26,988 nucleotides of DNA from the IMG/VR virus record IMGVR_UViG_3300025435_000067, positions 1 through 26,988 of that record; one strand, 5' to 3'. Each line of letters starts with the position of its first letter. Position 1 is the first letter of the stretch. Position numbers and translations under genes: made by a program. The stretch comes from a virus. This document shows positions 1-26,988 of the stretch, piece by piece. Under the pieces are notes generated by a model that did not search any database, was not told the DNA's origin, and saw nothing but the letters and a program-made list of their open reading frames with translations.

Positions 1-144
1 ATCATACATAGCATTGTCTCCTCTAATGAACACTCCTGGCCAATCGTCGTTGATCTGTAACGGACCAGTTTCAACTCGCGCACCGTGAGGTCTATCACCA
101 AAAGGGCACGGAATCTCGGATAAATCAGCTGTTATTTTTTGCAT
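1..144 (-). CDS. Partial unknown protein (N-terminal 48 residues)
   Basis: An open frame starts at an ATG at 144 and runs off the left edge. The visible 48 residues begin MQKITADLSEIPCPF and continue through a GDRPHGARVE stretch to a WPGVFIRGDNAMY segment. There is no stop, and the frame lies 8 bases after the stop of the ClpP-like gene on the same strand, as expected for an operon member. I do not recognise the family. A short hydrophilic N-terminus followed by an aromatic-rich segment suggests a small soluble protein. It cannot be classified without the rest. Confidence 0.7.
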   Translation of the reverse strand, partial: MQKITADLSEIPCPFGDRPHGARVETGPLQINDDWPGVFIRGDNAMYD

Positions 145-152
145 AGCAGACC

Positions 153-740
153 TTATTTGTTGAGGTAGGTATTAACTACTTTATCTGCTATATTATACTT
201 TACAGCCTCATCTGCGTCAAGATAAACATCCTGGGGAGGCATTAAAATTTCTTTTATTTTCTTCTCATTTAGTCCAGTACATTTTGTATAGTGGTTTAAC
301 ATACGCTTAGATGTAAGATTAAACTCTTTAATCACAGCTATAAGTTCGTGTTCTTTACCCTGGCTACCCCAACTAAACTGATGGCTCAGTATGCTGGTAT
401 TTGGAGTGATAGTGCGATGTCCTTTAGCACCTGCCATGAATATCAATAGACCTGCTGAACTTATCTGTCCCAATCCTAATGTATGGACTGGTATCCTGCT
501 GCCCTGCATTATGTCAATGAGTGCGAAGGCAGCTGCTAGATCACCACCTTCGCTGTTTATCATTATAGTTAAGTTTTGCAATCTATCCTTTTTAGGGGAT
601 AAGCTCTTTTCTAAGATGAACTCGATAGCATCACTTGTGTTTGTTGAGGTAATTTCATCGCTTAGGATGAAAATACCGTGGTCGTAAATTGTAGTCTTAT
701 CACTGTCTTCTGAGTCTAGCTCTTCAGATTTTTTAGTCAT
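153..740 (-). CDS. clpP: ClpP-like serine protease
   Basis: A 195-residue protein of the ClpP/crotonase-fold protease family, close to the usual ClpP length. All three catalytic residues are visible: Ser95 in ISSAGLL (matching the ASMGA Ser of bacterial ClpP), His120 in ILSHQ, and Asp171 in QDVYLDADEAV. The INSEGGD segment (about 62-68) matches the ClpP substrate-binding strand. The first 15 residues are acidic and probably disordered. The start lies 3 bases after the speD-like stop, so the two are likely translated together. No Clp ATPase is in the window, so it could use the host ClpX/ClpA or act alone. ClpP-like proteins in phages may process virion proteins or degrade host proteins; the sequence does not say which. 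Family certain, substrate unknown. Confidence 0.9.
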   Translation of the reverse strand: MTKKSEELDSEDSDKTTIYDHGIFILSDEITSTNTSDAIEFILEKSLSPKKDRLQNLTIMINSEGGDLAAAFALIDIMQGSRIPVHTLGLGQISSAGLLIFMAGAKGHRTITPNTSILSHQFSWGSQGKEHELIAVIKEFNLTSKRMLNHYTKCTGLNEKKIKEILMPPQDVYLDADEAVKYNIADKVVNTYLNK

Positions 741-743
741 TCA

Positions 744-1109
744 TTATGCCTGTCGTGTTAAGAAAGAAGGACGTATGCTCTTCGCACCAAAATACTTTTG
801 GACTAGACCAATTACTATCTGGTCATCATACTCCTTGCAAGAGAAAACGTCTAGATACATAGCATTTCCTCCCTTGAGATCATCTGGTACAAAGTGAGCA
901 CAGATGTTACTGGTCTCAATCAACTGTACTAGTGTATAGCCGGCTTTGTTTCCGCTACCGAAGTTAACAATTTGTGGTTCTCCAAAAGCCACCATATCGA
1001 TGTCTTTTACCAATTGCTTAGTGAAATTGTAGATTGTGGTATAGTCTTGGATAGCGTCGCTGTTACAGTCGGCGCAATCTAGTATAAGGTGATAACCCCA
1101 GTATGCCAT
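744..1109 (-). CDS. speD: S-adenosylmethionine decarboxylase-like protein (SpeD family)
   Basis: A 121-residue protein with the short bacterial AdoMet decarboxylase pattern: GYHLILDCADC near the N-terminus, an ETSNICAHFV segment (about 65-74) corresponding to ESHxxxH in SpeD, and LDVFSC with Cys91 corresponding to the catalytic Cys of DVFTC. True SpeD is a proenzyme cut at Glu-Ser to make a pyruvoyl cofactor. In my alignment that Ser falls at or near GYTL (Tyr58-Thr59), with no serine, so cleavage and decarboxylase activity are doubtful. Active SpeD would feed spermidine synthesis. The ATG has an AGGAG 10 bases upstream; an earlier ATG opens only an 11-codon frame. It is followed at once by clpP and preceded by a sigma70-type promoter with a dyad. 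Fold assignment is good, chemistry uncertain. Confidence 0.75.
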   Translation of the reverse strand: MAYWGYHLILDCADCNSDAIQDYTTIYNFTKQLVKDIDMVAFGEPQIVNFGSGNKAGYTLVQLIETSNICAHFVPDDLKGGNAMYLDVFSCKEYDDQIVIGLVQKYFGAKSIRPSFLTRQA

Positions 1110-1134
1110 CTCATGTTTACTCCTTTAAGTTTTA

Positions 1135-1163
1135 ATAGTATGACATAGATGTATCTATGTCAA
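1135..1163 (-). promoter_or_regulatory. Sigma70-type promoter of speD-clpP with operator-like dyad
   Basis: Reading the minus strand, a perfect -35 TTGACA (1163-1158), a 17-base spacer and a -10-like TACTAT (1140-1135) lie 25 bases before the speD start codon. Perfect 10-base inverted half-sites (TGACATAGAT) at 1141-1150 and 1153-1162, separated by 2 bases, fill the spacer and most of the -35 box. This is where a repressor dimer would block RNA polymerase. The dyad could instead form an RNA hairpin in read-through transcripts. Confidence 0.75.
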
Positions 1164-1192
1164 GAAAAAGATAGGGGACCTATTCCCCTATC
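1164..1192 (-). terminator. Rho-independent terminator after the endolysin gene
   Basis: A 9-base-pair stem (1184-1192 with 1170-1178, GATAGGGGA arms) with a 5-base loop is followed on the minus strand by TTTTTC. It lies 24 bases after the endolysin stop and abuts the -35 box of the speD promoter, insulating the two units. Confidence 0.85.
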
Positions 1193-1199
1193 CATCCTT

Positions 1200-1207
1200 T
1201 ATTTATA
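1200..1207 (-). promoter_or_regulatory. TATAAATA octamer (late-promoter match of doubtful function)
   Basis: A perfect T4-type late promoter octamer lies 9 bases after the endolysin stop. Transcription from it would start next to the terminator at 1164-1192, so it could only be useful if polymerase reads through into speD. It may be a chance match in an AT-rich 3' region. Confidence 0.3.
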
Positions 1208-1215
1208 TTATACTA

Positions 1216-2001
1216 TTATACTCTAGCGGCTTTTCTGTAACCGAGCACTCTGCTAGCATCATAATAGGCTACGCTAACTCCCCTAGCCTGATTTCCACCG
1301 AGGACAGCTACATACTTCCTGCCATCTACTTCTACTGTTTTGACGTAAAATCCTACATGTCCTGCCCATTTATTATGGCCCCTGCGGAAAACCACGACAT
1401 CACCTTCTTCGGGTCTCTTGACAGCTTGCCCCCAATTTAAGAAACTACGTGCTGCGAGACTATCGGTCCCTTTTAGGCCGAGATCGGCTAATACCGTGTT
1501 AGCCCAAGCTGCACACCAAGGTATGCGAGCAGGATCTACTTTATAACCGAAGGTGTTAGAAAGTTTATTTTCTAACACCTTGCGATCTTTCTCTGCGTCC
1601 ATTCCAATCATAGTAGATCCTTTTTCTAGCGTTTTTGCTGAAGAATTTATTGGAATAACGTTTTCTACTAGTTCTGCTGTTGTTATATTTTCAGGTGGCG
1701 CACATTCTACATCCCAAAATAAGAAATGGCACTGTTTACCACTATTTAAAGAAATCGTGCGAACCGGATCACTGTGTATCTTATTGTGATGTACAGGACC
1801 GTGTTTCTTCTTCCTATGATGTATCACAGGATGTTGATATACATGATGTTTCTTATGCTTTGTGCTATGCTTAACTACTTTTTTAGAAACAATCGTTGTT
1901 TTCTTTACTATTTCTGTTTTAATTGTATCAGCCATAGATACTGATGGCACGGCTAATAATAAAAATGTAGCAGCACCCATCATTAACAAATGTTTTTTCA
2001 A
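1216..2001 (-). CDS. Secreted peptidoglycan hydrolase (TIGR02594/CHAP-like endolysin)
   Basis: A 261-residue protein with a Sec signal peptide (MKKHLLMMGAATFLLL..., likely cut after SMA at residue 24). A strikingly His/Lys-rich segment (about 44-76) follows, then a C-terminal cysteine amidase-type domain (about 140-258). That domain has the TIGR02594 signature: Cys163 in PWCAAWAN, His215 in GHVGFYV and Asn237 in GGNQ, ending RVLGYR. It probably cuts cell-wall peptide crosslinks in the periplasm. Export by the host Sec system would make cytoplasmic membrane holes unnecessary for access to the wall. The start is TTG (2001) with GGAG 8 bases upstream. A TATAAT -10 precedes it and a terminator follows, so it is a single-gene unit. 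It could also be a cell-wall hydrolase for another purpose. Confidence 0.8.
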   Translation of the reverse strand: MKKHLLMMGAATFLLLAVPSVSMADTIKTEIVKKTTIVSKKVVKHSTKHKKHHVYQHPVIHHRKKKHGPVHHNKIHSDPVRTISLNSGKQCHFLFWDVECAPPENITTAELVENVIPINSSAKTLEKGSTMIGMDAEKDRKVLENKLSNTFGYKVDPARIPWCAAWANTVLADLGLKGTDSLAARSFLNWGQAVKRPEEGDVVVFRRGHNKWAGHVGFYVKTVEVDGRKYVAVLGGNQARGVSVAYYDASRVLGYRKAARV

Positions 2002-2023
2002 TGTAGTCTCCTCTCTACGTTGT

Positions 2024-2052
2024 ATTATACTTAGTTTCGGAGGAGTAAGTAA
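2024..2052 (-). promoter_or_regulatory. Candidate sigma70-type promoter of the endolysin gene
   Basis: A perfect -10 TATAAT (2029-2024) has a weak -35 (TTACTT, 2052-2047) 17 bases upstream, placed between the end of the tmRNA and the TTG start codon. It matches the -10 consensus fully but only half of the -35. Confidence 0.5.
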
Positions 2053-2077
2053 AGTAATATTATTTAATAATAATGTT

Positions 2078-2389
2078 AAAAGTGGGGGATTCTGTTTCCA
2101 CGCTCCCCCGGGCGCATTGAAATTAAGCTGCTAGAGCCATTTCATAAGTTGCAACGTTGTCGTTAGCAATTATTAGTTTTATTGCGTTAACCGAGCTTTC
2201 GCCGGACTGTCTACTTCAACCTTTATACGCCAGTCGATCCTGTTTATCGCCCATCAAAAACACATAGAACTATAATCCTACGGGGCACTCAGTTATATTG
2301 TTGCTACTACAACCTATGTGCTTTTGGTGGACGATTCGGGTACCGCCCCCGAGTCCTGATCGTTTTATTGCTTTGCTATCAACAACAGT
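2078..2389 (-). ncRNA. ssrA: tmRNA, circularly permuted two-piece form
   Basis: On the minus strand the acceptor piece comes first. It has a T-arm with TCGGG/CCCGA stem and 7-base loop (2352-2336), then acceptor strand ATCGTCC (2335-2329) and encoded A-CCA ending at 2325. A 72-base intervening segment (2324-2253) follows, whose ends pair (CACATAG with CTATGTG). The coding piece starts at 2252 with GGGCGAT, which pairs with ATCGTCC over 7 bp (one G-U), and holds the tmRNA signature GGATCGAC. The tag reading frame (2167-2123) encodes ANDNVATYEMALAA then TAA. An H-type pseudoknot can form after the tag (GGGGGA 2109-2104 with TCCCCC 2089-2084, crossed by CGC/GCG). The ANDN start, LAA end and permutation match alphaproteobacterial tmRNA. 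It would rescue stalled ribosomes and tag proteins for proteolysis. The ends of the transcript are approximate. Confidence 0.93.
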
Positions 2390-2393
2390 ACAT

Positions 2394-2424
2394 TATTTAT
2401 AACATCTGTTTATATGCTTGTCAA
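2394..2424 (-). promoter_or_regulatory. tmRNA promoter: consensus sigma70 site overlapping a late octamer
   Basis: TTGACA (2424-2419), a 17-base spacer and TATAAA (2401-2396) form a near-consensus sigma70 promoter starting two bases past the upstream stop codon. The -10 is also part of a perfect TATAAATA octamer (2401-2394), the T4 late promoter sequence, so the tmRNA could be made both early and late. Confidence 0.85.
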
Positions 2425-2425
2425 C

Positions 2426-4387
2426 TTATATCCAGGTAGGACGCTGTATTCCATTTTTAAAATTAGCACCGTCATCAAATGTGGTGCCAAACGGATATGG
2501 ATATTTGTATTTTTGATTAGGTCCAGCAGCTACGTGTACATATCCAACATCCCCCGAATGTTGGAAAACTAGATAAACAAATGAATCTTTGATATATTTT
2601 ACAGCCCATTGTGCTATCTCATAGTGTTTAGCTGCACTATTCCAACTTAAATCAACTGCTGCACCAAAACAATGATCACTTTTTCCATAATCGCTGCCGC
2701 CCGGGCCTCTAAATCCGTTTACTATAGTAGCCCTACCAAAATTCTGTTCTAGTGGATCTACTGCATTTGTAGCAATATATTTTAAACCATCCACTATCTG
2801 ATCAAGTGTAAGACCTAAATGACCTTTAGGTGGCAATTCATATCCGCCTTTGACTCCTTGTTTGGTTAATTGTCCTAGTGTCCTACCGTTAGGAGAGATT
2901 ACTAAACTATAATCTATCTGTCCATTTTTCATTACAGTTCCGCTAGGCGGAGTTTGTGGAGGGTGAGCACCCCCTCGAGGCAAATTGGTCCTTTGTGACG
3001 GTGCCGATTTCCTGCGACTAGTTATATCATTTGGTGGACTAGTGAATGGCCCTGCGTCTGGACTAATGCCCATCGCACTAGGATTATATGTGCGAGGAGG
3101 TCTTCCGGACGAAAGTAAATTGGAAATATTTCCTGGCAATGCATTAGTTAGTTGGCTAGGAGAAAAAAGATTAGCTGTATCAAAAAATGACAATTTTTGT
3201 GCTACACCGCTCACAGCTCCAGCTACACTACCGCCGAGCGCCGACATTACTCCACTCGCTCCTCCAGTTAATGACCCTATGCTTAGATTAGTCGGAACTA
3301 TAGATACTCTACTACCGACTACGCTACTCATTAGACTAGATAGGCTATTAAACGCAGAACTGTTAGTAGATCCAAATAAATCAACTGGTATAGTAGCGTG
3401 TGGGGTCGTAGATAGATTAACCATAGATCCAACATTTATATGTGGTACGCTTATTTTAACACTGTTTCCAGTGACAACATTTGTTAGAGCTGCACCCATC
3501 ACGTTACTCAATACCATTTGTTTAGTTGTGCCACCAACATTTACAGATCCTAGAGATATTGAACTTACAGTATTTGTTAACGCAGATGATGCTGCAGGTA
3601 TTCCTATCGAAACAGAGGATAACGCTTGCCCAGCTGCTGATCCTATAGCATTACCAGAAGCTATGTTTAATAGATTGTTTATAGGTATAGGTGATTGCTT
3701 CAATAGTCCCGGAAGCGATCCAGCTGGTAAAAGAGACTTGAATGATCCCGGCAAACTTTTCAGTGCTCCTGGTAATGCCTTGGCACCTACTCCGTCCATT
3801 AGTCCTTCTAATGTCGATATTTTGCCGCTGGCTTCTCTGGGAATATTATATTGGATAGCTTTTTCAAATGATGAAGATCCTGTCTTGGAAGGTTTGCCAC
3901 CGGCATCATTTTCATCTGTGTTGGAACCTTTTTTAGCCTGCTGCATAGCAGCTATAGCAGCCTTCCTAAGATTTGGTTCTGTCATTCCGGTACCAGCTAC
4001 TGTTCCAGAGTTACCGCTTGCAGCATTTTTTAAATCAGTAGGTCGAGCTGGAGGTTGTGCGGTATATTTTACTCCAGCTACTTCTACGGTCGTGGTTATT
4101 CCACGCTTTGCTGCTTCGGCTGTAGCTAATAGTCTAGCTGTGGTAGAGGGATCACTGATCTTTCCTACTTTGGATTCTAATATTTTTATGTTAGCGTTTG
4201 TATCACTAGCATCTTTTGTCGGATAACCCGGAACAGTCATCTGTTTGCCGTTTATAACAGCATTGACAACTACTTCGATATTACTAGCATTTGCTAAATC
4301 GTTCGCTGCTTTTTGCGCATCTGCTACAGAGTTAAAGGTAGCTTGTGCGGTTGATCGTGAATTGGGGAGTAAACTAACCATACTCAT
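2426..4387 (-). CDS. Large baseplate/tail-type protein with C-terminal M15 peptidase
   Basis: A 653-residue protein. The first 480 or so residues are Ser/Ala/Gly/Thr-rich with many short hydrophobic repeats, typical of extended virion proteins. A Pro-rich linker (about 450-490) follows, then a peptidase M15-like domain (about 500-640). Zinc ligands are visible: His572 and Asp579 in SDHCFGAAVDL (the SxHxxGxAxD motif) and His618 in YVHVAAG. M15 enzymes cut peptidoglycan peptide stems, so this is probably a virion-borne wall hydrolase used during genome entry. It diverges from the PAAR spike-tip gene, and the two could form one puncturing device. The annotated ATG at 4387 has no Shine-Dalgarno and overlaps an AATAAATA octamer, so the true start may be the ATG two codons later or otherwise unusual. 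Confidence 0.8.
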   Translation of the reverse strand: MSMVSLLPNSRSTAQATFNSVADAQKAANDLANASNIEVVVNAVINGKQMTVPGYPTKDASDTNANIKILESKVGKISDPSTTARLLATAEAAKRGITTTVEVAGVKYTAQPPARPTDLKNAASGNSGTVAGTGMTEPNLRKAAIAAMQQAKKGSNTDENDAGGKPSKTGSSSFEKAIQYNIPREASGKISTLEGLMDGVGAKALPGALKSLPGSFKSLLPAGSLPGLLKQSPIPINNLLNIASGNAIGSAAGQALSSVSIGIPAASSALTNTVSSISLGSVNVGGTTKQMVLSNVMGAALTNVVTGNSVKISVPHINVGSMVNLSTTPHATIPVDLFGSTNSSAFNSLSSLMSSVVGSRVSIVPTNLSIGSLTGGASGVMSALGGSVAGAVSGVAQKLSFFDTANLFSPSQLTNALPGNISNLLSSGRPPRTYNPSAMGISPDAGPFTSPPNDITSRRKSAPSQRTNLPRGGAHPPQTPPSGTVMKNGQIDYSLVISPNGRTLGQLTKQGVKGGYELPPKGHLGLTLDQIVDGLKYIATNAVDPLEQNFGRATIVNGFRGPGGSDYGKSDHCFGAAVDLSWNSAAKHYEIAQWAVKYIKDSFVYLVFQHSGDVGYVHVAAGPNQKYKYPYPFGTTFDDGANFKNGIQRPTWI

Positions 4388-4394
4388 ATTTATT
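4387..4394 (-). promoter_or_regulatory. AATAAATA late-type octamer overlapping a start codon
   Basis: This octamer shares its flank ATCTAATAAATAT with the one at 9966-9973. Here its last base is the A of the ATG of the M15 gene, so if it is active the mRNA would be leaderless or start inside the gene. Confidence 0.4.
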
Positions 4395-4407
4395 AGATAC
4401 TGTAGCC

Positions 4408-4415
4408 CATAAATA
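4408..4415 (+). promoter_or_regulatory. CATAAATA late-type octamer before the PAAR gene
   Basis: It lies on the plus strand 17 bases before the PAAR start codon, with AGGAGG in between. It is the only late-type octamer I found directing the plus strand. Confidence 0.5.
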
Positions 4416-4431
4416 CTGCAGGAGGACGATA

Positions 4432-4734
4432 ATGGGACAACTTTGGGCAGTAGTAGGGGATCCTAATTCACACGGTGGGGGAGAATTAACATTAAGCGGC
4501 GATTCCTCTCCCGGAACAGTCTTTATCAATAATATACCTGTTATAGTAGGTACGACAGATGCAGGACCTGACGGGCTTGCTGATCCCGATGGACCACCAC
4601 ATGATGATCCAAAAAGCAGTTCACATAGCGCAACTGTGTTTGCTTATAATAAACCTGCACACAGGAATGGCGATACTCGTGTATGCGGTGCCACTACTGT
4701 AGTTGTAAATGAAACTACAGTTTTTGTCGGTTAA
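4432..4734 (+). CDS. PAAR-motif spike-tip protein
   Basis: A 100-residue protein with the PAAR pattern: GDPNSHGGG near the start, VFINNIPVIV in the middle, SSHSATVFAYNKPAHRNGD (the PAAR-like NKPAHRNGD) and VCGATTVVVNETTVFVG at the end. PAAR proteins form a small metal-bound cone on the tip of the central tail spike (T4 gp5.4) and sharpen it for membrane piercing. Scattered His and one Cys could bind the metal. A strong AGGAGG precedes the ATG. It is the only structural-type gene on the plus strand, divergent from the M15 protein gene, and its stop overlaps that of the convergent small gene by four bases (a shared TTAA). Confidence 0.9.
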   Translation: MGQLWAVVGDPNSHGGGELTLSGDSSPGTVFINNIPVIVGTTDAGPDGLADPDGPPHDDPKSSSHSATVFAYNKPAHRNGDTRVCGATTVVVNETTVFVG

Positions 4735-5045
4735 AATAATTTACCCATATTTGGGCTACTTGGAGTCATTATACTAGTGACACCCTGTATATACTGACTG
4801 GCTGTTTGTTTATCAGTAGATGCTATAGCCATAACTGCGTGTTTTGGAATAGTAATTTCGCCTTTGATCTCAGCAGTAAACAGGAAAGGAGTCATTGCTA
4901 CTCCTTGTCCTGTCATGCTTAATACTAGAGGTCTCGATACAGTATATCCTGTATCATCGACGGCAGATAGCTTAGAGATGATTTCTTCACCTGTTAATAA
5001 TTTTAATGTGTAGATTTCACCGAAATTAAACTTTTTTACTATCAT
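4731..5045 (-). CDS. Small conserved phage protein, possibly LSm-like
   Basis: A 104-residue protein beginning MIVKKFNFGEIYTLKLLTGEEIISKLSAVDDTGYTVSRPLVLSM. A strand-rich start with LTGEEIISKL followed by VSRPLVL resembles the Sm1 part of LSm-fold RNA-binding proteins found in T4-like marine phages. A second strand pair (FLFTAEIKGEITIPKHAV) follows, then a Ser/Pro/Met tail. The start codon overlaps the glutaredoxin stop (TAATG), so it is last in the nrd-grx operon. The LSm suggestion rests on pattern only, with no diagnostic residue. Confidence 0.65.
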   Translation of the reverse strand: MIVKKFNFGEIYTLKLLTGEEIISKLSAVDDTGYTVSRPLVLSMTGQGVAMTPFLFTAEIKGEITIPKHAVMAIASTDKQTASQYIQGVTSIMTPSSPNMGKLF

Positions 5046-5302
5046 TAGGCAGCTAGGCTTTCTCTTAACATCTCAGGATTTGATTTCTTTAATCCATCAT
5101 ATCCACCTTCGACTAATAGGTATTCTCCCTTATATATCTGAGGTACCGTCTTATGACCTTTTGATTTAATAAATTCAAGGGCTCTTGGATCTTCCATTAC
5201 ATTAATAGTCTCGTATGTAATATCGTTTTTTTCTAACCAAGCCTTGGCACGATCGCAATAGGGACAAGCGGGCTTGCTATATAATGTGACTATATTAGGC
5301 AT
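5045..5302 (-). CDS. grx: Glutaredoxin
   Basis: An 85-residue glutaredoxin of normal length. The dithiol active site is Cys13-Pro-Tyr-Cys16. The glutathione-binding TVPQIY (about 52-57) and GGYDGL (about 67-72) motifs are present. Its place just after nrdB/nrdA on one transcript indicates that it reduces the C-terminal cysteine pair of the phage ribonucleotide reductase, as T4 NrdC does. Its ATG overlaps the stop region of the preceding small gene. Function is well supported. Confidence 0.95.
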   Translation of the reverse strand: MPNIVTLYSKPACPYCDRAKAWLEKNDITYETINVMEDPRALEFIKSKGHKTVPQIYKGEYLLVEGGYDGLKKSNPEMLRESLAA

Positions 5303-5510
5303 CGATTGGCTCCTCCTTGTCTTCTGGCTTTGAAACAGAGTGAACTAGATCGCCCTGATGATTATATAATTCTATCTTATTAAAATTAAACATTTCCATA
5401 CTTTCAATTAGAAACACTGCTCGATCATATGATTCTACATTGATTTCATTTGTTTCTAATTCTCCATCGACTAAACGATGTGTCTTTATTACATGATGAT
5501 GTTCAGACAT
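5295..5510 (-). CDS. Small acidic protein of the nrd operon, unknown function
   Basis: A 71-residue protein starting MSEHHHVIKTHRLVDGELE. This start is chosen over an in-frame one 15 codons earlier because AAGGAG sits 7-8 bases before this ATG and the longer form would overlap nrdB. It has a His run at 4-6, a YDRAVFLIESMEMFNFNKIELYNHQG middle that looks like a helix plus strand, and an acidic tail (KPEDKEEPIDA). It lies between nrdB and glutaredoxin. I do not recognise it; its position suggests a role in nucleotide metabolism, but nothing in the sequence proves that. Confidence 0.75.
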   Translation of the reverse strand: MSEHHHVIKTHRLVDGELETNEINVESYDRAVFLIESMEMFNFNKIELYNHQGDLVHSVSKPEDKEEPIDA

Positions 5511-5523
5511 TTTTTTCTCCTTT

Positions 5524-6633
5524 TTATAAACTGAATCCGCTAAAGCTATTTTCATCCACGTCTTGTTTTACACCGCCGTTGATATAGCTAGTTATCTCTG
5601 TTTCTTGAGGCGCAACTTGTACTTCACTACCTGCTATCCATTTCTGCGTCCAAGGAAGTGGATTACTGCCGCCCTTGTATTTGCTAGGAAGCCCAATAGC
5701 AGTCATCCTCTTGTTTGCAATCCAGTCTACATATTCACATAGTAGTTGGTAGTTGAGACCGATCATTGATCCATCCTTAAACAGATATTCTGCCCATTTC
5801 TTTTCCTGTTCTACAGCATCATCGAATAGTTTGATAGCAGCTTCACGACATTCTTCTTCTATGGTTATATAGTCTGGATCGTCTTTGGGTAAAATCTTCA
5901 ATAGGGTCTGCGTAGCAGCCAAGTGTATGTTTTCGTCTCTTGCGATAAACTTAATGATCTTAGCATTGCCTTCCATCTTCTTTACTTCGGCAAATGCCCA
6001 ACTACAAGCAAAGCTAACATAAAAACGAACACCTTCAAGGATATTAACACTCATAAGCGCAAGCCATAATGCTTTCTTATGTTGATAAGGTATTGGAATT
6101 AGATGAGAATGTGTTTTGCTAGCCGCACGATTGTTCATATCAATCAGTTCATCATAATACTTGCTAATATCGCCAGCGCAGTCTACGATCTCTTGGATGT
6201 CCATCATCTCATCAAATATCTTGCTGGGATTACTATATACATTTCTTATGATATGTGTATAACTGCGGCTATGGATAGTCTCACTGAACGTCCAAGTTGT
6301 GATCCAAGTTTCTAGTTCCGGCAGGCTGCAGATTGGTCCAAAGGCAGCTGTCGGAGCTCGCCCTTGTACACTGTCTAACAAGATCTGTCGTTTTAAATTT
6401 GACGTGAAGATATGCTGTTCGTGTATGGTTAGATCTTTGAAATCTTTGGCATCGCGGAGGATATCAACTTCTTCCGGTCTCCAAAAAAATCCTAGCTGCT
6501 TTTCTGTCAGTTTATCAAACTGCTTATACTTCATAGTATCGTAGCGTTGGATACTGACTCCGCCGTCGGGATCTAAAAAAGCTAGGCTCTTTGTATGATC
6601 TGATTTCTTCTTAGCGTCAAATACTGTACTCAT
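5524..6633 (-). CDS. nrdB: Ribonucleoside-diphosphate reductase class Ia, beta subunit
   Basis: A 369-residue radical-generating subunit, which holds the di-iron centre that makes the tyrosyl radical for dNTP synthesis. Iron ligands are visible: Asp87 (LLDSVQGR), Glu118 and His121 (SETIHS), the Glu of ILEGVRFYVSF, and the Glu and His of RDENIH. The radical Tyr125 sits four residues after the ligand His (HSRSY), so this is the tyrosyl (Ia) type. The acidic C-terminal tail ends SFSGFSL, the part that docks on NrdA. The ATG at 6633 overlaps the nrdA stop (ATGA); a TTG three codons upstream is the alternative. It is translated with nrdA and supplies phage DNA precursors. Confidence 0.96.
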   Translation of the reverse strand: MSTVFDAKKKSDHTKSLAFLDPDGGVSIQRYDTMKYKQFDKLTEKQLGFFWRPEEVDILRDAKDFKDLTIHEQHIFTSNLKRQILLDSVQGRAPTAAFGPICSLPELETWITTWTFSETIHSRSYTHIIRNVYSNPSKIFDEMMDIQEIVDCAGDISKYYDELIDMNNRAASKTHSHLIPIPYQHKKALWLALMSVNILEGVRFYVSFACSWAFAEVKKMEGNAKIIKFIARDENIHLAATQTLLKILPKDDPDYITIEEECREAAIKLFDDAVEQEKKWAEYLFKDGSMIGLNYQLLCEYVDWIANKRMTAIGLPSKYKGGSNPLPWTQKWIAGSEVQVAPQETEITSYINGGVKQDVDENSFSGFSL

Positions 6634-8927
6634 ATTACACAACTCTCACAATCTTCTTGTGGAGGCAAATCATCTAATTGCCCTTCTTCTGCTTTATTAA
6701 CATCGATTTCTCCTTGCCCGTCATTGCTATTAAAATAATATAACTGTTTTCCACCTAGCTTGTAGAATTGTAAAATATGTCCTAGCATAACACTCAATGG
6801 AATCTTTTCATCTTCGTAATGTGCTGGATTATAGCTAGTATTAACACTTATACCCTGATCAATATATTTCTGTAGAACAGCACAGATATTAAGATATCCT
6901 TCTGGACTCTTTTGATCCCATAGCAATTCATACTTATTCTTTAATCGTCGATATTCTGGTACTACCTGCTTTAGCACACCATGCTTGCTTTGCTTTACGC
7001 TAATATGGCTACGTGGCGGTTCGATGCCGTTGGTAGCATTAGCGATTTGCGCTGAAGTTTCAGCTGGCATGATTGCCATTAGCGTAGCATTACGTATACC
7101 ATATTGTTTTAGGTCATTGCGGAGCTCGTCCCACGGCATACGCTCAACATATGGTACTAACGTATCTATATGCAGGCTTCTAGTATCGATCGGTACTATG
7201 CCCTTTGCGTATTTCGTGTCTTGCGGACGGCCACAAGGACCTTGTTCTTTTGCTAGAGTAACCGAAGCTTTAATGAGATAATAACTCATAGCTTCCATAT
7301 ACTCATCTAACTTCACTAGGCTGCTATTGTCGCTATATTTGAAATCATTCTTAGCTAACCAATAGGCGAGATTAATGATGCCGATGCCCAGTGGGCGATG
7401 GTCCAAGGTAGCTAATCTAGCAGCCATAACAGGATAGTCTTGATAACTTAACAATGCGTCTAATCCACGCACTGCTAGTTCACAAGGTTTTTCAAAATCC
7501 TTAGGATCTTTTATATTGCCCCAGTTAACAGCGGAGAGGGTGCAGAGCGCTATGCGTCCGTCTTCGTCGAAGATGTGATTAAGCGGCCTTGTCGGTAGAT
7601 CAATCTCGCAACAGAGATTGCTCTGCTTGATAGGTGCTACAGTCTCATCAAAACTACTGTGGGTGTTTGCGTTGTCCACATTCTGTAGATATATCCGTCC
7701 GGTGTCTTTTCTTTCCTGCATAAAGCTGCTGAATAGATCAATAGCTTTCATAGTCTTCTTACGTAGTTTAGTATTCTTCTCGGCAGCTACATACAGCTGC
7801 TCAAATAACGACTGATCACTGAAAAAGGCTGTATAGAGATCAGGTACGTCATTAGGACTGAACAAAGTTATATCACCTCCTTGAATCAAACGTTGATAGA
7901 ACAGTCTATTAAACTGTACCCCATAGTCCATGTGACGTACCCTATTATCTTCAACGCCCTTATTATTTTTAAGGACGAGAAGCTCTTCTACCTCTAGATG
8001 CCAGATTGGATAATAGAGCGTTGCTGCTCCATTACGTACTCCACCCTGGCTACAGCTACGCACTGCTGCTTGGAACATCTTGTAGAAAGGAACAACACCA
8101 GTGTGACTGGCATCTCCATTCCTGATAGGTGATCCAAGAGCTCTTATTCTACCAGCACCAATGCCAATGCCTGCCTTTTGGCTGACATATTTTACTATGG
8201 CGCTGGTTGTAGCATTGATTGAATCTAAGCTGTCATCAGTTTCGATCAATACACAACTACTAAACTGCTTTTGGGGACTACGTAACCCAGCCATGATCGG
8301 CGTAGGTAAACTGATCTGATGTGTGCTGATACACTCATAATAGTCCTTGATCCACTGCATACGTGTTTCTTTAGGATAGCTATTAAACAATGTAGCTGCT
8401 ATTAATATATAACATACCTGTGGAGTCTCTAATATCTGCCCAGTGACACGATTCTGTATTAGATACTTACCGCGCAACTGTTCCATTGCTACGTATGTTA
8501 GCTTCATATCACGTTCGTGGTCAACAAAAGAATTAATCTTTTCCCATTCTTCTTCGCTGTACCAGTTTAAGAATTCAGAAGTATAATACCCTATTGTTAC
8601 ATTTTTCCTTACTAAATCTATCAGCTTATATGGTGCATATCCATCATAGACTTCTTTCCTAAGAGCATAGTTGATAAGCCTACCTGCAACATATTGATAG
8701 TTAGGAGTTTCTTCAGAGATCAGATCAGCTGCTGCCTTGATCAGAGTTTCTTGCACATCTTTAGTCTTGATATTGTTATAAAACTGTAATTGGCTACGTA
8801 TCTCTAATTCACTTGGACTAACTCCTGCTAATCCCTCAGTCGCCCAAAACACGACCTTATGTAGTTTCTCTAAATCTAAATCTTCTTTGTGTCCATCTCG
8901 CTTAGTGACAGTGATGCGTGAGCTCAT
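6630..8927 (-). CDS. nrdA: Ribonucleoside-diphosphate reductase class Ia, alpha subunit
   Basis: A 765-residue catalytic subunit, almost the length of E. coli NrdA. The key residues fall at the same numbers as in that enzyme: Cys225 (FSSCVL), Asn437, Cys439 and Glu441 (NLCCEIDL), Cys462 (ALCTLSAVNWG), and the radical-transfer pair Tyr730/Tyr731 (LYYFNSNDG). The C-terminal shuttle cysteines are Cys760 and Cys763 in CESCVI. An ATP-cone-like N-terminus (about 5-90) suggests allosteric activity control, although its key residues cannot be confirmed by eye. It converts NDPs to dNDPs with NrdB, and glutaredoxin is encoded two genes on. GAGGAAGAG precedes the ATG. Upstream lie both an ACTAAATA octamer and a sigma70-type promoter. 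Confidence 0.97.
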   Translation of the reverse strand: MSSRITVTKRDGHKEDLDLEKLHKVVFWATEGLAGVSPSELEIRSQLQFYNNIKTKDVQETLIKAAADLISEETPNYQYVAGRLINYALRKEVYDGYAPYKLIDLVRKNVTIGYYTSEFLNWYSEEEWEKINSFVDHERDMKLTYVAMEQLRGKYLIQNRVTGQILETPQVCYILIAATLFNSYPKETRMQWIKDYYECISTHQISLPTPIMAGLRSPQKQFSSCVLIETDDSLDSINATTSAIVKYVSQKAGIGIGAGRIRALGSPIRNGDASHTGVVPFYKMFQAAVRSCSQGGVRNGAATLYYPIWHLEVEELLVLKNNKGVEDNRVRHMDYGVQFNRLFYQRLIQGGDITLFSPNDVPDLYTAFFSDQSLFEQLYVAAEKNTKLRKKTMKAIDLFSSFMQERKDTGRIYLQNVDNANTHSSFDETVAPIKQSNLCCEIDLPTRPLNHIFDEDGRIALCTLSAVNWGNIKDPKDFEKPCELAVRGLDALLSYQDYPVMAARLATLDHRPLGIGIINLAYWLAKNDFKYSDNSSLVKLDEYMEAMSYYLIKASVTLAKEQGPCGRPQDTKYAKGIVPIDTRSLHIDTLVPYVERMPWDELRNDLKQYGIRNATLMAIMPAETSAQIANATNGIEPPRSHISVKQSKHGVLKQVVPEYRRLKNKYELLWDQKSPEGYLNICAVLQKYIDQGISVNTSYNPAHYEDEKIPLSVMLGHILQFYKLGGKQLYYFNSNDGQGEIDVNKAEEGQLDDLPPQEDCESCVI

Positions 8928-8944
8928 TTCTCTTCCTCTTTGCT

Positions 8945-9055
8945 TTAAAAAATCGTCGGATATTTAGTGGTACCGTTTTTATAGAATTCTAGTAGTATAT
9001 TATGATTGCTATAGATGATAAATTGTCTCGTAAATCGCATCACTACGTCCCGCAT
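8945..9055 (-). CDS. Possible leader peptide upstream of nrdA
   Basis: A 36-codon frame (MRDVVMRFTRQFIIYSNHN..., ending YPTIF then TAA) fills the leader between the nrd promoter and nrdA, ending 17 bases before the nrdA ATG. Its first ATG falls only a few bases after the predicted transcription start, and neither ATG has a good Shine-Dalgarno. It could be a small phage protein, a regulatory leader, or chance. There is no recognisable family. Confidence 0.35.
   Translation of the reverse strand: MRDVVMRFTRQFIIYSNHNILLEFYKNGTTKYPTIF
8961..8968 (-). promoter_or_regulatory. ACTAAATA late-type octamer before nrdA
   Basis: It lies 33 bases before the nrdA start codon, downstream of the sigma70-type promoter. 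It could keep nrd expression going in the late phase. Its second base differs from the T4 octamer. Confidence 0.35.
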
Positions 9056-9064
9056 AATCTATAC

Positions 9065-9093
9065 AGTATATAACCTTTTTGTGGTATTGTCTA
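9065..9093 (-). promoter_or_regulatory. Sigma70-type promoter of the nrdA-nrdB-grx operon
   Basis: TAGACA (9093-9088), a 17-base spacer and TATACT (9070-9065) match the consensus at 5/6 in each box. The predicted mRNA has a leader of about 130 bases before nrdA. Confidence 0.8.
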
Positions 9094-9103
9094 TGAATTT
9101 TTA

Positions 9104-9946
9104 TTAACTAAATCGGTCCATCATATGGCGGAACCAGTGTGGGGTGCCTAGTTCCATATTGACAGATTCTAACTGTGGACCGTTGGGATCTCTAGCTAAA
9201 GTACCCTTAAACTCTTGTGTTAGTCTATCAAATTCGTGATGACCTTTAAGTTTCTCTAATATAGAATCCACGCTAGCCAGATCATTCATATTAGCAGCAT
9301 TACCAAGCAGCATTTTTGCCATTTTATTTGGATCGTTAGTTAATACTTCTTTAGTAGTCCTGTCTACTAGTCCCTGTGTTGGACTATACATCCAGTTAGG
9401 ATTGACCGCTTTTGCTAATCCAGCTAGCAGTTGGTGTCTATGGGCACCTTTAAACTTGCTGCCTTCCTTACCGCCGCGCATAGCCCACTGTTGGTACTTT
9501 GGGTCACCAGTAAACATAAAATCTGTCTGTACAAATCCCTTGCTAGCGTCACCTAATATAGGGGTGCGGAAATGCACACTATTGCCTGTCAGCTGTATCC
9601 AGCCGTCTTTCTTGGCTCCCATCATCTTGTTCTTGGCTTTGTTTAGGACATCATCTTTAGCTACACCATTCTTTAGGCACCAAGCCATTAATAGATGCAC
9701 TAGCTGTTCTTTAGATATTTCACGTTCGTCTACGCTTAGATCTAGATCTCCCGAAGTAGTCACACGACCCACAGTTCCTAACCATTTTACAGGATGCCCT
9801 GTATCGTCTAGATCTTTGGTAAAATCTAATCCCGTGATACCTTCTAACCATTTGATAGTTCCGGGTACTTCTGCCTTATCGATCCTTCTAGTAATATCGT
9901 GATCTTCACCGTCTTTGAAAATATTGCCGCCTTCTAAAAGTATCAT
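9104..9946 (-). CDS. Nucleotidyltransferase-fold protein
   Basis: A 280-residue protein. GTVGRVTTSGDLDLSVD (about 57-73) has the glycine start and paired Asp67/Asp69 of the nucleotidyltransferase superfamily (GSxxxxxSDxDL), and Asp142 in VQTDFMF on a later strand fits the third metal ligand. Such enzymes add nucleotides to RNA, antibiotics or proteins; the substrate here is not evident. A helical, basic C-terminal half (about 160-265) may be an accessory domain. An AATAAATA octamer and GGGGAAAG precede the ATG. It follows the tail-spike region, yet looks enzymatic. It could be a tRNA- or poly(A)-polymerase-like enzyme, or a virion protein that has kept the fold. Fold likely, role unknown. Confidence 0.65.
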   Translation of the reverse strand: MILLEGGNIFKDGEDHDITRRIDKAEVPGTIKWLEGITGLDFTKDLDDTGHPVKWLGTVGRVTTSGDLDLSVDEREISKEQLVHLLMAWCLKNGVAKDDVLNKAKNKMMGAKKDGWIQLTGNSVHFRTPILGDASKGFVQTDFMFTGDPKYQQWAMRGGKEGSKFKGAHRHQLLAGLAKAVNPNWMYSPTQGLVDRTTKEVLTNDPNKMAKMLLGNAANMNDLASVDSILEKLKGHHEFDRLTQEFKGTLARDPNGPQLESVNMELGTPHWFRHMMDRFS

Positions 9947-9965
9947 TAGCTTTCCCCGTAGTGAA

Positions 9966-9973
9966 TATTTATT
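9966..9973 (-). promoter_or_regulatory. AATAAATA late-type octamer before the nucleotidyltransferase gene
   Basis: It lies 19 bases before the start codon and overlaps the stop of the upstream gene. It shares the longer context ATCTAATAAATAT with the octamer at 4387-4394. Confidence 0.55.
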
Positions 9974-10397
9974 AGATATCGTCTCTCATCACATAGGATT
10001 GATTGATCCATAAGTTAGGCAATTCTTTCCTAGTCACGGTAGAATCATAGCGATAGCCTACGATCTTATCGTCTACGATCAACAGATAATAGAATCTATG
10101 TTCCTTTTTATCATTTGCTATCTGTATCTCAAAGTAACTATCTTTGAATCTATCGGTTAATTTAAGTGTATAATATATGGCCAATATCTTGCTGAAATCG
10201 CAATACTTATTCTCGTCTATCAGTTGCCAAGCTAATGGCCAACTGTTCTGATCAAAAGGATCGCAGCTCATAGCACTGATAGGTGCTTTGTTCCAAAATT
10301 CTATAGTTGTCTTTACAGGATCAGAATCTTGCTCGAGACTATCTCTAAATTCTCGCCAAGACTCTATCCTATCCTCAAACTTTTTAAAGAACATCAT
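9972..10397 (-). CDS. Conserved phage-type protein of unknown function
   Basis: A 141-residue protein that begins MMFFKKFEDRIESWREFRDSLE, is rich in aromatic residues (SWPLAWQLIDENKYCDFSKILAIYYTLKL) and has a strand-rich second half (YFEIQIANDKKEHRFYYLLIVDDKIVGYRYDS). There are no membrane segments and no clear catalytic motif. Its first ATG overlaps the tail-spike stop (AATGATG), so it is probably translated with it; either of the two tandem ATGs may be used. Location after a spike gene allows a fibre-assembly chaperone role, but that is a guess from context. Confidence 0.75.
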   Translation of the reverse strand: MMFFKKFEDRIESWREFRDSLEQDSDPVKTTIEFWNKAPISAMSCDPFDQNSWPLAWQLIDENKYCDFSKILAIYYTLKLTDRFKDSYFEIQIANDKKEHRFYYLLIVDDKIVGYRYDSTVTRKELPNLWINQSYVMRDDI

Positions 10398-12067
10398 TTT
10401 GTTAACGTGCGATATGTATAATTCATAGTGGCGCTACCGTTATTAAGAGGATTAGTATAGTTTATTATCATAGTATCGACTACAGTAGTACCTGGAGAAA
10501 ATCCATATAGATCTATAGCGAATTTAATATTTTCTACTGAAACATCACCTGTATAACCAAAATCGTCGTGTATATGATATATAGGAGGATTAACACCATC
10601 TGTCAAGCTAGTTCCTACATTTAAAGTAATATGTAATACACCAGTCCTAATAGCTCTTCCGCCGATTGTTCCGGGAAACTTATCAATGACATAATCTATC
10701 TCGTATGTGGCAGAATTAATCGCTGGAAAACGCATAAGAGGAACAGGAACAGTTCCTGTTTCTATTATGTCTACTTGGTAACCAAAGTCGTCGTATAACA
10801 TACCAGTAGTTTCTACGTTTGGAACAAACGGATTCAATCCATACTCTGTCTGATTCTTGAGTTTCTTATTCCTCTCAAAATAATCATCCGTGCTTTTATT
10901 ATTAGAAGTAGAAAACTTAATAATAGGATATAATGCGCTAGCATAGGAATTATTGTTATTACCGACTATATAGAATTTATTGGATTTACTAATATTACCG
11001 TATGATGAAGTCAAACTAGTTCCGGGTTTAATCCAGATACCATATCTGTCGATTTGATCAAAATAATTGTTGTTGATAGAAGCATTGAGAGATCCAGTGA
11101 CTCCTCCACCTAATGTTATACCGTCAAACAACTGTGAGAATGTGCAGTTCTCAAACTGTACATAATTTGATTCTGATTCGCTATAAGCACCATAGCCTGT
11201 AGCGTTGAATATACAGAATCTAAAAAGTATATTGTTGTTACAGAAAACAGGACTATTGCTCCTAAAATAAACACCTGACTGTGTGTCGTTTGTTAGATAT
11301 GTTACTGTTACTGTCGGATCTGTACCGTTAGAGTATATGCCAACAAATTTAACATTATCGTAAACGGTAGTATCACTATTGTCAGATAATACTATAGAGC
11401 GCGGCGTAGTGTTTTGTAATGTCATATTAGATATGGTTATAAATCTAGGCCTCTTGAGGTAATACATATTTCCAAATGCTGTATAGTTTCCGGGAGTGCT
11501 GTTTCCGTCTACTGTCCTAAAGACAACCGCACCACTAGTATCACTGCTGATCTGTTTTATTATAGTGCAATCCATACCTTCACCTGCTAGATGTGCATAG
11601 GGAGGTATCCTTAGTTCTTTTGTAATATTATAAGTTCCAGCTTCAAAATATAAGATCACTTTGCTCTGTACATTGGTTATCGAAGCTGGGTTAATGAACA
11701 GCTGATCTATAGCATTTTGTATAGCATTAGTATCGTCTACAAATCCGTCTCCCTTAGCCCCAAAAGCCCTAACACTTACAATATCATCTAGTCTGTCTTG
11801 TAAGGTCCTTTGTGTATCAGGAACGATAGAAGTATCATTTTTCTTGTATTGATAGATAGCAGCTAATTCTAATATGTTGTCGTGTTCTGTGATTACTTTG
11901 GTATTACCGACATAAGGAGCGCCTTCAGATACTGCTCCATTTCCTATGTATAATTCTTGTGTATCTATAGCCCAAGCAAATTCGCCACTAGCTAACTGCG
12001 GCAGCCCTGTACCGCCGCTTGCTTGACCACGCCTTATTTGGATTCTCGAGATTTGGACTACAGCCAT
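10394..12067 (-). CDS. Tail spike/fibre with pectate-lyase-type beta-helix
   Basis: A 557-residue protein. The N-terminus (IQIRRGQASGGTGLPQLASG, then a WAIDTQELYIGNG segment) is a common anchoring motif of phage tail fibres. VSVRAFGAKGDGFVDDTNAIQNAI (about 97-120) is the start of the pectate lyase 3 superfamily fold, followed by Asn/Ser-rich coils (about 125-400) typical of a right-handed beta-helix, with FENCTF-like rungs. The C-terminal 130 residues look like a beta-rich trimer cap. It probably binds or degrades a host surface polysaccharide and decides host range. An ACTAAATA octamer and GGAG precede the start. The lyase fold is clear; enzymatic activity is not shown. Confidence 0.87.
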   Translation of the reverse strand: MAVVQISRIQIRRGQASGGTGLPQLASGEFAWAIDTQELYIGNGAVSEGAPYVGNTKVITEHDNILELAAIYQYKKNDTSIVPDTQRTLQDRLDDIVSVRAFGAKGDGFVDDTNAIQNAIDQLFINPASITNVQSKVILYFEAGTYNITKELRIPPYAHLAGEGMDCTIIKQISSDTSGAVVFRTVDGNSTPGNYTAFGNMYYLKRPRFITISNMTLQNTTPRSIVLSDNSDTTVYDNVKFVGIYSNGTDPTVTVTYLTNDTQSGVYFRSNSPVFCNNNILFRFCIFNATGYGAYSESESNYVQFENCTFSQLFDGITLGGGVTGSLNASINNNYFDQIDRYGIWIKPGTSLTSSYGNISKSNKFYIVGNNNNSYASALYPIIKFSTSNNKSTDDYFERNKKLKNQTEYGLNPFVPNVETTGMLYDDFGYQVDIIETGTVPVPLMRFPAINSATYEIDYVIDKFPGTIGGRAIRTGVLHITLNVGTSLTDGVNPPIYHIHDDFGYTGDVSVENIKFAIDLYGFSPGTTVVDTMIINYTNPLNNGSATMNYTYRTLTK

Positions 12068-12093
12068 TATATTACTCCACGAAGTGTTTCATA

Positions 12094-12101
12094 TATTTAG
12101 T
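12094..12101 (-). promoter_or_regulatory. ACTAAATA late-type octamer before the tail spike
   Basis: It lies 26 bases before the spike start codon and overlaps the stop of the upstream nuclease gene (AAC TAA ATA). Confidence 0.45.
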
Positions 12102-12774
12102 TGGTTAGATAGTATTGTTCTACCCTCTTCCACCATTCATTCTTCCAATGATCGTATTCATCCGGCCATAAGTCAAACTGTTGATATTGGAAATCTTGGC
12201 TGCACATAAAGATATGTCCTTCACGGATATCTGTGCCGTGTACTTCATTGTGTGCTTCAACATATGCTACTAGCTGTAGATAGTAATCTTCAACCCATTC
12301 CTTCTTCTTGGGCTTGTTAGTCTGCTTGTAATCCATTATGCAATGATTACCTTTATATACGCCAACTAGATCAGTAGTGCCTGCATATATCTTAGGAAAG
12401 AACAGATTTACTTCTTGTCCCCAAGCTTCTTCTAGATCAACTAAAGCTTTAGCCTGTATCTGTTCAGCCATTTTGCGGGCTTGTATAGAATAGGGATTTG
12501 TACCTGCGTCGGGCATAATCCCAGTTTCTATATAGACTTCAAGGAACTTGTGCATACGTGTTCCTCGCCCAGCAGCTTCGGTAGTTATCTCTTGTGCTTT
12601 TGCTTCACCAACACGCTTGCGCCATTCGATGAGATGCGTTTTGTCCTTAGTACGATCTAGGATCGTAGTAACACTGGCTACTGCATTACCGTCTGGACAC
12701 TCGTATAGCCTACGTCCTTCGACTGATTTCCGTTTTATAGAAGCGTAATCAAACTTCTTTTTGATAAATGTCAT
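12097..12774 (-). CDS. PD-(D/E)XK exonuclease, RecB/Cas4-like
   Basis: A 225-residue protein with the RecB-type nuclease core in order: His75 in GRGTRMHKFLEVYI, Glu121 in GQEVNLFFP, Asp135 in GTTDLVGVY, Asp148 and Lys150 in IMDYKQ, and the QxxxY motif Gln167-Tyr171 (LQLVAY). All expected metal-binding positions are present, so it is probably an active DNA exonuclease or endonuclease in phage replication, recombination or host DNA breakdown. It has no Cys cluster, so it is not a typical Cas4. Its start overlaps the lipoprotein stop. The family is firm, the exact reaction is not. Confidence 0.88.
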   Translation of the reverse strand: MTFIKKKFDYASIKRKSVEGRRLYECPDGNAVASVTTILDRTKDKTHLIEWRKRVGEAKAQEITTEAAGRGTRMHKFLEVYIETGIMPDAGTNPYSIQARKMAEQIQAKALVDLEEAWGQEVNLFFPKIYAGTTDLVGVYKGNHCIMDYKQTNKPKKKEWVEDYYLQLVAYVEAHNEVHGTDIREGHIFMCSQDFQYQQFDLWPDEYDHWKNEWWKRVEQYYLTN

Positions 12775-13025
12775 TTAGTCTTTTGGCCTAGATCGTAGGG
12801 CCTAGGCGGCGGAAGTGGGATTGATTCTATCTGTCGATTAGTAGTCTCATAAGTCGGAGGCGGAAGATAATTCCTGTCCTTTGGAACTTCTAAGCGAGGA
12901 CGTTCTACATAATCACCAGATATGGTTCTTTCATCTACTACTAGGACAGGAACTGTCCTAGTAGCATTAGAGCAACCTGCTACCAACGACGATAGCAATG
13001 TGCAGGCAAGTATCGACTTTTTCAT
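12771..13025 (-). CDS. Small proline-rich lipoprotein
   Basis: An 84-residue protein with a lipoprotein signal: MKKSILACTLLSSLVAGC, lipobox LVAGC with Cys18. The mature part is short and Pro/Arg-rich (ERPRLEVPKDRNYLPPPTYETT, IPLPPPRPYDL), which suggests an extended outer-membrane lipoprotein. That resembles outer-membrane spanin subunits (Rz1-like), which are small and Pro-rich. The start overlaps the stop of the two-TM protein (ATGA). No typical inner spanin is next to it, so the spanin idea is inference. It shares the promoter at 13342-13370. Confidence 0.8.
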   Translation of the reverse strand: MKKSILACTLLSSLVAGCSNATRTVPVLVVDERTISGDYVERPRLEVPKDRNYLPPPTYETTNRQIESIPLPPPRPYDLGQKTK

Positions 13026-13315
13026 ACTGCCCGCACCAGTTTTAGATTAACATACCGCTCTTTAAGGAGTAGGTAGCGCTTCTCTTCCTTTGATTGGTAA
13101 AAGGCATAAACGCCTACTAGTGTCAATATCCATAAGAAATTCAAAGCACAGGTATAGATAGTATTCAGCAATGTGCTCGAAAACATAAAGATACCGATTG
13201 AGCTAGTCACGATTACCAGTAAATGGAAGCAGCTAGAAAAGAAATGCTTGTAGTAGTTATTGCCGATTCCGTTATCGGATAAATCTAGTTCCAAAAGGTC
13301 CGTATCTGTATTCAT
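13022..13315 (-). CDS. Small membrane protein with two transmembrane segments
   Basis: A 97-residue protein with an acidic start (MNTDTDLLELDLSDNG), two hydrophobic segments (about 27-50, FSSCFHLLVIVTSSIGIFMF, and about 54-75, TCALNFLWILTLVGVYAFY) and a basic tail (KEEKRYLLLKERYVNLKL). It is holin-sized with a holin-like topology, and sits directly before a lipoprotein, so a lysis role is possible; superinfection exclusion is an alternative. CAGGAG precedes the ATG. A strong sigma70-type promoter drives it, unlike the late-type octamers expected of T4-like lysis genes, which argues for early host-membrane action. Confidence 0.75.
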   Translation of the reverse strand: MNTDTDLLELDLSDNGIGNNYYKHFFSSCFHLLVIVTSSIGIFMFSSTLLNTIYTCALNFLWILTLVGVYAFYQSKEEKRYLLLKERYVNLKLVRAV

Positions 13316-13341
13316 ATTTTTTATGCTCCTGTTATTTTAAC

Positions 13342-13370
13342 AGAATAACATATATTTTTACAAAAGTCAA
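13342..13370 (-). promoter_or_regulatory. Sigma70-type promoter of the membrane protein/lipoprotein/nuclease unit
   Basis: TTGACT (13370-13365), a 17-base spacer and TATTCT (13347-13342). The -35 overlaps the stop codon of the upstream gene. A small CTGTTA/TAACAG dyad (13329-13343) lies around the predicted start of transcription and touches the Shine-Dalgarno. Confidence 0.8.
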
Positions 13371-13714
13371 CCTTGACGTTTCTTAGCAGCATTCTTAGCC
13401 ATTTTGGCAATGTTAGCTTTTCTCTTGTCTGGAGTAGTAGGTGCGGCTTTCTTAGCTGCCTTAGCTTCGGTATTTAATTCTATACCTTCACCGCTATAGC
13501 TACGGACCACGGTCTTCCACATATCGGGATCCTGATTATATATAGCATTAAAACTATTATAATCTATCTGAGGCGTACCTGAGCCCTTCATATCTGCATT
13601 TAGTTGATCCCAAGTAAACTTTGCAGGTAATCCTGCATGATTATACTTGGCTATGGTATTCCTAAACAGAAGGACGAGGTCGGTGCCTGTGCTATCGACC
13701 TCGTATATTTTCAT
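13367..13714 (-). CDS. Small protein with basic C-terminal tail, unknown function
   Basis: A 115-residue protein starting MKIYEVDSTGTDLVLLFRNTIAKYNHAG. The first 75 residues look folded, with FTWDQLNADMKG and FNAIYNQDPDMWKTVV helices. The last 35 are Lys/Ala-rich (KAAKKAAPTTPDKRKANIAKMAKNAAKKRQG) and probably disordered and nucleic-acid-binding. The start overlaps the stop of the 732-residue protein gene (ATGA), so they are translated together. I do not recognise the family. Confidence 0.75.
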   Translation of the reverse strand: MKIYEVDSTGTDLVLLFRNTIAKYNHAGLPAKFTWDQLNADMKGSGTPQIDYNSFNAIYNQDPDMWKTVVRSYSGEGIELNTEAKAAKKAAPTTPDKRKANIAKMAKNAAKKRQG

Positions 13715-15909
13715 CTTCCTGAAAGGATCCTTGCGATCCTGCGTGTGCGATCAACACTCTCACGCTTTGCTCTTCCGCCTGCTGGAGTCTCTTCTTCGTC
13801 TTCAGCAGCAGCACCTGGACCAGCGCCGCCGGCACCACTAGCAGGTAGTGGAGGCATTCCGCCTGGAGCTCCGCCTGGAGCCATGCTTGGCAATCCACCA
13901 GGTGCTGGCATTCCTGGCATACCGCCCATTGCTGCACCACCTTCACCGGTAATTACACCAACGATGCTGTTTAGAGCTTCACGTGCTGCCTTAACTGCTT
14001 GGAAAGCACTGTCTAGTGCTGGGCCTGCGACTTGGGTAAACTGTGCAGCTACATCGCTACCTAGCTCATCACGGATGCTATCTGCCATTTCCATTGCTGT
14101 ATTGGCCTGCATCTGTGCGATATCTTCTGACCAACCGGTAAACTTATCAACCATGTCCTTGACAGCCATGATCACTTCAGCCTTGCCCTCTTCACCCTCA
14201 CGTAGATAAAAACGGATTGACTCTTTAAGCATACGGTCGACTTGTTCAGTCTTGTTCTTTTCCTTAGCTGCTGTTATAATATCACCGCGTGTAATCTTAT
14301 CCTTTGGTGGATACTTAGCAGCTAGTTTCTTTTGTTTAGGAGTCATTTTCTTACCTTCCGTTGTCTCTTCTTCTATTTCCTCTTCTAGATCAAATTTTGC
14401 AGTATCTAGCTTATGTGCTGCTCTTCCAGCTAGATTGCCTCCAAGCATAGAACCGCCAACTCCGCCGAGGATACCGCCCAATTCTGGAGCGCCAAAAGCG
14501 CCGCCTACAGCAGTACCTAATGGTTGGCCTAGGCTATACCCGCCATAACCGCCTGCTAGTCCTGCACCTAATTTTCCAAGTGAGCTTATGTTATGATCAC
14601 CACCGATAGTCATCTCATCAACTGCTTGCGGAACACCATTCCTATGGCCATGATGGCTAAAATATGGTTTACCTGTTCCGTCGTGCCATAGCTTACCGCC
14701 GCACTCTTCACAATTTTGCTTATGGTGTTCACAATGCTTTAGGTTGCCCATCTTATGATGCTTACTGTATTCCATAGCGTGATGCATAGCAAGCTCACAC
14801 ATTGAGTTGTCGCTTTCTGTTAAGCGTGACTCATTTATAGCTAAACTCTCATCAGTTCCTACACCCACGCTGCCTGGCATACCCGGACTACCAATTGCTG
14901 GTGCAGCAGCTGCCGCGCCTGGTAATAGTCCCTTGCCATAGCTTAGTGCATCACCTGCCATGCCTTTTAGGCCACCAAGTGCAGATTGGCCGACACCTTG
15001 CAATGCTCCTAATGCTGCTGGATTATTATAAAGATAACCAGCACCTAATCCTAATCCTGCCAATCCTGCTGCAGGTAGCAGATACTTACCAATGCCTTCG
15101 TCGATGCAGTGTGGCTCGCCACCTTCTAGCATCGGGTGGCTATGCCAGCATTCACCCATGTCACCGTGCCAAACTTGTCCGCCGCATTCAGAACAGCTCT
15201 GCTTATGATGATGTGCTGCTTCTAGATCGCCACCATGATGATGTGTGCGATACATAATAGCATGATGCAGAGCTCTGGTTCCCATATCGGTACTTTCACC
15301 GAGATCATCTCCTACTTTGCTACCTAATAGATAACCACCAATACCGCCGGGCCAGCCACCCATTAGCGCACCAAGTCCACCACCTAGCAAGCCGCCCCAG
15401 ATACCTTCTGCGACGATGCTTTCGTTCATCTTCTTTTTCTTATCTTTTAGAGCCTTCTTCATTGGCTCTTTCTTGTTTCCGTCCTTGTCAAAATCAAGGA
15501 AATCTGGCTTAGCAGATTCATCGTACTTATTATACTTGTCACGTACCTTGTCTAGGTTTTTGCCGTCCTTGCCAGCTTTGGCTAGCGCCTTCATTCCGTC
15601 CTTGCCATACTTCATCATGCCTTTAGCAGCACGACTCATTTTCTTTTCTTTGGCTTCACTAAACACTTCCTGCATACGCTTATCGAGCACATCCTTCATT
15701 AGCTTTAGCTTGAAGAATTCTTCACTCTCAAGTGCTGAGTTGAAGTTTGCCATTTTAAATTGATTTATTTTATTTTCTATTAGTTTCGAAGCTCTAATCA
15801 ATTCCTGATCATTGAAGCTCTTGATATCAATCTTGCCACCAAATTTCTTTTGAAGAGATTCATTTAAGTGGTCTGATGAAACGTTAATACGGAAGTCGCT
15901 GGTTTTCAT
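13711..15909 (-). CDS. Large multidomain protein with duplicated His/Cys modules and glycine zippers
   Basis: A 732-residue protein, probably virion-associated. An N-terminal helical module (about 1-85, KLIENKINQF, ESEEFFKLKLM) is of a type I recall from marine T4-like phages. DFLDFDKDGNKKE (about 137-148) is a DxDxDG calcium-loop-like motif. Three Gly-rich zipper stretches (about 168-205, 272-335, 435-496) could insert in membranes. Two related His/Cys modules, at about 214-258 (LHHAIMYRTHHHGG...CSECGGQVWH) and 374-421 (MHHAMEYSKHHKMG...CEECGGKLWH), look like zinc-binding units. The tail is Gly/Pro/Met-rich, then acidic, then basic. The start at 15909 is preferred because an in-frame start 39 codons upstream would overrun the neighbouring gene and the late-type octamer at 15942. 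The function is not known. Confidence 0.8.
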   Translation of the reverse strand: MKTSDFRINVSSDHLNESLQKKFGGKIDIKSFNDQELIRASKLIENKINQFKMANFNSALESEEFFKLKLMKDVLDKRMQEVFSEAKEKKMSRAAKGMMKYGKDGMKALAKAGKDGKNLDKVRDKYNKYDESAKPDFLDFDKDGNKKEPMKKALKDKKKKMNESIVAEGIWGGLLGGGLGALMGGWPGGIGGYLLGSKVGDDLGESTDMGTRALHHAIMYRTHHHGGDLEAAHHHKQSCSECGGQVWHGDMGECWHSHPMLEGGEPHCIDEGIGKYLLPAAGLAGLGLGAGYLYNNPAALGALQGVGQSALGGLKGMAGDALSYGKGLLPGAAAAAPAIGSPGMPGSVGVGTDESLAINESRLTESDNSMCELAMHHAMEYSKHHKMGNLKHCEHHKQNCEECGGKLWHDGTGKPYFSHHGHRNGVPQAVDEMTIGGDHNISSLGKLGAGLAGGYGGYSLGQPLGTAVGGAFGAPELGGILGGVGGSMLGGNLAGRAAHKLDTAKFDLEEEIEEETTEGKKMTPKQKKLAAKYPPKDKITRGDIITAAKEKNKTEQVDRMLKESIRFYLREGEEGKAEVIMAVKDMVDKFTGWSEDIAQMQANTAMEMADSIRDELGSDVAAQFTQVAGPALDSAFQAVKAAREALNSIVGVITGEGGAAMGGMPGMPAPGGLPSMAPGGAPGGMPPLPASGAGGAGPGAAAEDEEETPAGGRAKRESVDRTRRIARILSGR

Positions 15910-15941
15910 AGTTATAATCCTATAGATGTATGTCTTAAAGT

Positions 15942-15949
15942 TATTTATT
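15942..15949 (-). promoter_or_regulatory. AATAAATA late-type octamer before the 732-residue protein gene
   Basis: It lies 32 bases before the chosen start codon at 15909 and supports that start rather than the upstream one. A second weaker match, TCTAAATA, is at 15953-15960. Confidence 0.55.
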
Positions 15950-15955
15950 CCGTAT

Positions 15956-16390
15956 TTAGAATATTTTAGAATAAGACGATTGTAGTATTTCCTTAGCGTC
16001 CTGATAAAGACTATAATCTCTATCAAATCTAAAAGACATTAAGTTCTTTTTCATTGTATCGTTATTATTTATCGCTTGCTCTAGATGATAGTTATAAATT
16101 GTCAGATTGTTATTCATAGTAAATGCTGTGCGGTCAGCACTAACGATAGGTAATATATCAGCAGACTTGGCTTTTCTCATCATAAGTCCTGCTATGGTCA
16201 TAGCAGAACTCTTGCTGTAAGTAGTATAATACGTAGTTGTATTGAGCCTGACTTCAAATTTACCTTCGACGGGCACGACGGTATAGTCACCGATCTTTAT
16301 ACCACTCCTTGTCAGGACTGTTTTTAGTGTCTTAGTAGTGATAGTGTTTAGCTTACGGGCTAGTTCTTTTCTCTCTAGTGACGTACTCAT
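15956..16390 (-). CDS. Conserved phage-type protein of unknown function
   Basis: A 144-residue protein. It begins with a basic helix (MSTSLERKELARKLNTITTKTLKTVL), then two strands (YTVVPVEGKFEVRLNTTTYYTTYS), and ends with charged helices (NYHLEQAINNNDTMKKNLMSFRFDRDYSLYQDAKEILQSSYSKIF). The AKSADILPIVSADRTAF segment resembles one I recall from hypothetical proteins of T4-like marine phages. GAGGT precedes the ATG, which lies inside the end of the upstream gene with a 38-base overlap. A virion or assembly role is possible; nothing diagnostic is visible. Confidence 0.72.
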   Translation of the reverse strand: MSTSLERKELARKLNTITTKTLKTVLTRSGIKIGDYTVVPVEGKFEVRLNTTTYYTTYSKSSAMTIAGLMMRKAKSADILPIVSADRTAFTMNNNLTIYNYHLEQAINNNDTMKKNLMSFRFDRDYSLYQDAKEILQSSYSKIF

Positions 16391-16580
16391 TCGTTGCTAC
16401 CTCATGATCACTTATTTTATACAAAACATCCTTAAAGAGCAAGTTTTCTACGACCCTGCGTTCTCTTTCGTGCAAGGTCTTTAGATCTATCCTGTGTTCA
16501 TTATGGGTGTTTAAAAAATCCGTTTCTTCGTTGGTTAGCGCGATGAGGATCCTGGGTTCATATAGCTCTCTAATCCTCAT
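16353..16580 (-). CDS. Small charged helical protein, unknown function
   Basis: A 75-residue protein that is almost wholly helical and highly charged: MRIRELYEPRILIALTNEETDFLNTHNEH, then DLKTLHERERRVVENLLFKDVLYKISD. The pattern resembles a small winged-helix or coiled-coil adaptor, but there is no clear DNA-binding signature. It starts 1 base after the stop of the preceding gene and overlaps the next by 38 bases in another frame, so its last 12 codons are shared. Codon use and compact spacing support it as a real gene. Confidence 0.65.
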   Translation of the reverse strand: MRIRELYEPRILIALTNEETDFLNTHNEHRIDLKTLHERERRVVENLLFKDVLYKISDHEVATNEYVTREKRTSP

Positions 16581-16581
16581 C

Positions 16582-16926
16582 TTATTGTCCCTGTTGTTGA
16601 CTGAGCATTTTCATTAGCTCATCTTTATCTACTGTTACGTCTTGTCCAAATTTGGCTGCGGTATCTAATACCACTTTATTGCCTTGATCCATTTTAATCC
16701 TCACGGGACCAAATTTTGGATGGTTGATTGTTTTTCCAGCTTTTAGTTGATTATACTGCTGCTGTTGTTCTTGTTGTGGTGAAACCGCAGCACTGCTAGA
16801 TCCCTTTAGCGCACCTGCTTGTGCATTAGATCCTGGTGCTTCTGTCGCGATAGCTTGTGGAGCTGCTTTAGGTTGGCTGCTAGTAGCAGCACTTAGAGTA
16901 GGCGGGCTGAATTCAAATAATCGCAT
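16582..16926 (-). CDS. Ala/Gln-rich protein with a short C-terminal basic-strand domain
   Basis: A 114-residue protein. MRLFEFSPPTL is followed by a low-complexity Ala/Ser/Pro/Gln region (about 12-60, with QQEQQQQYNQ), then a small folded-looking domain (about 62-110, AGKTINHPKFGPVRIKMDQGNKVVLDT). The HPKFGPVRI stretch looks like a short SH3-like or KOW-like barrel strand pair. GAGGAT precedes the ATG and an ACTAAATA octamer lies 17 bases upstream. The function is not recognised; it could be a structural linker. Confidence 0.7.
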   Translation of the reverse strand: MRLFEFSPPTLSAATSSQPKAAPQAIATEAPGSNAQAGALKGSSSAAVSPQQEQQQQYNQLKAGKTINHPKFGPVRIKMDQGNKVVLDTAAKFGQDVTVDKDELMKMLSQQQGQ

Positions 16927-16943
16927 GGGATATCCTCACGCAA

Positions 16944-16951
16944 TATTTAGT
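16944..16951 (-). promoter_or_regulatory. ACTAAATA late-type octamer
   Basis: It lies 17 bases before the start of the Ala/Gln-rich protein gene and overlaps the stop codon of the upstream coiled-coil membrane protein gene. Confidence 0.45.
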
Positions 16952-17189
16952 GTACTTTCATTAGTAGAACAATAATGGTGGAAAGCAATCCGGCTATAAT
17001 AGTTCCTGTAGAACCTATTATTACCTTAGCGAGTGAACTCTTGCTTTCGTTCATACCATTAAAGATCTCGCCGACCTTCTTTTCAATATTTTCTAATCTC
17101 TTCTCCATTGTTTCGTAGCGTTGTTGACATAACTCAACGTGGAGTGCGAGATTTTCGTGTTCTAATTGTGATGCAGGGCGTCTAGCCAT
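16947..17189 (-). CDS. Coiled-coil protein with C-terminal membrane anchor (XhlA-like layout)
   Basis: An 80-residue protein with a helical coiled coil (about 10-45, CQQRYETMEKRLENIEKKVGEIFNGM) and one C-terminal transmembrane segment (about 54-77, KVIIGSTGTIIAGLLSTIIVLLM), ending KVH. This layout matches XhlA-type holin-associated proteins and other small phage membrane anchors. Alternatives are a tail-associated membrane protein or a spanin-like protein in reverse orientation. AGGAG precedes the ATG, with an 88-base leader from a GATAAATA octamer at 17278. Confidence 0.7.
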   Translation of the reverse strand: MARRPASQLEHENLALHVELCQQRYETMEKRLENIEKKVGEIFNGMNESKSSLAKVIIGSTGTIIAGLLSTIIVLLMKVH

Positions 17190-17276
17190 TCGTTATTTCT
17201 CCTAGCAACTTTATTTCTCTGGTTGCTGCCTTTTTCAAAGCCTATCGAACGCCTATTAAGTGTTTGCCTACTAGCT

Positions 17277-17678
17277 TTATTTATCAATTAACATAAACAT
17301 AGTATTAGTGGGTTTTATTGCAGTCGAGAAATAATTCTGTTTGAACTTGGCAGTTTCTGTACAGTCGGGATTAAAAGGTACGAAATCAACATCCCTTATC
17401 ATAGCGCCCACAGGGTCGTCATTTAACAAGAAGATATCATCTTGTTCTGTGCTAAATTCCCATATCCAAGTGCGTTCTTTCTTTCCGTATCCCTGTTTCG
17501 ACCAGTCTATCATATCCTGTTTTGGAGGATCATTTGTGAATATATTTGCCCGCATTTCTAGTGTCTGTAGGAGAGTTTGGTAGTTATCCTGCTGTCTCTT
17601 TTTGAGGGGATCTATATGTTCTTTTTGTATTCCCGTCTTGGTGATATCGACGAGGGTTAGTACTCGGAAGTATTGCAT
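17277..17678 (-). CDS. Conserved phage-type protein of unknown function
   Basis: A 133-residue protein. MQYFRVLTLVDITKTGI opens a strand-rich N-terminus, followed by a helix (KKRQQDNYQTLLQTLEMRANIFTN), then KKERTWIWEFSTEQDDIFLLNDDPVGAMIRDVDFVPFN and a C-terminal strand pair with many aromatics. I recall similar proteins (with LVDIT and QNFQTLLQT) in T4-like cyanophage genomes, annotated only as hypothetical. Its ATG lies just beyond the terminator of the upstream unit. There are no catalytic or membrane motifs. It is probably a virion or assembly component. Confidence 0.72.
   Translation of the reverse strand: MQYFRVLTLVDITKTGIQKEHIDPLKKRQQDNYQTLLQTLEMRANIFTNDPPKQDMIDWSKQGYGKKERTWIWEFSTEQDDIFLLNDDPVGAMIRDVDFVPFNPDCTETAKFKQNYFSTAIKPTNTMFMLIDK
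17278..17285 (-). promoter_or_regulatory. GATAAATA late-type octamer
   Basis: It overlaps the stop of the upstream 133-residue gene (GAT AAA TAA) and lies 88 bases before the coiled-coil membrane protein gene. The intervening leader holds no frame of note. Confidence 0.45.
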
Positions 17679-17692
17679 ACATTAATTTAGCC

Positions 17693-17724
17693 AATAAAAA
17701 AGGGCAGTTATAAAAACTGCCCTT
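17693..17724 (-). terminator. Strong rho-independent terminator after the 143-residue protein gene
   Basis: A perfect 10-base-pair stem (AAGGGCAGTT, 17724-17715, with 17709-17700), a 5-base loop and a following TTTTATT on the minus strand lie 21 bases after the stop codon. It is one of the strongest terminators in the window. Confidence 0.92.
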
Positions 17725-17745
17725 AGCTTATCTATATAACCTCTA

Positions 17746-18177
17746 TTAAGCGAAGCTGCAAGTACCACCAGCCCAAGTGCCAGTAGTGATAGTTACTGCG
17801 CCTGAACTCCATGAACCTAGTGCTTCGTAGATGTTCTTTTCTGCATCGCCCCAACCACCTGGTGTGTTAGTGTTTGTGTCGCTGTCTTGTGCAGTGTCAT
17901 CGCTAACGATAGCAACGAAAGCAGTTGAGCTTGGTGCAAATACTGCATAAAGTTCTGCATAACCCTGTAGAGTATTAACTACTAGAGCATAGTTGCTGCT
18001 GCCTGTTGATGATGCAATGCTGTCATTGTAACCAACTGTTAGATCTGGTGTTGAACCACCGCTTACAGTTACCTTGATGAAACGAAGAACGCGAGTACCA
18101 AACTGAGTTGATGCACTGATCCTCTTGTAGTTAGAAGCTACTGTAGTAGCTGTTAAATCTGAATATGTATTAGCCAT
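17746..18177 (-). CDS. Small Ser/Thr/Ala-rich, beta-rich protein, probably structural
   Basis: A 143-residue protein, MANTYSDLTATTVASNYKRISASTQFGTRVLRFIKVTVSGG..., rich in Ser, Thr, Ala and Gly and low in Lys/Arg after the first 45 residues, with regular strands (LRFIKVTV, YALVVNTLQGYAELYAVF, AFVAIVSDD, AVTITTGTWAGGTCSF). The lack of a signal peptide and the beta-rich composition fit a capsid decoration, tail or fibre-type protein. It is a single-gene unit with a GATAAATA octamer, GGAG before the ATG and a strong terminator after, which suggests high late expression. I do not recognise the family. Confidence 0.75.
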   Translation of the reverse strand: MANTYSDLTATTVASNYKRISASTQFGTRVLRFIKVTVSGGSTPDLTVGYNDSIASSTGSSNYALVVNTLQGYAELYAVFAPSSTAFVAIVSDDTAQDSDTNTNTPGGWGDAEKNIYEALGSWSSGAVTITTGTWAGGTCSFA

Positions 18178-18222
18178 ATTTTTTTCTCCAAAATGTTCAC
18201 AGTCGGAATGACTGCGTTAAAT

Positions 18223-18507
18223 TTATTTATCATCGAGAAGAGATAATCTAGTTCCAGAACGCTTGTTTTCGCTTATTTTCCTTATGCCTCTGCGGAACTT
18301 ATCAGGATCGGCACCACGTATGCTGTTTAGTAAACGGCGCTCGAGGTCTAGGGCTGTTTCTTCGTCGAAGTTTTCTCTAACCATTTCTAGTATGTTGATA
18401 GCGCCAGTGATAACATTAAGTGCTCTGCTTTCTATAACTAGTTCTATATCTTTTTTAGTAGAAAAAGAATTTAGTTCCTGCAATATCGATTTGGTCTGTC
18501 GTTTCAT
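18223..18507 (-). CDS. Conserved phage-type helical protein, unknown function
   Basis: A 94-residue all-helical protein (MKRQTKSILQELNSFSTKKDIELVIESRALNVITGAINILEMVRENFDEETALDLERRLLNSIRGADPDKFRRGIRKI...). The ENFDEETALDLERRLLNSI core resembles one I recall from T4-like cyanophage hypothetical proteins, so it is probably a conserved accessory of this phage group. GAGGT precedes the ATG and a GTTAAATA octamer lies upstream at 18523-18530. It diverges from the plus-strand island. No enzymatic motif is seen. Confidence 0.75.
   Translation of the reverse strand: MKRQTKSILQELNSFSTKKDIELVIESRALNVITGAINILEMVRENFDEETALDLERRLLNSIRGADPDKFRRGIRKISENKRSGTRLSLLDDK
18224..18231 (-). promoter_or_regulatory. 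GATAAATA late-type octamer before the 143-residue protein gene
   Basis: It overlaps the stop codon of the upstream gene (GAT AAA TAA) and lies 46 bases before the start codon. Confidence 0.5.
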
Positions 18508-18563
18508 TTTTTACCTCTAATGTATTTAACCCATATAACCAAATGAATTAAAAGATATTTTTG

Positions 18564-18592
18564 TTGACTAAATAAACTGCTACTGTTATAGT
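18564..18592 (+). promoter_or_regulatory. Sigma70-type promoter of the plus-strand small protein
   Basis: TTGACT (18564-18569), a 17-base spacer and TATAGT (18587-18592). It is followed by a 12-base CA repeat in the leader and AAGGAG before the start. Confidence 0.8.
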
Positions 18593-18627
18593 AGTAAAGT
18601 CACACACACACAGAAAAGGAGATGATG

Positions 18628-18903
18628 ATGACAGATATGTTTGAAATGCCCAAGACACCAGAAGTCAAGTTTAATAAGAATGGTTATGAGATCCGTACTG
18701 ATATTTTGAAGATGGCTAAGGATCTTGTCGCTGAAGATTATCATGCCAAGTGGCATGGTTGGGAAGTTTCAGTTGATCGCGATGAAAAGACTGGACAGGT
18801 AATTACTACAGTCGGAATGCCACAATTTCCAGGGCTTGATAAGGTCCTAGAAACCGCCGAAAAAATGTATAGTTTTGTTAATGCCGGCGGAACAAAGAAG
18901 TAA
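18628..18903 (+). CDS. Conserved small phage protein (NGYEIRT family)
   Basis: A 91-residue protein. Of three tandem ATGs (18622, 18625, 18628) the third is chosen because AAGGAG ends 6 bases before it, while the first directly abuts the ribosome site. The core NKNGYEIRTDILKMAKDLVAEDYHAKWHGWEVSVD, followed by VITTVGMPQFPGLDKVLETAEKMYSFV, resembles a conserved hypothetical protein that I recall from T4-like marine phages. It forms a single-gene unit with its own promoter and terminator, so it is probably expressed strongly and early. The function is not evident. Confidence 0.8.
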   Translation: MTDMFEMPKTPEVKFNKNGYEIRTDILKMAKDLVAEDYHAKWHGWEVSVDRDEKTGQVITTVGMPQFPGLDKVLETAEKMYSFVNAGGTKK

Positions 18904-18950
18904 AAATAATATATTGATTAGCGCATAGCGCATTATGTTTTGTAAACAGA

Positions 18951-18981
18951 AAGCTAGAGTTAATCACTCTAGCTTTTTTTT
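18951..18981 (+). terminator. Rho-independent terminator of the 91-residue protein gene
   Basis: A perfect 10-base-pair stem (AAGCTAGAGT, 18951-18960, with 18966-18975) with loop TAATC, then a run of T to 18981. A small GCGC repeat (18920-18931) lies upstream of it. Confidence 0.93.
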
Positions 18982-18988
18982 ATCATAG

Positions 18989-19016
18989 TTGACGTTTTTA
19001 ATAATACTGTTATAAT
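18989..19016 (+). promoter_or_regulatory. Sigma70-type promoter of the HNH/radical SAM operon
   Basis: TTGACG (18989-18994), a 16-base spacer and a perfect TATAAT (19011-19016), placed directly after the terminator and 27 bases before the HNH start codon. Confidence 0.85.
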
Positions 19017-19043
19017 GTAAGTGTTAAATAGATGTGAGGAATA

Positions 19044-19565
19044 ATGTCAAATACCCTACTGCTCAATGCTGATGCGCAACCAATGAGTCTCGTTCCACTT
19101 TCTGCTATTGATTGGCAGAGTGCTATACGATACGTGTGGCTTGACAAGGCGAGGGTGCTGCACGAATATGAAGATTGGGAAGTACATAGTCCTAGCCTCA
19201 CCTTAAAAGTTCCTGCAGTCATCATACTAAAGGAATTTATGAAACCAAAATCTCGTGTTAGATTTGGACGCAAGTGGGTGTTCCTCAGAGACAATTATAC
19301 TTGCCAATACTGTGCCAAAGAACTCACGCCAACACAGTGTACTATTGACCACGTCATGCCGGTATCTAAAGGTGGTAAGACTACCTGGCATAACGTAGTT
19401 ACGGCTTGCACAGATTGTAATAACAACAAGGGCAACAATCACAAGATACGTCCAAAGATTGAACCCGAACAACCTAACTACTGGCTGTTAGCCAGCAATC
19501 GAAGGAAGAAAGAATGGCAGGTTCCCCACGAATCTTGGCTAAATTATATTGATGGACACAGATAA
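19044..19565 (+). CDS. HNH endonuclease
   Basis: A 173-residue protein. The N-terminal part (LLLNADAQPMSLVPLSAIDWQSAIRYVWLDKARVLHEYEDWEVHSPS) belongs to a widespread stand-alone HNH family, and the nuclease domain follows at about 83-135. That domain has CQYC, the DHV of TIDHVMPVSKGGKTTWHNVV, and the second Cys pair in ACTDCNNNKG, giving a four-Cys zinc site. It would nick or cut DNA, perhaps host DNA or a competing phage, or act in packaging. It is not inside an intron and does not interrupt a gene. It overlaps the radical SAM gene by 14 bases, so they form one operon. Confidence 0.92.
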   Translation: MSNTLLLNADAQPMSLVPLSAIDWQSAIRYVWLDKARVLHEYEDWEVHSPSLTLKVPAVIILKEFMKPKSRVRFGRKWVFLRDNYTCQYCAKELTPTQCTIDHVMPVSKGGKTTWHNVVTACTDCNNNKGNNHKIRPKIEPEQPNYWLLASNRRKKEWQVPHESWLNYIDGHR

Positions 19566-20517
19566 CTTTTTTCCAGATCGACCTAAAACTCGTGTGCAAT
19601 GGCTATTGGGCAATAATTGCAACTATAGCTGTAGCTATTGCCACGAGATGTTTCGTAAAGGAGACAGGCCGTTTCCTAACGAAGAACTGATAGTAGAAAT
19701 ATGTATGGATCTGATAACTCATTACGATGAGTTAGGGAGAGATGTTGTATTTGAATTCATAGGTGGAGAACCTACCCAAGCAGGTAAGCTATACAATGTC
19801 GGTGCTAGGCTGCATAATCATCCAGTAAATTTTGTATTAAAAACTAACGGTAGCGCGGATCTAGATTGGTGGATTAATTCTAGGAAATATGTAAGTGATG
19901 TGGTTATAAGTGTACATAGAGAATTCTGTGATCTCGACCATATTGAACAAGTTATTCAAATATTGAGGGACGAGAAACTGGGTAATCCTGTTAATGTGCA
20001 AGTGTTGATACCCGCTACTAATGCCAAAGAAAGTTTTGATTGGGCAATAGCAACTAGGAAAAGATTACGCCAAAAATACGACTTAGGAGACTATCAGATG
20101 CTGTTCAGCAATTTTGCTAGAGGCAGCGATATGTATATGCCCTATACTAATGAGCAGTGGGCAGAGTATTATAAATCCATCGGAAGAGAACCACCTGAGC
20201 CCAAAACTATAGATCAAAATCCCCTAGTGATGAGGAATACAGTCTCACACCGAGAATCGATAGGTACACCCATACCTGCACCAATAAAGAGGCATCCTCT
20301 AGATTTCAGAGGTTATAGCTGTTATGCAGGTATTGAAACCCTAGTGATAGATAATGCTGGTTCTGTTTGGAGAGGATGGTGTAACCAAGGTGGCGTAGTT
20401 GGATCTATATACGAGATGCCCGTAGTTTGGCCAAAAGACCCGTTAGTTTGTTCCAAAGAACTCTGTACTAACGGGTTCGATCAGATAGCTAAAAAAGAAA
20501 TTATTCCCCAGCCTTAG
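19552..20517 (+). CDS. Radical SAM enzyme with C-terminal auxiliary cluster region
   Basis: A 321-residue enzyme. Cys23-x3-Cys27-x2-Cys30 (NNCNYSCSYCHE) binds the catalytic 4Fe-4S cluster, and the GGEPT motif (about 72-76) helps bind S-adenosylmethionine. Four later cysteines (Cys257, 277, 300, 305) fit a SPASM/twitch-type auxiliary cluster, as in enzymes that modify peptides or proteins. The substrate is unknown; no small precursor peptide is adjacent, and the HNH protein is its only operon partner. The ATG overlaps the HNH end, with a TTG one codon before. It is the only gene seen to end in TAG, here TAG TAG. It is convergent with the 672-residue gene, overlapping it by 17 bases. Confidence 0.88.
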   Translation: MDTDNFFPDRPKTRVQWLLGNNCNYSCSYCHEMFRKGDRPFPNEELIVEICMDLITHYDELGRDVVFEFIGGEPTQAGKLYNVGARLHNHPVNFVLKTNGSADLDWWINSRKYVSDVVISVHREFCDLDHIEQVIQILRDEKLGNPVNVQVLIPATNAKESFDWAIATRKRLRQKYDLGDYQMLFSNFARGSDMYMPYTNEQWAEYYKSIGREPPEPKTIDQNPLVMRNTVSHRESIGTPIPAPIKRHPLDFRGYSCYAGIETLVIDNAGSVWRGWCNQGGVVGSIYEMPVVWPKDPLVCSKELCTNGFDQIAKKEIIPQP

Positions 20518-22519
20518 TAGATTTAGGACCGCCGTATTTTTCACCCTTCATCTTGATACCATCGAGCTTAACACGACGGTCGGCTACTTTTACACTCTTA
20601 CCACTCTTATGTGGTAGATATCCTTGGCTTATACAGCTAGAGAGTTGGCTTGCTCCCATGTTTCCACGCTTACGTGCATTAGCTTTACAGAATGCCCTAG
20701 AAGCCTTACCTGCTTCCATTAGCCAATAGTCGTCATCTTCCATATCTACGAAACTGTTTTCATACATATGTTTGCCACCATTAGTATCCCATTGTGGACC
20801 ACTTGGTGGAGCCATCTGTCCTTCGAGGTTAGTAGCGGCTTGTTTATCAGCGGCAGTAGGCGCTGGTGCTTTAGCAGGCTGCGATCCTGCCATAGCAGCT
20901 AAACTATTAGTACGGGCTTGATTACCATCACCAGTCGCATTGATCGGTGGTAGATTTTTTACCATAGGGTCTGTACCATCTTCACCTACACTCGCTGTTT
21001 GGCTATGTGCTTGTGCTTGTTCTATGAATTTCTTTAGATTTTCTATCCCTTGGTTGATTGGAGCTATTAACTGTGTAACTGTTTGACCACCGAGGAAGTC
21101 TGTGAGATGCCATTCGATGTCACGCTCTAAACTCATCTGCATAGATTCTAATACTTGTTCTACGTGATTTAGCATATCACCGGCGCTAGCGTGACCCATA
21201 GGACTAGTACCGGCATCTTCATCAAATGTATGTCCTAATATCTTACCAGTGTGATGTCCTAGATAACCGCCACCTAATGCTCCTGCTACTGGCAAAACTC
21301 CTAACAGATTATCTGCGCCGCCGCCGCCCATATAATATCCCAACCCAGCACCGCCTAGGGTTCCAAGTGTATCTAATATTCCTTCGTCGGTTTTCTTGTT
21401 CTTTTTCTTCTTAGCGATAGCTATAGCTGCTTGTTGTGCTGGATTGACAGCTTCTTTCTTCATAGCATTGCTTAACTGCTTAGTACCCTTGTCGGCTTTG
21501 TTAAACTCTTTAGCTACACTCGTCTTGATTCCTACCTTCTTAGCAAACTTAGGATCGTGGGCTGCTGCTGCCATCGTGCGAGCCTGCTTTTCACTAGTGC
21601 TTCTTTCAAACATACTTTCGTATTCTTTGGATCCATAAGAATCATCTTTGTATCCTGCCATATACTGTTCTATCTCTTTTGGATCAGTCAGCTTAACACG
21701 TATAGCAGTACCGCCTGGGGTTTGTGCATACTTGTGTGGAGTAGCAGGACGACCGTAATAACCATCTGCTACTCCTCTATCATAAGGTGAACCTTTTTCT
21801 TTGCTCATATCATCTGAATCTTCAGCTGTAGTTACACGGTTCTGTATCTTGATTTCTGCGTATGGATAAGTCTTCTCAGCCTGCGCACGGAACTGCATAA
21901 AAAGTTCATTTGGCATAACGAATGTTCCGCCCGGACCGCGATACTTCATTAGATTTGGAAGGTCGCGCTGTGCTTGCTTATAGAATCTTGGTCCTACAGT
22001 AAACGTCACGGTCTTCTGCGGTGCAGCTTGTCCTATGTCACGTATCTTTTTACCAAACATTGGATTTGGTTTCTTCTTGCGCTTTACAGTCACCTTCTCA
22101 TCTGGCTTTTCTGGAGGAGCCGATGTTGGATCGTCCTTTTGATATAATGATATACGATCTCCGCCTTCTCTCCTCACCCAGTCAAAAAACTTACCGAGGA
22201 ACCCTGCATCATCTGGAATCTTTTTAGGGGGGACTATGATGAGTGTCTTAGCAGATATGAATACTTTACCAAACTGTGTGTCGCCTAGCACTTCTTTTAC
22301 TGCCTTTACGACGTCTTCTGCGCTGGTTAGTTTGTTGAACTTAACCCTAGCATTACCGTAATGCACTTGATCTGGACTGTTACCAAATCCTGCCCAACCA
22401 ACTAGATACTGCTTTGGATTACCGTGCTCGTCTTTTTGACCAGTATCCTTCGCACCAAAGCGCAGGAAGATATGTCCAGTAGGTGTAGATATCTCACTTA
22501 AAACGTCGTTAAAATTCAT
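20501..22519 (-). CDS. Large multidomain phage protein with glycine zipper
   Basis: A 672-residue protein, probably virion-associated. It has an N-terminal globular region (about 1-125) and a basic linker (about 140-160, VKRKKKPNPMFGKK). The SPYDRGVADGYYGR module with LTDPKEIEQYMAGYKDD (about 244-293) and the KQARTMAAAAHDPKFAKKVGI / VAKEFNKADKG motif (about 311-350) are both patterns I recall from many phage proteins. A Gly zipper (about 381-432, GTLGGAGLGYYMGGGG) follows, then a helical region and a basic Cys-containing C-terminus (about 600-672, ASRAFCKANARKRGN, LSSCISQGYLPHKSGK). It shares its layout with the 732-residue protein. GAGGGG and AATAAATA octamers precede the start. The function is not known. 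Confidence 0.8.
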   Translation of the reverse strand: MNFNDVLSEISTPTGHIFLRFGAKDTGQKDEHGNPKQYLVGWAGFGNSPDQVHYGNARVKFNKLTSAEDVVKAVKEVLGDTQFGKVFISAKTLIIVPPKKIPDDAGFLGKFFDWVRREGGDRISLYQKDDPTSAPPEKPDEKVTVKRKKKPNPMFGKKIRDIGQAAPQKTVTFTVGPRFYKQAQRDLPNLMKYRGPGGTFVMPNELFMQFRAQAEKTYPYAEIKIQNRVTTAEDSDDMSKEKGSPYDRGVADGYYGRPATPHKYAQTPGGTAIRVKLTDPKEIEQYMAGYKDDSYGSKEYESMFERSTSEKQARTMAAAAHDPKFAKKVGIKTSVAKEFNKADKGTKQLSNAMKKEAVNPAQQAAIAIAKKKKNKKTDEGILDTLGTLGGAGLGYYMGGGGADNLLGVLPVAGALGGGYLGHHTGKILGHTFDEDAGTSPMGHASAGDMLNHVEQVLESMQMSLERDIEWHLTDFLGGQTVTQLIAPINQGIENLKKFIEQAQAHSQTASVGEDGTDPMVKNLPPINATGDGNQARTNSLAAMAGSQPAKAPAPTAADKQAATNLEGQMAPPSGPQWDTNGGKHMYENSFVDMEDDDYWLMEAGKASRAFCKANARKRGNMGASQLSSCISQGYLPHKSGKSVKVADRRVKLDGIKMKGEKYGGPKSTKAGE

Positions 22520-22537
22520 AATAGACCCCTCGATTGT

Positions 22538-22549
22538 ATTTATTTATTC
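22538..22549 (-). promoter_or_regulatory. Tandem AATAAATA late-type octamers
   Basis: Two overlapping octamers (AATAAATAAATA) span the stop of the upstream gene and lie 18 bases before the 672-residue gene start. Confidence 0.55.
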
Positions 22550-23083
22550 ATCCTCGTCCTCTTCGATGAAATCATCATCGTCTGGAATGATAACAGTTGG
22601 ATCGTCATACGCTTTGTAATAAGTTTCGTTGGGCATAAGCACACGATGCTTATCTACCATAGATAATCCTAAGATTGTTAGTGCAGATTTATCAAAGATA
22701 TCACACACATACCAAGTGCTGCTACAGCCCGCTGAGAAACGTTTAATGGGCCCGTGCTTGATATTGCTTTTCTCTAGTGTCTTCACTAGGAGATCACGCC
22801 AATTAGTAATGATACGAGTAATACCCTTAGCTTGATTTTTTAATCGTGCGATATCGTGTGCTGTTAATACAGCGATACTAGCACAATTATCATCATCGAT
22901 GGTCAGAAGACAATCTTTGACTTTGATGCTACCTTTGGTATGACTATTATCGGGAGTTTCTTTTGTAGTCCAGGGCACGGAACAATCAACGTGCTCGACA
23001 TAATAACTTTCACCCTTGGCTTTAATGATCCACATAGGAACCGAAGGGTCTTCGTGATGTTTCTTGTTAAAGTGGAACACCAT
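22544..23083 (-). CDS. Conserved phage-type protein with acidic tail
   Basis: A 179-residue protein. PSVPMWIIKAKGESYYVEHVDCSVPWTTKETPDNSHTKGSIKVKDCLLTIDDDN resembles a conserved hypothetical protein that I recall from T4-like marine phages, while the second half contains HDIARLKNQAKGITRIITNWRDLLVKTL. The C-terminus is strongly acidic (PDDDDFIEEDEDE), which may mimic nucleic acid or be disordered. Acidic-tailed phage proteins sometimes bind host enzymes; that is speculation here. The tail ends in Glu, the kind of end that RimK-type ligases can extend. No Shine-Dalgarno is evident at the ATG (23083), so the start is less certain. Confidence 0.75.
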   Translation of the reverse strand: MVFHFNKKHHEDPSVPMWIIKAKGESYYVEHVDCSVPWTTKETPDNSHTKGSIKVKDCLLTIDDDNCASIAVLTAHDIARLKNQAKGITRIITNWRDLLVKTLEKSNIKHGPIKRFSAGCSSTWYVCDIFDKSALTILGLSMVDKHRVLMPNETYYKAYDDPTVIIPDDDDFIEEDEDE

Positions 23084-23273
23084 TTCTTTGCATACTAATT
23101 CAATCTAGGCCATATTAATTCTCCTTTTCTATATTTATGAAGGTTACAACCCAGTCCAATCATCCCAAGGGCATACGATACAGGTCCACCTACAATCCCT
23201 CTAACGGCATAAACAAAGGGCTCCGTTGCGATATCTTACGATACGACTGCCGAGGTGTTCCCCTTGCTAATAG
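23084..23273 (-). other. Spacer between the amber tRNA and the acidic-tail gene, possibly structured RNA
   Basis: 190 bases with no convincing gene. The minus strand can form a 5-bp hairpin capped by a GUAA tetraloop, an AGGT/ACCT hairpin, and a long-range CAAGGG/CCCTTG pairing near its ends. A minus-strand frame without a start codon reads ...FVYAVRGIVGGPVSYALG... and ends in TAG. A plus-strand frame of 52 codons (23137-23295) starts at ATG but has no Shine-Dalgarno and runs into the tRNA. It could be an untranslated RNA, a decayed gene or a leader. Confidence 0.4.
23132..23139 (-). promoter_or_regulatory. CATAAATA late-type octamer
   Basis: It lies 48 bases before the acidic-tail gene start, inside the spacer. 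It is followed by AAGGAG and an ATG that opens only a two-codon frame (ATG GCC TAG). Confidence 0.45.
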
Positions 23274-23345
23274 TGGCGCTCTGTATGGGAGTTGAACCCA
23301 TTCTTGCAGTTTTAGAATCTGCTAGCTCTCCGCGAGCAACAAAGC
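23274..23345 (-). tRNA. tRNA-like gene with anticodon CUA (amber suppressor candidate)
   Basis: A 72-base RNA with encoded CCA. The acceptor stem GCTTTGT pairs with ACAGAGC over 7 bp (one G-U). A perfect T-arm ATGGG/CCCAT has a normal TTCAACT loop. The anticodon stem GCAG/CTGC has an A-A mismatch next to a 7-base loop TTCTAAA, which places U33 and puts CUA at 34-36 with A37, a typical layout for a codon starting with U. CUA reads UAG. The D arm is short (GCTC/GAGC with a 5-base loop), and the variable loop is 4 bases. It begins 4 bases after the peroxiredoxin stop, and it may be processed from that transcript. Which amino acid it takes is unknown, and it could be inactive. Confidence 0.7.
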
Positions 23346-23349
23346 ATTA

Positions 23350-23904
23350 TTAAAGTGTAGCACCACCTAGGGGGCGATTGCAACCACAAAGTTCTCCAGT
23401 GCCGAGAGCATCTAATACACGTAGAGTCTCTTCTGGACTGCGGCCTACGTTTAGATCGTTTACCGTAACGTGCTGGATGACGTTATCGGGATCTACGATA
23501 AATGTAGCTCGCAAGCAAGCACCCGCATCCTGATGGAAGATACCAAGCTGTCCTGCTAGTCCTCGATCATCACGTAGTGTATCTGCAAACATCCAGCTGT
23601 TAGTCTTCTTTAGATCTTCGTGATTGTTACGCCACGCTAGCTTTACGTACTCGTTATCAGTATTACCGATCAGCAACTTAGCATTGCGATCTTCAAACTG
23701 TTCTACCAGTGCATCATACGCTACGATCTCAGTCGGACACACAAATGTGAAATCCTTAGGATAAAAAACGATAACCTTCCACCAACCTGCGAAACTGTTC
23801 TCGTCAATCATTTCAAAAGCACCCGGTGCTTCATCATCATTTAGTACACCTGGCCTTACACCAGTGACTACAAATGGGGTAACCTTATCGCCTACTGTCT
23901 TCAT
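23350..23904 (-). CDS. AhpC-type peroxiredoxin
   Basis: A 184-residue peroxiredoxin. It has the peroxidatic Cys56 in TFVCPTE with Thr53, and the catalytic Arg132 in CLRATFIVDP. C-terminal Cys173 and Cys175 in ELCGCN match the resolving CxC arrangement of mycobacterial-type AhpC. It would reduce hydrogen or organic peroxides in the host cytoplasm, with electrons from a thiol reductant. The phage glutaredoxin is a possible partner. All catalytic residues are present. It is translated with the upstream 66-residue gene (ATGA overlap), in a unit with tRNA-Ala, tRNA-Pro and the amber tRNA. Phage peroxiredoxins are rare in my experience. Confidence 0.92.
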   Translation of the reverse strand: MKTVGDKVTPFVVTGVRPGVLNDDEAPGAFEMIDENSFAGWWKVIVFYPKDFTFVCPTEIVAYDALVEQFEDRNAKLLIGNTDNEYVKLAWRNNHEDLKKTNSWMFADTLRDDRGLAGQLGIFHQDAGACLRATFIVDPDNVIQHVTVNDLNVGRSPEETLRVLDALGTGELCGCNRPLGGATL

Positions 23905-24101
23905 TGCTTGTTCCTCGTTGTCATTGTTAAAAGTTGATCTAGTTTATTTTCAATCCTATCAAGCTGTTGCTTAATAGCATCATCGGTAGCATCTGGTCGA
24001 GGCGCAGGTACAAACTTTCCGTCTCTGCCACGGCTTAGAAAGAAACCGTTGCCCTTACCGTAACTTGTAAACTCGTGTATCCTTTTAGTATGCACATCCA
24101 T
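23901..24101 (-). CDS. Small protein with C-terminal coiled coil, unknown function
   Basis: A 66-residue protein, MDVHTKRIHEFTSYGKGNGFFLSRGRDGKFVPAPRPD..., ending in a heptad-like helix (DDAIKQQLDRIENKLDQLLTM). The GKGNGFFLSRGRDGKFV segment looks like an edge strand pair. The start at 24101 is chosen because AAGGAAAG lies in front of it, while the longer in-frame version would translate the tRNA genes. The stop overlaps the peroxiredoxin ATG, which suggests translational coupling. A role with the peroxiredoxin is possible, but nothing specific is seen. Confidence 0.75.
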   Translation of the reverse strand: MDVHTKRIHEFTSYGKGNGFFLSRGRDGKFVPAPRPDATDDAIKQQLDRIENKLDQLLTMTTRNKQ

Positions 24102-24123
24102 CGTACTTTCCTTTATAAAAAAA

Positions 24124-24200
<77 letters not shown>

Positions 24201-24202
24201 AC

Positions 24203-24276
24203 TGGTGGAGCAGCGGGGAATCGAACCCCGAAGTGCGCCTTGCAAAGGCGCCAGTTTCCCGTTAGCTTACTGCCCC
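24203..24276 (-). tRNA. tRNA-Ala (UGC)
   Basis: A 74-base gene with encoded CCA. The acceptor stem GGGGCAG/CTGCTCC contains the G3-U70 pair that identifies alanine tRNAs. The anticodon stem is GCGCC/GGCGC with loop TTTGCAA, giving UGC. It is the first gene after the promoter. Confidence 0.97.
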
Positions 24277-24289
24277 TTATTATTTTTAT

Positions 24290-24318
24290 ACTATATACTA
24301 TTTTTTACGCTACGTCAA
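24290..24318 (-). promoter_or_regulatory. Sigma70-type promoter of the tRNA/peroxiredoxin unit
   Basis: TTGACG (24318-24313), a 17-base spacer and TATAGT (24295-24290). It drives tRNA-Ala, tRNA-Pro, the 66-residue protein, peroxiredoxin and probably the amber tRNA. Confidence 0.82.
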
Positions 24319-24326
24319 CTAATATT

Positions 24327-24695
24327 TTAGTCATAATCACGGCAAACACGTATGTCGCGATATGCACCTATTCGGTTGTCCCACTGTCGGACAAAATCAC
24401 AGCGTTCCGGTCGACGATGGCGTTCGATGTAAACGGGTCGCTCTTCCACGATGATGCGCTCACGTGGCGGATTAGCCTGTTGCTGATCCATATTCTTACC
24501 AACTTCACTACCGATGAGAGCACCTGCGACAGCACCTAGGGCAGATCCTGCGGCGCCGCCTCCTAGTGACTTACCTACAGCATATCCGCCTACTGCACCT
24601 ACGCCAGTACCAATAGCTTGGTTAGGACCGGTGCTTTGACATCCTGCTGTTGCTAAAGCAATAATAGTAATTGAAATTGCTGTAGTGATTTTCAA
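24327..24695 (-). CDS. Glycine-zipper lipoprotein (17 kDa antigen-like)
   Basis: A 122-residue protein with a lipoprotein signal (MKITTAISITIIALATAGC, lipobox ATAGC with Cys19). A glycine zipper domain follows (about 27-66, GTGVGAVGGYAVGKSLGGGAAGSALGAVAGALIG), as in the rickettsial 17 kDa surface antigen and related outer-membrane lipoproteins. The C-terminal part is Arg-rich with two Cys (RPERCDFVRQWD, IRVCRDYD). It probably sits in the host outer membrane. It could be a lysis component, a superinfection-exclusion factor or an acquired host gene. The start is TTG with AAGGAG in front, overlapping the upstream stop; an ACTAAATA octamer is 16 bases upstream. Confidence 0.85.
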   Translation of the reverse strand: MKITTAISITIIALATAGCQSTGPNQAIGTGVGAVGGYAVGKSLGGGAAGSALGAVAGALIGSEVGKNMDQQQANPPRERIIVEERPVYIERHRRPERCDFVRQWDNRIGAYRDIRVCRDYD

Positions 24696-25006
24696 TGTGC
24701 TTCTCCTTGTTTATTTAGTCTCTTGTTATTCCTATCTTGTACTTTATCAGCTAAAAGATCTAATATCTCTATAGTAAAAGAGTCTGCATCTAGTCCTGAC
24801 ATAGAAGATTGATGCATAAGTATATCTCTCTCTTCTCTTATCATACTAACGATCGCTCTTCGTTCTTTTTCGATTTGATCTTGATCGATGCGACTCACGA
24901 TCCTAGAAATCATTTTGATCAATCGCCTACCATAATAGCCTATGAGTCCCAGAAGGATGATATTTACTATTAGTAACCACATGTCCATCACAGTAACAAA
25001 CTTCAT
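24692..25006 (-). CDS. Small membrane protein with cytoplasmic-type coiled coil
   Basis: A 104-residue protein with one N-terminal transmembrane segment (about 9-26, WLLIVNIILLGLIGYYG) followed by RRLIKMISRIVSRIDQDQIEKERRAIV, a charged coiled coil, and a soluble end (DSFTIEILDLLADKVQDRNNKRLNKQ). The positive residues after the membrane segment suggest the C-terminus stays in the cytoplasm, opposite to an inner spanin, although the following gene is a lipoprotein. CAGGAG precedes the ATG. The function is not recognised. Confidence 0.72.
   Translation of the reverse strand: MKFVTVMDMWLLIVNIILLGLIGYYGRRLIKMISRIVSRIDQDQIEKERRAIVSMIREERDILMHQSSMSGLDADSFTIEILDLLADKVQDRNNKRLNKQGEAH
24712..24719 (-). 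promoter_or_regulatory. ACTAAATA late-type octamer before the glycine-zipper lipoprotein
   Basis: It lies 16 bases before the TTG start, within the end of the upstream membrane protein gene. Confidence 0.35.
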
Positions 25007-25019
25007 TTGGATCTCCTGA

Positions 25020-25253
25020 TCATTTAACTTTAGTTATACCATATTTGTCTATGTAGGTTTGAAAACGGCGATCAATATAATCGTCGAGATGTTTCTTGAA
25101 TTCTCTCTTAGCTGGAACCAATCTCTCTTCTCGTATTTGGATCAGCTGCTTATGATTATGATATTTCTCTTCCTGCCACATATCATCTTGAGCATCGATC
25201 ATATCTTCTAATGACTTGAGCAGATCCTCTAGTATTTCACTGCTGGCTCTCAT
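25020..25253 (-). CDS. Small charged helical protein, unknown function
   Basis: A 77-residue protein that is almost entirely helical and charged (MRASSEILEDLLKSLEDMIDAQDDMWQEEKYHNHKQLIQIREERLVPAKREFKKHLDDYIDRRFQTYIDKYGITKVK). It could be a coiled-coil adaptor. The ATG overlaps the stop of the preceding membrane protein gene (ATGA). It sits in a run of small genes of the accessory type. No motif is recognised. Confidence 0.72.
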   Translation of the reverse strand: MRASSEILEDLLKSLEDMIDAQDDMWQEEKYHNHKQLIQIREERLVPAKREFKKHLDDYIDRRFQTYIDKYGITKVK

Positions 25254-25492
25254 TTTTCAACCTTTATGCAAATCTGTTTGCCATCAGCATTCAAACGTGG
25301 AGTCAACGACCCTCGGCCTAGATATTGACAGCCTGTAAGATGATCTGTGAGCACGCTCATACCACTTGAATGATCTGGAAAGTCGCTATCGTCTTTAGGC
25401 TCAAAAGGTGCAGTCAGTTGCAGAGCAATGAGTATCCAAAATACGATCATAAACCCCGTAAATACCCTGTTGGGGGTGAAGAACTGTTTCAT
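25250..25492 (-). CDS. Small single-pass membrane protein with periplasmic-type domain
   Basis: An 80-residue protein, MKQFFTPNRVFTGFMIVFWILIALQLTAPFEPKDD..., with one transmembrane segment (about 10-28) and a C-terminal part carrying two Cys (TGCQYLGRG, KQICIKVEK) that could form a disulfide in the periplasm. The ATG at 25492 is chosen over a GTG four codons earlier because GGGAG is well placed before it and it overlaps the upstream stop (ATGA). The positive N-terminus (KQFFTPNR) supports an N-in, C-out orientation. The function is unknown. Confidence 0.72.
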   Translation of the reverse strand: MKQFFTPNRVFTGFMIVFWILIALQLTAPFEPKDDSDFPDHSSGMSVLTDHLTGCQYLGRGSLTPRLNADGKQICIKVEK

Positions 25493-25785
25493 GCTATCTC
25501 CCACTTATATTCATCGATGGTCATTACGGTTTCTAAACCGTCGTATTCATCGATGCGATACTTAGTACCTGTTTCTAGTTCACGGATGGAAAGTTCACCA
25601 GCCCAGTCGCTAGCCTCTGCGCCTAGTTCTTCGACAACTTGTACAAGCAGCGGATCGTCACGACGTAATTCGCTCTCCCACCATCCCTCTGGTTCTGGTT
25701 GACCTTTGAGTTCCCAGTACCGATTAATCGCTGCTTTTGACAATCCAAAACCACCAAAGCAGTTGTTGTATACGATCTTAGTCAT
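25489..25785 (-). CDS. Conserved phage protein of the CFGGFGLS type
   Basis: A 98-residue protein, MTKIVYNNCFGGFGLSKAAINRYWELKG..., with RRDDPLLVQVVEELGAEASDWAGELSIRELETGTKYRIDEYDGLETV. The YNNCFGGFGLS start and YRIDEYDGLE end form a pattern that I recall as common in large phages and some giant viruses, without known function. It starts 3 bases after the stop of the RimK-like gene, so the two are probably on one transcript. It has a fixed small size and no membrane segment. Confidence 0.85.
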   Translation of the reverse strand: MTKIVYNNCFGGFGLSKAAINRYWELKGQPEPEGWWESELRRDDPLLVQVVEELGAEASDWAGELSIRELETGTKYRIDEYDGLETVMTIDEYKWEIA

Positions 25786-25788
25786 TTC

Positions 25789-26673
25789 TCACCCATTCAG
25801 TTTGAATTTAACATAATCTATTATAGCACCTGCGATATCTATATTGCAATATTTTTCAAATCCCTCGAAACCAGGTGCGCTATTAGCTTCACACACTTTA
25901 AAACCTTCTTGATCAAAAAGCAAGTCTATTCCTGCGATATCTAATCCTAGGCATTTTGCAGTCTCTCTGCAGAGTAAATCTAACTCATTAGTAATTTCAA
26001 ATGATTCACCCGTACCGCCTCCTGTTATGTTAGCACGGAAGTCGCCCGGAGGACCAGTACGTTTCATAACACCTATGGTCTTGCCACCAACTACCCATAC
26101 ACGTAGATCAGTTCCAACTGCGGAATTGATAAACTCCTGCACAATCATAGTTTTCTTGACACCGAGATTATCTATGAGTTCCATAAGGTCCTCGAACAAT
26201 TCTTTAGTTTGGCAGAGATGTACGCCTTTACCGTAGCTGCCCTGTAAGACTTTGACTACACATGGAAATCCTATTTCTTTTGCTACTAGGTCGCTAGAAA
26301 CAGGAAACTTAACCAACATAGTTTTTGGCGTAGGTATATTGTTTTGTGCTAATATCTGGTGTGCTAAGAGCTTATCACCTACATTAGTGATAGCTTCGCT
26401 ATTATTGATAGTGGGTACTGAAAACTTTTCTAGCTGTCGCATAACAGCAGATCGAAAATAATTAGTACCAGACCCTACTCTAGTTAGCACCAACTTAGGC
26501 ATGCTGATACTATCGCCTTTGTATCTAATGCTTTTAGTCCTGCTGCGGTTGACTATGATATCAAACTCATCAGGATGCATCAATCTTGCATCGATAGAAT
26601 TGTTAGAGAATGTCTCTAACAACCTACGATTCTCATAGCTATCGTTATGCTGGCTTAGTATCCAAACACTCAT
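25789..26673 (-). CDS. rimK: RimK-like ATP-grasp ligase
   Basis: A 294-residue protein of the RimK family, full length. It has the ATP-grasp core: GFPCVVKVLQGSYGKGVHLCQ (about 134-154) for ATP binding, IVQEFI for the adenine pocket, and the metal-binding EANSAPGFEGFE near the C-terminus (compare EVNASPGLEGIE in RimK), with LDIAGIDLLFD just before it. RimK enzymes join glutamate residues to the C-terminus of ribosomal protein S6; LysX/ArgX relatives act in amino-acid synthesis. The phage enzyme may modify the host ribosome or a phage protein with an acidic tail. It is flanked by small unknown genes, with no substrate gene obvious. Confidence 0.9.
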   Translation of the reverse strand: MSVWILSQHNDSYENRRLLETFSNNSIDARLMHPDEFDIIVNRSRTKSIRYKGDSISMPKLVLTRVGSGTNYFRSAVMRQLEKFSVPTINNSEAITNVGDKLLAHQILAQNNIPTPKTMLVKFPVSSDLVAKEIGFPCVVKVLQGSYGKGVHLCQTKELFEDLMELIDNLGVKKTMIVQEFINSAVGTDLRVWVVGGKTIGVMKRTGPPGDFRANITGGGTGESFEITNELDLLCRETAKCLGLDIAGIDLLFDQEGFKVCEANSAPGFEGFEKYCNIDIAGAIIDYVKFKLNG

Positions 26674-26674
26674 A

Positions 26675-26875
26675 TCACCAACTCTGGTAATCTGTTAGGT
26701 CTACCCAGACACCGCGGCCTTCTTGGGTTTCAATAGAAGCTTCGACAGCTAAACCGATGCCTGAGCTGTGAGAAGTAGTGATCTCAACTTCAAAGTCCTT
26801 GTCCTCTAAAGTTGAGATCCACTCCATCAGTCTCTTTAGGTCAGTAACCCTAAGTTTGACGGAGTTATTGCTCAT
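26675..26875 (-). CDS. Small conserved protein of unknown function
   Basis: A 66-residue protein, MSNNSVKLRVTDLKRLMEWISTLEDKDFEVEITTSHSSGIGLAVEASIETQEGRGVWVDLTDYQSW. A helix (LKRLMEWISTL) is followed by a clear beta-sheet pattern, and the compact size suggests a single small domain. It lies one base before rimK and overlaps the upstream stop (TAATG), so it belongs to the same operon. There is no family recognition. Confidence 0.7.
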   Translation of the reverse strand: MSNNSVKLRVTDLKRLMEWISTLEDKDFEVEITTSHSSGIGLAVEASIETQEGRGVWVDLTDYQSW

Positions 26876-26988
26876 TAGTCTGCCTTTGAAACTGCTGAAG
26901 TTAGTGCAGTCTCGAGAGCCTTGAGATTCACAGTAGCGGTAGGTGGAGCAGTGAGAAGCTTAAAATAACCTTCGTCATCGTGCAACTC
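26875..26988 (-). CDS. Partial protein (C-terminal 37 residues)
   Basis: An open frame enters from the right edge and ends in TAA at 26875-26877. The visible end reads ELHDDEGYFKLLTAPPTATVNLKALETALTSAVSKAD. It overlaps the next start codon, so it is the first visible gene of the rimK operon. The Ala/Thr-rich helical end is not diagnostic, and the rest lies outside the window. Confidence 0.75.
   Translation of the reverse strand, partial: ELHDDEGYFKLLTAPPTATVNLKALETALTSAVSKAD

Follow-up and report, generated by a model that had tools for sequence, protein, structure and literature searches.

A two-piece tmRNA has been described for phage Melnitz, and the same survey obtained 133 tmRNA structures from 402 of 18,146 phage genomes; of these structures 53 are two-piece forms, 50 of which come from marine or aquatic samples (PMC9004378). 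In the tmRNA database, 79 of the entries are from phages (PMC11915505). Contrary to the preliminary description of the DNA analyzed here, in which a two-piece form was regarded as less expected for a phage, such genes are published for Melnitz and others, and many more are present in IMG/VR. Permuted tmRNAs are common in that collection, where a single T-arm pattern gave at least 120 matches and ARAGORN calls permuted genes at many of the matching loci; they occur in phages of Rhodobacter, Ruegeria, Phaeobacter, Mesorhizobium, Erythrobacter, Sinorhizobium and cyanobacteria. Phage isolates carrying the alpha type include DSS3P8, vB_RpoS-V10, MD18, DSS3_MAL1, RcXuper, RcRudolph, RcSimone-Hastad, Cp1R7A-A1 and vB_EliS-L02, and several of these genomes have no tmRNA annotation at the locus. 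Permuted tmRNAs are likewise unannotated in Sinorhizobium phage Phosso (PV764938, 349596-350198) and cyanophage BUCT-ZZ01 (ON615601, 116952-117248). The gene studied here belongs to this already known kind, the phage two-piece tmRNA; no direct DNA relatives of it were found among phage isolates.

The tmRNA locus of the window

The window, by which we mean the whole stretch of DNA analyzed, is a complete IMG/VR virus record of 26,988 bases and represents a phage fragment, with genes for ribonucleotide reductase, an exonuclease, ClpP, a tail-lysozyme and a tail-spike. It contains a circularly permuted tmRNA gene of the alphaproteobacterial type at 2389-2079 on the minus strand (Table 1). The preliminary description had claimed a phage-encoded, permuted, alpha-type tmRNA with its own tag, and had proposed an Infernal search with the alpha_tmRNA model and a run of ARAGORN in permuted mode as checks. 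Both support the claim. The alpha_tmRNA model (RF01849) matches 2428-2081 (minus strand) with 124.6 bits (E 6.6e-34), and the tmRNA_permuted model (RF04321) matches 2386-2123 (minus strand) with 108.9 bits (E 1.1e-20), scores more than twice the curated cut-offs of 50 and 47 bits, respectively. ARAGORN agrees in calling a permuted tmRNA at 2421-2032 (minus strand), with the tag ANDNVATYEMALAA followed by a stop. The acceptor piece with its encoded CCA lies upstream and the coding piece downstream. The match to the alpha model is weak at the first lower helix of the cmscan alignment, and the region flanking the tag, where the model has pseudoknots, is aligned to the covariance model at the level of sequence.

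Table 1. Coordinates of the tmRNA locus and the neighboring protease gene in the window
Feature	Position	Strand	Basis and remarks
ClpP-like protease, 195 aa	153..740	-	PF00574, E 2.2e-30; 1.4 kb downstream of the tmRNA, same strand
Coding piece	2079..2252	-	3' helix ending CCCCCACTTTT; 3' end approximate, from the RF01849 boundary at 2081
Tag coding sequence GCT...TAA, peptide ANDNVATYEMALAA	2123..2167	-	ARAGORN and coordinate check
Acceptor 5' strand GGGCGAT	2252-2246	-	Start of the coding piece
Intervening segment, 72 nt	2253..2324	-	Ends form a 12-bp helix; no ORF; presumed to be removed on processing
Acceptor piece	2325..2389	-	RF01849 and RF04321 alignments; 5' end approximate
Acceptor 3' strand ATCGTCC	2335-2329	-	Followed by encoded ACCA, 2328-2325
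T-arm, alpha-type loop GGCGGTA	2352-2336	-	Within the acceptor piece
Promoter-like element	2394..2424	-	TTGACA 2424-2419, N17 spacer, TATAAATA 2401-2394; sequence reading, script-checked

The span 2078-2389 given in the preliminary description is correct, and neither the minus strand nor the promoter-like element had been mentioned there. This element, TTGACA-N17-TATAAATA, is conserved in four related loci (L064, L125, L127 and L128), and in a fifth (L156) the extracted segment begins at GACA. The element fits a T4-type late promoter as well. A promoter scan of the window, which demands T at position 6, did not list the element at 2424-2394.

Stems, processing helix and tag

The acceptor stem that had been claimed, GGGCGAT with ATCGTCC, pairs at all seven positions in the window, includes G3-U70 and is followed by ACCA. 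G3-U70 is the alanine identity element. The window gene was aligned with five relatives (L064, L125, L127, L128 and L156), of which L064 is identical to it across the aligned region. The stem is GGGGACG/CGTCTCC in L127 and GGGGTCG/CGACTCC in L125, L128 and L156; both strands differ, and full pairing and G3-U70 are retained. The pair at the end of the T-stem also switches from U-A to C-G among the aligned relatives. The same pattern holds more widely, since in all 208 viral loci having an alpha T-arm and a coding piece the acceptor stem is paired 7/7 with G-U at position 3, in a search whose pattern left the acceptor 5' strand unconstrained. The seven stem variants in these loci comprise, besides GGGGGCG/CGCCTCC, the forms GGGCGAT/ATCGTCC (the window stem, 14 of the 208 loci), GGGGTCG/CGACTCC, GGGGACG/CGTCTCC, GGGGGTG/CACCTCC, GGGGCTG/CAGCTCC and GGGTGCG/CGCATCC. 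Judged from these alignments, pairing of the tmRNA stems is under selection.

Base pairing between the two ends of the intervening segment, which had been suggested to expose processing sites, is borne out at the level of structure. Its 12-bp helix is separated from the acceptor stem by ACCA/UGAU, and the acceptor-plus-spacer stretch folds more stably than shuffled sequences (-34.2 kcal/mol, shuffle mean -17.5, z -5.5). Across 111 distinct spacers, positions 2-11 of the ends are paired in 86-98% of cases, with many compensating pair types, and the helix leaves ACCA and UGAU facing each other where the cuts are expected. An Rfam search of the spacers for a riboswitch or other RNA family returned nothing beyond tmRNA, tRNA and weak matches below the cut-off.

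The tag frame of the window begins with an alanine resume codon and ends in a hydrophobic Clp degron. The identical peptide is found in L064, L125, L127, L128 and contig G029, and it is unchanged in L125 and L127 although the flanking protein is only 65-67% identical. Its C-terminal end is -ALAA, as in ordinary SsrA tags, and the tag therefore bears no sign of a switched protease. Tags of about 27-29 residues (for example, ANDNALSNVTFVDFSAPVTAVNEDFALAA) were observed at other loci (L016, L028, L374, L386 and L395). The view that long tags such as those of L016 and L374 are ARAGORN errors was dropped; they are probably real, since several contigs of the clade carry long tags related to them.

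Distribution, proposed function and the neighboring ClpP

Relatives of the window were sampled in IMG/VR by means of its exonuclease (12097-12774), so that selection by the tmRNA itself would be avoided; this gave 20 contigs of at least 40 kb in addition to contig G001. A permuted tmRNA above the cut-off is present in all 20 of them, and G001 is positive too, so the tmRNA looks like a core gene of this uncultured phage clade. The closest isolate relatives of the window exonuclease belong to jumbo phages (46%). A classification of the clade as T4-like by gp23 (PF07068) was not supported, with none of nine contigs (fragments of 65-128 kb) positive and the Melnitz and Phosso controls positive. 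No SmpB was detected in 40 phage records, mostly fragments, while the control genomes were positive; SmpB is therefore probably supplied by the host.

The identity of that host had been proposed to be alphaproteobacterial. The alpha-type tmRNA does suggest such a host; it is no proof of one because Melnitz, which carries an alpha-type tmRNA, infects OM43, now classed in the Gammaproteobacteria (PMC9004378). A scan of 84,980 species genomes of bacteria and archaea gave no match to the exact combination of T-arm and acceptor stem seen in the window. The window also encodes a tRNA with a CUA anticodon (amber-suppressor type; 23274-23345, minus strand), TAG being the stop codon of only 1 of the 38 genes listed, and a protein that, judged from its translation, is peroxiredoxin-like (23350-23904, minus strand).

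The best explanation of the locus as a whole, and one that we hold with considerable confidence, is that the phage has a functional ssrA gene here and uses it for trans-translation. The gene structure, pairing, conservation and synteny are observed. How the RNA is transcribed, processed and charged, when it acts, its reliance on host SmpB and the protease involved are inferred with the help of established tmRNA biology. The tmRNA would be transcribed from its own promoter as a single precursor. The paired spacer ends, by extending the acceptor stem, would allow RNase P and 3'-processing enzymes to free the spacer, leaving two RNAs held together by the 7-bp acceptor stem and neighboring helices. 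Charged with alanine by virtue of G3-U70, this two-piece molecule would enter stalled ribosomes with host SmpB; the stalled protein would receive the ANDNVATYEMALAA tag and the ribosome would be released, so that translation capacity could be preserved during the cleavage of host and phage mRNAs. We think that such ribosome recycling during mRNA cutting in infection is the main benefit. The -ALAA end should direct the tagged product to Clp proteases, possibly including the phage ClpP.

If the tmRNA is indeed a core gene of the clade, ribosome rescue would be under the control of the phage itself and not left to the host. The same observation bears on the most improbable of the alternatives, by which the phage picked up a host ssrA gene accidentally, for instance through imprecise excision, and the gene has no selected role in it: although ssrA is a frequent integration site of phages and islands, we rejected this on conservation, since both stems are kept paired by compensatory changes, the tag is retained and the gene occurs in all 20 sampled clade contigs. 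In addition, its T-arm/acceptor combination was not found in the 84,980 species genomes.

An alternative that we regard as unlikely, but that survives better than the others, is a retagging device, in which the phage tmRNA competes with that of the host and the phage tag either is recognized by the phage ClpP or protects stalled proteins from host proteolysis, so that amino acids or host regulators are redirected. A ClpP-like protease had been noted near the tmRNA, and it is indeed encoded there, with an intact Ser, His and Asp triad that aligns with solved ClpPs in PDB alignments. In the window and in three further contigs (G002, G030 and G031), the gene for a ClpP of the window type follows the tmRNA at a distance of 1-1.8 kb and is read from the same strand; ClpP is found in 14 of the 20 clade contigs, and G030 and G031 have two each, one bacterial-like and one of the window type. 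Members of the ClpP family accompany tmRNAs of the alpha type (Phosso) and tmRNAs that score best as the beta type (G010 and BUCT-ZZ01). All of this favors retagging. Against it, the tag has the ordinary -ALAA end, 15 of 18 tmRNA-bearing phage contigs (fragments) show no ClpP, and the family occurs without a tmRNA in G049, G050 and G051 (also fragments). In eight other contigs (G032, G033, G036, G038, G039, G043, G046 and G047) a same-strand ClpP gene is found farther from the tmRNA, 10-18 kb downstream. Since the tmRNA is core in the clade with or without ClpP on the contig, the presence of ClpP is evidence of synteny and not proof of a partnership. An association of ClpP with tmRNA as such was not retained, the first tally being confounded by fragments and lineage. 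The syntenic ClpP nevertheless makes a phage-owned route of tagging and degradation testable.

Other genes were also observed near phage tmRNAs. An S-adenosylmethionine-decarboxylase-like protein (744-1109, minus strand; PHROG match) is encoded between the tmRNA and ClpP in the window, and a similar protein is found at the same place in G031. In vB_EliS-L02 (L287), the tmRNA is followed after about 0.5 kb by another protease-like gene, annotated 'proteasome subunit alpha/beta'.

Much less probable than retagging is a decoy, in which the phage RNA would bind host SmpB, alanyl-tRNA synthetase or ribosomes and dampen host trans-translation, in the manner of the tag-less tmRNA form of phage DS6A, whose expression in E. 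coli has been reported to inhibit the cell's own tmRNA (PMC11915505). In favor of a decoy, the phage RNA could reach high copy numbers late in infection; however, the full reading frame, the stop codon and the degron, all unchanged in relatives, would be superfluous for it. The clade offers tags, acceptor stems and spacers that vary naturally and with which the benefit of the gene to phages can be tested.

ORFs in the spacers of related phages and comparison with known systems

The spacers of related phages frequently contain small ORFs. Distinct phage spacers of at least 100 nt, forming 35 clusters, were searched for an ATG within the first 33 nt and an ORF filling at least 75% of the spacer. 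Such an ORF is present in 18 of the 35 clusters, whereas dinucleotide shuffles predict 0.92, and in 15 it is accompanied by a Shine-Dalgarno sequence (0.07 expected). Loci with one small, Shine-Dalgarno-led spacer ORF include L018, L037, L112, L118, L076, L188, L205 and L235. The ORFs of L018 and L037 differ at 7 synonymous and 0 non-synonymous codons and encode DUF6356 (5e-12). In two relatives of the window gene, L125 (4255-4790) and L156 (5778-6307), the spacers measure 207 and 201 nt, respectively, and contain ORFs of 34 and 32 codons behind AGAGAGGG; these ORFs show 6 synonymous and 5 non-synonymous codon differences and in-frame length changes, and they are outside the 18 clusters because only half of the spacer is filled.

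Some spacer ORFs have recognizable relatives. A 63-codon spacer ORF of G041 is 50% identical to the spacer ORFs of L188 and L210. It is also 40% identical to gene 85 of Melnitz (L279, MZ577097), a gene that is likewise homologous to the L188/L210 ORFs and whose end is four bases before the start of the tmRNA in that phage. The Melnitz spacer contains a different ORF, of 54 codons behind GGAGAAG, which extends 42 nt into the coding piece and sits inside a feature annotated as tmRNA alone. In L398 (G006:C1:9000-11000), a 520-nt spacer contains an ORF for a 154-aa HNH homing endonuclease (phrog_655, 6.8e-14). For three small spacer ORFs, no protein relatives were found among phage isolates. The spacer ORFs of L005, L021, L046, L077, L080, L095 and L117, most of which terminate in ...MMGAK or similar, have a TAG stop that reaches 13 nt into the coding piece, and a cut at the RNase P site would therefore deprive them of their stop codon.

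On balance we favor the view that the phage tmRNA spacer is a gene slot, with a bifunctional precursor that would yield both the tmRNA and a small protein or homing endonuclease. In several phages, the spacer released by RNase P would itself be a nonstop mRNA, the kind of substrate on which the tmRNA from the same precursor acts, and processing would thus be coupled to peptide output. The window would be an allele lacking an ORF, and this reading therefore concerns the family and not the window. A structural RNA gene that is processed and harbors protein genes overlooked by annotation would be a new arrangement; no published report of ORFs in tmRNA spacers was found among the open-access papers searched.

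Among known systems, the tmRNAs of alphaproteobacteria are matched in the GGCGGUA T-loop, the permuted order and the ANDN-type tag, and the window passes both RF01849 and RF04321; it differs in the stem GGGCGAU/AUCGUCC, which together with its T-arm is absent from the species genomes scanned. Phosso is a large phage with an alpha-type permuted tmRNA and the isolate ClpP closest to that of the window (53.5%), but its spacer is 410 nt long and its tmRNA and ClpP are far apart. Melnitz (MZ577097) differs in its tag (ANDNYVPVDYALAA), in its acceptor stem and in a 142-nt spacer bearing the Shine-Dalgarno-led ORF, whereas the window has 72 nt and no ORF; the two share a phage-encoded, permuted, alpha-type tmRNA with a 7-bp acceptor stem containing G3-U and a tag ending in -ALAA.
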